Shown here one piece after another: positions 1-64,000 of a DNA stretch of 64,000 nucleotides. The translations under genes were made by a program, and so were the position numbers. The DNA comes from Bacteroidota bacterium. GTDB taxonomy: Bacteria > Bacteroidota > Bacteroidia > Chitinophagales > Chitinophagaceae. How positions within the stretch are numbered: the first letter of the stretch is position 1; every line of letters starts with the position of its first letter. The notes below the pieces were generated by a model that saw only the letters and a program-made list of their open reading frames with translations, did not search any database and was not told the DNA's origin. The stretch is from contig JAKQEA010000100.1 of assembly GCA_029558715.1 (NCBI GenBank), positions 1 through 64,000 of the forward strand. The letters run 5' to 3'.

Positions 1-105
1 GGCTTTGGCATAGTATATTTTGTACAACAAATTTTAAAAACTAATTAGCCTTTTGCAATCTCTATTTATACAGTCCAAATGTGAATAAACCACCTTCAAA
101 AACTG

Positions 106-132
106 AAAAAGGCTGCCCCTTTTTGGACAGCC
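106..132 (-). terminator. Intrinsic terminator downstream of the ROK gene
   Basis: On the minus strand GGCTGTCC-loop-GGGCAGCC followed by TTTTT; lies just past the stop of the 163..1119 CDS. Confidence 0.75.
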
Positions 133-162
133 CCTTTGTAATTAAATATTGTAATCAAAAGG

Positions 163-1119
163 TTATTCTTCCCATACAAGAGCGCTGGCACCCAATATCG
201 CTGCATCTGCTTCTTTCAGTTCGCTGAACATCAGTTTTACTTTATTCTTAAAAACCTGTATCAGGTTTTCTTCCATTGCCTTCCGGGTTGGATTGATGAT
301 CAGGTCACCGGCCTTCGTTAAGCCGCCGAATAAAATTATCGCTTCAGGAGAGGAGAACATAATAAAATTAGCCAGTGCTTCACCGAGTATCTGCCCGGTA
401 AACTCAAATATCTGCAGGGCGATCTTATCACCCTTAACAGCACAATCATATACTGCCTGGCTGGTAAGATCGTTCAGTGAGTAAGTTCTCAGCAGACTTT
501 CAGTATCCGGGTTTTCTGTAAGTATCTCTATAGCCGTTTCTCTTACTCCGGTGGCAGAGGCGTAAGCTTCCAGCGAACCCCTGATGCCTGTTCCTTTATG
601 CATTCTTCCGCCGGGTCTCACCACCACATGTCCCAGTTCACCGGCAAATCCATCATGCCCCAGCACAATTTTACCATCGATCACAATACCACTACCCACA
701 CCAGTACCTAATGTGATAGTGATAAAATGTTTCATCCCCTTGGCGCAGCCATACATCATTTCACCTACCGCTGCCGCATTGGCATCGTTGGTAAGTTTTA
801 CTTTCATATCAAACTTTTCCGACATCATACTGGCAATAGGAATGATGCCTTTCCATTTCAGGTTGGCTGCATGTTCAATATTACCGGTGTAATAATTACC
901 ATTGGGGGCGCCCACTCCAATACCCACAAACTCTTTAGCACCACCAGCTTTTTTTATCATGGGCGATAATTGCAAAAACAATTCATCAATGAATTCCTGC
1001 ACATTTTCATGTTCGTTGGTAAGGGCTCTTCCCTGTTCAATGATTTCACCATTACGGTCAACCACACCAAATTTGGTGTTAGTACCGCCGATATCAATAC
1101 CAATTGCAAAATCTGCCAT
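163..1119 (-). CDS. ROK family sugar kinase (glucokinase-like)
   Basis: MADFAIGIDIGGTNTKFGVVD, TLGTGVGSGIVIDG and GELGHVVVRPGG motifs; start moved from 1158 to the internal Met at 1119, which removes overlap with the upstream gene. Confidence 0.9.
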   Translation of the reverse strand: MADFAIGIDIGGTNTKFGVVDRNGEIIEQGRALTNEHENVQEFIDELFLQLSPMIKKAGGAKEFVGIGVGAPNGNYYTGNIEHAANLKWKGIIPIASMMSEKFDMKVKLTNDANAAAVGEMMYGCAKGMKHFITITLGTGVGSGIVIDGKIVLGHDGFAGELGHVVVRPGGRMHKGTGIRGSLEAYASATGVRETAIEILTENPDTESLLRTYSLNDLTSQAVYDCAVKGDKIALQIFEFTGQILGEALANFIMFSSPEAIILFGGLTKAGDLIINPTRKAMEENLIQVFKNKVKLMFSELKEADAAILGASALVWEE

Positions 1120-1141
1120 AATCTGAATTTGAGTTATATGA

Positions 1142-2800
1142 TTAATGTCCGCCAGCACTTACTTCTGCATCGTAGTCGATACCTTGTTTTCTGAGGATGC
1201 CTTTTACTGCAAATGCGAAAAACGCCAGGTAGACAAAGCAGAGAGCTGCAATTATATATGATTGATGTATGCCGATAATGTCAGCTAATTTTCCCTGTAT
1301 AGGAGGGATGATACCACCTCCAAGAATCATCATGATCAAAAACGCTGACCCTTCAGAAGTATATTTTCCCAAACCAGCGATCGAAAGACTGAAAATACTT
1401 GGCCACATAATAGAGCAAACAAGACCACCGCTTAAAAATGCATAAATAGCAACTGTCCCGGTTGTTAAAAGGCCTATCACCATTGCAGCTATCCCAAGTA
1501 CACTGAATATCAGCATGGTCCGGGCTGGTTTGTCTTTGCTGAGATAGAAAGCAACTATCTGTATCAATACACAAATAACATAGTAATATAGTGGCTCCAT
1601 ATCATATTTAGCCAGTGTGTTTATGCCAATAAGAATTCCAAATGCAACCAACGGAACAATAAACCGCAGGATATTTTTTGTTTGCTCTGATAATTTGAAA
1701 ACGCTGATTGCTCCGGTCCAGCGGCCTATCATAAGACTACCCCAATACATAATGATATAAGGAGTGGCTTCCGAAGCTGAATGCGAACCGAAACTTTTCT
1801 GCTTAAGTAATTCACCAAGGTTGCTTCCAATGGCTACTTCCACACCCACATAAACAAAAATGGCAAGCATGCCAAGTACCAACTGGGGATATTGCATTGG
1901 TCCCCATCCATCAGCTTTTTTCTTTGCACTAAGATTGGAGAATAACAAACCTCCCACTACGACTACCAAAGCACCAATAAGCCATTTAAGCCTGTATGCT
2001 TCCATTGCATGTTTTTCCGCATCAGAAGCGTTGGTAAGATCTGTCTTATAACTACTGAATACAGGAACGAACATTACGATTAGCAGGCCCGTCATTATTA
2101 GCAACGTATAGAGAGCTTTGTTTGCTTTTTCCGTTGTTTCCACCATTTTGCCGGAAGGCACTTTCTTTGAAAAATAAAACAAGGCTGCAGCACCGATAAA
2201 TAATATGCCGACAAAAGTGTAGAGGATGATAACCTTTGAAAGACTTAGGGATGCTATTTTTTCATCAGTAATTGCTGCAGTGGTTCCAAACAAAGCAAGA
2301 GCCACTATCAACGGACCTACTGATGTACCAAATGAATTTACGCCACCGCCCAGGTTAACACGGCTTGTACCCGTAGCCGGATCTCCGAGTGAAATGGCAA
2401 ATGGCTGTGCGGCGGTTTGTTGTAGTGAAAAACCCAGTGCCACAATAAACAACCCCATAAGCATACCGCCAAAACTGTTTCCCTGCACTGCCAGGATCAT
2501 TGCAGCGGCTCCCAATGCGGAAAATAACAAGCCATACACGATACTGTTTTTATAGCCCCATTTACCTACGAGATCCTTGCCGCCAAATGCTCCATATGCG
2601 AACAATATCAGTGCTCCAATGTAATAGGCAGTATAAAATGCAAAATCAATTAACTGGCTCTGGAATTGGTCAAGGTGAAAATAGTGCTTACAAAAAGGGA
2701 TAAACACACTGTTGCCTGCAGCAATAAAGCCCCAGAAAAAGAAAACAGTGACCAGTGTTCCTAATGCGCCGTAATTCGTTGGTTGTTTGGGTTGACTCAT
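1142..2800 (-). CDS. Sugar MFS transporter (FucP/glucose-galactose porter-like)
   Basis: Multiple hydrophobic segments; [17 protein letters not shown]-terminus and [11 protein letters not shown] motif. Confidence 0.85.
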
Positions 2801-3017
2801 AGCAATCGATTAATTAATAATAGTGCTGAAAGTATGACAATTTTCATTTACATTAAAAAAACCCCTGTCGGGCTTGTTGACAGCTTGTCTAAAAAAAAAT
2901 TAAACAGATTTAGGGGTATTTGTGAAAAGCAGCAATATCAACCCTTTTTTTCTGTAATATCATGTTGGCTATGAAAATAATCACCTAAATTTCCATTCAA
3001 ATCTTGTTATCAGAAGT

Positions 3018-4439
3018 ATGGAGATAATTCATATTGCGGCAGAATGTTATCCGGTGGCAAAAGCAGGTGGCCTTGGTGATGTGGTTGGCGCATTGCCAAA
3101 ATACCAGGCAGAGTTAGGTCATGTTGCTAAAGTGGTCATGCCAATGTACCGCACCAAATTCCTTTATAATAATGAGTGGGAATTGGTGCACCAGGGTAAT
3201 CAGCATATCGGCCCGCATCATTTTAATTATAGTGTTATTAAAGAAAAAACCAATAAACTTGGTTTTGATCTTTACCTGCTTGATATAAACGGGCTGCTTG
3301 ACAGAGAAAAGATATATGGCTACGACGATGATACAGAACGTTTTTTAGCTTTCCAGGTGGCTGTGTGTGACTGGATGAATAAATGGCAGCATTCTCCTGA
3401 CGTAATACATTGCCATGACCACCACACTGGTCTTATTCCCTTTATGGTAAAATACTGTTTTGAGTTCAGGCAGAAATTGTCTGAAATCCCAACAGTGCTT
3501 ACGGTGCACAATGCCCAATACCAGGGATGGATCGGTTGGGATAAGTATTATTTACTTCCTCCGTTCGATTCATGGAAATGGGGGATGCTGGATTGGGCAA
3601 ATTCAATTAATCCCCTGGCATCGGCGGTAAAATGTGCCTGGAAAGTAACAACAGTCAGTCATAGCTACCTTGATGAGTTAAAGGGTGCAGCTAATGGCCT
3701 GGAAAATTTGTTTGAGTATGAGCAAGGAAAAAGTTCAGGCATCTTAAATGGTATTGACACTCATGTCTGGGATCCGGTCACTGATTCAATGATCATCAAG
3801 AATTATGACAAGGAATTGGTTGAAAAAGGAAAAAAGAAAAATAAAAAAGAACTGGCGGGGCAATTTGGATTAGATCCGGACAAGCCACTAATATCATTTA
3901 TCGGAAGGCTGGTGGGAGAAAAGGCAGCAGATCTTTTGCCTGAAGCTATCAGCCAATCTATTTACCAGCATCATGGCAATGCCAACTTTTTAATTCTTGG
4001 TTCCGGTGATCCGGAACTGGAGGACAGGCTTGACCAGATGAAACACCAGTTTAATGGATACTATAACTCATATATCGGGTATAGTGAGCCATTAAGTCAT
4101 CTTATTTATGCCGGGTCAGATTTTTTGCTCATGCCCAGCCGGGTGGAACCATGCGGGTTGAACCAGATGTATGCACTGAGATACGGGACAGTGCCTATGG
4201 TAAGAAATGTAGGTGGATTAAGGGATACTGTTACTGATATGGGTGACTGGCAGGGCTTTGGTATCCGGTTTGACCAGGCCTCTGTCGGAGATATTACATA
4301 TTCGGTAGGCCGGGCTATTGACCTTTACAATAATAAACATGAACTTTATAACTGGATGCGCAGCCATATGATGACCATTGATCACTCCTGGGATTCATCT
4401 GCACAACAGTATATTGACCTATACAAATCACTGAAATAA
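3018..4439 (+). CDS. glgA: Glycogen synthase
   Basis: IHIAAECYPVAKAGGLGDVVGALPK (KxGGL), LTVHNAQYQG, MPSRVEPCGLNQMYALRYGTVP; GT5-type synthase. Confidence 0.95.
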   Translation: MEIIHIAAECYPVAKAGGLGDVVGALPKYQAELGHVAKVVMPMYRTKFLYNNEWELVHQGNQHIGPHHFNYSVIKEKTNKLGFDLYLLDINGLLDREKIYGYDDDTERFLAFQVAVCDWMNKWQHSPDVIHCHDHHTGLIPFMVKYCFEFRQKLSEIPTVLTVHNAQYQGWIGWDKYYLLPPFDSWKWGMLDWANSINPLASAVKCAWKVTTVSHSYLDELKGAANGLENLFEYEQGKSSGILNGIDTHVWDPVTDSMIIKNYDKELVEKGKKKNKKELAGQFGLDPDKPLISFIGRLVGEKAADLLPEAISQSIYQHHGNANFLILGSGDPELEDRLDQMKHQFNGYYNSYIGYSEPLSHLIYAGSDFLLMPSRVEPCGLNQMYALRYGTVPMVRNVGGLRDTVTDMGDWQGFGIRFDQASVGDITYSVGRAIDLYNNKHELYNWMRSHMMTIDHSWDSSAQQYIDLYKSLK

Positions 4440-4450
4440 AAAGATCGGTT

Positions 4451-5743
4451 ATGGCAATCAGAACTATCACTCACACGAAGGAAATCCTATCGGTTATTCT
4501 AGGCGGCGGTGCCGGATCAAGATTATACCCGTTAACAGCCAGTCGTTCAAAACCAGCCGTTCCTATAGCAGGTAAATACAGGTTGGTGGACATCCCTATT
4601 TCAAACTGTTTGAATAATGGAATAGGCAGAATGTTTGTATTGACGCAATTCAATTCAGCCTCCCTGAACAGGCATATTAAAAATACCTATCACTTCAGCG
4701 CTTTCAGTAAAGCCTTTGTGGATATACTGGCGGCAGAACAAACGCCGGATAACCCTACCTGGTACCAGGGAACAGCCGATGCGGTGCGGCAGGGATTGAG
4801 ACATATCGAGCCATTTGAAAGCGACTATATACTGATTCTCTCAGGTGATCAGTTGTATCAGATGGACTTTGCAGAAATGCTGGACAATCATAAAGCACTG
4901 GGAGCTGATATTTCGGTTGCCACAATCCCTGTTGCACAAAGAGAGGCGCCAGAATTCGGTATTTTGAAAAGTAACAAAGGATTGATCACCTCTTTCATTG
5001 AGAAACCCAAGAAAGAAGTGCTTGGTGATTGGGTAAGCGATACGGGAGAAGAGATGCAAAATGCAGGGCGGATCTACCTTGCTTCAATGGGTATCTATAT
5101 TTTTAACAGGAACCTGCTGTTTGATATGTTGCGGACAGAGTTTAAAGATGCTACCGATTTTGGTAAAGAGATCATTCCTCAATCGATCAGCAAGTATAAT
5201 GTTGCCAGTTATCAATACACCGGCTACTGGACGGATATCGGGAATATCTATTCTTTCTTTGAGGCAAACCTGGATCTTACAAAAGATATTCCTGATTTTA
5301 ATATGTTTGACAGTGACAGAACCATTTATACCAGGCCAAGGATGCTGCCTCCGGCCAAGATCAGCGGCACTACATTGGAGAAAACATTAATTGCCGAGGG
5401 CTCTATCATAAACGCCTCAAGAGTTGAGCATTCGGTAATTGGTATTCGCAGCAGGGTAGGACATGGTAGTACAGTCGTCAGCACATACATCATGGGTAGT
5501 GACTATTATGAGACTCTGGTCGATATAGCTTCTGCAGCTGAGAAAGGTATTCCTTTACTGGGAGTTGGTGACAGATGCTATATAAAAAATGCAATTTTGG
5601 ACAAGAATGTGCGGATAGGAAATGATGTTCGTATCAATGGCGGACCACATTTGGAAAATACAGATCATGCTCTTTACACGGTGAAAGATGGAATTGTAGT
5701 AGTTAAAAAAGGAGCCATTATTCCTAACGGGTTTGTTATCTGA
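4451..5743 (+). CDS. glgC: Glucose-1-phosphate adenylyltransferase
   Basis: ILGGGAGSRLYPLTASRSKPAVPIAGKYRLVDIPISNCLNNG, WYQGTADAVRQ, YWTDIGNIYSFFEANLDL. Confidence 0.96.
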   Translation: MAIRTITHTKEILSVILGGGAGSRLYPLTASRSKPAVPIAGKYRLVDIPISNCLNNGIGRMFVLTQFNSASLNRHIKNTYHFSAFSKAFVDILAAEQTPDNPTWYQGTADAVRQGLRHIEPFESDYILILSGDQLYQMDFAEMLDNHKALGADISVATIPVAQREAPEFGILKSNKGLITSFIEKPKKEVLGDWVSDTGEEMQNAGRIYLASMGIYIFNRNLLFDMLRTEFKDATDFGKEIIPQSISKYNVASYQYTGYWTDIGNIYSFFEANLDLTKDIPDFNMFDSDRTIYTRPRMLPPAKISGTTLEKTLIAEGSIINASRVEHSVIGIRSRVGHGSTVVSTYIMGSDYYETLVDIASAAEKGIPLLGVGDRCYIKNAILDKNVRIGNDVRINGGPHLENTDHALYTVKDGIVVVKKGAIIPNGFVI

Positions 5744-5754
5744 TTTGATTGTTC

Positions 5755-5777
5755 AAAGGAGGCTATATGCTTCCTTT
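5755..5777 (+). terminator. Intrinsic terminator after glgC
   Basis: AAAGGAGGC-tatat-GCTTCCTTT followed by a T run. Confidence 0.7.
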
Positions 5778-5858
5778 TTTATGTTCACAAAATGTGTACT
5801 TCTTACATAATATACTTAACTTTCCTGTTCTGATTTTTTATTGCTAAAAACGATTGCT

Positions 5859-7373
5859 ATGTCTACAATTACTGTTAGTGGAAAGCCGCGGCTCTCTTTG
5901 GCTCAGATCATAAATATGAGTGTTGGTTTTTTTGGGATACAGTTTGCATTTGGTCTTCAAAATGCCAATGTGAGTAGAATATTTCAGACATTAGGAGCAA
6001 AAATTGAGGAAATTCCCATTCTTTGGATAGCAGCACCACTTACAGGACTTATTATTCAGCCTATTATCGGACACATGAGCGATAAAACCTGGCTCGGTAA
6101 GTGGGGAAGACGCAGACCTTATTTCATGACAGGAGCCATCTTTGCATCTTTAGCTCTTTTTGTTTTTCCTAATGTAACTGCTTTATGGATGGCAGCGGTG
6201 ATGCTCTGGTTACTAGATGCATCAATAAATATTTCAATGGAACCATTCAGAGCATTTGTCGGAGATATGTTGCCCGATTCACAAAGAACAGCTGGCTTTG
6301 CAATGCAAAGTTTTTTTATCGGGATCGGTGCTGTAATTTCTTCGCTGATGCCATATATTCTTACGGAGTTTGGTGTAGCGAATGAAGCTCCGCCTGGTGT
6401 AATACCTGACTCAGTAAGAATCTCTTTCATAATTGGAGCTGTTTTATACATGCTGGCTATTTCGTATACAGTTTTCACAACAAGAGAATATTCTCCCGAT
6501 GAGCTAAAATCCTTCGGAGATATCCGTGAAGGTGATGAGCATGTTACAATCAAAACAAAACTTTCATCTTTTCTAAATAAGGGCTTAGTGTGGTTTTTGA
6601 TTGGGGTGGTTTTATCTGCGGTTTTGTATTTTTATAACTCTTCTGCTTCTCAGCCACTCGAAAAAGAATTGTATGTGCTTTCAGGTGGGATCGCAGCTTT
6701 TGGATTGTTTCAGTTATTTGCCTGGTTTCTTCAGTCCAGAAAAATAAGTAATGGATTTGTTGAAGTAATGGATGATTTGAACTTTCTTCCTGCTACTATG
6801 AAAAAACTGGCAGTGGTTCAGTTTTTTTCCTGGTTTGCATTATTTGCGATGTGGATTTATTCAACACCTGCCTTAGCTCAGCATATTGCAGGTACTACAG
6901 ATGCCAGTTCGGCTGCTTACAACAAGATGGGTAACTGGGTAGGTGTTTTATTTGCCTGGTACAATGGATTTGCTGCCATATTCGCTTTTTTATTACCGGT
7001 ATTATCAAAAAAATTCTCAAGACCAGTAACGCATATGATTGCACTGATCGCAGGCGGGCTAGGGCTCATTTCATATTATTTTTTCAAAGATGAAAACCTG
7101 CTTATTATAAGTATGGCAGGTATCGGTCTTGCATGGTGCAGTATACTTGCAATGCCTTATTCAATGCTGACGACGGCTTTGCCTGCCAATAAAATGGGAG
7201 TATATATGGGTATTTTCAATTTCTTTATTGTTATACCTCAAATTCTGGCAGCTACTTTATTAGGCATTTTCACCAAGCATCTTTTTAACGGAAATGCTAT
7301 TATGACAATTGTACTCGGAGGTTGCTCAATGATTGTGGCAGCTTTACTTACATTAAGAATTAAAGACAAATAA
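5859..7373 (+). CDS. SLC45/maltose-type MFS transporter
   Basis: GFFGIQFAFGLQNANVSRIFQTLGA, PIIGHMSDKTWLGKWGRRRPY; ATG at 5859 preferred to the TTG at 5841. Confidence 0.88.
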   Translation: MSTITVSGKPRLSLAQIINMSVGFFGIQFAFGLQNANVSRIFQTLGAKIEEIPILWIAAPLTGLIIQPIIGHMSDKTWLGKWGRRRPYFMTGAIFASLALFVFPNVTALWMAAVMLWLLDASINISMEPFRAFVGDMLPDSQRTAGFAMQSFFIGIGAVISSLMPYILTEFGVANEAPPGVIPDSVRISFIIGAVLYMLAISYTVFTTREYSPDELKSFGDIREGDEHVTIKTKLSSFLNKGLVWFLIGVVLSAVLYFYNSSASQPLEKELYVLSGGIAAFGLFQLFAWFLQSRKISNGFVEVMDDLNFLPATMKKLAVVQFFSWFALFAMWIYSTPALAQHIAGTTDASSAAYNKMGNWVGVLFAWYNGFAAIFAFLLPVLSKKFSRPVTHMIALIAGGLGLISYYFFKDENLLIISMAGIGLAWCSILAMPYSMLTTALPANKMGVYMGIFNFFIVIPQILAATLLGIFTKHLFNGNAIMTIVLGGCSMIVAALLTLRIKDK

Positions 7374-7379
7374 CTTTCT

Positions 7380-9257
7380 ATGAAAAAGATACTATTGATA
7401 GTATTTCTTTTATTCAGCTATACCATAAGAGCACAAAATGTTTATCCTTCACACTGGTGGGTGGGAATGAAAAACACTTCGCTACAACTGATGATACATA
7501 GTGAAAAAAATATTGCAGTCGACAAGCTGGTCTTTTTATCTTCAAGCCCGGATATTAAAGTTATCAGGATTCACAAACTTGAGAACCGTCATTACCTGAT
7601 TGTTGATCTTGCCATATCAAAAAATGCAAGACCTCAAAAGGTCAGGTTTTCCTTTGGCGGAATTATCAAAAATGAATGGAATTCATTTGAGTATGAGTTT
7701 AAAGCCAGAAACCCTGAAAACGGCATATCAAGGGTACAGGGAGTAACAGCCAAAGACTTTATTTACCTGATGATACCTGACCGCTTCGCCAACGGCGATC
7801 CTTCTAATGACATAATTCCGGAATACAGGGATAAAGTGAATGACAGGAAAAATATGTTTGCCCGGCATGGTGGTGACTTTCGGGGCATTTTAAACCGGCT
7901 GAAATATTTTAACCAGTTGGGTGTAACTACACTGTGGCTTACACCGGTTATTGAAAATAATATGCCCCAGGTGAATGAATGGGGAAATATGATAGCTGGC
8001 TATCATGGTTATTGGTTTACCGACCATTACCAGGTTGACAAAAGGCTGGGAGGGAATGAGGGATATAAAGAGTTTTGTAATGAACTGCACAAGAATGGAA
8101 TGAAAGTGATTCAGGATGCCGTGTACAACCATGTTGGCAACCATCATTGGCTTGCCCTCGATCCGCCTTCAAAAGACTGGTTCAACACATCACAGGGTGA
8201 TAAAGGACCAAATCACCGGGAAGAAGTTTTCTTTGACCCTTATGCATCTTCTTTTGACAGAACACAAATGCTTGACGGATGGTTTGTGCCTCATTTACCT
8301 GATTTGAATCAGCGTAACCCATTTGTAGCGACCTTCTTAATACAGCATGCTATCTGGACAACAGAGGAATATGGTATAGACGGATGGAGAGTGGATACAT
8401 ATAAGTACTGCGAAGAGCAATTTCTGAATGATATCAATACGGCTCTCGCAAGGGAATTCCCACGTCTCACCGTTTTTGGTGAATCATGGGTGAATACTTT
8501 AACTGCCAATGCCTATTTTACACAAAGTAATATCAATGCTCCTTTCAGGCATAATGCAAAAGGAATGCTTGATTTTCAAAATTGCTTTGCTATGCTGGCC
8601 GGTATGAATGAAGGATTTGGCTGGTCAAATGGAGTAGGTAAAATGTATGTGACACTGGCACAGGATGTATTGTACAAGGACCCCATGAATAACTGCATTT
8701 TCCTGGATAATCATGATATGGACAGGGTATTCTCAGTAGTAGACGAGGATTGGAAAAAACTGAAAATGGGCATGAACTGGCTGTTTACCCTTCGCGGTAT
8801 ACCACAATTGTATTATGGTACAGAAGTGTTGATGAAGAATAAAAAGACCAGTACCGATGCAACGGTTAGAGAAGATTTTCCCGGTGGCTGGCCTGATGAT
8901 AAGGATAAAGAGAACCGGTTTACCAAAGAGGGAAGGAGTGAAAAGCAAAATGAGGTCTTTAATTATATAACTGCTCTTGCAGGTTTCAGAAGAAATTCTT
9001 CTGCCATCACTTCAGGAAAAATGATGCAATTTATTCCGAAGGACGGACTTTATGTTTATTTCCGCTATGATAACCGGCAAACAGTGATGGTTATTACCAA
9101 TACAGGGGAAAAATCTGTCCGGCCTGACTGGACCGTATTTGCAGAACGAACAAATGGGTTTACTCAGGCAAGAGATATTGTTACGGGAAAAACAAGATCC
9201 CTGAAAGAGATGGAGATCGGTTCGAAAGAAAGTTTTGTCTTTGAACTTATAAAATGA
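7380..9257 (+). CDS. Secreted GH13 alpha-amylase family protein (cyclomaltodextrinase/neopullulanase-like)
   Basis: Signal peptide; GH13 motifs VIQDAVYNHVG, GWRVDTYKY, FGESW, LDNHDMDR. Confidence 0.92.
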   Translation: MKKILLIVFLLFSYTIRAQNVYPSHWWVGMKNTSLQLMIHSEKNIAVDKLVFLSSSPDIKVIRIHKLENRHYLIVDLAISKNARPQKVRFSFGGIIKNEWNSFEYEFKARNPENGISRVQGVTAKDFIYLMIPDRFANGDPSNDIIPEYRDKVNDRKNMFARHGGDFRGILNRLKYFNQLGVTTLWLTPVIENNMPQVNEWGNMIAGYHGYWFTDHYQVDKRLGGNEGYKEFCNELHKNGMKVIQDAVYNHVGNHHWLALDPPSKDWFNTSQGDKGPNHREEVFFDPYASSFDRTQMLDGWFVPHLPDLNQRNPFVATFLIQHAIWTTEEYGIDGWRVDTYKYCEEQFLNDINTALAREFPRLTVFGESWVNTLTANAYFTQSNINAPFRHNAKGMLDFQNCFAMLAGMNEGFGWSNGVGKMYVTLAQDVLYKDPMNNCIFLDNHDMDRVFSVVDEDWKKLKMGMNWLFTLRGIPQLYYGTEVLMKNKKTSTDATVREDFPGGWPDDKDKENRFTKEGRSEKQNEVFNYITALAGFRRNSSAITSGKMMQFIPKDGLYVYFRYDNRQTVMVITNTGEKSVRPDWTVFAERTNGFTQARDIVTGKTRSLKEMEIGSKESFVFELIK

Positions 9258-10004
9258 TCAGATAAAGAAGTTAATGATCAGCTTACTACCGTAGGTACCC
9301 CAATCTTTCGAAATGGTTGACAGTTGGGTGATCATGGATGAACGGTTCACTTTTTTACCCCGGGTGGCAGGTGTCACTTTACTCATATTTATATCCAGCA
9401 CTTCTACCTTAGTGGCAAACCAGGTTGCATGCAGTCTTGGAATACCCATACCAAGTATCATTCCGGGTAATCCCTGTATACCTTCGGGCCCTCCATTAAC
9501 CAATAACTCTTCGGTATAGAATGCGAAGATGGCGATTGTATCGTATAAAATGCCTACCGCTTTTCTGCAATCATACCCGGCGATAGTTCTTACATCACAG
9601 GTAATCTTCCATTTTATTTTCAGCAAACTGTCTTCCACTAAAAAAGTTTCTTCAAATACAGGCTTTTGAGAAATAGTAACTCCTTTCTTGTAGTCTGTAT
9701 AAACTATGTTTTTATCGCCAACCGGTCTGTACCACATCCTTGGATCAACTGGTACTTCTTTTCCTGGTTTATACAGAGAACGGGCCGTATCGCCGGTGAA
9801 TTCGTAATAACTCAGCATAGAGACAGGGTACCTGTCCTTATTTTGTTCATACCAGCTGTTTCCTTCCTGCAGTTCTTTCATCAACTGCCGGACACTGGTG
9901 GTTTTTTCAAACTCCACTTTGATAGCAGGAGAGAAGCGAACCTGTGCTTGGATAGTTTGCATACTTAATGCAACCACAATAGTGTATAAAATTTTGTTTA
10001 TCAT
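9258..10004 (-). CDS. GLPGLI family protein
   Basis: Signal peptide; EELLVNGGPEGIQGLPGMILGMGIPRLHATWFATKV contains the family-defining GLPG(M/L)I motif. Confidence 0.85.
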   Translation of the reverse strand: MINKILYTIVVALSMQTIQAQVRFSPAIKVEFEKTTSVRQLMKELQEGNSWYEQNKDRYPVSMLSYYEFTGDTARSLYKPGKEVPVDPRMWYRPVGDKNIVYTDYKKGVTISQKPVFEETFLVEDSLLKIKWKITCDVRTIAGYDCRKAVGILYDTIAIFAFYTEELLVNGGPEGIQGLPGMILGMGIPRLHATWFATKVEVLDINMSKVTPATRGKKVNRSSMITQLSTISKDWGTYGSKLIINFFI

Positions 10005-12760
10005 TTTGATTCTCCTCCCGGCATTTTATTAAAAGACCACTCAAAGCGCAGTATAAAATACCGGCTGATACGCTGAAAACGGTCGTCAGAAATAAAGGTA
10101 CTGTTGATGGTACGGGTAAAGCCTTTGTTGTCGTCCAGTATATCATTAACGGTAAAGCTTATTTTACCTGTATCTTTCTTGAATACTTTTTTATGAATAC
10201 CTGCATTCCATACTACCAGGTTTGTATTGGTCGCAAAAGCATTGATCCGTTGTCTCAGATCTGCATTAATATCTGTTTGTAATTCTATTTTCCACGGTAA
10301 TGTTACTTCAGCTTCTGCACGGGTTCCGTAGGTGAAATAGTTGTTGTCAATGCTGGAAGGGAGTGAAGATTTGGTTTGATTATATCCTACATAGGGACTT
10401 ATATTAAAATCGTATTTATCTTCCGCTTCTATTCCTAAATGAATATTAAGTGTGACGGTTGAAGATGTGGTAGTGGCTTTTGTCCCGTTTACAAAATTGA
10501 TATAACGGCCACCGTTTGCGTTAATGCCTAAACCATAATTTGGTTTTTTCTCACCCCTGCTTTTGTCATAATTGAACCACAGATACCAATTACTATTGCC
10601 GTTTACATTCACCGGGTAATAGGTTCGTTTACCGGTTGCCAGGTCAATCGTATTAAACTGGGTAATAGCATTCTGCTGGATATTATAACTGAAATTGGCC
10701 CAGATACCGGACTGCTTTAGTACTTTATATTGGTTAAAGAACAGGTTTATTCCGTGGTTAAACCCAACTTTCAGGTCAGGATTACCAATGTATTCATTCA
10801 AAGGATCAGAGTTGTCACGCAATGGCTGCAACTGATTGATAGTTGGCTGACGGGTGGTACCACGATAATTTAATCCAATATTCATTTGTGGTTTAGGCAG
10901 AAAATTGATCTGTGCCTGTGGTGTTATGTTCAGAAAATTGTATTTGTTCAGACTGCTATTATCAAGATTCTTCAGTTTTAGTTTTACGGAAGAAATCCCT
11001 GAGCCAAAACCAAGTTTCACTTTTTTCCCATTATACCGCAGCAATGCATTGCTGCTATGAGAAAAGGCATCTAATTCAAAATTGTTGCTGAATTCAGGCA
11101 CCAGCACTTCATACTTCCCGTTAAAATCTTTTTCAAATGTGTTTCTCAGCGACCTGGAGTGATTATTATTATAGGCATACTCAAAGACGAGCATCCAATA
11201 GTCTGAAAGAGGTTCTGTGAATGTGGTTTTCACACCAGTGGTGGTAGAACGGCCATCAAACATTTTTTGCTGATCTATAGTATCACTATAGTCATAAACG
11301 CCATTATCAAAATACCGGATAAGGGTATTGTTCAATCCTTCGTTATTGTCTTCTGTTACACCTAAGCGGACTACTGTTTGCCATTGCCTGTTTTTCTTTT
11401 TGAACAACTGTTTATAAGTAAGCTGGTTGTCAAACAGGTTACGCTGAGTCCGGTTATCATAATTGTTAAAGCTTTGGTTGATCGTATCCAGTCCGGATCC
11501 TATGAACTCGCCGTCGTTTCTTCCGGTTGTATGGCTCTTTTTGTAAGTGTGGCCTGAAACGATTTTAATAGAAGCCAGTGAATCGATCTTCCATTCATAT
11601 TTGGCATTTACAACATGTTGCTGGTTCAAACCGTTCTTGCTGCTGTATTTATTACTGTATGTAAGCCCTGTAGGCAAAATATTTTGTGTAAGAGTGGTGC
11701 CGGTATTTGTTGTACCAAGGCTATTGAACCGGTAGGAGAGATTGACATTATGTTTATCTGCATTCCATTTATTACTGAATAATGCCCCGGCAGTATAGGC
11801 ATCAGGCAGGCCCCGCAGGCTCCAGTCATTAAATTCATCGTTTCCGCCAAAGCTGAAATAATAGCCACTTAGTTCATCATATTCATAATCATTTTCAACA
11901 CCCAGTTTTTGCCTGTCTTCCCAATTAAGGCTGCCGGCATTTACATTTGTCCTGGTCAGGTATGTTGATATTTTCTTTTTACCAACAAACCGGTTATAAA
12001 GTGTTTTTGCGTCAATGAATTTATTGAAATCAGTACCGGCCTGTATTTTGCCAAAAGAACCTTTCTTCGCATCTTCTTTCAATTTGATATTTACAGTTTT
12101 CCCTTCGCTGCCTGTGGTCATACCAGTTAATTGCTGTTGCTCTGTTTTTGTTTCAAAAACCTGTACCCGGTCAACTGCTTTGGCAGAAATATTTTGTGTG
12201 GCCATCGTGGGATCATCACCAAAGAATTCTTCACCATCCACCAATACCTTATCTACCCGCTTTCCCTGTGCCACAATTTCTCCTTTTGCATTTACTGTAA
12301 AACCGGGAAGTTTCTTAAGCAAATCTTCTACTGTAGCACCTTCTTTTACTATAAAACTATCTGCCACAAACTCGGTGGTGTCTCCTTTTATGCGGATGGC
12401 TGAGCCGGTCCGGATTACCACTTCTTCGAGCATTTTACTTTTTAAGGTCATGAAAATATTTCCGATGTCAGCATCTGCTTTTACTTCCAGTTTATCCATA
12501 TAATCAGCAAACCTGGGATAGGTAACCAGCAAAACATATTGACCGGTGTCTGGTACTGATAATACAAATTTTCCATTTTGAGCAGTACGGGTAAAGCTGA
12601 CTAAAGTGGTATCTGATTTTTTTAGCAAAGCGATAACCGCTAGTGGCAAATTCTTTTTTTCAGAAGAATCTGTAACAGTTCCAGAAATTTTAATTTGTTG
12701 TGCAGTAGCTGAAAATGCATACAGTAGCAGCAAACAGAATAGGACAGCGGGTTTTCGCAT
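10001..12760 (-). CDS. TonB-dependent receptor / outer membrane beta-barrel protein with carboxypeptidase-regulatory-like N-terminal domain
   Basis: Signal peptide; ISGTVTDSSEKKNLPLAVIALL; plug-like VEDLLKKLPGFTVNAKGEIVAQGKRVDKVLVDGEEFFGDDP; 4-bp overlap with the GLPGLI gene. Confidence 0.88.
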   Translation of the reverse strand: MRKPAVLFCLLLLYAFSATAQQIKISGTVTDSSEKKNLPLAVIALLKKSDTTLVSFTRTAQNGKFVLSVPDTGQYVLLVTYPRFADYMDKLEVKADADIGNIFMTLKSKMLEEVVIRTGSAIRIKGDTTEFVADSFIVKEGATVEDLLKKLPGFTVNAKGEIVAQGKRVDKVLVDGEEFFGDDPTMATQNISAKAVDRVQVFETKTEQQQLTGMTTGSEGKTVNIKLKEDAKKGSFGKIQAGTDFNKFIDAKTLYNRFVGKKKISTYLTRTNVNAGSLNWEDRQKLGVENDYEYDELSGYYFSFGGNDEFNDWSLRGLPDAYTAGALFSNKWNADKHNVNLSYRFNSLGTTNTGTTLTQNILPTGLTYSNKYSSKNGLNQQHVVNAKYEWKIDSLASIKIVSGHTYKKSHTTGRNDGEFIGSGLDTINQSFNNYDNRTQRNLFDNQLTYKQLFKKKNRQWQTVVRLGVTEDNNEGLNNTLIRYFDNGVYDYSDTIDQQKMFDGRSTTTGVKTTFTEPLSDYWMLVFEYAYNNNHSRSLRNTFEKDFNGKYEVLVPEFSNNFELDAFSHSSNALLRYNGKKVKLGFGSGISSVKLKLKNLDNSSLNKYNFLNITPQAQINFLPKPQMNIGLNYRGTTRQPTINQLQPLRDNSDPLNEYIGNPDLKVGFNHGINLFFNQYKVLKQSGIWANFSYNIQQNAITQFNTIDLATGKRTYYPVNVNGNSNWYLWFNYDKSRGEKKPNYGLGINANGGRYINFVNGTKATTTSSTVTLNIHLGIEAEDKYDFNISPYVGYNQTKSSLPSSIDNNYFTYGTRAEAEVTLPWKIELQTDINADLRQRINAFATNTNLVVWNAGIHKKVFKKDTGKISFTVNDILDDNKGFTRTINSTFISDDRFQRISRYFILRFEWSFNKMPGGESK

Positions 12761-12943
12761 GTTGGTTTTAGAATTTGTTCCGAAAATATCATTATTGCTA
12801 CCTGTCAGAGTCGATATTTATCTGAACTGCACAAAATTGATGATTTCCGGTAAAGTAAAAGTGTTCTCTAGCTCTACAACTGTTAAATTTTCAACAAAAA
12901 AGGTGTAAGTTGAGTGTGATACATATTCATTAAATCCCATACG

Positions 12944-14968
12944 ATGGCCACAAAGAAAAAGGATACCGGAGAAAAATTACCCGGGGATAACGGTAAACCA
13001 AAACCGAAATTACCTGTGACTGAAAAAGCCAGGAAGTATGAAGAAGTAAACTTTGTGGATACTACAAAGCCTGTATGGAATTATTCTATCCTGACTGATG
13101 AAGATGTGACTAATTACCAGAACGGAACTAATTACCAGCTATATAAAAAATTTGGTTCTCATTCTATACAGGTAAATGATGTATGGGGAATGTATTTCTG
13201 TGTGTGGGCGCCAAATGGCACTTCCGTTTCAGTAAAAGGAAATTTTAATGACTGGAAAAATCATGAATTTGAATTATATCCCCGTTGGGATAAGAGTGGT
13301 ATATGGGAGGGGTTCATCCCGGGATTCAAATTAGGAGAAGCTTATAAATACCATATTGTTGGCTATGCTAAAAGAAAGCAGGACAAAGGTGATCCATTCG
13401 CCAACTTCTGGGAAAAAAGACCACAAACTGCCAGTATTACCTGGGATATGTATTATGAATGGAAAGACGAAGAGTGGATGAAGAAGAGGAAAAAAAATAA
13501 TTCACTCGATGCCCCGTGGAGTGTGTATGAAGTGCACCTGGCCAGCTGGCAGCGGCCAAACAAGCATGATGAAGAAACGTATAACAGTTATGATGATATT
13601 AAGGAAAGACTGGTTCCTTATTTAAAGGAAACCGGTTTTACACATGTTGAGTTTATGCCGGTAATGGAACATCCGTTTGATGGGAGCTGGGGTTACCAGT
13701 GTACAGGTTTTTTTGCCGCCACATCCAGGTTTGGTGATCCGCAGGGATTAATGCGATTAATTGATGCATTGCACCAGGAAGGAATAGGAGTAATACTTGA
13801 TTGGGTGCCTTCTCATTTTCCGTACGATGCTCATGGATTATTTATGTTTGATGGCACTCATACCTATGAGTATGCAGATATGCGTAAAGGATTTCACCCG
13901 GACTGGAACAGTTATATATTTAATTACAAAAGGGGAGAAGTAAAATCATTCCTGATCAGCAGTGCCCGTTATTGGTTTGATATGTTTCATATTGATGGCA
14001 TCCGGGTAGATGCTGTTTCATCCATGCTGAAATTAAATTACTCCAGGGAACATGGACAATGGGAACCAAATGAATTTGGTGGCGATGGTAACCTTGAAGC
14101 TATTGCTTTTATCAAAGACCTGAACGAAACAATCTTCCGTGATTTTCCGGATGTGCAAACTATTGCTGAAGAAGCAACGGACTGGCCCGGAGTAAGCAAG
14201 CCAACTTTTGAAGGTGGTCTTGGCTTCGGTATGAAATGGATGATGGGTTGGATGCATGATACGTTAGACTATTTTAAAATAGATCCTGTTTACAGGCAGC
14301 ATCATCAGAATAAGTTTTCATTCAGTATGATGTACTACTATGATGAAAATTTTATGTTACCACTCAGTCATGATGAAGTAGTGCATGGCAAAAGCCCGAT
14401 GATCTACAAAGTACCTGGCGATGAATGGCAGAAATTTGCCAACCTTCGACTGTTGTATACATATATGTGGACACATCCCGGGGCCAAACTCTTATTTATG
14501 GGTAATGAATTCGGACAAACCGGGGAATGGAACTATAAATCAGAATTGCAATGGGAGTTGTTACAATTCGATTGTCACCGGTTACTTAAAAACTGTGTGG
14601 CTGACCTGAATTATCTATTAAAGACCGAAACGGCTTTGCATCATAACCAGTTCAATATGGATGGATTTGAATGGGTAGATCTTAATCATCGGGCGGAAAG
14701 TGTGATTGTATTTAAAAGGAAAGGAAAGAAAAAAGGAGATGACTTGCTTATTGTGCTGAATATGACACCGGTAGTCCGCTACGACTGGCAAATTGAAGTA
14801 ATTGGGAAGCCATATACAACTGAAATATTTAACAGTGACAAGACAATATACTGGGGAACCGGCGACGTTTATAATCCTGAACTGAGATGTGAGCTGGTTG
14901 ACAAGGGTCAAAAAAAATACCGTGTTACCGTAAATTTACCTGCACTTGCTGGGATTATTCTGAAATAA
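12944..14968 (+). CDS. glgB: 1,4-alpha-glucan branching enzyme
   Basis: MYFCVWAPNGTSVSVKGNFNDW, HVEFMPVMEHPFDGSWGYQCTGFFAATSRFG, DGIRVDAVSSML, LPLSHDEVVHGK, FMGNEFGQ. Confidence 0.96.
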   Translation: MATKKKDTGEKLPGDNGKPKPKLPVTEKARKYEEVNFVDTTKPVWNYSILTDEDVTNYQNGTNYQLYKKFGSHSIQVNDVWGMYFCVWAPNGTSVSVKGNFNDWKNHEFELYPRWDKSGIWEGFIPGFKLGEAYKYHIVGYAKRKQDKGDPFANFWEKRPQTASITWDMYYEWKDEEWMKKRKKNNSLDAPWSVYEVHLASWQRPNKHDEETYNSYDDIKERLVPYLKETGFTHVEFMPVMEHPFDGSWGYQCTGFFAATSRFGDPQGLMRLIDALHQEGIGVILDWVPSHFPYDAHGLFMFDGTHTYEYADMRKGFHPDWNSYIFNYKRGEVKSFLISSARYWFDMFHIDGIRVDAVSSMLKLNYSREHGQWEPNEFGGDGNLEAIAFIKDLNETIFRDFPDVQTIAEEATDWPGVSKPTFEGGLGFGMKWMMGWMHDTLDYFKIDPVYRQHHQNKFSFSMMYYYDENFMLPLSHDEVVHGKSPMIYKVPGDEWQKFANLRLLYTYMWTHPGAKLLFMGNEFGQTGEWNYKSELQWELLQFDCHRLLKNCVADLNYLLKTETALHHNQFNMDGFEWVDLNHRAESVIVFKRKGKKKGDDLLIVLNMTPVVRYDWQIEVIGKPYTTEIFNSDKTIYWGTGDVYNPELRCELVDKGQKKYRVTVNLPALAGIILK

Positions 14969-15082
14969 CTACTATTTTGTAATGAAATTCGCTGATAAAG
15001 AGGCGGTTAAGTTTTGATTAGTAAATCTCCAAATCTATCTTAGTGATGAGAAACTCTTTGTGTCAAAGTCAAAATTCATCCT

Positions 15083-16144
15083 ATGATACGTAATATACTC
15101 TTGTTGTGTCTGTTGCTGACAGGTTCAGTGGTGTTTTCACAAACTTCAATTTCACCGATCAACCTCACTGTTGACAGTGCTGATTTCTTTTTGCAAAAAG
15201 GTTTACTGGAAAAGCAAAACGGACGTCGCCTTGAATCGCTGAAAAATTTTGAAAAAGCGGCGAAATACGATGCTAACAGTAAAACAATAACTGCTGAATT
15301 GGCTTCAGCCTACCATGACTTGCGCAAGTATGGAAATGCAAGGGAGATGTATAAGAAATTGGTTACACTGGGTGATGAATCTCCGGCTACTTACAAGCAA
15401 CTGATGCTGCTTTCTTACCAGATGAAACAGAATGATGATGTGATTGAGTACGCAGCCAGGCTGAAGAAAGCTGATCCATCTGAAAAAGTGAATTTCTATC
15501 TTGGAAAAGTACATTATGATACAGACAATTACGGGGAAGCTATAAAAGCTTTGAATGAGGCAGCTAAAGAAGACCCTGCTAATGCAGAAGTGCCTTACAT
15601 GATTGCCCGCAGCTATGCAGATATGATGAATTATAAACTTGCTGTTCCATATTTCAGGAAAGCTATTGAACTGGATCCCAAACAAAGCTATTGGGTATAT
15701 GAGCTGGGCCTCATTTGTTATGCAATGCATGATGATAAGAATGCTCTCAAATACATTTTAGAAGCAGCTGATAAAGGCTACAAAAAAGATAATGATTACC
15801 TGGAGAATCTTGCTATTGCTTACCTGAATGTCGGGCAATTGGATTCTGGTGTAGCTATGCTGAATGAAATATTAAAAAAGAAACCAAGTGATCTGAATAT
15901 ACTGAACATGGTGGCCGAGGCTTGCTATTACAAGGCAAAGTATGACATGGCTATTGAATACTGGGACAGGGTGCTAGAATATGATAAAGAAAACGCCTCC
16001 GCATTATACATGATCGGAATGAGTTACCAGAAAAAGGGCGGAAGAGAGAATACAGAGAAGGGTATAGCTCTTTGCGATAAAGCAATCGAACTTGACCCCA
16101 GTCTCGCTTCTTTGAAACAGAAGAAGATGATGGCAGGGCTATGA
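15083..16144 (+). CDS. Tetratricopeptide repeat protein, exported
   Basis: Signal peptide and repeated TPR units (AEVPYMIARSYADMMNYKLAVPYFRKAIELDPK). Confidence 0.85.
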   Translation: MIRNILLLCLLLTGSVVFSQTSISPINLTVDSADFFLQKGLLEKQNGRRLESLKNFEKAAKYDANSKTITAELASAYHDLRKYGNAREMYKKLVTLGDESPATYKQLMLLSYQMKQNDDVIEYAARLKKADPSEKVNFYLGKVHYDTDNYGEAIKALNEAAKEDPANAEVPYMIARSYADMMNYKLAVPYFRKAIELDPKQSYWVYELGLICYAMHDDKNALKYILEAADKGYKKDNDYLENLAIAYLNVGQLDSGVAMLNEILKKKPSDLNILNMVAEACYYKAKYDMAIEYWDRVLEYDKENASALYMIGMSYQKKGGRENTEKGIALCDKAIELDPSLASLKQKKMMAGL

Positions 16145-16160
16145 CCAGATATTAAAACGA

Positions 16161-16194
16161 AAAAGAGGCAAATCAGTATTGATTTGCCTCTTTT
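16161..16194. terminator. Bidirectional intrinsic terminator
   Basis: Perfect 14-bp inverted repeat AAAAGAGGCAAATC-agtatt-GATTTGCCTCTTTT between convergent genes. Confidence 0.9.
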
Positions 16195-16719
16195 TTATGG
16201 CTGTTTGATTTTACTATGTACCTCAATGCCGATTTCAGGTCCCAGGGATTTAACTATCCAGTCCAATGTTATATAAACCTGAATAGGGGAGTTGAAAACA
16301 TCTTTGCCTTTTTCGACGATGGTTGTATTCCATTTCTTTTCCTTTTCAGTAGTAGATATATCAAACCCGGGGCCAAATACCTCTTTGAACATTGCCACAA
16401 GGGTTTTATAGTAGTGCTGGTAATCTGTTAGAGTACCGGAGAAATAGGAATGGGAGAAACGAATTTTCAAATATTGGTCATTATTTTCTTCATCCTCTTC
16501 GTAAAGAACTAATCCATTGCCCATTTCAAATTTCACATTGCGTTCTTCGATCCACATTTCATCTTGCTCTGTCAGATTTTTTTTGATATCAGGAAGCCCT
16601 TTCTTAATTCGGATGATTTTTTCTTTTACACCCTTTTGTGAACCAATGGGAGGATTGTTTTGGGCCTGGGCAGTATTTGTATACGCAAAAATAGAGGCCA
16701 GAATAATCAGTTTTTTCAT
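16195..16719 (-). CDS. Hypothetical exported protein
   Basis: ORF with N-terminal signal peptide; no recognised domain. Confidence 0.7.
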   Translation of the reverse strand: MKKLIILASIFAYTNTAQAQNNPPIGSQKGVKEKIIRIKKGLPDIKKNLTEQDEMWIEERNVKFEMGNGLVLYEEDEENNDQYLKIRFSHSYFSGTLTDYQHYYKTLVAMFKEVFGPGFDISTTEKEKKWNTTIVEKGKDVFNSPIQVYITLDWIVKSLGPEIGIEVHSKIKQP

Positions 16720-16778
16720 ATGCTGTTTATTATAGGGAACTACAAAATAAAATTAAAAATTCAGGCCAGCATAAAATT

Positions 16779-18560
16779 TTACATCCTTTCAGGCACTTTA
16801 ATCCCTAATAAACTCATTGCGGAAGCAATTACGTTAGCTGTCATTGCAGAAAGCTGTAAACGCAGTTGTTTCTTTTCTTCAGATTCTGCATTCATGACCG
16901 AATGTTCGGTATAAAAAGTATTAAATGATTTGGCCAGGTTAAAGGCATAAATAGCCAGTACAGACGGATTATGTTCTGCTACCGCCTGCTCAATGATGAC
17001 CGGGTATTGTTCCAGCGCCACGATCAGTTCTTTTTCAAGCTTCAGCAAACCGGTAGTTGGTGATGAGTGACTGTCGGTAGCCTTCTCTTTTCTTAAAATT
17101 GATTTAATCCTCGCATGGGTATATTGTACAAACGGCCCCGTAAAGCCATGAAAATCGATGGATTCTTCCGGGTTAAAGATCATTTTCTTTTTTGGATCAA
17201 CTCTTAACAGGAAAAATTTTAAAGCCCCCAATGCAATGGTGTCATAGAGTTCTTTTAATTCTGCCTCAGTGAAATCTTTTACTTTACCCAGCTCTTCTGT
17301 TTTATGCCTGGCTACATTTACCATTTCTTCTACCATATCATCTGCATCTACCACGGTTCCTTCCCGGCTTTTCATTCTGCCGGTCGGCAATTCCACCATG
17401 CCATAACTCAGGTGGTATATACTATTGGCATAAGGCCTTCCTAATTTCTGCAGGATCAGTTTGAGCACTTTCATGTGATAATTCTGTTCATCTGCGATCA
17501 CATAAATGCTCTGGTCATACCTGAACTCTTCGTATTTCTGTTGTGCCAGGCCCAGGTCCTGTGTGATGTAAACGGAAGTGCCATCTTTTCGCAAAACTAG
17601 TTTTTCATCGAGACCATCAGCGGTAAGATCGATCCAGACACTGCCATCATCCTTTTTAAAAAACACCCCCTGTTTTAATCCTTCTTCCACATCTTTTTTC
17701 CCAAGCAGGTAAGTATCACTTTCGTAGTACATTTTATGGAAATCACTTCCTACCCGTTTATAGGTGATATCAAATCCTTCATACACCCAGCCATTCATTT
17801 TTTTCCAGAGTTCAATTACATCCGGTTTCCCTGCTTCCCAATCAAGCAACATCTGCTGTGTGCCTTTCATGATGGGGGCTTCCTTTTCTGCTTCCTCTTT
17901 TTTCATTCCACCAGCTACTAATTCTTCTACCTGCTTTTTATATACATCATTGAATTTTACATAGTATTCTCCCACAAAATGGTCGCCCTTGGTATTAGTT
18001 GATTGTGGCGTAGCCCCGTTTGCAAAAAGCTGCCAGGCGATCATGCTCTTGCAGATATGAATACCCCTGTCATTTACAATACAGCTTTTGATCACTTCAT
18101 AGCCGCTTTCTTTTAGTATCTGCGCCACACTCCACCCTAAAAAATTATTCCGGAGGTGACCCAGGTGCAATGGCTTATTAGTATTGGGAGAGGAATACTC
18201 TACCATTACTTTTTCTCCGTTGGGCGATTTGAAACCGAATCTTGCATTGTTATAATTCGATTGCAATATTTCTGTCCAGTATGCATCAGTAATTGTCAGG
18301 TTCAGAAAACCTTTAATCACATTATACCCGCTGAAAAGGTCCGGGTTATTTTTAAGCAGCGCTTCGCCAATCTCATTTCCCAATTGTTCAGGTGATTTTT
18401 TCAGCTGTTTTACAAACGAGAACAGCACCAGTGTATAATCTCCTTCAAATTCAGGTTTGGTTGAGTTAATGGTCAGGTCAGCTTCCGTGAATGCCTGTTT
18501 ATATAAATCACCCAATACCTGTACTACCAATGGTTTGATCCTGCTTACGATGCTCATCAT
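16779..18560 (-). CDS. argS: Arginine--tRNA ligase
   Basis: VEYSSPNTNKPLHLGHLRNNFLG (HIGH motif), MKSREGTVVDADDM. Confidence 0.96.
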   Translation of the reverse strand: MMSIVSRIKPLVVQVLGDLYKQAFTEADLTINSTKPEFEGDYTLVLFSFVKQLKKSPEQLGNEIGEALLKNNPDLFSGYNVIKGFLNLTITDAYWTEILQSNYNNARFGFKSPNGEKVMVEYSSPNTNKPLHLGHLRNNFLGWSVAQILKESGYEVIKSCIVNDRGIHICKSMIAWQLFANGATPQSTNTKGDHFVGEYYVKFNDVYKKQVEELVAGGMKKEEAEKEAPIMKGTQQMLLDWEAGKPDVIELWKKMNGWVYEGFDITYKRVGSDFHKMYYESDTYLLGKKDVEEGLKQGVFFKKDDGSVWIDLTADGLDEKLVLRKDGTSVYITQDLGLAQQKYEEFRYDQSIYVIADEQNYHMKVLKLILQKLGRPYANSIYHLSYGMVELPTGRMKSREGTVVDADDMVEEMVNVARHKTEELGKVKDFTEAELKELYDTIALGALKFFLLRVDPKKKMIFNPEESIDFHGFTGPFVQYTHARIKSILRKEKATDSHSSPTTGLLKLEKELIVALEQYPVIIEQAVAEHNPSVLAIYAFNLAKSFNTFYTEHSVMNAESEEKKQLRLQLSAMTANVIASAMSLLGIKVPERM

Positions 18561-18640
18561 TTCTTGCTTTAGCCGGCAAATTTACGAAACCTTACCTCTA
18601 ATTCCTTAATTACCAATTCCCATATTACCTTTGCCCGTCC

Positions 18641-19156
18641 ATGCGAAAACATTTACATAGTGCCCGGGATTTTATCCTTCCTGTCATCGATTTTTTCTAT
18701 CCGCCTTTTCGTAGGCTGATGAACCTGCAGACCTTTCGCTATGCAGCTTCTGGTGGTGGTAATGTACTGCTGGGCTTCCTTGTCTATTCACTTAGTTATA
18801 AATTCCTTTTTTTTGAGAAGGATTTCCATTTCGGCTTTTATGCTTTTAAAGGACATATAGCAGCCCTATTCCTTTCTTTTTGTATTACATTCCCTATTGG
18901 ATTCTTTATGTCGAAATATGTGGTCTTTACTGATTCGAACATGAAAGGCCGCATCCAGTTATTCCGTTACTTTATGATCTGTATGTTCAATCTTGTACTG
19001 AACTATTTATTGCTTAAAATATTTGTGGAGAAACTGAATGTGCAGCCCATTCTTGCACAGGTGATGACGGTGGTGATCGTCGTAGTATTCAGTTACCTGG
19101 CACAAAGGAATTTTTCTTTCAAGGCATCTGCCATTGATGAAGAGGTCAGAGACTGA
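18641..19156 (+). CDS. GtrA family membrane protein
   Basis: About 4 TM segments; LQTFRYAASGGGNVLLGFLVYSLSYKF and SYLAQRNFSFK C-terminus. Confidence 0.8.
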   Translation: MRKHLHSARDFILPVIDFFYPPFRRLMNLQTFRYAASGGGNVLLGFLVYSLSYKFLFFEKDFHFGFYAFKGHIAALFLSFCITFPIGFFMSKYVVFTDSNMKGRIQLFRYFMICMFNLVLNYLLLKIFVEKLNVQPILAQVMTVVIVVVFSYLAQRNFSFKASAIDEEVRD

Positions 19157-20576
19157 AATTACCTGAATCTACTTTTACAGAGAGTTCGCCTTTACAATTA
19201 CTTCTTATGACAAGGTGCTGCTGCATAGGATAGATGCCGGCTAGTTTTATATCATTGATATTGCCATAGCTGCGTATACCTTTCATCCATTCCTGGTTCA
19301 GTTGTTCATTAATCGTTATTTTGGCTGAATCGATATAGGCTCCCAGTTCAAACCGGGCATGTTTGCTGATCTCTTTGGTGATCTTTTTATCAAATAACCA
19401 GTCTGCCGAACCGAGCAGCACATTTTTGGACTTGATATCAAAATCAATATTTGTTACCTCGATGATCCTGCTGACGGTATCATAAACTGGTTTGCCAGCG
19501 AGATAAACAATACCATTATTGGTGCCCGAAAAGTTGATCCGGATAATCAGCTTCTCAAATCCTCCGCCATAAATTTTGCAACTGTCAATAATAAATTTCT
19601 TTTTTACAAAGGCTTTTTTAAAATCGAATTGTTTGCCGGCTAGCTGTTCATTCATCAGCTGGCTGAGTGAATCATAACTCAATACAGCATCCAGGAAAAT
19701 CGAAAACCCGTCTTTGCCCGCGGCATTGCTGATATGGGGTACCCAGGAACTTTCTTCCACCGGTTTTTCAAAACTGATAACAGGTTTGGCAGATAATCCC
19801 AATACTACATTCAGCGAGTCATTTTGTGTATACAGCCTGTTGATATGAACACCTTTCGGATTGATCTTCAGCCAGCCAAGCCCGTAAATTCCATATACCT
19901 TATTCAGTTGATCCCACACTTTTTGAAATTGAGGTTTCAGGTCTGTAGAACTGTAACTTTTGTCCAGGTCTTTCTTGGCAGCATCAAGCTCTGACACCAA
20001 TCCCTTCATTACCTGGTTGGTAATATTCTGACCCCAGAAGCATACTTCACATTTATCCAGTGGTTGCGGATCATTTCTTTTGATATCCAGCTTTACTTTA
20101 TAGTTGGTCATCAGGGTGAGTGTATTGCTGAATGATACATTTACTTTTCGCTCCGGTTCATCAAAACCACAACGGCAGGGTGGTGTCCACGGAGAAAGAA
20201 TAACACCATTGGCACAGACCCGGGTGGAACCGATGATTTTATAAAAGCCGGTGAATCCAAGGTTCAGCGACATACCGGAAGCTTTCATCTGCAGTTTACT
20301 TCTGCGAAAGCTGTATTTATAACGGGTATCACAACCAACCTGCACCCAGCCATCCGGGTAGCCTGGTGAAGTGAACAGCGTATCCACACTTTTCTCCGCC
20401 ATGGCATAGACAGGCTTCAGGTCTATCTGTATCGGAATATTAATTTCAGAATCAGGCAATGAATCCAGTTTGAAATTGCCGGGCGACAGATCAGGATTAG
20501 CCGGATTTATTTTCTGAGAGTGAGAAGTGATAAAACCGAGTAAACAAAATAAAATAAGAATTCCTTTTCCTTTCAT
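19146..20576 (-). CDS. DUF4403 family protein
   Basis: SEINIPIQIDLKPVYAMAEKSVDTLF and WLKINPKGVHINRLYTQNDSLNVVLGLSAKP typical of the DUF4403 group. Confidence 0.75.
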   Translation of the reverse strand: MKGKGILILFCLLGFITSHSQKINPANPDLSPGNFKLDSLPDSEINIPIQIDLKPVYAMAEKSVDTLFTSPGYPDGWVQVGCDTRYKYSFRRSKLQMKASGMSLNLGFTGFYKIIGSTRVCANGVILSPWTPPCRCGFDEPERKVNVSFSNTLTLMTNYKVKLDIKRNDPQPLDKCEVCFWGQNITNQVMKGLVSELDAAKKDLDKSYSSTDLKPQFQKVWDQLNKVYGIYGLGWLKINPKGVHINRLYTQNDSLNVVLGLSAKPVISFEKPVEESSWVPHISNAAGKDGFSIFLDAVLSYDSLSQLMNEQLAGKQFDFKKAFVKKKFIIDSCKIYGGGFEKLIIRINFSGTNNGIVYLAGKPVYDTVSRIIEVTNIDFDIKSKNVLLGSADWLFDKKITKEISKHARFELGAYIDSAKITINEQLNQEWMKGIRSYGNINDIKLAGIYPMQQHLVIRSNCKGELSVKVDSGNFSL

Positions 20577-20985
20577 GCTGAATGTTGACGGTCAAAAATA
20601 GCTAAACAAAGGAAAAGGATTTGTGAAGAAATTACCTGGTAAAAATTGTTGTTCGGAGGGAAACTATACAATCAGAGCTCGGGTAGTAGCACAACTACAA
20701 AACCTGCCTGCAGCATACCGGCAAACGAATTAACAAAGCTTCTGTTTTTACTGCGTATTTATTATACGTACTTTACCTCCGGCCCGGAACTCCGTGGTCC
20801 TAATATTAATAACATACACTCTATGATTACTCTTGCGATTATCCTCTTGATCTCCCGTACCAAGAAAGGCCAGTTCATACTTTTCCGCATGTGCAGGCTT
20901 ACGCCTTTGGCCCTCCGTCATTAATTACATTTGTTTGGGTTGTGTTATACTAAACGATTTACCGCAGTTATCTATTACCAATTAG

Positions 20986-21645
20986 CTACAAGTTTCTTGG
21001 GTTCTTCCATTGTTTGCCCAATCTTTCAATAGTACCTTTTATTCTTTCTATTCTTGTTTCTTCTCTTTTTGCCGTTACTATCCATTCGATGTATTCTTTT
21101 TTGTTTGTAAACGAAAGTGTGCCGAAATAGGCAGCTTCCTTTTTATTCTTCTTTAAAGCGGCAGCCAGGTCAACAGGCAGTTTTATTTCTTTGGTCTCTG
21201 GATTTACCCAGTTGAATATCTCCCTTACTTTGGGTTTGGCTTCTTTCTTTTTATCAGCTTCTGTTTTGGCACGGAAACCAAATACACTCCAGGTGTCGTT
21301 GAATGAGATCAGGCTGATCCAGGTAAGCTTATCGCTTTCAGCCAGCAAACAATCCCAGCCTTTATCTCTCGTAAGATCGGTTTGTATTTTTGAACTAACT
21401 TTTGGATAATATACCCACACCGTCACTTCCGGGTTTACCAGTTTCATCACCTTACTCATTTCTTTTTCTAATTGAGCCTTGCTCATCACAAACCAGTGCA
21501 CCTGGTTATACTCTTTGCCGCTGTCTGTTATCTTTACCCCGGCCGGCAGGCCCTGCAGTCCTTTTTTATAATCAACAGGTGCATGCAACGTAAGCAAGGT
21601 GAATTGGGGTTTGATCCTGAGTTTGTCAGCTATAGAAGCAGCCAT
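20986..21645 (-). CDS. YdeI/OmpD-associated family-like protein
   Basis: C-terminal KLPVDLAAALKKNKKEAAYFGTLSFTNKKEYIEWIVTAKREETRIERI. Confidence 0.75.
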   Translation of the reverse strand: MAASIADKLRIKPQFTLLTLHAPVDYKKGLQGLPAGVKITDSGKEYNQVHWFVMSKAQLEKEMSKVMKLVNPEVTVWVYYPKVSSKIQTDLTRDKGWDCLLAESDKLTWISLISFNDTWSVFGFRAKTEADKKKEAKPKVREIFNWVNPETKEIKLPVDLAAALKKNKKEAAYFGTLSFTNKKEYIEWIVTAKREETRIERIKGTIERLGKQWKNPRNL

Positions 21646-21755
21646 GCCGATGGTTTTATCAGCAAATGTAAGATTCCGCTTATACCGGGTTTCTTTAAAC
21701 TTGTTTTTTACAAATACCCGGGAATAATGGAACTTTAGAATCTAAATTTCAGGTT

Positions 21756-22460
21756 ATGAAAACATTATTAGCCTTCCTGGTTTGCTCACTTTTACTTATA
21801 ACCTTTACAGCAACAGCCCAGAATGAGCCCTCACCGCAAGCTGAAGCATTCTATAATAAAGCGATGGCAGAGATAAATTCAAAGCATGTAAGATGGATAA
21901 AAACTACTGCAGCGGAAGTGAACGAAAAAAAACTGTCAGATGCAGATGTAATGACCCGGTCAAAATCTTACGGTGTATTGGGTAATATGAACGGCCAGGA
22001 TATTGAAGCAATTGCTTTTCTTGTACTGATGCAGGCTTCAAAAAGTGCACAGGAAGACCTGAAAGCGATTATGGCAAAAGTGAAGTCCATCAATGAACAA
22101 AAAGCGAAACTGCGGAATGCCATGAATAAAATCAACAGCAGCCGCACTATCAGTAATGTACAACTGGATTCTTTCCACCTGGTAATAAACCAGTCCAAAG
22201 CCCTGCAAAAAGGGAACAACCCCGATACAGTAAAACTGGCCAGGTCTGCTTCTGGAAAAAGTACAGTAAACAAAAAGGAACTGGATGCCATCAAGGAGAA
22301 GATGAAAGGCGATCTTGATTCCATGAGTGAAATGGGAGAAATGGAGTCGCTCCGCCTGCAATCAGCCATGGATCGGATGAGTAAAATGAATAGCACACTG
22401 TCTAATCTTCTTAAGAAGATACATGACACTCAGCAAAGCATCATCCAAAACCTGAAATAG
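21756..22460 (+). CDS. Hypothetical exported helical protein
   Basis: Signal peptide (TATAQ), predominantly helical/coiled-coil residues. Confidence 0.7.
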   Translation: MKTLLAFLVCSLLLITFTATAQNEPSPQAEAFYNKAMAEINSKHVRWIKTTAAEVNEKKLSDADVMTRSKSYGVLGNMNGQDIEAIAFLVLMQASKSAQEDLKAIMAKVKSINEQKAKLRNAMNKINSSRTISNVQLDSFHLVINQSKALQKGNNPDTVKLARSASGKSTVNKKELDAIKEKMKGDLDSMSEMGEMESLRLQSAMDRMSKMNSTLSNLLKKIHDTQQSIIQNLK

Positions 22461-22542
22461 TTATCTCAACCTGGTCTCTTAAACTAGGTGACTTTCTTAA
22501 AATCGCCTGGAGTATTGAAGAAACCTGTTTCTTTCGGGTTCA

Positions 22543-22572
22543 AAAGTCCTCCATGCGGGGGATTTAGGGGGC
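22543..22572. repeat. GC-rich hairpin element (AAAGTCCTCCatgcGGGGGATTTAGGGGGC)
   Basis: CCTCC/GGGGG dyad followed by ATTTAGGGGGC between the 21756 gene and dnaK; single copy in this window. Confidence 0.4.
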
Positions 22573-22647
22573 TGACTGCCATTTTTTCACTTTTCATCCT
22601 CACGGCACAATGATTGACAAGCTATAGCGAACTACAAAATTTAAACC

Positions 22648-24555
22648 ATGGCAAAGATCATAGGAATCGACTTAGGAACCACCAATAGTTGCGTTTCCGT
22701 AATGGAAGGTAACGAGCCGGTGGTAATTGCTAATGATGAGGGACGCCGTACGACCCCGTCAATAGTGGCTTTTTTGAAGAATGGCGAACGTAAAGTGGGT
22801 GACCCGGCCAAACGCCAGGCCATTACCAACCCGCATAATACCATCGCTTCGGTGAAGCGTTTTATGGGCCGCCGTTTTGATGAAGTGGGTGAGGAGATCA
22901 CTCACTGGAGCTATAAAGTGACAAAAGGTGACAATAATACCGTTCGGATTGACATAGATGGCAGACTCTATACGCCACAGGAAATCAGCGCAATGGTGCT
23001 GCAAAAGATGAAAAAAACGGCCGAGGATTACCTGGGCCATGAAGTGACCGAAGCGGTGATCACCGTTCCGGCTTATTTCAACGATGCCCAGCGCCAGGCT
23101 ACTAAAGAAGCTGGTGAAATTGCCGGTCTTACCGTTCGCCGTATCGTAAATGAGCCTACAGCCGCTGCGCTGGCTTATGGTCTTGATAAAGCAAAACATG
23201 ACCAGAAGATCGCTGTGTTTGACCTTGGTGGTGGTACGTTCGATATCTCCGTACTCGAACTGGGTGACGGGGTATTTGAAGTAAAATCAACCAACGGTGA
23301 TACCCACCTGGGTGGTGATGACTTTGATAAAGTGATCATGGACTGGCTGGCTGATGAGTTCAAAAAAGATGAAGCCATCGACCTGCGCAAAGACCCGATG
23401 GCGCTGCAGCGTTTGAAAGAAGCAGCAGAAAAAGCAAAAGTGGAACTGTCTTCTTCTTCTGAAACAGAAATTAATCTTCCATATATCACAGCGGTTGACG
23501 GAGTGCCCAAGCACCTGGTTAAAAAACTGAGCCGTGCAAAATTTGAAGCCTTGGCTGATAATTTATTTGCCCGCTGCCTGAAGCCATGTGAAGCTGCATT
23601 GAAAGATGCCGGCTTATCTACTTCGCAAATTGATGAAGTGATACTGGTGGGTGGATCTACCAGGATACCCAAAGTGCAGGAGATAGTAGAGAAGTTCTTT
23701 GGTAAAAAACCAAACAAGGGAGTGAACCCTGATGAAGTGGTAGCAGTTGGTGCAGCTATACAAGGTGCAGTACTGACCGGTGAGGTAAAAGACGTATTGC
23801 TCCTCGACGTTACACCGCTTTCTCTCGGTATTGAAACAATGGGTGGTGTGATGACACCGCTGATCCCTTCCAATACAACTATCCCGACCAAGAAATCAGA
23901 AGTGTTCTCTACCGCCAGCGATAACCAGCCCGGTGTACAGATACATGTCCTGCAGGGAGAGAGAAGTATGAGTAAGGACAATAAGAGCCTTGGCATCTTC
24001 AACCTTGATGGTATACCACCGGCGCCAAGAGGTGTTCCGCAGATAGAAGTGACATTTGATATTGATGCCAACGGTATCTTACATGTTACGGCGAAAGATA
24101 AAGGAACAGGTAAAGAACAAAAGATACACATTGAAGCCGGCTCTGGTTTAAGCAAGGAAGAAGTGGAAAAAATGAAAGCTGAAGCAAAGGCCAACGAAGC
24201 CAGCGATAAGGCTGAAAAAGAAAAAGTAGAAAAACTGAACCAGGCCGACAGCCTCGTATTCCAGACAGAAAAACAACTGAAGGAATATGGCGACAAGATA
24301 CCGGCTGATAAGAAAGGCGCTATTGAGCAGGCTGCTGAAAAATTAAAAGAAGCCCATAAGTCACAGGATATTGCCGGTATTGATACAGCTATGGCTGCAC
24401 TGAATGCAGCATGGACAGCCGCCAGCGAGGATATGTACAAGGCTACACAGGATACCGGTGCACAGCAACCCGGTGCTGAACAACCACATACGGCTGATGC
24501 CGGTGCGGGAAGTACCGATAATGTGACGGATGTGCCTTACGAGGAAGTGAAATAA
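22648..24555 (+). CDS. dnaK: Molecular chaperone DnaK (Hsp70)
   Basis: [66 protein letters not shown]. Confidence 0.98.
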
Positions 24556-24630
24556 TACAGATATATGCCGACATTGTAAAACAGTGGCGGGTAGTATATG
24601 AAGAGGTGAAGTGATAAAAAATGATTTTTA

Positions 24631-24658
24631 AACCGCAGCTTTAAAACTGCGGTTTTGT
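24631..24658 (+). terminator. dnaK terminator
   Basis: AACCGCAG-ctttaaaa-CTGCGGTT plus T-rich tail. Confidence 0.7.
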
Positions 24659-24673
24659 ACTAAATACTCCTTT

Positions 24674-25552
24674 ATGCTTTTTAGTCAGAGAATTGGCATT
24701 ACATCCTCAAAAAAAGCAATTCAATTAGATTCAATTGACGTTGAACTCAGAAATGGATTGTGGAATATTTTTCGACATAGCTTCTTAGAAAAAATCGGAA
24801 AATTACATGGTAGAACAGAGGATTTATATGCTTCAGAATTGTATTTTATTTCTTTTTGGCACAATTTTTTAAAAAGTAAGATTGAAGATATCCCTTATCA
24901 TTATAGTGATGCAATAAAAAATATGAGGGAACTCTTTTATAGCCCTTTATGGTACAGGCCATATGATATTATAGATTTTACATATAGTGAAATTGGATCA
25001 AAAAAATATGAACAATATGCACATATTGATATTGATAATCTCACATCAGCATTTAATATTGTTTTAGAAAGAGAATTTTCGGCATACAGGATTATAAATC
25101 ATAGAATTACTCCAATCTCAAATGAATTAGAAATAAATGAAATCACTGATGCAATAAACTCAATAGGCAATTTTACTCCCTTATCTGTATGTAATGAGCA
25201 TTTAACATCTGCCTTGGAAAAACTTTCTGACAGAAACAATCCTGATTATAGAAATTCAATTAAAGAGTCAATATCTGCAGTTGAAGCAGTAGCAAAAATT
25301 ATTTCCGGCAGTGATAAAGATACTTTGGGTTCTGCAATTGATAAGATTAAAGGGAAACTAAAAATTCATTCTTCTTTGGAAAAGGCGATAAAAAACATTT
25401 ATGGATATACAAGTGATAGCAATGGTATTAGGCATGCTCTTACCGAAGAAAACAATTTGGATTTTGAGGATGCAAAGTATATGTTAGTTTCATGTAGCTC
25501 TTTCATTAATTATCTGATAGTAAAAGCCGATAAATCTGGTATAAAGTTTTAA
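24674..25552 (+). CDS. AbiJ-NTD4 domain-like protein (putative abortive-infection/defence)
   Basis: LFSQRIGI...LRNGLWNIF N-terminus and LSDRNNPDYRNSIKESISAVEAVAKIISG...IYGYTSDSNGIRHALTEENNLDFEDAKYMLVSCSSFINYLI C-terminus match the AbiJ_NTD4 family pattern. Confidence 0.75.
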   Translation: MLFSQRIGITSSKKAIQLDSIDVELRNGLWNIFRHSFLEKIGKLHGRTEDLYASELYFISFWHNFLKSKIEDIPYHYSDAIKNMRELFYSPLWYRPYDIIDFTYSEIGSKKYEQYAHIDIDNLTSAFNIVLEREFSAYRIINHRITPISNELEINEITDAINSIGNFTPLSVCNEHLTSALEKLSDRNNPDYRNSIKESISAVEAVAKIISGSDKDTLGSAIDKIKGKLKIHSSLEKAIKNIYGYTSDSNGIRHALTEENNLDFEDAKYMLVSCSSFINYLIVKADKSGIKF

Positions 25553-25612
25553 ACCTTTCATAATCCGATTCTCCTGAAAAGAACTAGGTATAATACTAGC
25601 AGATTTCACGCC

Positions 25613-25640
25613 TCGGTTGGTGTTTTCTTCCACCAACCGA
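25613..25640. repeat. Perfect 10-bp inverted repeat (hairpin)
   Basis: TCGGTTGGTG-ttttcttc-CACCAACCGA. Confidence 0.85.
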
Positions 25641-25660
25641 ACGAACTAAAACCTTCTTTC

Positions 25661-25727
25661 CTCCGGCTATGCGAAACTTATAGTTTCGCAGTAATTATTT
25701 ATCGCTTTTGCGATACTTTCTTTCGGC
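25661..25727 (+). repeat. Double-hairpin repeat, copy 1
   Basis: CTAT-GCGAAACttataGTTTCGC-agtaattatt-TATCGCttttGCGATA-ctttctttc. Confidence 0.85.
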
Positions 25728-25795
25728 CTTGGTGATGTTATATGTTCCCTTAAACTTTATGCTTTTATAGCTTAGCTTATTTGCTTTTATACTTC

Positions 25796-25860
25796 TCCCG
25801 CTATGCGAAACTTATAGTTTCGCAGTAATTATTTATCGCTTTCAGCGATACTTTCTTTCC
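25796..25860 (+). repeat. Double-hairpin repeat, copy 2
   Basis: CTAT-GCGAAACttataGTTTCGC-agtaattat-TTATCGCTttcAGCGATA-ctttctttc; near-identical to copy 1, second hairpin pairing maintained. Confidence 0.85.
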
Positions 25861-26113
25861 CCGTTCTTCGTAGTCTTCCAAATCAGCAAAGAAAATTAAA
25901 TAATAGGGTAGTTTACATTAGTGCAGACGATAAATGCCTGTATTTGCAATCTGGGCTAATCTTTGATTTTAGTGAGCTATAAAAAAACCAGTAAAACTTA
26001 TTAGCTCCTGATTTTCGTTCGGTACTTCGGGTTGGTTTAACTTTTTTGTTTCAATTAAGAACATTAAATTTATTACAACCAATTTTCATTTTATAACCTT
26101 TAACCCTTGTTTT

Positions 26114-26704
26114 ATGAGAAAGATCATCCTCACCATGGCTTCTTTTCTGCTGGTTTCTTTTTCGGTTATAGCACAAAAAAAATGGAAACCATTTGCAGGT
26201 ATCCATGTTTCGGGTAGTCCAGATTTCTACTATACAGGGCCATCTTTTTCTGCAGGTGTAATACATTCAATTAATAAGAAATGGTCCTGGGCGCCGGAAC
26301 TCACTTATTTTTATAAATCTTCAACATATGAACATAGCAGCACGTTGAGCGAAAGAGACCGGTTTTTGTCTTTCTCAATCCGGTCAAATTTTAACTATAC
26401 TCCCGGAAAGCAAGCGGGAAAAGGTCTTTTTATCGGTGCGGGCATCGGTTTTCAAAGAGCCAAAGACGAATGCTGGAGTATTACCGATAACGGAACTACA
26501 AAGGAAGTGAATGCACATTATGATGCTATTCGCTATGGAATTTTCACCGCAACTTTCAACACTGGTTACACATTTAAGCTTAAAAAAGACAAATCACTCC
26601 AGGTCCTACTTTCTGCGGTAGGCCCTCATGCAGCAAAAGATTATTTAGGGACATATGTGGAGGCTGTTTCTGTATTGAGTTTGGGAACAAGAATTGTTTT
26701 ATAG
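26114..26704 (+). CDS. Outer-membrane beta-barrel (porin-like) protein
   Basis: Signal peptide, alternating aromatic beta-strand pattern, C-terminal SLGTRIVL. Confidence 0.7.
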   Translation: MRKIILTMASFLLVSFSVIAQKKWKPFAGIHVSGSPDFYYTGPSFSAGVIHSINKKWSWAPELTYFYKSSTYEHSSTLSERDRFLSFSIRSNFNYTPGKQAGKGLFIGAGIGFQRAKDECWSITDNGTTKEVNAHYDAIRYGIFTATFNTGYTFKLKKDKSLQVLLSAVGPHAAKDYLGTYVEAVSVLSLGTRIVL

Positions 26705-26737
26705 GCTAAAATGTTCTCTCCCGGCTGTCCTGCTATT

Positions 26738-26800
26738 CCCGCTATGCGAAACTTATAGTTTCGCAGTAATTTTTATTTCTTTTAGCGAGACTTTCTTCCC
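26738..26800 (+). repeat. Double-hairpin repeat, copy 3 (second hairpin degraded)
   Basis: cccgctatGCGAAACttataGTTTCGCagtaatttttatttcttttagcgagactttctt. Confidence 0.8.
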
Positions 26801-26836
26801 GGCAGCTAATATTAATTGAAGAGTTACCAGCAACAT

Positions 26837-26868
26837 AAAAAGCCGGCAGTATAATTCCGCCGGCTTTT
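26837..26868. terminator. Intrinsic terminator
   Basis: AGCCGGC...GCCGGCT flanked by A run and T run next to the 26879(-) gene stop. Confidence 0.75.
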
Positions 26869-26878
26869 CTGTCAATGT

Positions 26879-27400
26879 TTAGTTCTGCTGTGCTGCCATC
26901 ATTGCCTGAGACTCCTCATAAGTCGGGCCGTACAAACCGGGGACGGTATTACCACTAGCTCTTAAATGCGCCACCAGTTCACCGCGGTGATGGTAAAGAT
27001 GATTGTACAAGAAGCCTCTTATCACCTGTATCTTCGGCATCGGGGGCATAGCAGGGTGGCCACCGACCGTCATAGTCCAGGTATTAAAATAACTGCCTTC
27101 ATCGGAGTTTTCCAGTACAGTCTTTGCTTTTGCCAGGTTCTCTTCAAATTTGGCCACAATGTTGGAAGCTTTACTGATATCGCCTTTATCATACTTGTAG
27201 GTTCCCATGTCAAATACATCCTGGTTAAAAGTTCCTTCAAACCAGTTGTACACTTCAGCAATATGAGATGCCAGTTGCCCCACCGACCATAAGTGCGGCT
27301 GCGGCCTGTAGTCAAGTGCTGAATCAGGAATAGCATTTAATAGTCTGCGGGTATTTTCTGCTTCATGCAAAAATTCACCCAGGAGCGCCTCTTTTATCAT
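26879..27400 (-). CDS. DinB family protein
   Basis: LWSVGQLASHIAEVYNWFE, LYHHRGELVAHLRASGNTVPGLYGPTYEE. Confidence 0.85.
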   Translation of the reverse strand: MIKEALLGEFLHEAENTRRLLNAIPDSALDYRPQPHLWSVGQLASHIAEVYNWFEGTFNQDVFDMGTYKYDKGDISKASNIVAKFEENLAKAKTVLENSDEGSYFNTWTMTVGGHPAMPPMPKIQVIRGFLYNHLYHHRGELVAHLRASGNTVPGLYGPTYEESQAMMAAQQN

Positions 27401-27566
27401 ATGGATTATTTTTTAGTGGACAGTAAATCTAAAACTAAAAACAGTGCGGGGCATCAATTTTCTTTTCCCAGGCCGGTTTTTCTTTTTTTAAAAATCCCCT
27501 TTTTGCAGGATATAGGATGCCATTCATTCTGAATACGTTTGACTGATAAATTTAGTAATCATCAAA

Positions 27567-28025
27567 ATGTATTCGTTTATGAAACATTATTTCCTTCCTG
27601 TCCTGCTGCTGTTATATGCAGGCAACCTGTTTTCGCAAACTAAATTTGGTATTGCTACCTATACCGTGCCTTCGGGCTGGCAAAGCACACAACAGACCTC
27701 TTCAATCGTACTGGAAAATAAAAACAGTAAAGAAACCCTTTGTCGTATCACCATTTACGGGGTAGAAAAAACGGCTGTTACTACAGCAAATACCTATTTG
27801 CAATACCGTGCGGGTAAAAACGGAACGAATGCCAGATTTAGTCCGAATCTGAAACAGGTAGTGAAGACGGAGACGAATGGAAATATTGGTTTTTCATCCG
27901 GAGGCACCAGTACAGTGAATGAAAAAGAAGTAAGAATTTATTTTTATTCATTTACCAATGGTAAGGAAACCTTTTTTGTTGAGTTGCTTACGGATAGTAA
28001 TGAGTGTACGACAGCTTTCAAATGA
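27567..28025 (+). CDS. Hypothetical exported protein (possibly C-terminally truncated)
   Basis: Signal peptide; beta-rich YTVPSGWQ...KETFFVELLTDSNECTTAFK; may start at internal Met 27579. Confidence 0.6.
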   Translation: MYSFMKHYFLPVLLLLYAGNLFSQTKFGIATYTVPSGWQSTQQTSSIVLENKNSKETLCRITIYGVEKTAVTTANTYLQYRAGKNGTNARFSPNLKQVVKTETNGNIGFSSGGTSTVNEKEVRIYFYSFTNGKETFFVELLTDSNECTTAFK

Positions 28026-28033
28026 CCAGAAAA

Positions 28034-28504
28034 TTATTCAATATCCTGCTTAATATAGGCTGTTTCACCGCCTAATTTCAATGCAAGTATTTGTATTTGC
28101 TTAAAAACATAGCCTATACTACTTTTTGCTTTGAATTTACCTTTTCTGTTTGTTTCATAGTACACCCTTTTATCCTCGTAAAGTGTTGAATGATCATTCC
28201 TAAGTCCGGGTATCAATTTTTTATAAGGCCATGTGGAAAATCCTTTGATATAAACAACAGAATCAACTACCCGTATTGTTAATCTGAAGCCGTGATCCAG
28301 GTGATAAAGAATCATCTTGGTTGATGCAGTTTGCAACTCTATGTCCTTTTTATCAATTTCATATTCAAGATCAAGTAATGTGTTTAGTGCTTTCATAAAA
28401 GTTATGCCTCTGACTGTAATCAGATTTGTATTCTTTGGAATCTCCTGGCCTATTATAAGGAAATTAAAAGGGATGAAAGACAAGATTAGTAAAGAGATTT
28501 TCAT
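28034..28504 (-). CDS. Hypothetical exported protein
   Basis: Signal-like N-terminus; no recognised domain. Confidence 0.6.
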   Translation of the reverse strand: MKISLLILSFIPFNFLIIGQEIPKNTNLITVRGITFMKALNTLLDLEYEIDKKDIELQTASTKMILYHLDHGFRLTIRVVDSVVYIKGFSTWPYKKLIPGLRNDHSTLYEDKRVYYETNRKGKFKAKSSIGYVFKQIQILALKLGGETAYIKQDIE

Positions 28505-28636
28505 ATTGGCTTTTTATAAAGATAAAGGTCAGTTTGTTAAAATAAAGCAAAGCAGATGTAAGTGAGATGTTATCATTTATTTTGATCTTAGTGGTTTTCC
28601 CGATATTGAATTTTGGTACAGGATGATTTAATATCA

Positions 28637-29185
28637 TTATTTCGTAATAGCTTTTATCTTTTCTATTACTTTCTGCAGGTCTGTATTGGCTTCATTCAGT
28701 TTGCTGTTATCGGGCAGGTTATTTTGCTGGTATTTCTCAATTACAGGAGTTGCGATCATTATTTTAAGTAATACATGCAGGTCTCTGAGTTCCCTTTCAT
28801 TGTTGTTCAAAGTAACAATAGAGTTTTGCCAGTTTGCCATTTTAGCCCGGTAAGCGGTTTCACTTTTGTTGATATGATCGCCGGCCCGCTGTTTGGTAGT
28901 TGCATCAGCTATCGTAGCCGCTTTTGCCTTTGCATCTGCATAGTAGCGGTTATTGTAGGATGTAAAACTGTTATACTTTTCAATGGCATCTTCTCTCTTT
29001 TTGTAGAAGTTTTCAATATCATCTTCAATCGTTTCGAGGTTGCTGTTTTGTTTTACTGCCTGGTCATAAAACTCTTCAACAAGGTCTTTATAACCGCCAC
29101 GGCTTTTATCAATGCCGGAGGTTAAGGTTATCGCAATAAGCAGGACGGCAGCGGCAAAAGTTACGATCTTGACATATTTTTTCAT
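28637..29185 (-). CDS. Hypothetical LemA-like helical membrane-anchored protein
   Basis: Start chosen at internal MKKYVKIVTFAAAVLLIAI (29185); helical ectodomain with regularly spaced N/Y residues. Confidence 0.5.
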   Translation of the reverse strand: MKKYVKIVTFAAAVLLIAITLTSGIDKSRGGYKDLVEEFYDQAVKQNSNLETIEDDIENFYKKREDAIEKYNSFTSYNNRYYADAKAKAATIADATTKQRAGDHINKSETAYRAKMANWQNSIVTLNNNERELRDLHVLLKIMIATPVIEKYQQNNLPDNSKLNEANTDLQKVIEKIKAITK

Positions 29186-29329
29186 ATAGTTTGTTTTGAT
29201 AAGTGAATGAGCTAAAGAGATGAAAATTAATAGATATTCCATAATAATGGAGGGCCGGGGCAAATCATAACAATTCCTTTGGTACTGGTTGATTTTTTTT
29301 TTACCTTTTGCATTAAAAAACAAACCAAC

Positions 29330-29818
29330 ATGAAAAAGATTGCACTTGTTTTCATTGCAGCCGGAAGCCTGTTCTTCCTTTCCTGCAACAGCGGGGGCGG
29401 TATGTCAGCCACTGCTAAGAAAAACCTGGAAGTAAATGATGCCATCATGAAAGCCTATGAGGCCGGCGACTTTACCAAAATGGGAGATTATATTGCTGCT
29501 GATGCAGTAGATCATGGCGGTGAAACAGGCGATATCAAAGGGCTGGATAATATCATCAGCGAAATGAAACGTTACCGTACCATGATGCCGGATATGAAAG
29601 TAGATATGACCCGGAGTCTTGCTGATGATGAGTATGTGTATACATGGGGAAAAATGTCAGGTACGATGAATGGGAAAGCGGTTACGATGTCAAGTGTTGA
29701 TGTATCCAAATTTAAAGATGGCAAAGCAGTAGAGCATTGGGTATATATGGATCCGAAAGAAATGATGGCGATGATGCCGCCGCCACCTGCTCCCGCAACC
29801 GATACATTAAAGAAATAA
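29330..29818 (+). CDS. SnoaL/NTF2-like lipoprotein
   Basis: Lipobox LFFLSCNSG; GDFTKMGDYIAADAVDHGG...VEHWVYMD typical of the NTF2-like fold. Confidence 0.75.
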   Translation: MKKIALVFIAAGSLFFLSCNSGGGMSATAKKNLEVNDAIMKAYEAGDFTKMGDYIAADAVDHGGETGDIKGLDNIISEMKRYRTMMPDMKVDMTRSLADDEYVYTWGKMSGTMNGKAVTMSSVDVSKFKDGKAVEHWVYMDPKEMMAMMPPPPAPATDTLKK

Positions 29819-29840
29819 TTTTCTTTGGACTGAATACTGA

Positions 29841-29870
29841 CAGGTTCGTGGTAACACGGACCTTTTTTTT
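29841..29870 (+). terminator. Intrinsic terminator
   Basis: AGGTTCGTG-gtaa-CACGGACCT plus T8. Confidence 0.7.
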
Positions 29871-29979
29871 GCTATTCACATAATTAACCTACCTTACTTT
29901 TACCAACGAGTACAATTCACCCTTTGATTCCTGCCATATTCTCACCCTCTGAGTTTTATTCACCACTAATCATTTCAAC

Positions 29980-30873
29980 ATGAAAAGAAGAAATTTTATT
30001 TACAGTTCATCGCTCATTGCGATGAGTATGGGAGTATTTGGCAAGATCAGATGGGATGGCCATGCTTATGTAGGTGAAGATCCCACTACTACGGATATAC
30101 TTGGGCCCTTCTATCGACCGGGGGCGCCTTTCCGCAGCGAACTGGTACAGCAGGGTACCAAAGGCCAGCTGCTTCATTTCAGCGGAACTGTATTTGCTAA
30201 AGATGCAAAAACACCACTAAAGGATTCATTGGTTGAAATATGGCATTGTGATGAGAGCGGGGTGTATGATAATACATCTGATGAATATATCTACCGGGCT
30301 TCTTATAAAACCGGCAGTGACGGCAAGTATCATTTCAAAACCATACTGCCTGTACCTTATAAAATAGGGCCAACTGAAAGCAGGCCGGCACATATACATA
30401 TGCGTATTTCCGGTAATAACCACCAGGACCTGGTGACACAGGTTTATTTCAAAGGAGATGAACATCTTGCCAAAGATGAAAGTGCCGGAGATCCAAGGTC
30501 ACTGAACCGGATACTGGAATCTTCCACCAATAGCAAAAATGAAAAATTGGTAAAGTTTGATATTGTATTGAAAGATGAATATATACTGGATGCCGCATCG
30601 TTTAAAAAAGTATCAGGTCTTTATGAAATGAAGGATAAATCAATGTGTGAATTTTACCGGCAGGATGACCAGCTTTTTGTAAAAGTGAATGGACAGATCA
30701 TGGAAGCCATGGATTATAAAGGCAACAATAGTTTTGAAGGCGGGCTGGGCAGGGTAAAAGCGACTTTTGAATTTCCGGTTAGCGGAGTTGTTAAAGTAAA
30801 AACCAGCTACATGGCAGGGCCGGATAAATTTGTAACAATGGAAGGAGATAAGATGCTGAAATACCCGGTTTAA
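29980..30873 (+). CDS. Exported intradiol ring-cleavage dioxygenase-like protein
   Basis: ILGPFYRPGAPFR, LVEIWHCDESGVYDN, PAHIHMRISGNNHQDLVTQVYFKGD; N-terminal KRRNFI twin-Arg-like signal. Confidence 0.85.
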   Translation: MKRRNFIYSSSLIAMSMGVFGKIRWDGHAYVGEDPTTTDILGPFYRPGAPFRSELVQQGTKGQLLHFSGTVFAKDAKTPLKDSLVEIWHCDESGVYDNTSDEYIYRASYKTGSDGKYHFKTILPVPYKIGPTESRPAHIHMRISGNNHQDLVTQVYFKGDEHLAKDESAGDPRSLNRILESSTNSKNEKLVKFDIVLKDEYILDAASFKKVSGLYEMKDKSMCEFYRQDDQLFVKVNGQIMEAMDYKGNNSFEGGLGRVKATFEFPVSGVVKVKTSYMAGPDKFVTMEGDKMLKYPV

Positions 30874-30880
30874 ATTTTTA

Positions 30881-30910
30881 CAGCAGGGTCTTGTATAGGC
30901 AGCCCTGCTG
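30881..30910. terminator. Terminator hairpin between convergent genes
   Basis: CAGCAGGG...CCCTGCTG dyad. Confidence 0.55.
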
Positions 30911-30919
30911 TATTTTGTA

Positions 30920-31600
30920 TTACTCCCTCACCTCAAAACTCACCGCGCCAACTTCCTTATCTTTTTTGCTGTTGTAAACCCTGATGATCACTCTGCCGGG
31001 TTTGCTTACTTTCACCATATAGCGGCCGTCTCCCATCCTGGTAATTGTTCCCTGTGTAATAGTCAGCAAGACATCTTCCGGCTTTACTTTATATACATTT
31101 ATAGAAAGTGGGTTATCTGTGTTGGCATAAAGTACAAATGGTGTTTTTGTGATTATATCAATTTCATCATCCTCCACCTGGAATGTTACCGGTTGCTTAC
31201 GGTAGGCCTTCACCGGTCTTCCGTTTTGAATGGCGGGTGTCCATTTGCCTGATTGTTTTAGAATTCTGACCACTTCTTGTTCCATGCCATATCCAAGACT
31301 GGTGAGTGGTTTTATTTCGGATATGCTTCCGTCTTTATCAACAATAAACTGTACAAGTACGGTAAACTTTCCGGCAGGGGCATTATTATTTACCGGTGTT
31401 TCGGCATTTAGGTTTTTTTGCAGGAACCTGATCCATTCATTCACACCGCCGGGATAACTGGCTTCCACTTCCACCCGGTCAAAAATTTTATCAAGATTTC
31501 CTGTTGTGTCAGCAGGAGGGGGTGGCGGTGTTTGGCTAGAGGCAGTCTTTGAAGAAAAAAATAATAATGCAGTCAGAAAAACAGAAATAAGACCTTTCAT
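30920..31600 (-). CDS. TonB C-terminal domain protein (energy-transducer-like, exported)
   Basis: YPGGVNEWIRFLQKNLN...FTVLVQFIVDKDGSISEIKPLTSLGYGMEQEVVRILKQSGKWTPAIQNGRPVKAYRKQPVTF. Confidence 0.85.
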   Translation of the reverse strand: MKGLISVFLTALLFFSSKTASSQTPPPPPADTTGNLDKIFDRVEVEASYPGGVNEWIRFLQKNLNAETPVNNNAPAGKFTVLVQFIVDKDGSISEIKPLTSLGYGMEQEVVRILKQSGKWTPAIQNGRPVKAYRKQPVTFQVEDDEIDIITKTPFVLYANTDNPLSINVYKVKPEDVLLTITQGTITRMGDGRYMVKVSKPGRVIIRVYNSKKDKEVGAVSFEVRE

Positions 31601-31711
31601 GTTACTTACTTTATGGCAAGATATTTATTTTTTAATAATGCTTTCTTCGTGTTAAAACAGGTCATTGCAATAAACAGTAGTACCTTGCATGTCCATCTAT
31701 AAATTTTAAGC

Positions 31712-32104
31712 ATGGAAATCGAAATATTCACTCTGGCTGATTTTGCACAGGATAATAATTCAAAACTGACCATTGTGGGAACATTTGACAGTATTAATAC
31801 CAAACAATTCCCTGTGCAGCATCCTGCCTGTGCCATTGCCTGCCGTCTGCGATTTGCGGCTAAAGAGACCGGGGCTCATGATTTTAAGTTAAGACTGATC
31901 GACTCAGCAGGCAAGGAAGTAATTCAGCCTATTGAAGGTAATATCACTATTGGCAACCCTCCCAACGGGCAATTTGCTTCTATTAATATAGTCATCAATT
32001 TTAATCAACTGCAATTCTCAGCACCGGGACGCTACTCATTTGAGTTATCGATTGATGGTGAATGGGTTTCCGGACTTCCTTTATTTCTGAATAAGGCGGC
32101 CTGA
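31712..32104 (+). CDS. DUF6941-like hypothetical protein
   Basis: MEIEIFTLADFAQDNNSKLTIVGTFDSINTKQFP...GRYSFELSIDGEWVSGLPLFL. Confidence 0.65.
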   Translation: MEIEIFTLADFAQDNNSKLTIVGTFDSINTKQFPVQHPACAIACRLRFAAKETGAHDFKLRLIDSAGKEVIQPIEGNITIGNPPNGQFASINIVINFNQLQFSAPGRYSFELSIDGEWVSGLPLFLNKAA

Positions 32105-32160
32105 TTTCTAATTGATAGTTTTTCAATAGGTTTCTCTTTAACAATTTCTTTAACTGTTCA

Positions 32161-32192
32161 TTTGGAGGAAAGCCTTACCAGTCGTATCTTTG
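32161..32192 (+). promoter_or_regulatory. Bacteroidota-type housekeeping promoter
   Basis: TTTG (32161-32164), 20-nt spacer, TATCTTTG (32185-32192) matching TTTG/TAnnTTTG. Confidence 0.7.
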
Positions 32193-32327
32193 CAACGCAA
32201 ATGAGCAAAATGTACCCTGTACTACAAAGAATGTAACCTGACCAGCCTTATCCGCTTGCCACCTGGTTCTCTTACTTCAACGACGCTCAGACGATTATTA
32301 AACGACAGATTAAAAAAAGGAGAATTT

Positions 32328-32525
32328 ATGAAGAGCATTGTTATGCCCTCAACTGTGCAATTGGATGAAGAAACAAAGAAAGAATTGTCACAGGAGGTAA
32401 AAGAAACGGTAGCGACTGATGCTATCAACAACAAAAACCAGACATTTACTGTGTCACAAATGTGGAACCGGCAACGACAAATGCGTTCTGCCAGTGACAG
32501 AATACGTAAATGGAATCTGAATTAA
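32328..32525 (+). CDS. Small (65 aa) hypothetical protein
   Basis: ATG at 32328 preceded by aaaaaaaGGAGaattt; followed at once by a terminator. Confidence 0.7.
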   Translation: MKSIVMPSTVQLDEETKKELSQEVKETVATDAINNKNQTFTVSQMWNRQRQMRSASDRIRKWNLN

Positions 32526-32527
32526 AT

Positions 32528-32554
32528 AAAAGCCGCCTGAAGAGGCGGCTTTTT
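32528..32554 (+). terminator. Intrinsic terminator
   Basis: AAAAGCCGCCT-gaag-AGGCGGCTTTT. Confidence 0.9.
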
Positions 32555-32659
32555 GTTTTAAGCAGTTATATCCGGTATTCTCAAATTTTTTCCCTTCAAT
32601 TTCTCCAATCCTATACTTTTGTACGGTTTTAAAATACTGGCCTAACCCGTTATTCAAAA

Positions 32660-34060
32660 ATGACAAACTCTTACCACGACCTCGTAAAGCAAACATTTAA
32701 TTTTCCGCAGGAAGGAATTGAAGTTGAAGATGGCAATCTTTATTTTAACGGCCTGGACCTGAAAGCCCTGATTGCCAAACATGGTACTCCCATGAAGCTT
32801 ACTTACCTGCCTAAAATTGGGATGCAGATAAAAAAGGCAAAGACAATGTTTGCTACTGCATTCAAAAAGCATAAATACGAGGGTAAATATTTTTATTGTT
32901 ATTGTACCAAGAGTTCTCATTTCAGTTTTGTGGTGGAAGAAGCGTTGAAGAGTGATATACACCTGGAAACATCCTATGCATATGATATTGAGATCATCAA
33001 GAAACTTTATGCTAAAAAGAAAATAACTAAGGACATTAATATAATATGCAATGGATTCAAGCAGAAAGGGTATACCCGCCGGATCGCTAACCTGCTGAAT
33101 TCAGGATTTATTAATGTGATACCTATATTGGACAACAAAGATGAGTTGAAGGATTATGCACAATCTGTAAAAGTCCCTTTTAAACTTGGTATCAGGGTGG
33201 CAGCAGAAGAAGAACCTAATTTCCCTTTCTATACATCAAGGCTGGGCATCCGTGCAAAAGATATACTAGAGTTTTATGTGGACAGGATCGAAGGATATGA
33301 AAGTAAATTCCAGCTAAAGATGCTCCATATCTTTCTGAATAAAGGAATTAAGGACGATATTTATTACTGGAGTGAACTGAACAAGGTTATTAACCTTTAT
33401 TGCCAGTTAAAGAAGATCTGTCCTGAACTGGATTCAATTAATATCGGTGGCGGTTTCCCCATTAAACATTCTCTTGGATTTGAATATGACTACCAGTTCA
33501 TGATCAACGAGATTGTAAGAAATATTAAGGTAGCTTGTAAGAAGGCAAAAGTGCCAATGCCGCATATATACACAGAATTTGGAAGTTACACAGTGGGAGA
33601 GAGCATGGCTCATATTTATAGTGTAATTGCAGAGAAAGTGCAAAATGACCGGGAGACATGGTACATGATCGATTCATCATTTATCACCACATTACCGGAT
33701 ACCTGGGGAATTGGGGAGAAATTCCTGATGTTGCCGGTGAATAAATGGGACCAGGATTACCAGCGGGTAGTACTCGGAGGTATTACCTGTGACAGTCATG
33801 ATTATTATGACTCAGAAGAGCATATAAATGAAGTGTTTTTGCCAAAAACGAATGGCACCAGTGAGCCTTTATATGTTGGCTTTTTCCATACCGGCGCTTA
33901 CCAGGATCAGATAAGTGGTTACGGAGGTATTAAACATTGTTTGATACCTTCTCCTAAACATGTAATCGTCGGCTATGATAAAAATGGTAAACTGACTGAT
34001 TGGGTGTATGCCAAGCAACAAACAGCACAAAGCATGCTGAAGATATTAGGATATAAATAA
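32660..34060 (+). CDS. Arginine decarboxylase-like fold-III PLP decarboxylase
   Basis: YFYCYCTKSSHFSFVVEEAL (Lys region), DSINIGGGFPIKHSLGFEYDY, YTEFGSYTVGESMAHIYSV; whole-length PLP decarboxylase pattern. Confidence 0.85.
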   Translation: MTNSYHDLVKQTFNFPQEGIEVEDGNLYFNGLDLKALIAKHGTPMKLTYLPKIGMQIKKAKTMFATAFKKHKYEGKYFYCYCTKSSHFSFVVEEALKSDIHLETSYAYDIEIIKKLYAKKKITKDINIICNGFKQKGYTRRIANLLNSGFINVIPILDNKDELKDYAQSVKVPFKLGIRVAAEEEPNFPFYTSRLGIRAKDILEFYVDRIEGYESKFQLKMLHIFLNKGIKDDIYYWSELNKVINLYCQLKKICPELDSINIGGGFPIKHSLGFEYDYQFMINEIVRNIKVACKKAKVPMPHIYTEFGSYTVGESMAHIYSVIAEKVQNDRETWYMIDSSFITTLPDTWGIGEKFLMLPVNKWDQDYQRVVLGGITCDSHDYYDSEEHINEVFLPKTNGTSEPLYVGFFHTGAYQDQISGYGGIKHCLIPSPKHVIVGYDKNGKLTDWVYAKQQTAQSMLKILGYK

Positions 34061-34065
34061 AAGTA

Positions 34066-34092
34066 AACCCTTTCAGAAGAAAGGGTTTTTTA
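34066..34092 (+). terminator. Intrinsic terminator
   Basis: AACCCTTT-cagaag-AAAGGGTT plus T run. Confidence 0.8.
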
Positions 34093-34105
34093 TTGGAATT
34101 CCTGT

Positions 34106-34474
34106 TTACCTGTATCGGTTATTACTTTGCTTACTGTAGCGTTTCCATTCGTTATATTCCCATTTACTATAATGAGAGCGGTTAATGTAATTTCTGTCTA
34201 AATAAAAGCGATTATCGTAGCCTTTCCAGTACATGAGCCCCTGCGGCCCCCTGTGAAAGTATTGACCGCTTGGATGACGGCTCATTGTAAAACCCGGTGT
34301 GGGGCTGATGATCAATGGTGCTCCACTAATGTAGGAGGCCGGGCGGGTTGGAGATGGTGCTGGTGTGGCATCTCTTCTGTCTTTAGTGGCCCAAACACGG
34401 CTGTGACCACAACTGGTTAAAAAAATTGCAGCTGTTACTATAGCTGCCACAGGTAAGATAAATGTTCTTTTCAT
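34106..34474 (-). CDS. Hypothetical lipoprotein
   Basis: Lipobox AIFLTSCGHS; aromatic/Arg-rich C-terminus. Confidence 0.6.
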   Translation of the reverse strand: MKRTFILPVAAIVTAAIFLTSCGHSRVWATKDRRDATPAPSPTRPASYISGAPLIISPTPGFTMSRHPSGQYFHRGPQGLMYWKGYDNRFYLDRNYINRSHYSKWEYNEWKRYSKQSNNRYR

Positions 34475-34537
34475 GTGTCTGATTTTGATGATTAGGAAAT
34501 ACGAACATATTTTACAGCAACAGGGATTGGTTAATTA

Positions 34538-34885
34538 TTAATCTCTTTTTCTTTTTGTTCTTACTTCTCCGGGTTTATTGGTTTTCGCAACAGGTTCATT
34601 TGTCCCGGCTGGTGGCTTGGTTTCAGCAACCACTGGTTCAGGTTTAGTAACGGTAGTCGAATCCTTATCAGCGGCAATCTCAGTTTTTGCCCAAACAAAA
34701 TTGTTTTCTTGCAAACTATCATTATCCAGTTCCAGGAACCTGATAGCAACAGCCTGGGTGTCTTTCATCAGTTTATTTCCTGGTCTGAATAACCGGCTGG
34801 TATAATCCTTAGTGGTTGCACAACTTGCAGCCAGCGCCACTATTATCATCAAAATAACCGCTTGTACTATTTTGGCTGTTTGCAT
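34538..34885 (-). CDS. Hypothetical lipoprotein
   Basis: Internal start MQTAKIVQAVILMIIVALAASCAT with lipobox; Pro/Lys-rich tail. Confidence 0.6.
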   Translation of the reverse strand: MQTAKIVQAVILMIIVALAASCATTKDYTSRLFRPGNKLMKDTQAVAIRFLELDNDSLQENNFVWAKTEIAADKDSTTVTKPEPVVAETKPPAGTNEPVAKTNKPGEVRTKRKRD

Positions 34886-34966
34886 GGCTATAGATTTTAC
34901 TTTAGTTACCTTAACAACGTAATTACATTTCAATTCATTTGCCATAAAATCTTAAAATCACAGATC

Positions 34967-35422
34967 ATGAAATACTTTTTCATACTATTAACAGTAGTTA
35001 CTTATGGAGTAACCGTAAAAGCTCAAACAGCTGAAGATTCAGTTAAGGCTGTTATCAATAACTTGTTTACAGGAATGAAGAATGCAGACGCAGTATTACT
35101 AAAAAGTTGTTTTGCGGATAGTATGGTTTTACAAACCATATCAAGGGATAAAGAGGGAAAATTAGTTGTTAAGAATGAGGATCCTGCCGGTTTTATTGAT
35201 TTTGTCAGCAAGCAAAAACCAGGAGCGGCTGATGAGAGGATCAGTTTTGAAACTATAAAAATAGATGGGCCCCTTGCAATAGTATGGACACCTTACAATT
35301 TTTACTTTAATGGCCAGTTCAGTCATTGTGGTGTAAACTCATTCCAGGTTATCCGTTTTAGTACCGGATGGAAGATTCAATACCTGGTGGATACCAGGAG
35401 AAGGCAGGGTTGTGCGCAGTAG
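34967..35422 (+). CDS. NTF2-like (SnoaL-type) exported protein
   Basis: Signal peptide MKYFFILLTVVTYGVTVKAQ; VKAVINNLFTGMKNADAVLLKSCFADSMVL...FSTGWKIQYLVDTRR. Confidence 0.8.
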   Translation: MKYFFILLTVVTYGVTVKAQTAEDSVKAVINNLFTGMKNADAVLLKSCFADSMVLQTISRDKEGKLVVKNEDPAGFIDFVSKQKPGAADERISFETIKIDGPLAIVWTPYNFYFNGQFSHCGVNSFQVIRFSTGWKIQYLVDTRRRQGCAQ

Positions 35423-35456
35423 CCAATAAAACAATGATAACCTGGCAGGTAAAAAG

Positions 35457-35482
35457 AAACCCTCCGTGGAAACGGAGGGTGT
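35457..35482 (-). terminator. Intrinsic terminator downstream of hsp20
   Basis: On minus strand ACCCTCCGT-ttcc-ACGGAGGGT followed by TTCTTTTT. Confidence 0.65.
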
Positions 35483-35526
35483 AAACCAAAACCAACTGCT
35501 TATGAGAAAACTTTTATGGTAAGAAC

Positions 35527-35973
35527 TTATTTAATTACAATTTCTGTGGCTGATGCTTTGACTGCTTCTTTCTTCGGAAGGTTTAATATCAACACTCCAT
35601 TGACGTAAGAAGCTTCGATGTTCGTTGCATCAATTTTTTCATCTAGTGTGAAAGATCTCTTAAAAGAACGGAAGCTGTACTCTCTGCGAACCTGCTTTTC
35701 ATTTTCTGCTTTTGCTTCACTTTTTTTCTCGGCTGAGATGGTAAGTAAATCCTGGTCAAGGTTCACCTTAAAATCGTTTTTTTCAAAGCCTGGAGCTACT
35801 ACTTCCAGCAGGTAACTCTTTTCTGTTTCTTTGACGTTTACTGGTACCGACCCCTTTCTTTCAGGATTGTTAAAATCGGTTTTAAACAATACAGGTAATT
35901 CAGAAAATAGATCATCAACAAAGTTGTTGAGTGTTCCTTCAAAAGGTCTGCTGTTGAATTTTACGTAAGCCAT
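35527..35973 (-). CDS. Hsp20/alpha-crystallin family small heat-shock protein
   Basis: PVNVKETEKSYLLEVVAPGFEKNDFKVNLDQDLLTISAEKK...FTLDEKIDATNIEASYVNGVLILNLPKKE. Confidence 0.95.
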   Translation of the reverse strand: MAYVKFNSRPFEGTLNNFVDDLFSELPVLFKTDFNNPERKGSVPVNVKETEKSYLLEVVAPGFEKNDFKVNLDQDLLTISAEKKSEAKAENEKQVRREYSFRSFKRSFTLDEKIDATNIEASYVNGVLILNLPKKEAVKASATEIVIK

Positions 35974-36202
35974 AATTATTTAGTTTTATTTTTTGAAATT
36001 CTTGGGCACAGAAACTTTGTCAAACTGTATACCAGCAGGTTTTACAGCATTTTTTCATGTCAATCATGGCAATCGTTGCTATTTTCAAGGACAAAATTTC
36101 CGAAATGGGGAATTTTTGCTGACATAATTTCCTCTGGATTATACTATTACAGGACTACAACGAACTATTTCTTTATTTTTGCGTTCCAATAAAAAACAAA
36201 TT

Positions 36203-36619
36203 ATGTATCCTGAAGAAATAGTAATTCCGATGAAAGAGGAATTGACGGAAAACGGTTTTTCTGAGATGTTGACTTCGGCTGAAGTAGAATCACAATTGAC
36301 AAAAGAAGGTACAACGCTGGTAATGATCAATTCTGTTTGTGGTTGTTCTGCAGGTACAGCCCGTCCCGGCGTATTAATGGCTGTGGCTAATGCCGCCAAA
36401 AAACCAGATTTTTTAACTACTTCATTTGCAGGTTTTGATATTGAAGCAGTAAAGACCCTGCGCCAGCATTTGATGCCTTATCCGCCTTCGTCACCTGCTA
36501 TTGCTTTATTTAAAAACGGACAGCTGGTACATTTTATCGAAAGGCACCAGATAGAAGGCAGGCCTGCCCAGGTGATAGCGCAAAATCTCATTGGAGCGTT
36601 TGAGCAGCACTGTAATTAA
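36203..36619 (+). CDS. BrxA/BrxB family bacilliredoxin
   Basis: TTLVMINSVCGCSAGTARPGVLMAV CGC motif; start chosen at MYPEEIVIP. Confidence 0.88.
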   Translation: MYPEEIVIPMKEELTENGFSEMLTSAEVESQLTKEGTTLVMINSVCGCSAGTARPGVLMAVANAAKKPDFLTTSFAGFDIEAVKTLRQHLMPYPPSSPAIALFKNGQLVHFIERHQIEGRPAQVIAQNLIGAFEQHCN

Positions 36620-36745
36620 AAGTTTTTAGCATTGATTTTTAGCTTCGATCCCCTGGGCTCGGAGCTTTTTTGTATAATAAATACTCCCGGTTTGAGAGTA
36701 ACAGCTCAACGCTTATTAGTATATTCGCCTTCTTTAAATAACAAC

Positions 36746-37915
36746 ATGTATCCCAATCTTTATTACGCTTTTAAGGACCTTTTTGGAGTAGAATGGACCT
36801 TTCTCAGGTTTGTTAATTCTTTTGGTTTTTTTGTTGCTATTGCATTCATTGTTGCAGCTATGGTGCTTGCTGCAGAATTACGGCGTAAGAGTAAACAGGG
36901 ACTTTTTCAGCCTACGGAAATGCAGGTAATGGTAGGGCAGCCTGCAACTATAGCTGATCTGTTACTCAATTTTTTATTAGGATTTCTTCTTGGTTATAAG
37001 ATTGTGGCACTTTTTATACTGGATAGCTCTGCCACTGAGGATCCGCAGGCTTTTATCTTTTCTTCGTTGGGCAGCTGGCCGGCGGGTATTGTACTCGGGT
37101 TGTTTTTTGCCGGCTTGAAATGGTGGGAAAAGAATAAACAAAAACTGGATAAGCCTGAAAAAAGAACAGTTAGAATATGGCCACAGGACAGGGTCGGTGA
37201 GATTACGATTATAGCCCTGGTCTTTGGCTTGTTGGGGGCTAAGCTCTTTGACATTTTTGAAAACTGGAGTGATTTTCTCAAACGTCCCTCTGATTATATT
37301 TTCTCCGCCAAAGGCTTAACTTTCTATGGAGGACTTATTTGTGCGGCCCTTGCAATTTGGTGGTATGCCAAAAAGCATAAGATAGGATTTTGGCACTTGA
37401 ATGATGCCCTGGCGCCAACGATGATGCTGGCTTATGCTGTCGGAAGAATAGGATGCCAGGTCTCCGGAGATGGTGACTGGGGTATAGAAAACACTAATGC
37501 AAAGCCTTTTAGCTGGTTACCCGACTGGATGTGGTCTTACAAATATCCTCATAATGTGAATGAGGTCGGAATTCCTATCCAGGGATGTACAGACACAAAA
37601 TTTTGCAATGAACTGCCAGTCGGGGTGTATCCAACTCCATTTTATGAGATAGTCGTTTGTTTTATCCTGTTCCTCGTTCTTTGGTTGCTTAGAAAAAAAC
37701 TTAAGATACCCGGAACAATTATGGCTTTATATCTTATGTTGAATGGATTGGAACGCTTTTTTATTGAGAAGATCCGTGTGAATACACGGCTTAATATTTT
37801 TGGTTTTCAACCTACCCAGGCCGAGGTTATTTCGTCTATGCTTTTCGTTTCAGGGTTAGTTTTATGGATATGGCTTAACCGCAGAGCGAAACAACAGAAA
37901 TCCACAAAGGAGTAG
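36746..37915 (+). CDS. lgt: Prolipoprotein diacylglyceryl transferase (long Bacteroidota form)
   Basis: FYGGLICAALAIWWYAKK, AVGRIGCQVSGDGDWG, TPFYEIVV, NGLERFFIEKIRVN. Confidence 0.88.
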   Translation: MYPNLYYAFKDLFGVEWTFLRFVNSFGFFVAIAFIVAAMVLAAELRRKSKQGLFQPTEMQVMVGQPATIADLLLNFLLGFLLGYKIVALFILDSSATEDPQAFIFSSLGSWPAGIVLGLFFAGLKWWEKNKQKLDKPEKRTVRIWPQDRVGEITIIALVFGLLGAKLFDIFENWSDFLKRPSDYIFSAKGLTFYGGLICAALAIWWYAKKHKIGFWHLNDALAPTMMLAYAVGRIGCQVSGDGDWGIENTNAKPFSWLPDWMWSYKYPHNVNEVGIPIQGCTDTKFCNELPVGVYPTPFYEIVVCFILFLVLWLLRKKLKIPGTIMALYLMLNGLERFFIEKIRVNTRLNIFGFQPTQAEVISSMLFVSGLVLWIWLNRRAKQQKSTKE

Positions 37916-38200
37916 AAAAGGGCACCTTTTTTTACTTTTTTTCAGAACCTTACTTTTTTAACCACTGCTCCAAACCCTTGCCAGAACTGCATTTCCGGGG
38001 GTAGTTAAAATACGGAATCGTTTGCGGTACATCTGTGGGTAATTTTTCACGTCTAAACGCTATGAGAAACGGCTATTTTTAGCTATTTTTGCAGACGGTC
38101 CCGGACGGTAAATTCATACTCTGCAATTAACTATCCATTTGCAACAACTTGCAAACAAAGACTGTCTTCTATTTGTTGATATTATTAAATTTCTTAAGTT

Positions 38201-39076
38201 ATGAGGCAGCTCAAAATTGCTACCCAGATTACGAACAGGGATTCCCAGGCCGTAGAAAAGTATTTACAGGAGATCTCAAAAATTTCTATGATTACGCCGG
38301 AGGAAGAAACAACTCTTGCCCAGCGTATCAAGATGTTCAACAGAAATCCCGTTGATTCTCAAAGGGCTTTGGATAAGCTTGTTCAGGCCAATCTTCGTTT
38401 CGTAGTATCTGTGGCAAAGCAATATCAACATCAGGGGTTGTCACTTAGTGACCTTATTAACGAGGGTAACCTCGGCTTAATCAAAGCGGCACAACGCTTC
38501 GATGAAACCAAAGGTTTCAAATTCATTTCTTACGCCGTGTGGTGGATTCGCCAATCTATACTGCAGGCCTTGGCAGAGCAGGGCAGATTAGTCCGCTTGC
38601 CACAAAACAAAATTGGCACCTATAACAAAGCTAACAAAGCCTATATGGCTTTTGAGCAAGAGCATGAGAGAGAGCCTTCTACTGAAGAGCTGGCTGAATT
38701 ACTGGAGATGAGTGAAACTGAGATTAACAACATTTTTCAGAGCAATACCCGTCACACATCATTGGATGCACCTGTGCATGAAGCAGAGGATGTAGCTATG
38801 GGTGATTTGCTGGAAGGTAGCGATGACACTGATGATGACGTGATGAAAGACTCATTGCGAAATGAGATACGACGGGTTTTAAAATCATTGTCTCCAAGAG
38901 AAGCCGAAATCGTAAATGCTTATTTTGGCCTGGATGGAGAAAATGGAGTAACTATTGAGCAGATCGGACAGAAGTATGACCTTACAAAAGAACGTATCCG
39001 GCAGATCAAAGAACGAGCTATTAAGCGTTTACAAAAAGCCCGTTACAGTAGTGCATTGAAAGCCTATTTAGGTTAA
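38201..39076 (+). CDS. rpoD: Primary RNA polymerase sigma factor (RpoD/SigA)
   Basis: LVQANLRFVVSVAKQYQHQGLSLSDLINEGNLGLIKAAQRFDETKGFKFISYAVWWIRQSILQAL; region 4 LTKERIRQIKERAIKRLQ. Confidence 0.96.
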   Translation: MRQLKIATQITNRDSQAVEKYLQEISKISMITPEEETTLAQRIKMFNRNPVDSQRALDKLVQANLRFVVSVAKQYQHQGLSLSDLINEGNLGLIKAAQRFDETKGFKFISYAVWWIRQSILQALAEQGRLVRLPQNKIGTYNKANKAYMAFEQEHEREPSTEELAELLEMSETEINNIFQSNTRHTSLDAPVHEAEDVAMGDLLEGSDDTDDDVMKDSLRNEIRRVLKSLSPREAEIVNAYFGLDGENGVTIEQIGQKYDLTKERIRQIKERAIKRLQKARYSSALKAYLG

Positions 39077-39183
39077 GATATCTAAGATCGTGGGTTAATT
39101 TAAAATAGTTCCGGTTCTCGCTTATAGTGAGACCGGAATTGTTTTTTCAAAACATTTACTATTCTTACCTGTTAAATAGATCT

Positions 39184-40068
39184 ATGAGAATCCATTTCTT
39201 ATCTTTTGTAATAGTATGTATTTCACTTATTTCCTGTGAAAAGACTGTATCTTTTAACCTGGATGAAGTTGCTCCCAAACTCGTCGTTGAAGGAACCATC
39301 GAAAATGGGCAGCCTCCGGTAATTTATCTTTCCCGCAGCCTTGATTATTTTTCACAGATAAACCCTGACATATTAGCTAACAGCTTCGTAAGAAATGCTG
39401 AAGTATTTGTTTCAAACGGTATTTTAACGCATAAACTGAAGGAATACACTTTGCCTTTAGGCGGCGGGTATAATGCTTATTATTTCTCTATCGACTCTGC
39501 TAATCTCGCAACCGCTTTTACGGGGCAATTAAATACCTCCTATTCTTTGCGAATACTTTGGGAAGGCAAAGAGTATACAGCAACTACCCGTATCACTAAT
39601 ATTACACGGCAAATAGATTCAATTTTCTGGAAGCCTGCTCCTGCAGGTAATCCTACAGGGAAAGTAGCCGTGATGATAAAAGCTACTGATCCTGCTGGCT
39701 TTGGAGATTATGTACGCTATTTTACAAAACAAAACGGGGATCCTTTTTATCCGGGGCTCAATTCCGTGTACGATGACCAGGTAATTGACGGATCTACATA
39801 TGAGGTGCAGGTCGAAAGGGGTATTTTGCGTACTGGTTCTACTCCGGAAGCATATAGTTTTTTTGATAGAGGAGATACGGTTACACTCAAACTCAGCAAT
39901 ATTGATAAAGCAACTTATGATTTTTGGAGAACAATGGAATTCACTTATGCCAGTGTAGGTAACCCTTTCTCTTCCCCGACTAAGGTTATGAGTAATATAA
40001 AAGGAGGGGGGCTGGGGTATTTTGGAGGCTATGCATCCCAATACAGAACTATCATTATTCCCCAATAG
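39184..40068 (+). CDS. DUF4249 family lipoprotein
   Basis: Lipobox LISCEKTVSFNLDEVAPKLVVEGTIENGQPPVIYLSRSLDYFS. Confidence 0.8.
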   Translation: MRIHFLSFVIVCISLISCEKTVSFNLDEVAPKLVVEGTIENGQPPVIYLSRSLDYFSQINPDILANSFVRNAEVFVSNGILTHKLKEYTLPLGGGYNAYYFSIDSANLATAFTGQLNTSYSLRILWEGKEYTATTRITNITRQIDSIFWKPAPAGNPTGKVAVMIKATDPAGFGDYVRYFTKQNGDPFYPGLNSVYDDQVIDGSTYEVQVERGILRTGSTPEAYSFFDRGDTVTLKLSNIDKATYDFWRTMEFTYASVGNPFSSPTKVMSNIKGGGLGYFGGYASQYRTIIIPQ

Positions 40069-40191
40069 TTTGCAGGTTATAAACATAGTATATACATCTC
40101 GTTTAAGGTGATGTATGTTACATCAGCATTACCGATTTACTGCTAAATTTGCCATCCTGTTTGAATAACAAACAGAAAATAAGTTATCAGT

Positions 40192-41133
40192 ATGGAAGCA
40201 ACAGAAAAAGTTCATTGTCTCATCATTGGTTCAGGCCCTGCCGGTTATACTGCCGCTATATATGCCAGCAGAGCTGGGTTAAACCCTGTATTATACCAGG
40301 GAATTCAACCCGGAGGTCAGTTAACCATAACTACGGAGGTAGAGAACTATCCTGGTTATCCTGAGGGTATACAGGGACCTGAAATGATGGTGCATTTTGA
40401 AAAACAGGCAGCCCGAATGGGGGCTGATATCAGATATGGGTTGGCTACGAAAGTTGATTTTACAGGCCCGGTGCATAAAGTGCAGATTGATGAGGAAAAA
40501 TGGATTGAGGCGGATGCTGTAATTATTTCTACAGGGGCTTCGGCCAAATGGCTGGGGCTGGAAAGTGAACAGCGGCTGAATGGTTTCGGAGTAAGTGCCT
40601 GTGCAGTATGCGATGGTTTCTTTTTTAAAGGAAAAGAAGTAGCTATTGTAGGAGCAGGTGACACAGCAGCTGAAGAGGCTTTGTACTTATCAAAAATATG
40701 CTCACAGGTGCACATGATTGTACGCCGGGATGAAATGAGGGCCAGTAAAGTGATGCAGGATAGGGTGAAGAATGCAGCTAATATTAAAATATACTGGAAT
40801 AGTGAGACGGATGAAGTATTGGGAGATAAAAAAGTGACTGCGGTACGAATTAAGAATAATAAGACCAGTGAAAAACAAGAAGTGCCTGTCAGTGCATTTT
40901 TTGTGGCAATCGGACATCAGCCAAACTCTGATATATTCAAAGGTTGGTTAGATATGGATGAGTCCGGTTATATCAGGACTATTCCGGGTACCAGCAAAAC
41001 AAATGTGGAAGGGGTATTTGCGTCAGGGGATGTTCAGGATAAAGTTTACAGGCAGGCGGTTACTGCAGCGGGAAGTGGTTGTATGGCTGCTTTAGATGCT
41101 GAACGTTACCTTAGTGTAAAAGGAGTTCATTAA
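40192..41133 (+). CDS. trxB: Thioredoxin-disulfide reductase
   Basis: LIIGSGPAGYTAAIYASRAGLNP, CAVCDGFFFKGKEVAIVGAGDTAAEEA, GVFASGDVQDKVYRQAVTAAGSGCMAALDAERYL. Confidence 0.97.
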   Translation: MEATEKVHCLIIGSGPAGYTAAIYASRAGLNPVLYQGIQPGGQLTITTEVENYPGYPEGIQGPEMMVHFEKQAARMGADIRYGLATKVDFTGPVHKVQIDEEKWIEADAVIISTGASAKWLGLESEQRLNGFGVSACAVCDGFFFKGKEVAIVGAGDTAAEEALYLSKICSQVHMIVRRDEMRASKVMQDRVKNAANIKIYWNSETDEVLGDKKVTAVRIKNNKTSEKQEVPVSAFFVAIGHQPNSDIFKGWLDMDESGYIRTIPGTSKTNVEGVFASGDVQDKVYRQAVTAAGSGCMAALDAERYLSVKGVH

Positions 41134-41142
41134 TCTGATATT

Positions 41143-41505
41143 ATGCATGGTATAATGACTATTGAGCTCAAAGAGCTGCGTTTTCATGCTTTTCATGGAC
41201 TTTTTCCGGAAGAGAAAAAGACAGGTAATGATTTTGAAGTAAATATCCTTGTCAGTTTTGTGCCAGACAGTGCAGTAATCAGGAATCTTGATTCAACAAT
41301 AGATTATGCAAGGTTGTATGACATACTAAAGGTGGAAATGAAAAAACCAAGAACATTGCTTGAAACGCTGGCCATGGAAATCGCAGAATTAATTCATTCT
41401 TTGTTTCCTGAGATCAGGAAAATTGATATAAGTATCAGGAAAGATCAACCTCCAATTCTTCATTTTACAGGCAATACCGGGGTGAGATATCAAATAGAAT
41501 ATTAG
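41143..41505 (+). CDS. folB: Dihydroneopterin aldolase
   Basis: MTIELKELRFHAFHGLFPEEKKTGNDFEVNILV...STIDYARLYDILKVEM. Confidence 0.93.
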   Translation: MHGIMTIELKELRFHAFHGLFPEEKKTGNDFEVNILVSFVPDSAVIRNLDSTIDYARLYDILKVEMKKPRTLLETLAMEIAELIHSLFPEIRKIDISIRKDQPPILHFTGNTGVRYQIEY

Positions 41506-42428
41506 TTCAATACTTTACTGGTCTGGCCAATAAGATTCCCGCTATGATATAGTTGTAAAGTGTAATTGCCCGGCAGGTAGTTGTCTGCATTAAGTGAAAA
41601 AGTGAGCCGCTTTGTTTCACTTTTCAGGTATTCAAATTTTATTTTACGGGTATAGCTTTTTCTCTCACCTGTATGGGTAATCATTGGTGATGCAGATTCC
41701 CATACATCGGGGGTCAGTACTTTACCATCTGGCTGGGTGATAATAATAAATATTTCAGCATTGTTGTAGTCATTAATATTATTCTGCACAGCAAAAGAAA
41801 CTATCAGCTTACTTACCTTTTTAGCAATATTGGTTTCCTGTTCTTTGTCATTTTTTAGCATAACGGGTGATAGCCTTATCTCTGACGCAACAAATAAGGA
41901 AGCCCGGTCAACTTTTTCAGATAAGATCCTGTTTTCATCCCCAAGCTTTTTCATTGACTGCTGAAGACCTGTTATCTCTCCATTCAATTGCAACATCACC
42001 TCATTTAGCCTTTTCTTTTCCTCTTCGATATTAGTTTTTTCACCACGCAGTTCATCCACCAAAACCTGTAACTCAGCTATTTTTTTCCGGGCTGTTGTCA
42101 TATCAGACTGACTGGCACCACGATTTCTGAGAATTCCATTTATCTCGGACCTTAACCTGTTGATTTCTCCCAGTTTCACATTTAATTCAGTCTTTAGAGA
42201 ATCAGCACCGGAACGGGTGGCACTTAACTGCTGATCTAAGTTATTAAGAGAAGTAGCATATATTTTTCTCAGTGAATCCTGGACAGCCTCCGCTACAGCT
42301 ATTGAATCCTTAATAAATATTTCTTTCCGGTGGTTGGTATATTGTGTTTTGTCATAGAGGTGATAAACCCATGTGCCTACCAAGCCGACTGAGAGCATAA
42401 CCAATAACAGGGTTTTAATATCCTTCAT
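41502..42428 (-). CDS. Membrane-anchored coiled-coil protein with C-terminal beta domain (paralogue B)
   Basis: N-terminal TM, long heptad-rich region, AKKVSKLIVSFAVQNNINDYNNAEIFIIITQPDGKVL; aligns end to end with 44286..45260. Confidence 0.75.
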   Translation of the reverse strand: MKDIKTLLLVMLSVGLVGTWVYHLYDKTQYTNHRKEIFIKDSIAVAEAVQDSLRKIYATSLNNLDQQLSATRSGADSLKTELNVKLGEINRLRSEINGILRNRGASQSDMTTARKKIAELQVLVDELRGEKTNIEEEKKRLNEVMLQLNGEITGLQQSMKKLGDENRILSEKVDRASLFVASEIRLSPVMLKNDKEQETNIAKKVSKLIVSFAVQNNINDYNNAEIFIIITQPDGKVLTPDVWESASPMITHTGERKSYTRKIKFEYLKSETKRLTFSLNADNYLPGNYTLQLYHSGNLIGQTSKVLN

Positions 42429-42455
42429 AGGGACAAGCTATTAATAGAGAGAAAT

Positions 42456-42944
42456 TTATTTTTTGAATGTAAAACCTTTGGGAGCTTTTAATATACCAAA
42501 GTCGTACATATTTATATAAATGTAAACAGGTTTTGCAAGACCCTGGTAGGTTACTTCATACCTGTCAAGCAAGCCGCCATTATTGATAAATCCGTTAGGT
42601 GTGGTGAAAGGACAGCAACTACCTTTTCTAACATATTCCACTTCCTCGCCATCTGGCCCCATCAATGCATTCAGGAATCTTCTTTCATTAAGCGGCCCTT
42701 CGCTGCTTTTTACTCCACCAACCATTATAGGGTTCTTTTCAGTATATCCATATGTTTCATCATCTGAGATTTCTTTCAGTTCAAATGTATTATTATTCAA
42801 TAACCGGGCCTGCGATTTGGAATAGGTCTTATTACTGCTTTCTGATGCGGAATAACCGCCAGCCGAACCGGCAGATGTTGTTTTTTTGGATGATCCACAT
42901 GCACTCAGGCTAAACACAACAGCCAGTAAGATGAATTTATACAT
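42456..42944 (-). CDS. Lipoprotein of unknown function (Cys-Cys motif)
   Basis: Lipobox SLSACGSS; YGYTEKNPIMVGGVKSSEGPLNERRFLNALMGPDGEEVEYVRKGSCCPFTTPNGF. Confidence 0.75.
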   Translation of the reverse strand: MYKFILLAVVFSLSACGSSKKTTSAGSAGGYSASESSNKTYSKSQARLLNNNTFELKEISDDETYGYTEKNPIMVGGVKSSEGPLNERRFLNALMGPDGEEVEYVRKGSCCPFTTPNGFINNGGLLDRYEVTYQGLAKPVYIYINMYDFGILKAPKGFTFKK

Positions 42945-42962
42945 TATACTATTTTTATTGAT

Positions 42963-44111
42963 TTACCTCGAAATAGTCTGGTCTACATATGCAGAGACCC
43001 AGCCAACCTGTCCATTTTTTACAAGGTAGAATTGCTTGGTTTCAAAAGCAGATTCAAACTGACGCATGATTTTCCATAAAAGACCTGCGCCTGACATAAG
43101 TGATTTTTGATCAAAAACCTTATGCACCCTGGCAACTTCCTGCTTTATTTGTTCTTTTAAGTCAGGCCTGTCTACAACAGAAGAAAGGAAATCAGCTGAA
43201 AGAGCCCCAAAATTATTGACAAGTTTTTCATTGAACTTTACCAGCTCATTAAAAGTAATTGATATAACAGGGTAGTCAATCAATTCCGGATGCATGAGTG
43301 TTGCAGCAGCCCAGGCGATACCACCACTAACTGCAATATTATCACTGAGCGGATAGGCACCACTCGAGTTAACTGCATAAATGATATCTGCATTTTCAGC
43401 GTTCATCAATACCCTGGAAAGATTCTTACCGAAATTGGACATACTCATATCTCCGTCACATCTTTTTTCTGCCTCGTTGAAAGTGCTTTTTGTACCCCAA
43501 TTCAATTGAAACAATTTAAAATTGCTGGTATTCATTCCATCTGGGAAGAAGCCTCCCTTTGTATTACCACTCCCGATATCAATTAGAAATGTAGTAAATC
43601 GTCTTTTATCAGGCACTATACCCAGGTGCGAAAGCCGGGCTTCCTGCATCACATCCACTATTTCCACCATTCTTTCAGGCTCGTTGATCCTGCTCCTGAA
43701 TGAATCTATCAGTTGCCTGACCATACTTGTTTTCTGGTCTTTTTCTGCCTGCATTTTTACCCCACTGCTAATAACGGTGAAAATTCTTTTAGAAGGTATC
43801 TTTAGATCCTTTGTCGCTTTTGTATACAACCCATATAACCCATCCAGGGTAGCATTAAATGTTGGCTGGGAGAAACTAATAAAATCTGTATTTACAGATG
43901 TATCCTTAATAATATTAAATGCGCCGGTGCTTTGTGCATTTTTCCCAATTTCAATGATACTCATCTTTACTCCCTTTGAACCAACTTCAATACCGGTGTA
44001 AATTGAAGAATTATTATACTTGGGCTGCACAGTATTTTGAGCAACAGTTATTAAGGATGTTAGAAGAAGAGTAACAGGCAAAACTATTTGCCGGTAAATT
44101 TTGTGCAGCAT
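42963..44111 (-). CDS. Exported Ppx/GppA-like (ASKHA-fold) protein
   Basis: Sec signal peptide (TSLITVAQ); IYTGIEVGSKGVKMSIIEIG, VEIVDVMQEARLSHLGIVP, TFLIDIGSGNTKGGFF, AVSGGIAWAAATLM resemble Ppx/GppA motifs. Confidence 0.65.
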   Translation of the reverse strand: MLHKIYRQIVLPVTLLLTSLITVAQNTVQPKYNNSSIYTGIEVGSKGVKMSIIEIGKNAQSTGAFNIIKDTSVNTDFISFSQPTFNATLDGLYGLYTKATKDLKIPSKRIFTVISSGVKMQAEKDQKTSMVRQLIDSFRSRINEPERMVEIVDVMQEARLSHLGIVPDKRRFTTFLIDIGSGNTKGGFFPDGMNTSNFKLFQLNWGTKSTFNEAEKRCDGDMSMSNFGKNLSRVLMNAENADIIYAVNSSGAYPLSDNIAVSGGIAWAAATLMHPELIDYPVISITFNELVKFNEKLVNNFGALSADFLSSVVDRPDLKEQIKQEVARVHKVFDQKSLMSGAGLLWKIMRQFESAFETKQFYLVKNGQVGWVSAYVDQTISR

Positions 44112-44231
44112 GTTATATTTTTTACTTTATGATAAAAATACTACAATACAACGCAGTTTTACTTTATACTATTCAGGAAGGGATATAATGTGAAAAAAAT
44201 GTGGTTAACATTCTTTCTGTTGCGATAAGAC

Positions 44232-44268
44232 AAAAAAAACCGCCTCGAATAATACGAAGCGGCTTCAT
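44232..44268 (-). terminator. Intrinsic terminator downstream of 44286..45260
   Basis: On minus strand CCGCTTCG-tattatt-CGAGGCGG followed by T8. Confidence 0.8.
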
Positions 44269-44285
44269 GCAGGAGTTATCTGCTT

Positions 44286-45260
44286 TTAACTGAATAAACC
44301 ACCTTTTTTCAGGCTTCTTACACCTTCACCGATTTTAAATCCATTATGGTAGATTTCAACTTTATAATCACCAGTTTTGAAATCCCCTTGTTTGATAGGG
44401 AATTGAACCGGTTTACGGGTTCCCTGCTCATAATTTACAGGAATTCTTGCTGTAAATGTTTTTTCACCATCCTGACGGGTATTCAAAACGCTTCCTGCTT
44501 CAGAAATTACTTTTCCATCAGGAGCTGTTACGATCAGATACATATCAGCAGGACCTGATTTTGCAATACGGTTTTCAACATCAAATGAAACTACAAGCTT
44601 ATCTACTTTCTTCGCAGTGCTTGTATTTTTCTCTTTTCCGCTTTTCTTTTCATCAACAGGAGTTACCTGTATGTTTGAAGCGCTGAAAGTAGATCCTACA
44701 TCAACCGTTTTTTCCAGGCTTTCTTTTTCTGATTTAGTGGTTGTCAGGTTTGTTTCCAATGTTGCTTTTTCCTCTTTCAGAGTAGTATTAGCCGCTGTAA
44801 GCTCCTGGTTTTCCCCTGTCAGGCGGGATACCTCAGCTTCCAGGCTAGTGATCTTATCGTTTAATTCTGAGATCATCGTTCTTGCCTTGGCTAGTTGAGC
44901 CTGTGTTGCATTTTTATCATTCAGGATCTTGCGGATCTCCGATTTTTTAGCATCGATCTCTTTTTGTTTATCGGTCAACTGACCCTGAAGGTTATTGTTG
45001 GCACCCGTAACAGAGTCAAGTCTTGCCAGGGCATTATCAAACTCCATTTGAATATCTGTCTTTGCAGAGTCTAATGCAGCAATCTGAGTTTGTTGTTTAG
45101 AGATCGTTTCTCCGGATTTGTTTTTGTCCCAGAGAAGGTAACCCCAGGTACCCAAAAGGCCTGCGGCCAGCAAGCCTATCACGATATTCTTGCTATTCTT
45201 GTTTTTGTTCGGCTGGCTTTGGGGGGTGGCAGAAGCCGAAGGATAATTCGTGTTTGTCAT
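44286..45260 (-). CDS. Membrane-anchored coiled-coil protein with C-terminal beta domain (paralogue A)
   Basis: Single TM KNIVIGLLAAGLLGTWGYLLW, long coiled coil, TAKKVDKLVVSFDVENRIAKSGPADMYLIVTAPDGKVI. Confidence 0.75.
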   Translation of the reverse strand: MTNTNYPSASATPQSQPNKNKNSKNIVIGLLAAGLLGTWGYLLWDKNKSGETISKQQTQIAALDSAKTDIQMEFDNALARLDSVTGANNNLQGQLTDKQKEIDAKKSEIRKILNDKNATQAQLAKARTMISELNDKITSLEAEVSRLTGENQELTAANTTLKEEKATLETNLTTTKSEKESLEKTVDVGSTFSASNIQVTPVDEKKSGKEKNTSTAKKVDKLVVSFDVENRIAKSGPADMYLIVTAPDGKVISEAGSVLNTRQDGEKTFTARIPVNYEQGTRKPVQFPIKQGDFKTGDYKVEIYHNGFKIGEGVRSLKKGGLFS

Positions 45261-45478
45261 ACAAAATGGAATTTTTATTATTAAAATGATGGATTAGTAA
45301 CTTTTTTTCATAAACCGGCCGCAAGTTATTTCAGTAGTTGCAAGCCAAATGAATAAATCCTGTTAAAACGTCCGGAACACAAGTTTTCGAAAACCGTGCC
45401 AGAATGAAACAGCCAGTTCCGGGGAGAGTTATTTTTTTTGTTCTTAATGCAACCTGAAAGCCTGTATCTTAGCGGCTT

Positions 45479-46477
45479 ATGAGTGTGGAAAAGATAATTT
45501 CAGACTGGAAAAAGAAGCTGTTCAAGCCGGTTTATTGGCTGGAGGGAGAAGAGGAGTACTTTATCGATAAAGTCATCGAATTTGCCGAGCATCACATATT
45601 AGATGAGAGCCAGGCATCATTTAATTTAACTGTTTTTTATGGGAAGGACGCCAACTGGGCGGATGTACTGAATGCCTGTCGCCGCTATCCGATGTTTTCG
45701 GAACGACAGGTTGTCATTCTCAAAGAGGCCCAGCAAATGAAGGATGTGGAGAAGCTGGAACCATATATTGAAAACCCACTCGTTTCCACAGTGTTCGTTG
45801 TCTCTTACAAGGAAAAAAAACTTGATGCAAGGAAGAAGTTCGCAAAACTGGTGAAGGAAAAAGGTGTGTTGGTGACTACTAAGAAATTGTACGATAAAGA
45901 TGTTCCCGGCTGGATACAGGAGTTGGTTCATTCCAAGGGGCTCACTATTACACCTAAGGGACTTGCATTGCTGGCGGATCATATTGGTAATGATCTGACC
46001 CGGATAGAGAATGAAATAGGTAAACTTTCTGTTAACCTTGGTAAAAGGACCAATATTACGGAAGACGATATCGAACAATATATCGGGGTAAGTAAAGATT
46101 ATAATGTTTTTGAGTTACAATCTGCGCTGGCAGCAAAGGATCTGCCCCGTGCTATACGGATCATACAATATTTTGAGGCAAATCCCAAAGCGGGACCAAT
46201 ACAATTGATACTACCATCTTTATACAGCTTTTTCAGCAAGGTATTTATGGTTTTTGGGGCTGGCACCACAGATGAAAAAACGATTGCTGCAAGCATTGGT
46301 GTTAATCCATATTTCATGAAAGATTATACACAGGCTGCAAGGCTCTATACTTATCCCGGAGTCGAAAAGGTCTTATTATTACTTCATCAGTATAATCTTA
46401 GAAGTGTAGGTATAGGAAGTAATTCTGCTGAGGATACATCGCTAATGAAAGAGCTGGTGATAAAAATGCTTACCTGA
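45479..46477 (+). CDS. holA: DNA polymerase III subunit delta
   Basis: KPVYWLEGEEEYFIDKVIEFAE, YPMFSERQVVILKEAQ, LADHIGNDLTRIENEIGKL. Confidence 0.9.
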   Translation: MSVEKIISDWKKKLFKPVYWLEGEEEYFIDKVIEFAEHHILDESQASFNLTVFYGKDANWADVLNACRRYPMFSERQVVILKEAQQMKDVEKLEPYIENPLVSTVFVVSYKEKKLDARKKFAKLVKEKGVLVTTKKLYDKDVPGWIQELVHSKGLTITPKGLALLADHIGNDLTRIENEIGKLSVNLGKRTNITEDDIEQYIGVSKDYNVFELQSALAAKDLPRAIRIIQYFEANPKAGPIQLILPSLYSFFSKVFMVFGAGTTDEKTIAASIGVNPYFMKDYTQAARLYTYPGVEKVLLLLHQYNLRSVGIGSNSAEDTSLMKELVIKMLT

Positions 46478-46563
46478 ACAGTCTCTTCAGTATTGTCCTA
46501 AATTCCCTTTCTTTGTGCAACGGATTAAAAGTCCTATTCATCTCCTGATAAATTTATAAATAA

Positions 46564-47313
46564 ATGAAAAAAATCGTTTTCTCTTTAATTACATCTGTTA
46601 CCCTTTTACTTACAAGCTGTCTTGAAACGACCCAGGAAATAACTTTGAACGAAGATGGCAGCGGTACTATCTCAAATACCAATGATATGAGTGCCCTTAT
46701 CGGAATTGCCAAGCAAATGGGAGGGGGGGAAGATATGCAGGGGGCAGACCAGGTAATTGATTCCAGTATTTCAATGGTGGAAGGGGCCGACAGTATACCT
46801 AACCTTACAACAGAAGAAAGAGAGCTGGCGAGAAAAGGTAATCTTCGCTTCAATGTGGACGTTAAGAATGAGAAGTTTCTTACCAGGCTTTCATTTCCGT
46901 TTAAGACACCTGCAGAAATAACTGTGTATAACAAGCTTTCTGGTAAGATAATGGCAGAAACAATGAAAGAACAAATGGGAGAGGGGATGCCTATGGGTGG
47001 TGAAATGCCGGAGCCAAGTTCTTTTGATGATTATTATACTGTTGAGTTTACAAACGGGTTGCTGACAAAAACACTCAATAAAGAAAAATTCGCCAAGGTG
47101 GAAGATGATGAGTACATGAAAAGCATGAAGGAAACTGCTGCAATGGGATTAACTATGAAGGCAAACTATGTTATTAATCTTCCAAGACCGGCTAAAGTTG
47201 CTGAAGGGAAAGGGATCAAATTGTCTGAGGATAAAATGAAGGTAACCATATCTTCAGACCTGGATGATTTCCTGGATGATCCGGTAAAACTTGAATTCAG
47301 AATAGAGTATTAA
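46564..47313 (+). CDS. Hypothetical lipoprotein
   Basis: Lipobox LLLTSCLET; EITLNEDGSGTISNTNDMS. Confidence 0.7.
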   Translation: MKKIVFSLITSVTLLLTSCLETTQEITLNEDGSGTISNTNDMSALIGIAKQMGGGEDMQGADQVIDSSISMVEGADSIPNLTTEERELARKGNLRFNVDVKNEKFLTRLSFPFKTPAEITVYNKLSGKIMAETMKEQMGEGMPMGGEMPEPSSFDDYYTVEFTNGLLTKTLNKEKFAKVEDDEYMKSMKETAAMGLTMKANYVINLPRPAKVAEGKGIKLSEDKMKVTISSDLDDFLDDPVKLEFRIEY

Positions 47314-47324
47314 TAATTAATAGG

Positions 47325-47355
47325 AAAAAGTGGATTGGAAATCAATCCACTTTTT
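47325..47355. terminator. Bidirectional intrinsic terminator
   Basis: AAAAAGTGGATTG-gaaat-CAATCCACTTTTT between convergent genes. Confidence 0.9.
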
Positions 47356-47356
47356 T

Positions 47357-48286
47357 TTATAATACCTTGAGGCTATCTACTTTATCCTGGTCGATCTGCT
47401 TTACCAGTTCATCCAGGCCATTGAATTTGACTTCCTCCCTGAGATATTTTTTGACAAATACTTTTAAAGTCTGATCATAAATCTCTTTATCAAAGTCAAA
47501 AATATTTACTTCCACCACCCTTTTTTTTCCATCCACCGTTGGCCTGAAACCAATGCTCATCATGCCTTTCAGTTTTTCACTATACCCTTCCGGCTGTGCA
47601 TACACAGCATATATTCCATTGCCAGGGATTATTTTTTCCTCGTCGTTGATTTTGAGGTTAGCAGTAGGGTAACCCAGTTTTCTTCCCAGCTTGTCTCCAT
47701 GTATTACTTTCCCTGAAAAGAAAAAATCATAGCCGAGTAGTTTATCTGCAGTAGCTATATCGTTATGCAGTATGGCTTGTCTTATATTGGTAGAGCTGAT
47801 GGATATGTTTTCCAGTATATGCTTGGGTATTTCTTTTAAGTGATAGTTATATTCGACAGCTTTTTTTTCAAGCAAACGATAATCACCCATCCTGTCACGA
47901 CCGAAGCGATGATCGTAACCAATAATGATGGAATGAGGATGAAATTTGTCCACCAGGAAATCTTTGATATAATCTTCGGCAGACTGGTTGGCAAAAGCAT
48001 CGGTGAATGGTACTACCACAAGATGGTCTATACCCAACTGTGCAAGTAAGTCGATCCTCTCGGTTAGCGTATTGATGAGCCGGATGCCGAGTATAGCGGA
48101 AGAAACCACCTTTCGGGGATGCGGATGAAAGGTAATAATTACAGTTTCACCATTTTGGCTTTTTGCCTCTGTTTTCAATTTATCGATGATCTGGCGGTGT
48201 CCCATATGCACCCCATCGAAGGTACCAATGGTGATAATGGCATTTCTGAAAACGGGTAATTGTTCAATGTCGTAATGTACCTGCAT
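47357..48286 (-). CDS. ribF: Bifunctional riboflavin kinase/FAD synthetase
   Basis: IGTFDGVHMGHRQIIDKL, IIGYDHRFGRDRMGDY, GKVIHGDKLGRKLGYPTANL. Confidence 0.95.
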   Translation of the reverse strand: MQVHYDIEQLPVFRNAIITIGTFDGVHMGHRQIIDKLKTEAKSQNGETVIITFHPHPRKVVSSAILGIRLINTLTERIDLLAQLGIDHLVVVPFTDAFANQSAEDYIKDFLVDKFHPHSIIIGYDHRFGRDRMGDYRLLEKKAVEYNYHLKEIPKHILENISISSTNIRQAILHNDIATADKLLGYDFFFSGKVIHGDKLGRKLGYPTANLKINDEEKIIPGNGIYAVYAQPEGYSEKLKGMMSIGFRPTVDGKKRVVEVNIFDFDKEIYDQTLKVFVKKYLREEVKFNGLDELVKQIDQDKVDSLKVL

Positions 48287-48374
48287 AAATTGCTGCGAAG
48301 ATAAATATTAGTCATTAGTAAGCACTGGTAAGTCTTTACGCAGGAATGGTTAGTTTTGCGGCACAAATTTTAGT

Positions 48375-49544
48375 ATGAGCCTGTATTCAAAAAGAGGGGT
48401 TTCTGCACAAAAAGAAGAAGTGCATGCCGCCACCAGAAACCTTGATAAGGGTCTTTATGCAAATGCCTTTTGCAAAATATACCCCGATGTATTGTGTGGA
48501 GATGATGCTTGGGTGAATGTGATGCATGCTGATGGTGCCGGCACCAAAAGTATACTGGCCTATCTGTACTGGAAAGAAACGGGTGATGTATCGGTGTGGA
48601 AAGGCATAGCCCAGGATGCTATTGTAATGAACCTGGACGATCTTCTTTGTGTGGGCATTTATGATAACCTGCTTTTTTCTTCCACTATCGACCGGAACAA
48701 GAATCTAATCCCTGCTGAGGTGCTGGAAGCAGTGATTACCGGAACCCAGGAATTCTTTGATACGATGAAAAATTTCGGTGTCAATATCAGCTTTATGGGA
48801 GGCGAAACAGCTGATGTGGGAGATATAGTAAGAACGATTGCAGTGAACGGAACAATGACTGCCCGCTGGCCCAAATCAAAACTGGTTACCAACGAAAAAA
48901 TAAAGGCAGGTAATGTGATTGTTGGATTGGCAGGTTTTGGACAGGCCAACTATGAGGCATCATATAACAGTGGTCTTGCCAGCAACGGACTGACCAGCGC
49001 CAGGCATGATGTACTGCATAAAACATACGGGGCAAGATTTCCGGAAAGTTATGATACATCACTGGATGAATCGGTGGTATACATCGGCCCACACAGAATG
49101 ACTGATGAAGTGGAGTATGGAGGATTAAAATACGAAGTCGGAAAGTTGTTGCTTTCTCCTACCAGAACTTTTGCCCCTGTGATGAAAGAATTGCTTGAGA
49201 ATCATTTTGAGTCTATACATGGACTCATTCATTGCAGCGGTGGCGGACAAACCAAATGCCTGAAATATGTTCCTGAAAATGTTCGCATCGTAAAAGACAA
49301 TTTGTTCGAACCACCTGTAATTTTCAAACTTATTCAGCAAGCCAGTAAGTCGGATGACAGAGAAATGTACCAGGTATTTAATATGGGTACAAGGGTAGAG
49401 ATTTATACCAACGAAAATGACGTCGATGCTATTATAGCTGTCTCAAAAAATTTTGGTGTGGATGCACAGGTTATCGGAAGAGTGGAGGAGAGCGAAAGAA
49501 AAGAAATGCAGATTAAAAAATCAAATAGTATTCTTACTTACTAG
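48375..49544 (+). CDS. purM: Phosphoribosylformylglycinamidine cyclo-ligase (AIR synthase)
   Basis: MHADGAGTKSILAYLYWKETGD, FMGGETADVGDIVRT, LIHCSGGGQTKCLKY. Confidence 0.88.
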   Translation: MSLYSKRGVSAQKEEVHAATRNLDKGLYANAFCKIYPDVLCGDDAWVNVMHADGAGTKSILAYLYWKETGDVSVWKGIAQDAIVMNLDDLLCVGIYDNLLFSSTIDRNKNLIPAEVLEAVITGTQEFFDTMKNFGVNISFMGGETADVGDIVRTIAVNGTMTARWPKSKLVTNEKIKAGNVIVGLAGFGQANYEASYNSGLASNGLTSARHDVLHKTYGARFPESYDTSLDESVVYIGPHRMTDEVEYGGLKYEVGKLLLSPTRTFAPVMKELLENHFESIHGLIHCSGGGQTKCLKYVPENVRIVKDNLFEPPVIFKLIQQASKSDDREMYQVFNMGTRVEIYTNENDVDAIIAVSKNFGVDAQVIGRVEESERKEMQIKKSNSILTY

Positions 49545-52486
49545 TCCACTACATAATAAAAACGAGACGCTATTTTTTTATCTACCCCGTTTTCACGGAT
49601 GATGATCCTGTCAATAGTAATCAGTTTCCCGGCTTTGGAGTTCTTCATTTGGTATAGAGTAGCCTGATTGAATTCATTCCCGGTATTATATATAGATATA
49701 ATTTCCCTGGCATCATTATCAATAGTGAAAGTATAACTGATTACTTCTGTTCCAGGAGGAATTTGTAGCAGTTCCGTGACATTTACTTTTTGAAGGTTGC
49801 TCACAGAAATCTCAGGCCTTTTTAATTTAACCTGAACTCCTTCAATTGGCGGTCTATACTCAGGGACTGTTCTGATTGGAAAAATTATTTCTTTAATTGG
49901 CACTTTTTTATTGCCATCAAGAGTATAAAAGGATAATGTTGAATTATCAGAAATACTGGTCACTGTTATAATAAAATCATTATTATACCTGCTTACAGTG
50001 CCGTGGGGTTTTATATCAGCAGAAATCTTGCTGATATCATATCCAGGGGCATCTATTTTTATAGTGTTATGTATGCCTATATAGAGTATCTTTGGATCCA
50101 GTCTGATAGGTAAGTTACTAGTCAGGAGAGAAGCTGTTTTATTGTAAATAGTGAGGTTTTCTTTGACCTTAACATCTGTAACTGGTGTAATATCAACTAC
50201 CACCACTTCATTCAGCATATTTGTGGGATTGCTTCCTTCAGTTTTGGAAACCTTATCTCCTTTTCCCACTACAAATGTGATGGGTTGTTTCTTATATGCT
50301 TTTACGTGTCTGCCATTCTGAAGGGCAGGAATCCACTTAGGTCCTTTTTTAATTACTCTCATGGCTTCCTCTTCCATGCCATATCCATGTTTGGTAAGTG
50401 ATCTTACGTTAGTAATAAATCCGTCAAGATCAACGATAAACTGGACAATTACCGTATAGGCTCCGGCAGGTGCTTTATTAATGGTGGGTATTGAAGCATT
50501 CAGGTTCCTTTCCAGATAGAGCCTCCATTTAGAATCGCCTCCCGGGAATGAGGGTTCAATTTCAATTTTGTCAAATATTTTATTATCTGTATCAGAAGGT
50601 TTAGTTGTATCTGCCGGCAACGAAGGCAACTCCAATTTCATAACGGTGGCATTTTTAAAAACGGTTACTCCTTTTTTTGCCTCTGCGCCATATAATTTTG
50701 TGGCATATTCATCGTTTTCCGGATAGATAATTATTTGTTTGGCAACAATCTTTTTCCCAAGAATATAATCGTAAGGTTTCTTTTGACCGTTTACAACTAT
50801 TAATGAGTGATTAATATCCGGAACTGCTTTTTTAGAGTCTGATTCAAAGACAATGGAGTCAGCAGAAATATACATTGCATTCTTAGAATCAGTAAAATGT
50901 ATATAGCCAGAAACCCTTCCTTCAACATTCTTTTCAAATAGTTTGTTTATTACCGGAGTAGTGTCCGAAAATATTGCTTTTCTTTCTTCCCAGTCTGTAC
51001 TTTTTTGTTGCATGATATATTGGTCAATTGCCAGCAGTATGCTTTCAGCAATTTTCTCCTGGTTGTCTGTGTTTTTGATGAACTTCAGGTCTTTTTCATT
51101 ACTTATATATCCGCATTCAATTAAGGCAGAGGGGCAATTACTATTTTCAAGCACCCATACAGATTGTTCTTTTTGCTTCGCAACATTATCTACAGTGTAG
51201 TTTTGTGCCAGGTACCCAAGCAGGATAGAGGCCAGTATTTTATTTTCGCTGCCAAAGTTTTTTGCTTTTGAGGGAATAACCACTTCAAACCCTGTTTTTG
51301 TTTTATTGGGTGAGGAATTTACGTGTAGTGATAAGAATAGAGCCGGTTTTTGCTGGTTTCCGAATTCTGACCTTGCTTTTAGTTCCGGAAGTATATCAGT
51401 TTCCCTTGTCAATATAATTTTTATATTCTCATCTTCATTCAATGCCTTTATTTTTTGGGCAATTGCTAACGCAATATCTTTTTCTGCAGTTCCGTCAGTT
51501 GCGATGGCTCCTTTATCTGTACCTCCATGCCCAATATCTATGACAACAGTAACCGGACCATTAGAGCTATCAATAAAAGAGCTCTCCTTTTTGTTTTTGT
51601 AGCTGAAAGCAAAGAGAATCACAGCAAGGGCAGTGAGTGGCAATAGCATCAGTTTCCGTAAATACCGGTGGCTTGTTTTTTTTGAAGAAGTAATCATGGC
51701 TATACGTCTTTTTATCTGGTTATGAAAAAAAGGGTTGACAAGAGATTGATTGGTGTTCAATGCCTGCATCAGTAATAGTTCGGCATACTGCCATTTTGTA
51801 TTTTCTGTTATGGCAAACTGATCGGCCAGGAATTCATGAATGGCTTTTATTTCCTTTTTAATAAGATGGAAAAAGGGATTGATCCAACAAGCTACTGTTA
51901 GCAATTCAAGGTAAATCACATCCCAACTGTGTCGTTGCTCAATATGAAATAACTCATGACGGAATATTTGTTCTCCTTTCTCCGATTGCAATTCAATTTT
52001 CTTATTCCAGAACAGCCAGCGGAAAAAAGAAAAGGGAGTGCCTGGTTCCTCAGTGTTGACAAAATGTATTTTGTCTAATTTCTCAACAGGATTGGTTTTG
52101 ATTATTTTTCTGATTTTCAAAATAGAAAAAATAATTTTCAACAAAATTGTTAAGGCGATAAGTATATAAAATGTAATAGCAAAGTTTTTCCATGTAAACC
52201 ACTCATAATATGTTTTTGGTTTTGTAACTGATATAGCCTTTTCCTCAATACCAGGTGAAGAAATTATCGAAAGCGTATGTAATACAAATGACGAATCGGT
52301 TTCAGCGTCGTTGAAGTATATGGGTATACTCAAAAAAGGGATCGTAATGCTTAAAACCGTTGCAGCCAGCAGGTAAAACCTGTTGTACTTGTGGAATCTT
52401 TTGTTTCGCAATACAAAGTGGTAGTAGCTGTAAAGTATGCAAGAGATGATGATTACCTGGAACCCGTAATAGAATAATGCTGTCAT
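49541..52486 (-). CDS. BlaR1-type M56 metallopeptidase fused to N-acetylmuramoyl-L-alanine amidase and TonB C-terminal domain
   Basis: TM segments plus IFRHELFHIEQRHSWD; amidase_3 VVIDIGHGGTDKGAIATDG, LFLSLHVNSSPN, SALIECGYISNEKDL; TonB_C FPGGDSKWRLYLERNLN...VIVQFIVDLDGFI. Confidence 0.88.
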   Translation of the reverse strand: MTALFYYGFQVIIISCILYSYYHFVLRNKRFHKYNRFYLLAATVLSITIPFLSIPIYFNDAETDSSFVLHTLSIISSPGIEEKAISVTKPKTYYEWFTWKNFAITFYILIALTILLKIIFSILKIRKIIKTNPVEKLDKIHFVNTEEPGTPFSFFRWLFWNKKIELQSEKGEQIFRHELFHIEQRHSWDVIYLELLTVACWINPFFHLIKKEIKAIHEFLADQFAITENTKWQYAELLLMQALNTNQSLVNPFFHNQIKRRIAMITSSKKTSHRYLRKLMLLPLTALAVILFAFSYKNKKESSFIDSSNGPVTVVIDIGHGGTDKGAIATDGTAEKDIALAIAQKIKALNEDENIKIILTRETDILPELKARSEFGNQQKPALFLSLHVNSSPNKTKTGFEVVIPSKAKNFGSENKILASILLGYLAQNYTVDNVAKQKEQSVWVLENSNCPSALIECGYISNEKDLKFIKNTDNQEKIAESILLAIDQYIMQQKSTDWEERKAIFSDTTPVINKLFEKNVEGRVSGYIHFTDSKNAMYISADSIVFESDSKKAVPDINHSLIVVNGQKKPYDYILGKKIVAKQIIIYPENDEYATKLYGAEAKKGVTVFKNATVMKLELPSLPADTTKPSDTDNKIFDKIEIEPSFPGGDSKWRLYLERNLNASIPTINKAPAGAYTVIVQFIVDLDGFITNVRSLTKHGYGMEEEAMRVIKKGPKWIPALQNGRHVKAYKKQPITFVVGKGDKVSKTEGSNPTNMLNEVVVVDITPVTDVKVKENLTIYNKTASLLTSNLPIRLDPKILYIGIHNTIKIDAPGYDISKISADIKPHGTVSRYNNDFIITVTSISDNSTLSFYTLDGNKKVPIKEIIFPIRTVPEYRPPIEGVQVKLKRPEISVSNLQKVNVTELLQIPPGTEVISYTFTIDNDAREIISIYNTGNEFNQATLYQMKNSKAGKLITIDRIIIRENGVDKKIASRFYYVVD

Positions 52487-52854
52487 TTTTGCTGGTTTAG
52501 CTGTTTCTTAATTTGTTTGAGCAGCGTTTCCAGTTCTTCCACTGAAATATTGTTCTCCTTTACTAAGTATGAAACTACATTGCTGAAAGAACCTTCAAAA
52601 TAGTTTTTGGCAAGTTGCTTGATACTCTTGCCGGAATATTCTTGCTTGGAAATAAGGGGAGAGTAGCGGTGTTGCCTTCCCAGCACTTCTACCCCAACAA
52701 ATTCTTTTTCAACAAGTATTTTAAGAAGTGTTGCTACAGTGTTCTGATGCGGTTTGGGTGCAGGCATTGCATCTACAATTTCTCTAAGGAAGGCTTTATC
52801 CAATTTCCATAACGACTGCATCACTAGTTCTTCTGCTTTGGTAAGCGGTTTCAT
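52483..52854 (-). CDS. BlaI/MecI/CopY family transcriptional repressor
   Basis: LTKAEELVMQSLWKLDKAFLREIVDAMPAPKPHQNTVATLLKILVEKEFVGVE winged helix. Confidence 0.93.
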   Translation of the reverse strand: MKPLTKAEELVMQSLWKLDKAFLREIVDAMPAPKPHQNTVATLLKILVEKEFVGVEVLGRQHRYSPLISKQEYSGKSIKQLAKNYFEGSFSNVVSYLVKENNISVEELETLLKQIKKQLNQQK

Positions 52855-52882
52855 CTTTTATGATTTATGAAATCAAATCTAA

Positions 52883-52918
52883 AACTAATTTTTTAGTTAA
52901 ACAACTAAAAAATTAGTT
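52883..52918. promoter_or_regulatory. Candidate BlaI operator
   Basis: Perfect 16-bp inverted repeat AACTAATTTTTTAGTT-aaac-AACTAAAAAATTAGTT, 28 bp upstream of the BlaI start codon; each arm is itself an AACTAA/TTAGTT dyad. Confidence 0.8.
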
Positions 52919-52980
52919 AAAGTAAGTTTTTCTGTTTTTTCAGCCTCAGTTTGCTTTATTTTGCACCAAACCCATAAATA

Positions 52981-53670
52981 ATGTCCGAGCCAATCATTGA
53001 ATTGAAAAATGTAAACATTTACCAGGGCAATAATCTCATCTTGCAAGGAGTGAATCTGACAGTAAATAAAGGAGAATTTGTTTACCTGGTAGGTAAGACC
53101 GGCACCGGTAAATCAAGCCTTTTAAAAACCTTATACGGAGAACTGGAATTAAGAGAAGGAGAAGCTACAGTAGCCGGTTTTAACCTGCGGGGTCTTGATT
53201 GGAAAAAAGTACCTTACCTGCGCCGCAATCTGGGAGTGGTGTTCCAGGATTTTCAGCTGCTTACAGACCGTAACGTAAATGATAATCTGAAATTTGTTCT
53301 GCGGGCCACCGGCTGGACGGACGAAAAGCTGATGAATGAAAAAATTGCTGATGTGCTTGATAAAGTAGGGTTGAGGTCAAAAGGATTCAAAATGCCTTTT
53401 GAATTGAGCGGTGGAGAACAGCAACGTATTGATATCGCAAGAGCTTTATTAAACTCCCCCAAGCTTATATTGGCTGATGAACCTACCGGTAATCTTGATC
53501 CTGAAACATCAGATGAGATCATGAACCTGATCTTCCAGATATCCAGGGATTATAATACGGCTGTAGTAATGGCATCTCATGATTATATTGTGGTACAAAA
53601 ATTTCCTGCCCGGATGATAAGAACTGAAAGAGGCCGGGTAATCGATAATGCTACCATAAATATTGAATAA
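52981..53670 (+). CDS. ABC transporter ATP-binding protein (FtsE-like)
   Basis: Walker [47 protein letters not shown]. Confidence 0.9.
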
Positions 53671-54772
53671 GCTGTCTGACATTCATTTCATTGTTAAACG
53701 TATCTGACAGTAATTTTTCCCTTAATCTTTTTTCCTCTTCTGTAAACGGCTGATGATTCAGTTGCATTATTATTGACCCAATGGCATTAGCTGTAGTACC
53801 TGTATGGCAGGCTGCTTCCAGCCCTGTATCCTTTATCATCGCCTCATTTACCACACAATGTCTTCCCTCAAAAAGGGCATGTAAAAGCTTTAATTTAATT
53901 CCAGTGTTACTAAACGCAGGAAGTATATTGATATGAGCCTTCTTGACAAGATCATTTATTTCGGAAGCAGAAGGGTTTGCTACCAGGCATGTGTGCTGGC
54001 AGAGATGAGCCAGCTTTTCTAATCTCCTGGAAGGGTCTTTACCTGCAATGACAAAGGGTATTTTTATCTTTGAAAATACTTTTGTAAGCAGCCATATTGC
54101 TGCTTTCTCATTCTCTGCCACAGAAAGATTGCCATGATATAGACAAAAATTGCCTATTCCTTCAGGAGAATTTACTGTTTTGAAAGGAGTAAATGCAGGA
54201 AGGAAGAAACTGTTTATTAAACCTGCAGTTTTGAAATGGTGCTCATCTTTTTTTGTGATGCAGGCATAAATACTATTCTCTGGTAACTGGCACTCATACT
54301 TTTTAAGAAGGTGACTCTCGAACCAGTAGTATATTTTTTTGAGAATATTGGATGTGGCTGCAGCTAAATGCCTGTAATATTCAGTTTCATTATTATGCAG
54401 ACGTACTACTATTTTTCTGCTGTCCTTATTTATATCCGCCAATATGCCGGTACAATGCACACCTTCCAGCAGAACAGGATAATCATCATGTTGCAGGTTT
54501 TTTATCAGTTCGGTACTCATCCGGGAAGAAACGATATAAGGAATAGAAAATGAAAACCCCTTATGTCCTGTCCTTCTCTCGTATACATGTATGGTTTCGC
54601 AATATTGATTCAGTTCATTAGGATTTCCTCTTTTACCATAGGAAAAATAATGAAGATGAATTCTGATCCCGGCTCTATGTAATGCTTCTATCCTGTAAAG
54701 CATATCAATGGCACCCCCGTAATCGGCCGGCCAGGGTACACCAAAACAGACAATATGTAAGTGCCGGGTCAA
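53651..54772 (-). CDS. Glycosyltransferase
   Basis: FGVPWPADYGGAIDMLYRIEALHRAGIRIHLHYF; C-terminal GT-B-like HINILPAFSNTGIKLKLLHALFEGRHCVV. Confidence 0.78.
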   Translation of the reverse strand: MTRHLHIVCFGVPWPADYGGAIDMLYRIEALHRAGIRIHLHYFSYGKRGNPNELNQYCETIHVYERRTGHKGFSFSIPYIVSSRMSTELIKNLQHDDYPVLLEGVHCTGILADINKDSRKIVVRLHNNETEYYRHLAAATSNILKKIYYWFESHLLKKYECQLPENSIYACITKKDEHHFKTAGLINSFFLPAFTPFKTVNSPEGIGNFCLYHGNLSVAENEKAAIWLLTKVFSKIKIPFVIAGKDPSRRLEKLAHLCQHTCLVANPSASEINDLVKKAHINILPAFSNTGIKLKLLHALFEGRHCVVNEAMIKDTGLEAACHTGTTANAIGSIIMQLNHQPFTEEEKRLREKLLSDTFNNEMNVRQLIQYLW

Positions 54773-55860
54773 ACAGTAAATATTGATTGGTAAAAGGATA
54801 CTAATTTTTTTTCTTCCTCTTGCCAGTTTAACTCTTCCCTGGCTTTAAGACAATTTTGTTTCAATCTTTTGTATAAAACGTCATTTACCAGTAAATTGTT
54901 GATAGCATCTGCAATTCTTTTTGGTTCTTTACTTTCGATAAGCACCGCCACTTCAAACTGGTCGTTTATTTTTTTGTATTCAGGGTAATCAACCGTTACT
55001 TGTGGCAGGGTTGCATGGATATAATCAAAGAACTTATTTGGCAAAGCCAGGTATTGATTTAATCCTTCTTTTTCAGGAACCGCTACACCAATATATGCCT
55101 GTTGGGCGATACTGAATAATGAGGAAGGAGGTAACATACCTTTTAGTTCAACTTTGTCCTGTAACTGGTATTTTTCGATCAATTTTTTTAGTTGTGCCAT
55201 AAAATTACCGTCACCGCAAATCACCAGCCGGCTATTCACCCACTGCATAGCAGGTATAAGGTATTCAAATCCCCTTGCTTCATTGACAGCACCCTGGTAT
55301 AAAATAAATCTTTCAGTTGTTGGTACAGCAGAAAGTTTCTCTAACACCGGTACATTTCGAATCGTAGCATACTTAACTCCGTATCGTCGTTGAAATTCCG
55401 CTGCAATGCTATCGCTTACGGTGTAGCCATATTGAAATTTTGGCACCGCCTTCTTTTCAATTCCCAGCCAGGCTTTTTGTATGGCAGGCCGGCTGATCAC
55501 TTCTTTTAATTCTGAGAATAATTCATGGGCATCGTAGATGCGGGGAATTTTTTTCCACCGGGAGATATATAATGAGGGTAAAATCGTATCAAGGTCTATG
55601 GCACAAATGGCATCCATCTTCTTAAGTAATAAAAACAGGAAAAGACGAATATTATATTCAGCATAGAACATTTTTCCTCTGGAAAACCAGCAACTGATTC
55701 TCCTTTGCGTAAAACTTTTTGGCGATAGAGGGGGAGAAGACCGAAGTTTTCGCCCGACTAGTGTAACCGAATAGCCGTTTGCTGCCAGTGAAGTGCAGAT
55801 CCGGTGCATCCGTTGGTCGTAGGTGAGATCGTTTGTGACTGTAAAGTATATCTGTTTCAA
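54769..55860 (-). CDS. Glycosyltransferase family 4-like
   Basis: NDLTYDQRMHRICTSLAANGYSVTLVGR; LVICGDGNFMAQLKKLIEKYQLQDKVELKGMLP. Confidence 0.85.
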   Translation of the reverse strand: MKQIYFTVTNDLTYDQRMHRICTSLAANGYSVTLVGRKLRSSPPLSPKSFTQRRISCWFSRGKMFYAEYNIRLFLFLLLKKMDAICAIDLDTILPSLYISRWKKIPRIYDAHELFSELKEVISRPAIQKAWLGIEKKAVPKFQYGYTVSDSIAAEFQRRYGVKYATIRNVPVLEKLSAVPTTERFILYQGAVNEARGFEYLIPAMQWVNSRLVICGDGNFMAQLKKLIEKYQLQDKVELKGMLPPSSLFSIAQQAYIGVAVPEKEGLNQYLALPNKFFDYIHATLPQVTVDYPEYKKINDQFEVAVLIESKEPKRIADAINNLLVNDVLYKRLKQNCLKAREELNWQEEEKKLVSFYQSIFTV

Positions 55861-55937
55861 AAAAACTCCTGATGGTTATTAAAAGGAAAAGGTTTTGCAA
55901 ATATGCAAAACCTTCCGCTCATTAGAGTATTTTAATA

Positions 55938-58568
55938 TCAGGGTCTCATATTGACTCCATCCATTCCATTTTGATCCTCCTGGTTTTTGTTGCTCTTTCT
56001 TTTAAATAATGAAGCATCAAATTTACCAAACCTCCAGCTGAAATTTATACGTAGTATCTGTGGATCACGGCGGCGAAACACATCCTGGATAAAGAAAGGT
56101 GATTCTGAATGTGTATCTGAAACCCTTGTTCTGAAAATGTCATTCATATTGATTGAGAGAGAAGCCTTGTTATCTTTCATAAAATTGTAACGGATAGCGG
56201 CGTCTACATAATATACTGGTCTTACATACCCTTGGGCAGAAGTACTTTGTCCAAACATTCCACCACGTCCGCCACCACCTCCACCGCTGCCGCCGGGAGG
56301 AAGAATTGTTTTGGATTGGTAACTACCGGATAATTGAAAACTGAGTTTGTTTGAAGCTTTAAAATTATTATTGATTTTAACGAACCAACTGACAAACTGA
56401 TCCTGTTCCGGTATTGATGGATCATCAATATCAATTTTAGAAGTAAATATGTTGAGATTTGTGGTAAGTTCCCACCACTTTACGATATTATTCTTAAGGG
56501 TGGCTTCAAAACCCGTCACATAACTTGAATTTGCATTAATGTATGTATTTATCAGTTGGTCCTTGCCAGTGATCGGTTCTGTTTCTACTTCCTGGAAACG
56601 GGTGATAAGGTCATTTGTATTTTTGTAATAGGCAGAAAGCAATAAATTATCTTTATTCTTGAATATCTTCTGGTAGGATAACTCAATGGAATTGGTAAAT
56701 TCTGGTTTTAGGCCAGGATTACCTTTGCTAAGGTTCAAAAAGTCAGAGGAGTCAATGAAAGGAGATAATTGCCAGAAATTAGGTCGGTTGATTCTCCTGG
56801 AATAGTTCAACTGCAATTCCTGGTCACTCTTCATTTTCTGGCTTAGGAAAACACTTGGAAATAAACTAACAGGAAAATTAATATCAAATTTTTCATTTGT
56901 TTTGGCGAGTTCTCCTTTATAGTTTGAGCTTTCTATTCGTAGTCCCAACTGGTAGCCGAAATCTTTTATCTTATTACTGAAAGTAGTATAAGCGGCTAAA
57001 ACCCGGTCGTTGCTGGTGTAATCAATTTGTGAAGCAGGCTGAATGATCAGGTCGCCGGTTACCGGGTCTACAGTATAAAATGCATTGGTACTGGTATTTT
57101 CACTAAAAGCAGCTCTTACTCCAAGCTCCAGTTTTGAGTTATTGCTGATCGGATTGACAAAATCTCCCTGGATAATGATGCTGTTATTATCACCATCACC
57201 TATTTGCCGCTGTTTTTGAATATCTTTTATAGTTGTGAGATCCGGATTAAAATACTCTGTAGTTATCAGGTTGTCATTAGGACCAGTTCTTCCCCGGTAA
57301 TTAATATCGGCGGTAAGTTCACGGCCTGCCTTGGGAAAATTATGCTTGAAATTAATGGAAGCACCAAGGTTGTTAAACTCCCTGGTCATATCCGAATACC
57401 TTTTTGTAAGTGATGTAGATACCGGGGTACTCAGTGTATCTGTAAGTAGGTTTGTAACATTTAGAGGATTGAAACTTCCTTTACCTAAATTCACACTGCC
57501 TGAAAGTGTAGAACGGTTTGTAATAAAATAATCGATTCCGGCCCGGCCAAATATGAAATTACCGTCAAATTCAGACCGGTCTGTTTGAAAGAGCGAAATA
57601 TCAGGGTTATCGATTAATGACAATCTCTCCGTTGTTCCTGTACCGATTGATCTGCGCTGGTTGAAATTTCCACTTACAAAAGCATTGATCTTATTTTGCC
57701 TGATATTGATATCACCACCCAACCCAATCCGGCCACGGGAATCAATATTTGTCCTGATACTACCGTTATAACCAACTTTCCTGTTCTTTTTAAGAATAAT
57801 ATTTAGTATCCCGGCGCTGCCACCTGATGCATCAAACTTTGCTGAGGGATTCGTAATGATTTCCACACTTTCTATAGCGTCGGCAGGAATTTGGTCAAGC
57901 TCCATAGTAGTAGGTCTTCCATCCACAAAAATCTGCGGTGCATTGTTTCGTAAAGAAACATTACCATCAATGTCAACATTCAATGAGGGCACATTCCGCA
58001 TTATATCAACTGCCGTACCGCCTGCTGAAACAATATTTTTGTCAACATTGAATATCTTTCTGTCAATTCCCAGTTGAAGACTTGGCTTTTCTGAAGTAAC
58101 AGTTACATTCTCTAATACTTTATCTTCAATATCAACTTTGATATTACCCAAATCTTTATCCAATGCATTCATCATGCTGGTCATATCTCCATTATTAGAA
58201 CCATTGGGTTTGAGATCGAAAGAAACAGTTTGCTCGTAAGGCTTGAAGCCAACTACTGTTACCTGTAATTTAAATTGTCCGAATGCTGGAATATTTTCAA
58301 GCCTGAATTCACCATTCGCTTTTGTGATCATACCTGCGATCGCCACTTCTTTTCTCTTCTTTGTGGCCGAGTCAAACTTGTTTTGCAAAAGCTGTACAGA
58401 CGCATACTCAATTGGCCTCATCGACTTGGCTTCAATAAGCTTCCCGTAAAATGCCCCCGTCATTTGTGGCCGGCCAGCGGCAGTTCTGTTACCGCCACCC
58501 GAAGGAACCTGTGCAGATGTATAATAAGTGATTAATAATGAGGATAATAGAATAATGGTATGTCTCAT
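55938..58568 (-). CDS. TonB-dependent receptor / outer membrane beta-barrel protein
   Basis: AFYGKLIEAKSMRPIEYASVQLLQ regulatory domain; plug MRNVPSLNVDIDGNVSLRNNAPQIFVDGRPTTMELDQIPADAIESVEIITNPSAKFDASGGSAGILNI. Confidence 0.9.
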   Translation of the reverse strand: MRHTIILLSSLLITYYTSAQVPSGGGNRTAAGRPQMTGAFYGKLIEAKSMRPIEYASVQLLQNKFDSATKKRKEVAIAGMITKANGEFRLENIPAFGQFKLQVTVVGFKPYEQTVSFDLKPNGSNNGDMTSMMNALDKDLGNIKVDIEDKVLENVTVTSEKPSLQLGIDRKIFNVDKNIVSAGGTAVDIMRNVPSLNVDIDGNVSLRNNAPQIFVDGRPTTMELDQIPADAIESVEIITNPSAKFDASGGSAGILNIILKKNRKVGYNGSIRTNIDSRGRIGLGGDINIRQNKINAFVSGNFNQRRSIGTGTTERLSLIDNPDISLFQTDRSEFDGNFIFGRAGIDYFITNRSTLSGSVNLGKGSFNPLNVTNLLTDTLSTPVSTSLTKRYSDMTREFNNLGASINFKHNFPKAGRELTADINYRGRTGPNDNLITTEYFNPDLTTIKDIQKQRQIGDGDNNSIIIQGDFVNPISNNSKLELGVRAAFSENTSTNAFYTVDPVTGDLIIQPASQIDYTSNDRVLAAYTTFSNKIKDFGYQLGLRIESSNYKGELAKTNEKFDINFPVSLFPSVFLSQKMKSDQELQLNYSRRINRPNFWQLSPFIDSSDFLNLSKGNPGLKPEFTNSIELSYQKIFKNKDNLLLSAYYKNTNDLITRFQEVETEPITGKDQLINTYINANSSYVTGFEATLKNNIVKWWELTTNLNIFTSKIDIDDPSIPEQDQFVSWFVKINNNFKASNKLSFQLSGSYQSKTILPPGGSGGGGGGRGGMFGQSTSAQGYVRPVYYVDAAIRYNFMKDNKASLSINMNDIFRTRVSDTHSESPFFIQDVFRRRDPQILRINFSWRFGKFDASLFKRKSNKNQEDQNGMDGVNMRP

Positions 58569-58694
58569 TTCATTGATTTGATAGTTAGACGCTTAAAGCT
58601 GTTTGAACTTGCTGACTTTTTTATGACAACTTGATGAATGGCTTAATGACAATTATAAAAGGGGAAAGTTCAGGTTATTGTTATTTAGGTGGTA

Positions 58695-59300
58695 TTAAAC
58701 GGTGAGTTCGGTGATCAGGATTTGTAACAGGCCAATGATAAAGCCTATAACTGCACCGATAATTTCCACAAACCTGAACTCTTTAGACATGATCTGGTAG
58801 AGAACCTCTTCCAGCTTGTCCGAGGAGAACCCGGCTACCTTTTGTATAACGATATGTTCAAGATCCAGTTCAGTTTTCAGGTTAGCGGCGTACTGTTTCA
58901 TTACAACCGGAAACAATGATTCTATTTCCGTCATAAACGCACCCTTCAGTTTAGTTATCGTTTTATCTCCGATAAACATGCTGATCACAGGCATTTCAAT
59001 ACTTAACCTGTTGCGCAGAAAATCATCAACATGATTTTCTATCAGCGGCATTATTTTTTTCAGGTTCTCCGGGCTGCTTATTTTTTGCTCGATGTCTTCA
59101 AAAGAAAGGAATTCGGCGCTTACCAGCTTACCCAGTTTTTCGGCAAACTGCTGTTGTCTTTTTGGAAATATGCCCTGGAAAGTAATTCCTAATATTCTTT
59201 TAGGTTCTCTTGGATGGAAAAGCATTTTAATAGCTACCCAGTTGGTAACCCAGCCGATAAAAGCAGAAATGACAGGAATAATAAGTAACCAGTAGTTCAT
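58695..59300 (-). CDS. DUF445 family membrane protein
   Basis: IGWVTNWVAIKMLFHPREPKRILGITFQGIFPKRQQQFAEKLGKLV; C-terminal IGAVIGFIIGLLQ. Confidence 0.88.
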   Translation of the reverse strand: MNYWLLIIPVISAFIGWVTNWVAIKMLFHPREPKRILGITFQGIFPKRQQQFAEKLGKLVSAEFLSFEDIEQKISSPENLKKIMPLIENHVDDFLRNRLSIEMPVISMFIGDKTITKLKGAFMTEIESLFPVVMKQYAANLKTELDLEHIVIQKVAGFSSDKLEEVLYQIMSKEFRFVEIIGAVIGFIIGLLQILITELTV

Positions 59301-59315
59301 AAAATCTATAAAATT

Positions 59316-59343
59316 AGACCCCGTATCTTATGAAACGGGGTCT
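59316..59343 (-). terminator. Terminator of the tRNA-His unit
   Basis: AGACCCCGT...ACGGGGTCT directly 3' of the tRNA on the minus strand, followed by TAATTTTA. Confidence 0.7.
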
Positions 59344-59348
59344 TTTGG

Positions 59349-59422
59349 GGTGGCTAACCGGGTTCGAACCGGCGACCCTCAGAACCACAATCTGATGCTC
59401 TAACCAGCTGAGCTATAGCCAC
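59349..59422 (-). tRNA. tRNA-His(GTG)
   Basis: Reverse complement GTGGCTATAGCTCAGCTGGTTAGAGCATCAGATTGTGGTTCTGAGGGTCGCCGGTTCGAACCCGGTTAGCCACC folds as a cloverleaf; loop TTGTGGT gives anticodon GTG. Confidence 0.95.
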
Positions 59423-59605
59423 CATTTTGAGGCTGCAAAAATAAGTAAAATGCATTTTTGTAAAAAATAAAAGAACGTATTATTTCGATTAAGCAGGGGT
59501 TACAACGAAAGTTTACTAATTCAACAGCTCAACCATTCATCAAAAACCATTGTTAAAAGCCTGTAAAAGCAAGAAAAACAGGCTTTTTGCGTTATTTTTG
59601 ATACT

Positions 59606-61786
59606 ATGTCCAATACATTTAAATACCTCATGAATATGAAAAGACTTCCAATAGTGATATTGATGATAGTGGCGGCCTCTTTCCTAGCCTTTAAAACAAT
59701 GGGTAAAGGAAACAATATCCCTCCCGGCAACTATGAAAAGATCATGAAATTAGTGGGTGAGATGTTGTCCCACGGCCATTACAGTCCCCAGGATATTAAT
59801 GATGCGTTTTCTAAAAAAGTTTTTAAAAAGTATATAACTGAGCTTGATGCTGATAAAACTATATTTCTGCAGAGTGATATTGAAGCACTGAAAAAATTTG
59901 AAACAAAGATCGATGACGAAATAAAAGGCGCCCCGGTTGAGTTTTCACTAGCAGTCGGCAAGATCTTCAATAAAAGGGCAGAGGAATCAGCTGCTATTAT
60001 TAATTCAATCCTGTCAGTACCATTTGAATTTTCAACTGATGAAGAGGTGCTGTTGGATACGGATAAGATCGGATTTGTAACCACCGCAGCTGAACAGAAA
60101 GACAGATGGAGAAAGAAACTCAAGTTCATGACACTAGAACGCTATGCCGATCTTTTGGATGTCAGGGAAAAAAATAAAGGAAAAGAAGGGTTTGTGGTGA
60201 AAACTGATGAAGAACTGGAGAAAGATGCCCGTGACAGGGTAAAACGCATTATGGACAGGACATTTGAACGGTATCGCTTTAAGTTCAATGATGACGATAA
60301 GTTCAATATGTATGTGAATACGATCACTACTACTATGGATCCGCATACAGAATTTTTCCCGCCTGTTGATAAAAGATATTTTGATGAAGAAATGAGCGGC
60401 AGTTTTTTTGGTATTGGCGCTTCCCTGCAATATGATGACGGAAATATTAAAATTGCCAGCATACTTACCGGAAGTCCTGCTTACAAATCAGGAGAATTAC
60501 AGGCCGGTGATATTATTCAGAAAGTAGGACAGGGGAAAGAAGAACCTGTTGATCTGACCGGTTACCTCGTTACAGATGCTGTAAAAGTGATCCGTGGTAA
60601 AAAGGGAACGGAAGTAAAGTTAACCGTAAAGAAACTGGATGGGGGAATCAAGGTTGTTTCTCTTATCCGGGATAAAATAGTGCAGGACGAATCTTTTGCC
60701 CGCAGCGCCATTGTAAATGAGAATGGTTCAAAGATCGGATACATCTTCCTGCCGGAGTTTTATGCCAACTTCGAGGACCCCAATGGCAACCGTTGCTATA
60801 TCGATGTGGCGAAAGAGGTAAATAAACTGAAAGAAGAAAAAGTGGATGGTATTGTGATCGACCTGCGCAATAATGGCGGCGGTTCATTATATGATGTGGT
60901 GCAAATGGCGGGGTTATTTATAGAAGATGGCCCGATTGTACAGGTAAAAGACAGGGATAACAAACCAAGTGTTTTGAAAGACAAAGACCGTAATGTTTTA
61001 TATACCGGACCGCTGGCCGTGATGGTGAATGAATTCAGCGCCTCTGCATCAGAGATATTTGCTGCTGCCATCCAGGATTATGGCCGTGGCGTGGTGATCG
61101 GAAGCACTTCTACTTATGGCAAAGGAACTGTTCAGCGAAATATTGGCCTTGATCCTGAAAATGGATTTTCTATGTCCAACTCTGACCTGGGAACCATAAA
61201 GCTAACCTTGCAAAAATTCTATCGCATTAACGGGGGATCTACACAACTAAGAGGAGTTTCATCTGATATTGTGTTGCCCGATAACCTGGAGCACCTGAAA
61301 GTAAGAGAAAAGGATAGTGATGATGCTTTACCATGGGATGAGATCACCAAAGCTTCTTATAAAACATGGGATGCGGGATACAGCCTTGAAACGATCAAAC
61401 AACTGAGCAACCAGCGGCTGGAAAATGATCCTACATTCAGACTGATCGCAGAAACAACAGAATGGTTGTCGAAGCAAAGTGAAAAGAAATATTCATTGCA
61501 GTTAGATAAATACCGCAAAGAACAAGAACGTATCAAAGCAAGTGTGAAGCAACTTGAATCACTGCTGAAATTAAAGGGGCAATTGGATGTTTCAGCATTA
61601 CCGCAGGAGGCAAACCGCTGGGCGGATGATAAACCCAAGCAGGAACGCTTTGCCCAATGGCTGAAAACCCTTCAAAAAGATATTTACCTCGACCAGGCAG
61701 TAAAAGTGATGAATGATATCATTAGTCAGCAAAACCTGGTAAAAGGGAAACCTGTTACTAATGAGCCGGCAAAGAAAGCTTTTTAA
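59606..61786 (+). CDS. Carboxy-terminal processing (tail-specific) protease
   Basis: PDZ GIGASLQYDDGNIKIASILTGSPAYKSGELQAGDII; catalytic NEFSASASEIFAAAIQDYGRGVVIGSTSTYGKGTVQ; start could be 59630 or 59636. Confidence 0.94.
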   Translation: MSNTFKYLMNMKRLPIVILMIVAASFLAFKTMGKGNNIPPGNYEKIMKLVGEMLSHGHYSPQDINDAFSKKVFKKYITELDADKTIFLQSDIEALKKFETKIDDEIKGAPVEFSLAVGKIFNKRAEESAAIINSILSVPFEFSTDEEVLLDTDKIGFVTTAAEQKDRWRKKLKFMTLERYADLLDVREKNKGKEGFVVKTDEELEKDARDRVKRIMDRTFERYRFKFNDDDKFNMYVNTITTTMDPHTEFFPPVDKRYFDEEMSGSFFGIGASLQYDDGNIKIASILTGSPAYKSGELQAGDIIQKVGQGKEEPVDLTGYLVTDAVKVIRGKKGTEVKLTVKKLDGGIKVVSLIRDKIVQDESFARSAIVNENGSKIGYIFLPEFYANFEDPNGNRCYIDVAKEVNKLKEEKVDGIVIDLRNNGGGSLYDVVQMAGLFIEDGPIVQVKDRDNKPSVLKDKDRNVLYTGPLAVMVNEFSASASEIFAAAIQDYGRGVVIGSTSTYGKGTVQRNIGLDPENGFSMSNSDLGTIKLTLQKFYRINGGSTQLRGVSSDIVLPDNLEHLKVREKDSDDALPWDEITKASYKTWDAGYSLETIKQLSNQRLENDPTFRLIAETTEWLSKQSEKKYSLQLDKYRKEQERIKASVKQLESLLKLKGQLDVSALPQEANRWADDKPKQERFAQWLKTLQKDIYLDQAVKVMNDIISQQNLVKGKPVTNEPAKKAF

Positions 61787-61802
61787 GAAATAAGACAACA
61801 AT

Positions 61803-61838
61803 AAAAAAAGTCCTGTTACTCAACAGGACTTTTTTTTA
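61803..61838. terminator. Bidirectional intrinsic terminator
   Basis: AAAAAAAGTCCTGTT-actc-AACAGGACTTTTTTT. Confidence 0.9.
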
Positions 61839-61848
61839 TAACAAGTTA

Positions 61849-62358
61849 TCAGAGATATCTTTCTTTTATAATGTTCAGGTGATGAGTAAGGTGCCCGGCA
61901 ATGATAAAGCCAATGCCAAGTACATATACTTGTTTCCCGTTGGATATGCCTGCTGTTTCCAGTTGTTCATTATCAAAAGAGGAAAATAATATTTCGGTAG
62001 AGCGCCGCACTGCTTTGAATTCATCCAGCATATCATCCCAGTTTCTCATCTGTGCTTTTGACCTGGCAGCATATTCATTTTCATCAAAACCGGGTAGGCT
62101 TTGTTGCTCGCCGCGGGCAATGCAGAGGGCTCTGTAGGCAAACACTCTTTCCGCATCAATAATATGCTGCAGCACTTCTTTTATTGTCCACTTATCCTGG
62201 CCATAACGGTATTCTCTTTTTTCTACCGGAAGATTTTCGAGGAATTGTACAAAAGTGCTGTGCTGTTGTGTCAGCGCCGGTAAAAGATTGTCTCCCTCTA
62301 CCTGGGCAATATAACCGTGAAACCACTCCGGTACTCTTGACAGATCAGGACGGGCCAT
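61849..62358 (-). CDS. DinB family protein
   Basis: DKWTIKEVLQHIIDAERVFAYRALCIARGEQQSLPGFDENEYA...IIAGHLTHHLNIIKERYL. Confidence 0.88.
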   Translation of the reverse strand: MARPDLSRVPEWFHGYIAQVEGDNLLPALTQQHSTFVQFLENLPVEKREYRYGQDKWTIKEVLQHIIDAERVFAYRALCIARGEQQSLPGFDENEYAARSKAQMRNWDDMLDEFKAVRRSTEILFSSFDNEQLETAGISNGKQVYVLGIGFIIAGHLTHHLNIIKERYL

Positions 62359-62364
62359 ATTAAA

Positions 62365-62877
62365 TTATTTCTGCGTTGGTTTACTGTTTAATGGGGCGCC
62401 TACAGCTATATCACAACGGTGACCTGGCTGTCCGTGTGCCGGGTTAAGACCAGCAGCTACTGCACCTCCCGGAGCCGGGTTGGTATTAATAACCGGGGCA
62501 GCAGGTGATGGGGTTGGTGTTATCGTGGCCGGCTGAGAAACAGTATTCACTGTTGGCTGTGTTGGTTTGCTGTCCAATGGCGCACCAACCGGAATGTCAC
62601 AGCGGTGACCGGGCTGTCCGTGTGCCGGGTTGAGACCTGCTTTGCTGATAACCGGTGCTGAAGGCTGATTAACTGAATTTACCGGGGTAACAGTATTTAC
62701 AGCAGGTTGTTGCTGCACAGGCATTGTTCTCGCCGTATCAGCTCCGTTTGCAGCGGCAGGCTGCACTGTCGATGATGTGTTAACAGGGGTAGTAGTGGTT
62801 TCTTCGTCTGAAGAATTGCCACAACCTGTTGAAGCCACCAGCAATACTAAAGCGGGTAAAAATTTGATATATTTCAT
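62365..62877 (-). CDS. Lipoprotein with duplicated LNPAHGQPGHRCDI motif
   Basis: Start at MKYIKFLPALVLLVASTGCGNSS (lipobox); Thr/Pro/Val-rich linker; two 28-aa repeats. Confidence 0.75.
   Translation of the reverse strand: MKYIKFLPALVLLVASTGCGNSSDEETTTTPVNTSSTVQPAAANGADTARTMPVQQQPAVNTVTPVNSVNQPSAPVISKAGLNPAHGQPGHRCDIPVGAPLDSKPTQPTVNTVSQPATITPTPSPAAPVINTNPAPGGAVAAGLNPAHGQPGHRCDIAVGAPLNSKPTQK
62368..62451 (-). repeat. 28-aa coding repeat, copy 2
   Basis: GLNPAHGQPGHRCDIAVGAPLNSKPTQK immediately before the stop codon. Confidence 0.9.
62554..62637 (-). repeat. 28-aa coding repeat, copy 1
   Basis: GLNPAHGQPGHRCDIPVGAPLDSKPTQP; 25 of 28 residues identical to copy 2. Confidence 0.9.
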
Positions 62878-62986
62878 TTGTAAATTTTTAAAAGAAATGA
62901 GATGCAAAATAGGTAAGTTTTGCGAAAGCCTTGTTGTAATGTTGCAAACGGTATTCACTTCTTTTTTATGTTTAAAATAATTGCTC

Positions 62987-63787
62987 ATGAATAAAAATAT
63001 CCTTTTTGCTGCCTGCATGTTGATCCTTTTCCTTTCCTGCAACAATAAGGAAAAGATGACGGAACCGGCATATCAACTGGTTTGGGCTGATGAATTTGCT
63101 ACTCCAGGGCAACCCGATGCAGCTAAATGGAATTATGAAGTGGGCGGGCATGGCTGGGGCAACCAGGAACTGCAGTTCTATACCGACAGGCGTTCAGAAA
63201 ATGCAAGGGTGGAAAACGGGTACCTTATCATTGAAGCAAGAAAAGAGAACTGGCAGGGAATGAATTACACTTCAGCCAGGCTGGTGACCAAAGGAAAAGC
63301 TGAGTGGCAGTATGGAAGGATTGAAGTAAAAGCGAAGATCCCTTCAGGAAGGGGCACCTGGCCTGCTATCTGGATGCTGGGCGCTACCACTCCGCTGAAC
63401 TGGCCCGACGACGGTGAGATTGATATCATGGAGCATGTAGGATTTAACCAGGGAACTGTGCATGCTTCCATTCATTGTAAAAAATACTATCACAGTATAG
63501 GAACACAAAAAACAGCTACCATTCCGGTACCGGATTGTTCAGACAGTTTTCATGTATATGCAACAGAATGGGATAAGGATAGTGTAAGGGTATCGGTGGA
63601 TGGCAATACCTATTTCCGTTTTGCAAATGAGCATACAGGCTATGAAGCTTGGCCTTTTGATAATAAAATGTTTTTGCTGCTGAATATCGCAGTAGGCGGA
63701 GCCTGGGGCGGACAGCAGGGAGTTGATGACAGCATCTTTCCTAAAAAGATGGAGATTGACTATGTACGGGTGTACCAGAAGAAGTGA
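62987..63787 (+). CDS. Glycoside hydrolase family 16 lipoprotein (beta-glucanase/laminarinase-like)
   Basis: Lipobox LFLSCNNK; WNYEVGGHGWGNQELQFYTDR, WPAIWMLG, WPDDGEIDIMEHVGF (ExDxxE), LLLNIAVGGAWGG. Confidence 0.94.
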   Translation: MNKNILFAACMLILFLSCNNKEKMTEPAYQLVWADEFATPGQPDAAKWNYEVGGHGWGNQELQFYTDRRSENARVENGYLIIEARKENWQGMNYTSARLVTKGKAEWQYGRIEVKAKIPSGRGTWPAIWMLGATTPLNWPDDGEIDIMEHVGFNQGTVHASIHCKKYYHSIGTQKTATIPVPDCSDSFHVYATEWDKDSVRVSVDGNTYFRFANEHTGYEAWPFDNKMFLLLNIAVGGAWGGQQGVDDSIFPKKMEIDYVRVYQKK

Positions 63788-64000
63788 AATGGCTGCAGCC
63801 CATATTTGTCAGATCATCTATCCTTCCGGAATTGCCACCATTTCTTTGATTTATTGGCTCGCCAGATGATTGCGGGCAATCTCCTTCCTTAGACTTTATT
63901 GGCGGACTTATTTTAAATACCGTTGGAATGATTGTGTAAAATGAATAAACGGAATCCTCAAGCCCGTTCTCAAATTGTTTGGCAGTTTTTGCAAACGGAA

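Follow-up and report, generated by a model that had tools for sequence, protein, structure and literature searches.

Proteins of the Ppx/GppA family (PF02541; 1t6c, 3cer, 6pc2, 7epq), built on the ASKHA fold, are regarded as enzymes that work on polyphosphate and alarmones in the cytoplasm. Exported ASKHA proteins are found in the GDA1/CD39 NTPDases (ecto-apyrases, e.g. 4bra), for which we know of no linked coiled-coil gene and which, to our knowledge, have no glutamate at the position that it occupies in the Ppx motif GGGSTE. ASKHA domains also pair with bitopic coiled-coil membrane proteins in systems of the PilM-PilN / GspL type, where the ASKHA part is cytoplasmic, whilst an anchor followed by a coiled coil and a beta domain is the arrangement of MreC-like proteins.

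Here we describe a locus from a Bacteroidota bacterium (Chitinophagaceae; assembly GCA_029558715.1), lying in an analysed stretch of 64,000 nucleotides (‘the window’; positions 1 to 64,000 of the forward strand of contig JAKQEA010000100.1). Judged from sequence, what is conserved there is an operon of two genes, for a Ppx/GppA-like ASKHA protein and a membrane coiled-coil protein, B, and this operon carries an upstream element of its own. By analogy, the pair recalls PilM-PilN / GspL, but its ASKHA protein is predicted to be exported, and no sequence relation between the two kinds of pair was seen. As the original prediction had supposed, the locus belongs to no named system, in that no Pfam, NCBIfam or PADLOC entry names it; our partial coverage of the literature found nothing relevant for Bacteroidetes, either on exported forms of Ppx or on ASKHA pairs in the periplasm. 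As far as we could find, both the ASKHA-B pair and the exported, remodelled Ppx/GppA relatives of Bacteroidia are undescribed.

Results

Layout of the locus

Four consecutive minus-strand genes, in the order A, ASKHA, lipoprotein and B, are separated by gaps of 174, 18 and 27 bp; all four open reading frames, with their order, strand and the tight spacing of the last three, are as originally described. That description had taken the four as a single envelope module whose products act together, a reading favoured by the spacing and by an identical gene order in the nearest relative (L077). A (44286..45260, minus strand; 324 aa), with a predicted N-terminal membrane anchor, a long coiled coil and a C-terminal Fn3-like beta-sandwich, is nevertheless a separate transcription unit, divergent from a holA-like gene (45479-46477) and followed by its own intrinsic terminator (44266-44236, minus strand), which stands between it and the ASKHA operon; those relatives whose intergenic region was inspected have a similar terminator after A. 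Moreover, A is near-universal, being present in 389 of 399 Chitinophagaceae genomes, occurs as a lone gene without ASKHA in other families, and is a core gene of Bacteroidia. The lipoprotein (42456..42944, minus strand; 162 aa) does carry the lipobox (LSAC) and the Cys-Cys pair first ascribed to it, Cys110-Cys111 being invariant in five aligned relatives, but its gene was found in just 3/120 genomes of the family, two of which lack ASKHA: it is a rare passenger outside the conserved core. Because A is near-universal without ASKHA and has its own terminator, and because the lipoprotein is rare, the conserved unit is not one of four genes; the four-gene module is mostly refuted, and we regard it as very improbable. 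Joint action probably does hold for ASKHA and B, and the neighbourhood is kept across many genera of Chitinophagaceae. Among cultivable relatives, strains of Ferruginibacter paludis, Lacibacter cauensis and Terrimonas pollutisoli have the ASKHA gene.

An exported relative of Ppx/GppA

On the evidence of profiles and of a structural model, the ASKHA protein (42963..44111, minus strand; 382 aa) is a true, if distant, relative of Ppx/GppA, as first proposed. Its family profile aligns with true Ppx at 98.9% probability (HHalign, E 2e-17), a profile search of the PDB (hmmsearch) returned nine Ppx/GppA entries (E 4e-5) along with one spurious match, and a flavobacterial relative scores above the PF02541 cut-off (57.5 vs 27 bits); the window's own protein (P0003), searched alone, matched no Ppx model in Pfam or NCBIfam. 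The AlphaFold (AF2) model (pLDDT 88) finds its best matches among Ppx/GppA crystal structures, which account for all of the top 24 Foldseek matches (E from 6e-12), with NTPDases, including 4bra, ranking next at E about 1e-8. At sequence level the protein had no GDA1/CD39 match in Pfam or NCBIfam at E up to 1, and the structural rank of the NTPDases is below that of Ppx.

In contrast to the cytoplasmic Ppx/GppA proteins, the protein begins with a predicted signal peptide (residues about 1-25). An N-terminal signal sequence is found in the aligned ASKHA subtypes, and 61 of 68 homologues show an Ala-Gln cleavage pattern after it; we take the protein to be exported from the cytoplasm.

A remodelled active site

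The motif order is that of Ppx/GppA, and the published catalytic and metal-binding set comprises, in DrPPX numbering, D7, R86, E114, D136 and E143 (PMC11234463). We placed these in register through the HH profile alignment and counted residues in 68 ASKHA homologues and in 28 sequences spanning all subtypes. E114 corresponds to the catalytic glutamate of the E-A-R-L helix, E157 (68/68; 28/28 over all subtypes), and D136 to the aspartate of the phosphate-2 loop, D178 (68/68). These two alone are kept. The phosphate-1 aspartate is mostly glutamate (D7 becomes E42; Glu in 63/68, Asp in 5/68), R86 is replaced by K119 (65/68), the metal-binding glutamate of GGGSTE, E143, by K185 within GSGNTK (68/68; 26/28 over all subtypes), and the REG motif is lost. 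The cleft itself is intact and strongly conserved (K49, E157, D178, G180, G182, N183, K185, G263-G264), and we conclude from these alignments that the active site is remodelled with respect to Ppx.

These residues bear on the possibility that the protein is an active exported phosphohydrolase of polyphosphate, nucleotides or other phosphate esters that serves scavenging outside the cytoplasm, with B doing no more than anchoring it at the membrane. The Ppx/GppA fold, the invariance of E157 and D178 and the structural proximity of the NTPDases, which are exported ASKHA hydrolases, are consistent with such an enzyme; the charge reversal at the metal-binding glutamate, the change from D7 to E42 and the loss of REG argue against it. 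With Lys185 in place of that glutamate, ordinary Mg-dependent exopolyphosphatase chemistry is unlikely, though slow or different hydrolysis is still possible; since NTPDases also lack the GGGSTE glutamate, Lys185 is by itself no proof of inactivity. Phosphate-uptake genes were not seen in the inspected ASKHA neighbourhoods, and a search of this genome for PstB, the phosphate-transport ATPase, gave no match over cut-off, so that we find no Pho-regulon context. Overall, we consider a scavenging phosphohydrolase unlikely.

B is a duplicate of A that travels with ASKHA

B (41502..42428, minus strand; 308 aa) is, as its similarity to A had suggested, a paralogue of A from end to end (31% identity, E 5e-44), and the ASKHA-linked B genes form one paralogue clade within the A family. 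B thus appears to be a dedicated duplicate of a core membrane protein with an anchor, a coiled coil and an Fn3-like domain. The domain order of both proteins is analogous to that of MreC-like proteins, but the beta domain of A is modelled (AF2) as a single Fn3-like sandwich, closest in Foldseek to the C-terminal domains of GH3 beta-glucosidases. Neither A nor B has a Pfam match above cut-off. Their matches below the cut-offs in Pfam, NCBIfam and PADLOC are coiled-coil spill-over; those in PADLOC, mostly to long coiled-coil/SMC-like models, gave no support to an anti-phage system, and P0002 and the ASKHA protein (P0003) matched no PADLOC model.

A same-strand A-family gene lies directly downstream of ASKHA in 55/79 loci, and six further loci have a B-clade gene directly upstream, bringing the adjacent cases to about 61/79. 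At least two A-family copies occur in 61/64 genomes with ASKHA vs 43/335 without, in counts that were hand-typed from genome lists and carry no phylogenetic correction; amongst about 30 of those 43 that were scored, only G004, G051, G513 (shortened to 248 aa) and G570 have a B-clade copy. The B clade therefore seems almost confined to genomes with ASKHA. A second, independent case of the pairing comes from a flavobacterial genome (L069), where the A of that lineage has been duplicated locally and the copy sits two genes from the gene of the exported ASKHA protein.

It might still be that ASKHA acts alone, B being a duplicate left beside A and cotranscribed with ASKHA through position only. Neighbouring same-strand A/B genes are missing in about 15/79 loci, solo ASKHA loci keep the upstream element described below, A and B stand in tandem tens of kb from ASKHA in G022/G445, and a search for B in G020 and G026, both with ASKHA, did not find it; from the solo loci and these last two genomes it follows that B is not strictly required. 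Set against this, the adjacency outlasts the loss of nearby A (in 28 loci with a downstream gene, the same strand carries no A within 600 bp), B is nearly absent where ASKHA is absent, and a similar pairing is seen in the separate flavobacterial lineage. We therefore hold the solitary reading to be improbable, and the ASKHA-B pairing, as read from these gene distributions, to be real and widespread among Chitinophaga-related soil and water bacteria; the function that we give it is a proposal.

An operon-specific upstream element

Upstream of ASKHA lies a conserved 20-bp element, TTAACCACATTTTTTTCACA (44189..44208, minus strand), with the consensus TTARNCACATTTTTTWCACA, present at 64/77 loci and holding two CACA half-sites 11 bp apart as a direct repeat. 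At 45 bp downstream of it follows a conserved, putative promoter motif, TAGTATTTTTATC (44131..44143, minus strand). Across loci, the distance from element to TAnTTTTA motif is either 36-38 bp (24 loci) or 47-49 bp (28 loci), a difference of 11 bp, or one helical turn. Allowing up to 2 mismatches, the genome has no second copy of the element, which is essentially specific to the ASKHA operon; this operon-specific element, at two distances from the promoter-like motif, appears to be new here. It is kept at solo ASKHA loci (e.g. L102-L105, L120, L122, L124-L126, L138) and is missing before B in L190 and L191, where A and B are located elsewhere; hence it goes with ASKHA and not with B.

Several identities for the element were considered and set aside. 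Direct repeats of 11 bp are found in PhoB boxes, but a Pho-regulon site is not supported, given the lack of a PstB match over cut-off in this genome and the single copy of the element, and nothing usable on Pho boxes in Bacteroidetes was found in the literature. The second half-site fits the DnaA box (TTWTNCACA), but position 4 of the first is a purine in 62/63, and a CRP-type site was set aside for repeats that are direct rather than inverted.

Discussion

Synthesising the above, we tentatively favour, at somewhat less than even odds, an envelope pair in which a periplasmic ASKHA protein, Ppx-like but non-canonical, and its membrane coiled-coil anchor, B, form a ligand-dependent switch or assembly factor. 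B would be anchored in the inner membrane, its coiled coil and its beta-sandwich both lying on the periplasmic side; the charge balance about the anchor of B favours N-in/C-out only weakly (+1.7 vs +1.1). It could then serve as a docking post for the soluble ASKHA protein, whose cleft may bind a phosphate-containing ligand and close and open as in ASKHA domains. No ATP supply is known in the periplasm. The pair would thereby act, as a switch or as an assembly factor, on an envelope process that A serves constitutively; genomes without ASKHA keep A, which implies that the process of A needs no switch.

The 11-bp direct repeat may be bound by a protein that switches transcription of the ASKHA operon. 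Taken at its fullest, the proposal is of a periplasmic switch in which an exported, Ppx-derived protein without Ppx chemistry senses a phosphate-containing ligand, docks on B and controls the envelope process of A, under a regulator with a single operator genome-wide; in this complete form we think it rather unlikely. An operator serving one operon nonetheless offers a clean route to the regulator and the inducing condition, and A, an uncharacterised membrane coiled-coil protein that nearly all Chitinophagaceae have, is an envelope part worth study.

The element is missing from flavobacterial and TPR-type ASKHA genes, with one 3-mismatch match in L073. Across Bacteroidia, exported and remodelled Ppx/GppA relatives were seen in at least four architectures.

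Transcription units and a conserved upstream element

On the minus strand of the window, open reading frames for A (44286-45260), ASKHA (42963-44111), the lipoprotein (42456-42944) and B (41502-42428) follow one another with gaps of 174, 18 and 27 bp, respectively; the divergent gene upstream of A is one that we take to be holA-like. Because a strong intrinsic terminator closes A (44266-44236, minus strand), as is also seen in most relatives whose region was compared, A is probably transcribed separately from the ASKHA-lipoprotein-B operon.

Upstream of ASKHA sits a conserved element (TTAACCACATTTTTTTCACA; 44189-44208), whose pattern, at up to three substitutions, precedes ASKHA in 64 of 77 loci, including ‘solo’ ASKHA loci and those without an upstream A. 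Across the 63 sites found at up to two substitutions, its CACA half-sites, 11 bp apart, are invariant or nearly so; 24 loci have a TAnTTTTA motif 36-38 bp from the element and 28 have one at 47-49 bp, two spacings one helical turn apart, as expected for a bound activator. In G000, the window's own genome, the element is unique at up to two mismatches (chance expectation in the window, 0.01). Scanning 80 genomes with one mismatch allowed, and assigning matches by coordinate comparison, placed 21 of 24 matches directly upstream of ASKHA in the 40 genomes that carry the gene (ASKHA+); the 40 that lack it (ASKHA-) gave three matches in total, similar to the three returned by a reversed-pattern control in all 80. 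The element is absent before the TPR-type and flavobacterial ASKHA genes examined, and before B genes located apart from ASKHA. Sequence comparison shows that the ASKHA operon has a conserved element of its own.

A remodelled Ppx/GppA fold

The ASKHA protein has no useful match in Pfam, NCBIfam or PADLOC. A profile of 28 exported ASKHA proteins aligns with four true Ppx proteins (98.9% probability, E 2e-17) and retrieves Ppx/GppA chains from the PDB, among them H. pylori PPX/GppA at E 4e-5, with one flavobacterial member scoring above the cut-off for PF02541, the Pfam Ppx-GppA family. For an AlphaFold2 model of window ASKHA, built from 68 relatives (mean pLDDT 88, pTM 0.80), the top 24 Foldseek matches are all Ppx/GppA, with NTPDases mixed in below, and membership of that fold family can be assigned; TM-scores on the query of 0.5-0.6 say that the fold is shared yet considerably diverged.

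ASKHA might be an active exported phosphohydrolase, an explanation on which the active site bears directly. In Deinococcus Ppx this comprises D7, R86, E114, D136 and E143 (PMC11234463); for the mycobacterial enzymes, Asp135/Glu142 have been predicted to bind metal and there is evidence linking Arg84/Glu112 to hydrolysis (PMC3411833). With the register taken from the alignment of the 28-member and Ppx profiles, window ASKHA carries E42, K119, E157, D178 and K185 at the Deinococcus positions. All 68 relatives keep E157, D178 and K185; at position 42, 63 have E and five have D, and at position 119, 65 have K. E157 is also kept by every one of the 28 subtype representatives, 26 of which have K at position 185. 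The cleft is thus under strong selection with its metal site altered, which leaves ASKHA within the fold family yet sets it apart from a canonical exopolyphosphatase. G000 also has one ordinary Ppx (contig C50), and a PstB search of this genome found no phosphate-transport ATPase above the family cut-off.

B, a paralogue of the core membrane protein A

Aligned over the full length, A and B share 31% identity; in Pfam, NCBIfam and PADLOC they yield nothing beyond coiled-coil matches below threshold. The A model, whose pTM of 0.42 is in keeping with a long coiled coil, has an N-terminal anchor helix, then long helices and a C-terminal beta-sandwich, which in a structure search matches Fn3-like C-terminal domains of GH3 beta-glucosidases; judged by alignment length, our own reading is that the matched part would be an Fn3-like domain. 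A search of 397 Bacteroidota genomes found this beta domain in 85, each belonging to the same class as the window, and 389 of 399 Chitinophagaceae genomes have it; in other families the A-type gene stands alone with varying neighbours.

Of 79 loci with a readable ASKHA frame, 55 have an A-family gene downstream on the same strand, most gaps being 5-120 bp, and 29 have one upstream, six of the latter belonging to the ‘B clade’, the A-family branch tied to ASKHA. As a rival reading, positional carry-over could have kept B beside ASKHA. In 28 loci there is a downstream gene with no A within 600 bp. In a 105-sequence tree B genes, joined by the six that precede ASKHA and by the tandem copies in genomes G022 and G445, form one side of a branch (support 100/100), with A genes placed apart, together with genes of ASKHA- genomes. 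At least two A-family copies occur in 61 of 64 ASKHA+ and 43 of 335 ASKHA- genomes (399 genomes, counts compiled by hand from genome lists; Fisher p ~1e-39, uncorrected for shared ancestry); when some 30 of those 43 were scored with A-only and B-only profiles, four turned out to carry B-clade copies. In a flavobacterial genome, a duplicate two genes from an exported ASKHA is sister to that genome's own A, apparently an independent pairing (one instance, long branch).

The comparison shows a remodelled Ppx/GppA-fold protein, exported to judge by its signal sequence, whose gene is linked to that of B, a duplicate of the core coiled-coil membrane protein A that is dedicated to it. We favour, over carry-over of B and over an active exported phosphohydrolase, the reading that ASKHA and B meet in the periplasm, where ASKHA would be the ligand-dependent part and B the anchor; confidence in this reading is no more than moderate, chiefly because the charge bias around B's membrane anchor is weak and solo ASKHA loci exist.

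One ASKHA- genome, G513, has a shortened B-clade copy (248 aa; locus L256, 5838-6584) adjoining A, as if B decays once ASKHA is lost; its congeners G041 and G565 do carry ASKHA. Solo loci (L104, L105, L115, L120, L122, L124-L126 and similar) have a glycosidase-like gene and a GMC-type oxidoreductase with its small subunit nearby, an alternative conserved neighbourhood.

Distribution and architectures

ASKHA matches occur in 12 of 61 sampled Chitinophagaceae genera; relatives of the lipoprotein lie in loci L077 and L088, with a remnant in L080, and a scan of 120 family genomes found it in three, G000 among them. A second G000 copy, 29% identical to window ASKHA, is an exported 468-aa paralogue with an N-terminal TPR domain (G000:C146:90540-91655; locus L017, 8277-9683), a form recurring in other families of the phylum. 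Related exported types across the phylum join ASKHA to a signal peptide alone (in Chitinophagaceae and, at 365 aa, in family f5) or to a signal peptide and TPR, and others are lipoprotein- or membrane-anchored. In the anchored forms (L051-L054), GSGNTK replaces GGGSTE, as in the exported window type. In locus L029 (7129-11041) a TPR-ASKHA gene stands in one row with genes for a coiled-coil membrane protein of several helices and for a lipoprotein that bears an LLDLSDR motif and may be vWA-like.

Follow-up and report, generated by a model that had tools for sequence, protein, structure and literature searches.

Work on the Ppx/GppA enzymes has dealt with them as regulators of polyphosphate and of the stringent response in the cytoplasm. 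Other enzymes of the ASKHA fold work elsewhere: the ecto-NTPDases or apyrases (GDA1_CD39; rat NTPDase2, Legionella NTPDase1) are phosphoanhydride hydrolases that act outside the cytoplasm. The premise of an earlier note on this DNA, that ASKHA enzymes are normally cytoplasmic, is too strict: it overlooks the secreted NTPDases, which are ASKHA enzymes known to act outside cells, and their existence means that an exported Ppx-like domain would be unusual yet has a precedent.

In E. coli Ppx the residues E121, D143 and E150 are each required for activity (PMC5417653), and the catalytic residues named for mycobacterial PPX are Asp135/Glu142, which are metal ligands, and the Arg84/Glu112 pair, R84 of the M. 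tuberculosis protein being the catalytic Arg of Ppx (PMC3411833). No periplasmic or extracellular exopolyphosphatase of Bacteroidota, and no exported branch of Ppx/GppA, was found in the literature searched, which covered few subscription journals. The window analysed here, a 64,000-nucleotide stretch of a Chitinophagaceae genome, encodes a protein that appears to belong to a divergent branch of the Ppx/GppA superfamily rather than to be a canonical member of it.

A conserved gene on the minus strand

42963..44111, minus strand: gene for the predicted exported Ppx/GppA-like ASKHA protein, 382 aa, ATG start

The earlier note had picked out this open reading frame, which proved to be a real gene with conserved orthologues; its strand, left unstated there, is the minus strand, and every motif quoted in the note was found in the 382-aa product. 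Orthologues with 58-97% identity, in which length, frame and start region are kept, were present in many Chitinophagaceae MAGs. When the mature part was compared with that of the 97%-identical orthologue L002, dN was 0.0095 and dS 0.45 (dN/dS about 0.02), while the corresponding values for residues 1-25 were 0.13 and 0.08. The gene is real and under strong purifying selection. Its distribution is patchy, extending to 12 of 61 Chitinophagaceae genera and to half of the 12 genomes of the source genus (6/12). The source genome also encodes a second Ppx-like protein of the predicted exported type (L023, G000:C146), which carries an N-terminal TPR fusion and is 29% identical to the window protein, and elsewhere an ordinary Ppx that lacks a signal peptide and carries the motifs GSN, ATSAMR and GGGSTE.

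Family builds and distribution

Distant relatives were recruited by a phylum-wide search with the family profile, giving a family of 32 sequences. Four builds were observed:

Build 1: signal peptide and domain; Chitinophagaceae, including the window protein
Build 2: signal peptide, TPR and domain; including the paralogue G000:C146 of the source genome
Build 3: signal peptide and domain; in a further family of this class, its genomes being labelled "Flavobacteriia-type" by resemblance only
Build 4: a shorter form, anchored by an N-terminal membrane helix or carrying a lipobox

Among 297 sampled Bacteroidota genomes, 20 (about 7%) contained a member scoring >190 bits, and the next score, 46 bits, belonged to a canonical Ppx. 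The putative exported branch is spread over at least five Bacteroidota families; a search of viral contigs for relatives found none. On the tree, the canonical Ppx were grouped in a clade of their own (100/100), set off from the putative exported family by a long branch, a reading that leaves out L063, a mis-extracted Ppx control taken from the wrong ORF.

Several observations concern the short forms. Short membrane-anchored or lipoprotein Ppx-like proteins were seen in L042, L043, L044, L052, L041 and L050. Two lipoprotein copies of the Ppx-like gene lie about 5 kb apart in genome G145 (L081). At L077 (G306) and L084 the short-form gene adjoins genes that we take to resemble parts of a TelA-type toxic-anion operon.

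Predicted export by the Sec pathway

44040..44111, minus strand: predicted Sec signal peptide, residues 1-24 (MLHKIYRQIVLPVTLLLTSLITVA), with a basic n-region, a hydrophobic core and an A|Q end

The N-terminus, MLHKIYRQ-IVLPVTLLLTSLI-TVA|Q, has the organization of a Sec signal peptide of the signal peptidase I type, and the orthologues share this plan; cleavage would fall at A24|Q25, the mature protein starting at Q25. The character of the segment is kept while its sequence is not, residues 1-25 being only 16-44% identical where the mature part is 67-82% identical. This fast drift, in a segment that keeps its basic start, its hydrophobic core and its A|Q end, resembles a cleaved Sec signal peptide. 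A hydrophobic N-terminus was present in 32/32 relatives, with a 12-residue mean Kyte-Doolittle value of 1.8-3.4 compared with at most 1.8 in cytoplasmic Ppx, and all 32 relatives, as against none of the canonical Ppx controls, have an N-terminus predicted to be signal-peptide-like, a lipobox or an anchor. The lipobox (L041, L050) and signal-anchor (L042-L044, L052) types are variants at this end of the protein.

The protein is thus predicted, with high confidence, to be exported by Sec, and the earlier note's proposal to that effect is supported by the hydrophobic N-termini of all 32 relatives and by the fast evolution of residues 1-25 only. The alternative is that the N-terminus is an uncleaved anchor, or that the protein is cytoplasmic with an incidental hydrophobic segment. 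Some relatives are clearly held by an N-terminal helix, as this would have it; however, most relatives show an AQ-type end after a hydrophobic core of 20-odd residues, lipoprotein variants exist, rapid drift is confined to the first 25 residues, the remainder being fixed, and an uncleaved N-terminal helix would still put the domain outside, all of which makes this alternative extremely unlikely.

Homology to Ppx/GppA

When the window protein alone was searched against Pfam, NCBIfam and the PDB, there was no match above chance, and none to PF02541; the matches of the single protein to PCNA_N and MtrB were judged to be due to chance. Profile-profile comparison of 16 Chitinophagaceae sequences with 21 Bacteroidota Ppx gave 95.3% (E 2.3e-8, 268 columns), and in this alignment the catalytic Glu of Ppx is matched by E157, and its DIGGGST by D178-IGSGNT. 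For the whole 32-sequence family compared with Bacteroidota Ppx using hhalign, the value was 98.2% (E 4.3e-14). The top PDB matches of the family profile were all Ppx/GppA (6pc0 1.4e-7, 2j4r 1.1e-6), and the Flavobacteriia-type relative L034 scored 57.5 bits on PF02541, for which the cut-off is 27. Matches with E<0.1 were obtained by 16/32 members to PF02541 and by 22/32 to the exopolyphosphatase model TIGR03706.

Two AlphaFold models were made with ten close orthologues as input, with and without the signal peptide. Both were weak (pLDDT 57-58, pTM about 0.4), and Foldseek searches with these weak models returned Ppx/GppA first (E 1e-8 to 1e-10) and NTPDases second, at TM-scores near 0.3. It is the profile evidence that bears the fold claim, and the models do no more than agree with it. 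At the level of sequence, these comparisons show the window protein to be homologous to Ppx/GppA. The hhalign result, the PDB profile search and the PF02541 score of L034 support the Ppx/GppA-type ASKHA fold that the earlier note had suggested.

A consistently altered active site

43959..43994, minus strand: phosphate-1 loop, residues 40-51 (GIEVGSKGVKMS), aligned with the Ppx DxGSN loop
43752..43775, minus strand: segment aligned with Ppx ATSAxR, residues 113-120 (VISSGVKM), with K119 in the place of the Ppx catalytic Arg
43620..43652, minus strand: connect-1 motif, residues 154-164 (VMQEARLSHLG), with E157 at the catalytic-base position, corresponding to E. coli Ppx E121
43548..43580, minus strand: phosphate-2 loop, residues 178-188 (DIGSGNTKGGF), D178 corresponding to Ppx D143 and K185 to Ppx E150
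43308..43328, minus strand: adenosine-type motif, residues 262-268 (SGGIAWA), with G263 invariant and G264 nearly so

Five residues (E157, D178, G180, G206 and G263) are invariant in 32/32 sequences, down to 15% identity. Other positions depart from Ppx. In the phosphate-1 loop the Ppx Asp is E42 and the Ppx Asn is K46 in the window protein, and across the family the Asp is mostly Glu while the Asn is changed to K, S or R. The position of the catalytic Arg, which is Arg in 19/20 Ppx, is Lys in the window clade and variable elsewhere in the family. Critically, the position of E150, the second metal-binding Glu of Ppx, is Glu in 18/20 Ppx and Lys in 31/32 family members, and this E-to-K swap accompanies predicted export across all four family builds. 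The alignments show that the predicted active site differs consistently from that of Ppx. Profile comparison confirms that the resemblance to Ppx described in the earlier note is not due to chance, while the key difference in the active site, E150->K with loss of the Arg, had been missed there.

In the comparison of the family profile with the PDB, the E150/K185 site was aligned with the position changed in the H. pylori E143A mutant, whose structure (6pc1) holds ppGpp. Because E. coli Ppx requires E150 and ppGpp is bound in the E143A structure, the E-to-K swap may abolish hydrolysis. A Lys at the E150 position is also present in an HgdC/BadF-type activase, suggesting that nucleotide binding or hydrolysis need not end with it. 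Changing this Glu in Ppx proper leaves residual activity only, which makes a canonical Mg-dependent polyphosphatase unlikely.

Gene neighbourhood

44286..45260, minus strand: CC1, upstream; membrane-anchored coiled-coil protein with a C-terminal beta-type domain, 324 aa
44236..44266, minus strand: intrinsic-terminator-like hairpin (12-pair stem) with a T tract, in the gap that separates CC1 from the ASKHA gene
42456..42944, minus strand: gene for a small lipoprotein with the lipobox LSAC, lying between CC2 and the ASKHA gene; present in the window and L002 only
41502..42428, minus strand: CC2, downstream; paralogue of CC1, 308 aa, adjoining the ASKHA gene in most Chitinophagaceae loci

The two coiled-coil proteins matched each other by hhalign (100%, E 1.4e-47) and share the conserved C-terminal beta-type domain; CC1 has no usable Pfam or NCBIfam family, and the matches of the two proteins to SMC and Fez1, being driven by the coiled coil, were discarded as composition. 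The terminator-like hairpin suggests that the ASKHA gene may open a new transcription unit with CC2. The order CC1-ASKHA-CC2 was found at 14 distinct Chitinophagaceae loci, the window included, and there the ASKHA gene and CC2 are close together on the same strand, 10-119 bp apart in most, the lipoprotein gene intervening in the window and L002.

CC1 is present in 60/61 Chitinophagaceae genomes, with or without the ASKHA gene, which is present in 12/61. These counts speak against CC1-ASKHA-CC2 as an obligate system, and the gene order is best read as an insertion between an older pair of genes in one clade. Beyond these loci, the ASKHA gene lies beside a divergent CC2 at L086, and at the Flavobacteriia-type locus L079 a CC homologue is found two genes away (hhalign 70%, compared with 6% for the best unrelated of 644 proteins). 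No CC gene was found nearby at L087-L089 and L116-L118, where some contigs are short. Taken together, the data are a hint, not proof, of a partnership between the ASKHA protein and the coiled-coil proteins.

Two further genes of the window were recorded. On the minus strand at 49541-52486 is a 981-aa protein combining Peptidase_M56 (BlaR1), Amidase_3 and TonB_C with a weak match to the third domain of GldM; its counterpart in the near-identical L002 has 740 aa and lacks the M56 match. At the left end of the window, a 331-aa open frame gave a weak BcrAD_BadFG match (982-1104, minus strand; 24.9 bits) and is perhaps a sugar-kinase-type ASKHA protein.

Proposed function

The reading that we favour, with belief and doubt in about equal measure, is that the window protein would be a specialised extracytoplasmic phosphoanhydride hydrolase, which binds a phosphoanhydride ligand and hydrolyses it slowly with E157 as base. 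Homologous to the Ppx/GppA superfamily and predicted from its N-terminus to leave the cytoplasm, it would belong to a branch of that superfamily which in Bacteroidota is extracytoplasmic; Sec would export it, and cleavage would fall close to A24|Q25. Its two-lobed cleft would bind either a nucleotide or short polyphosphate that has escaped from the cytoplasm, and this ligand would most likely be hydrolysed slowly. In this scheme the general base would be E157, and the metal-bound water would be held by D178. Charge compensation, provided in canonical Ppx by Glu, Arg and Asn, would fall to K185 and, in the window clade, to K119 and K46. In its mode of action the protein would resemble a slow ASKHA switch, or an NTPDase of the secreted kind, more than the processive cytoplasmic polyphosphatase of the same genome. 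In the window clade, gene order points to probable joint action with the membrane-anchored CC2, with which the gene is apparently co-transcribed.

Two other explanations were considered. An ordinary exopolyphosphatase or GppA could simply have been exported, degrading extracellular polyphosphate by the canonical Mg-dependent mechanism; the best matches are indeed to Ppx/GppA, the residues corresponding to E121 and D143 are retained, and the spacing of the motifs agrees. However, the replacement of E150 by Lys and of the catalytic Arg by Lys or another residue runs through the family, which itself lies far from canonical Ppx on the tree, and such a relocated enzyme is thus quite improbable. The main rival to the slow hydrolase is a pseudoenzyme or sensor that binds phosphate, polyphosphate or nucleotide without hydrolysis, passing ligand-induced closure of the lobes to its partners (coiled-coil proteins here, the fused TPRs in the sister group). 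The change of an essential second metal-ligand Glu to Lys in 31/32 members and the loss of the catalytic Arg would fit such a protein, as would the fusion of the domain to TPR protein-interaction repeats, its position beside coiled-coil proteins, and the precedent of Rtg2p, a superfamily member with a published role in signalling and a residue other than that of Ppx at the same position (Q165; PMC5417653). Pseudoenzymes usually lose the base, however, and here E157, D178 and G180 are invariant; we regard the sensor as possible, if doubtful. A bolder version, which we think rather unlikely, is that an extracytoplasmic branch of the superfamily arose in Bacteroidota in which Glu150 and the Arg were replaced (here by lysines), and that its members would act as envelope switches, responding to a phosphate polymer or nucleotide and driving membrane-anchored coiled-coil or TPR partners. 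If it were true, there would be a periplasmic system for sensing or salvaging polyphosphate or nucleotides that has previously been undescribed.

In Bacteroidota, export appears to go together with a changed active site, in a branch that has been little noticed. A conserved exported branch with two catalytic residues changed would mean that a separate class of proteins handles or senses phosphoanhydrides in the envelope or outside the cell. With the E-to-K swap as a mark, members of this branch can be told by sequence from the real exopolyphosphatases, whose models (TIGR03706) the branch attracts.

Comparison with known systems

The ecto-NTPDases were the second-best structural matches in the Foldseek searches with the weak models. 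Their sequence similarity is far weaker (best PDB profile match E 0.24), the GDA1_CD39 Pfam model matched neither the window protein nor the family, and where the window protein has K185 the residue of the NTPDases is Gln. In the HgdC/BadF-type ATPases (PF01869), which are cytoplasmic iron-sulfur activators, the phosphate-2 loop likewise ends in TK (DIGGQDTK in L126). Assignment to the BadF/HgdC family, prompted by this TK, was rejected, as hhalign gave 0.1-2.5% against the PF01869 family. The Ppx-like ASKHA domain of yeast Rtg2p, a protein that functions in signalling, likewise departs from Ppx at the position of E150 (PMC5417653); unlike the window protein, Rtg2p is eukaryotic and intracellular, has Gln rather than Lys at this position, and carries extra C-terminal domains.

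The closest relatives are the Ppx/GppA proteins (PF02541, TIGR03706), of which Aquifex 1t6c/2j4r, H. pylori 6pc0 and E. coli Ppx 1u6z are examples. The window family appears to share their fold, by profile and by Foldseek with the weak models, and has in common with them the order and spacing of the motifs, the catalytic Glu, the phosphate-2 Asp and the GG adenosine motif. In contrast to Ppx/GppA, the window family is predicted to be exported, its second metal-ligand Glu is Lys, its catalytic Arg is Lys or another residue, its phosphate-1 Asp is mostly Glu with the Asn changed to K, S or R, and the window clade falls below detection by Pfam and NCBIfam.
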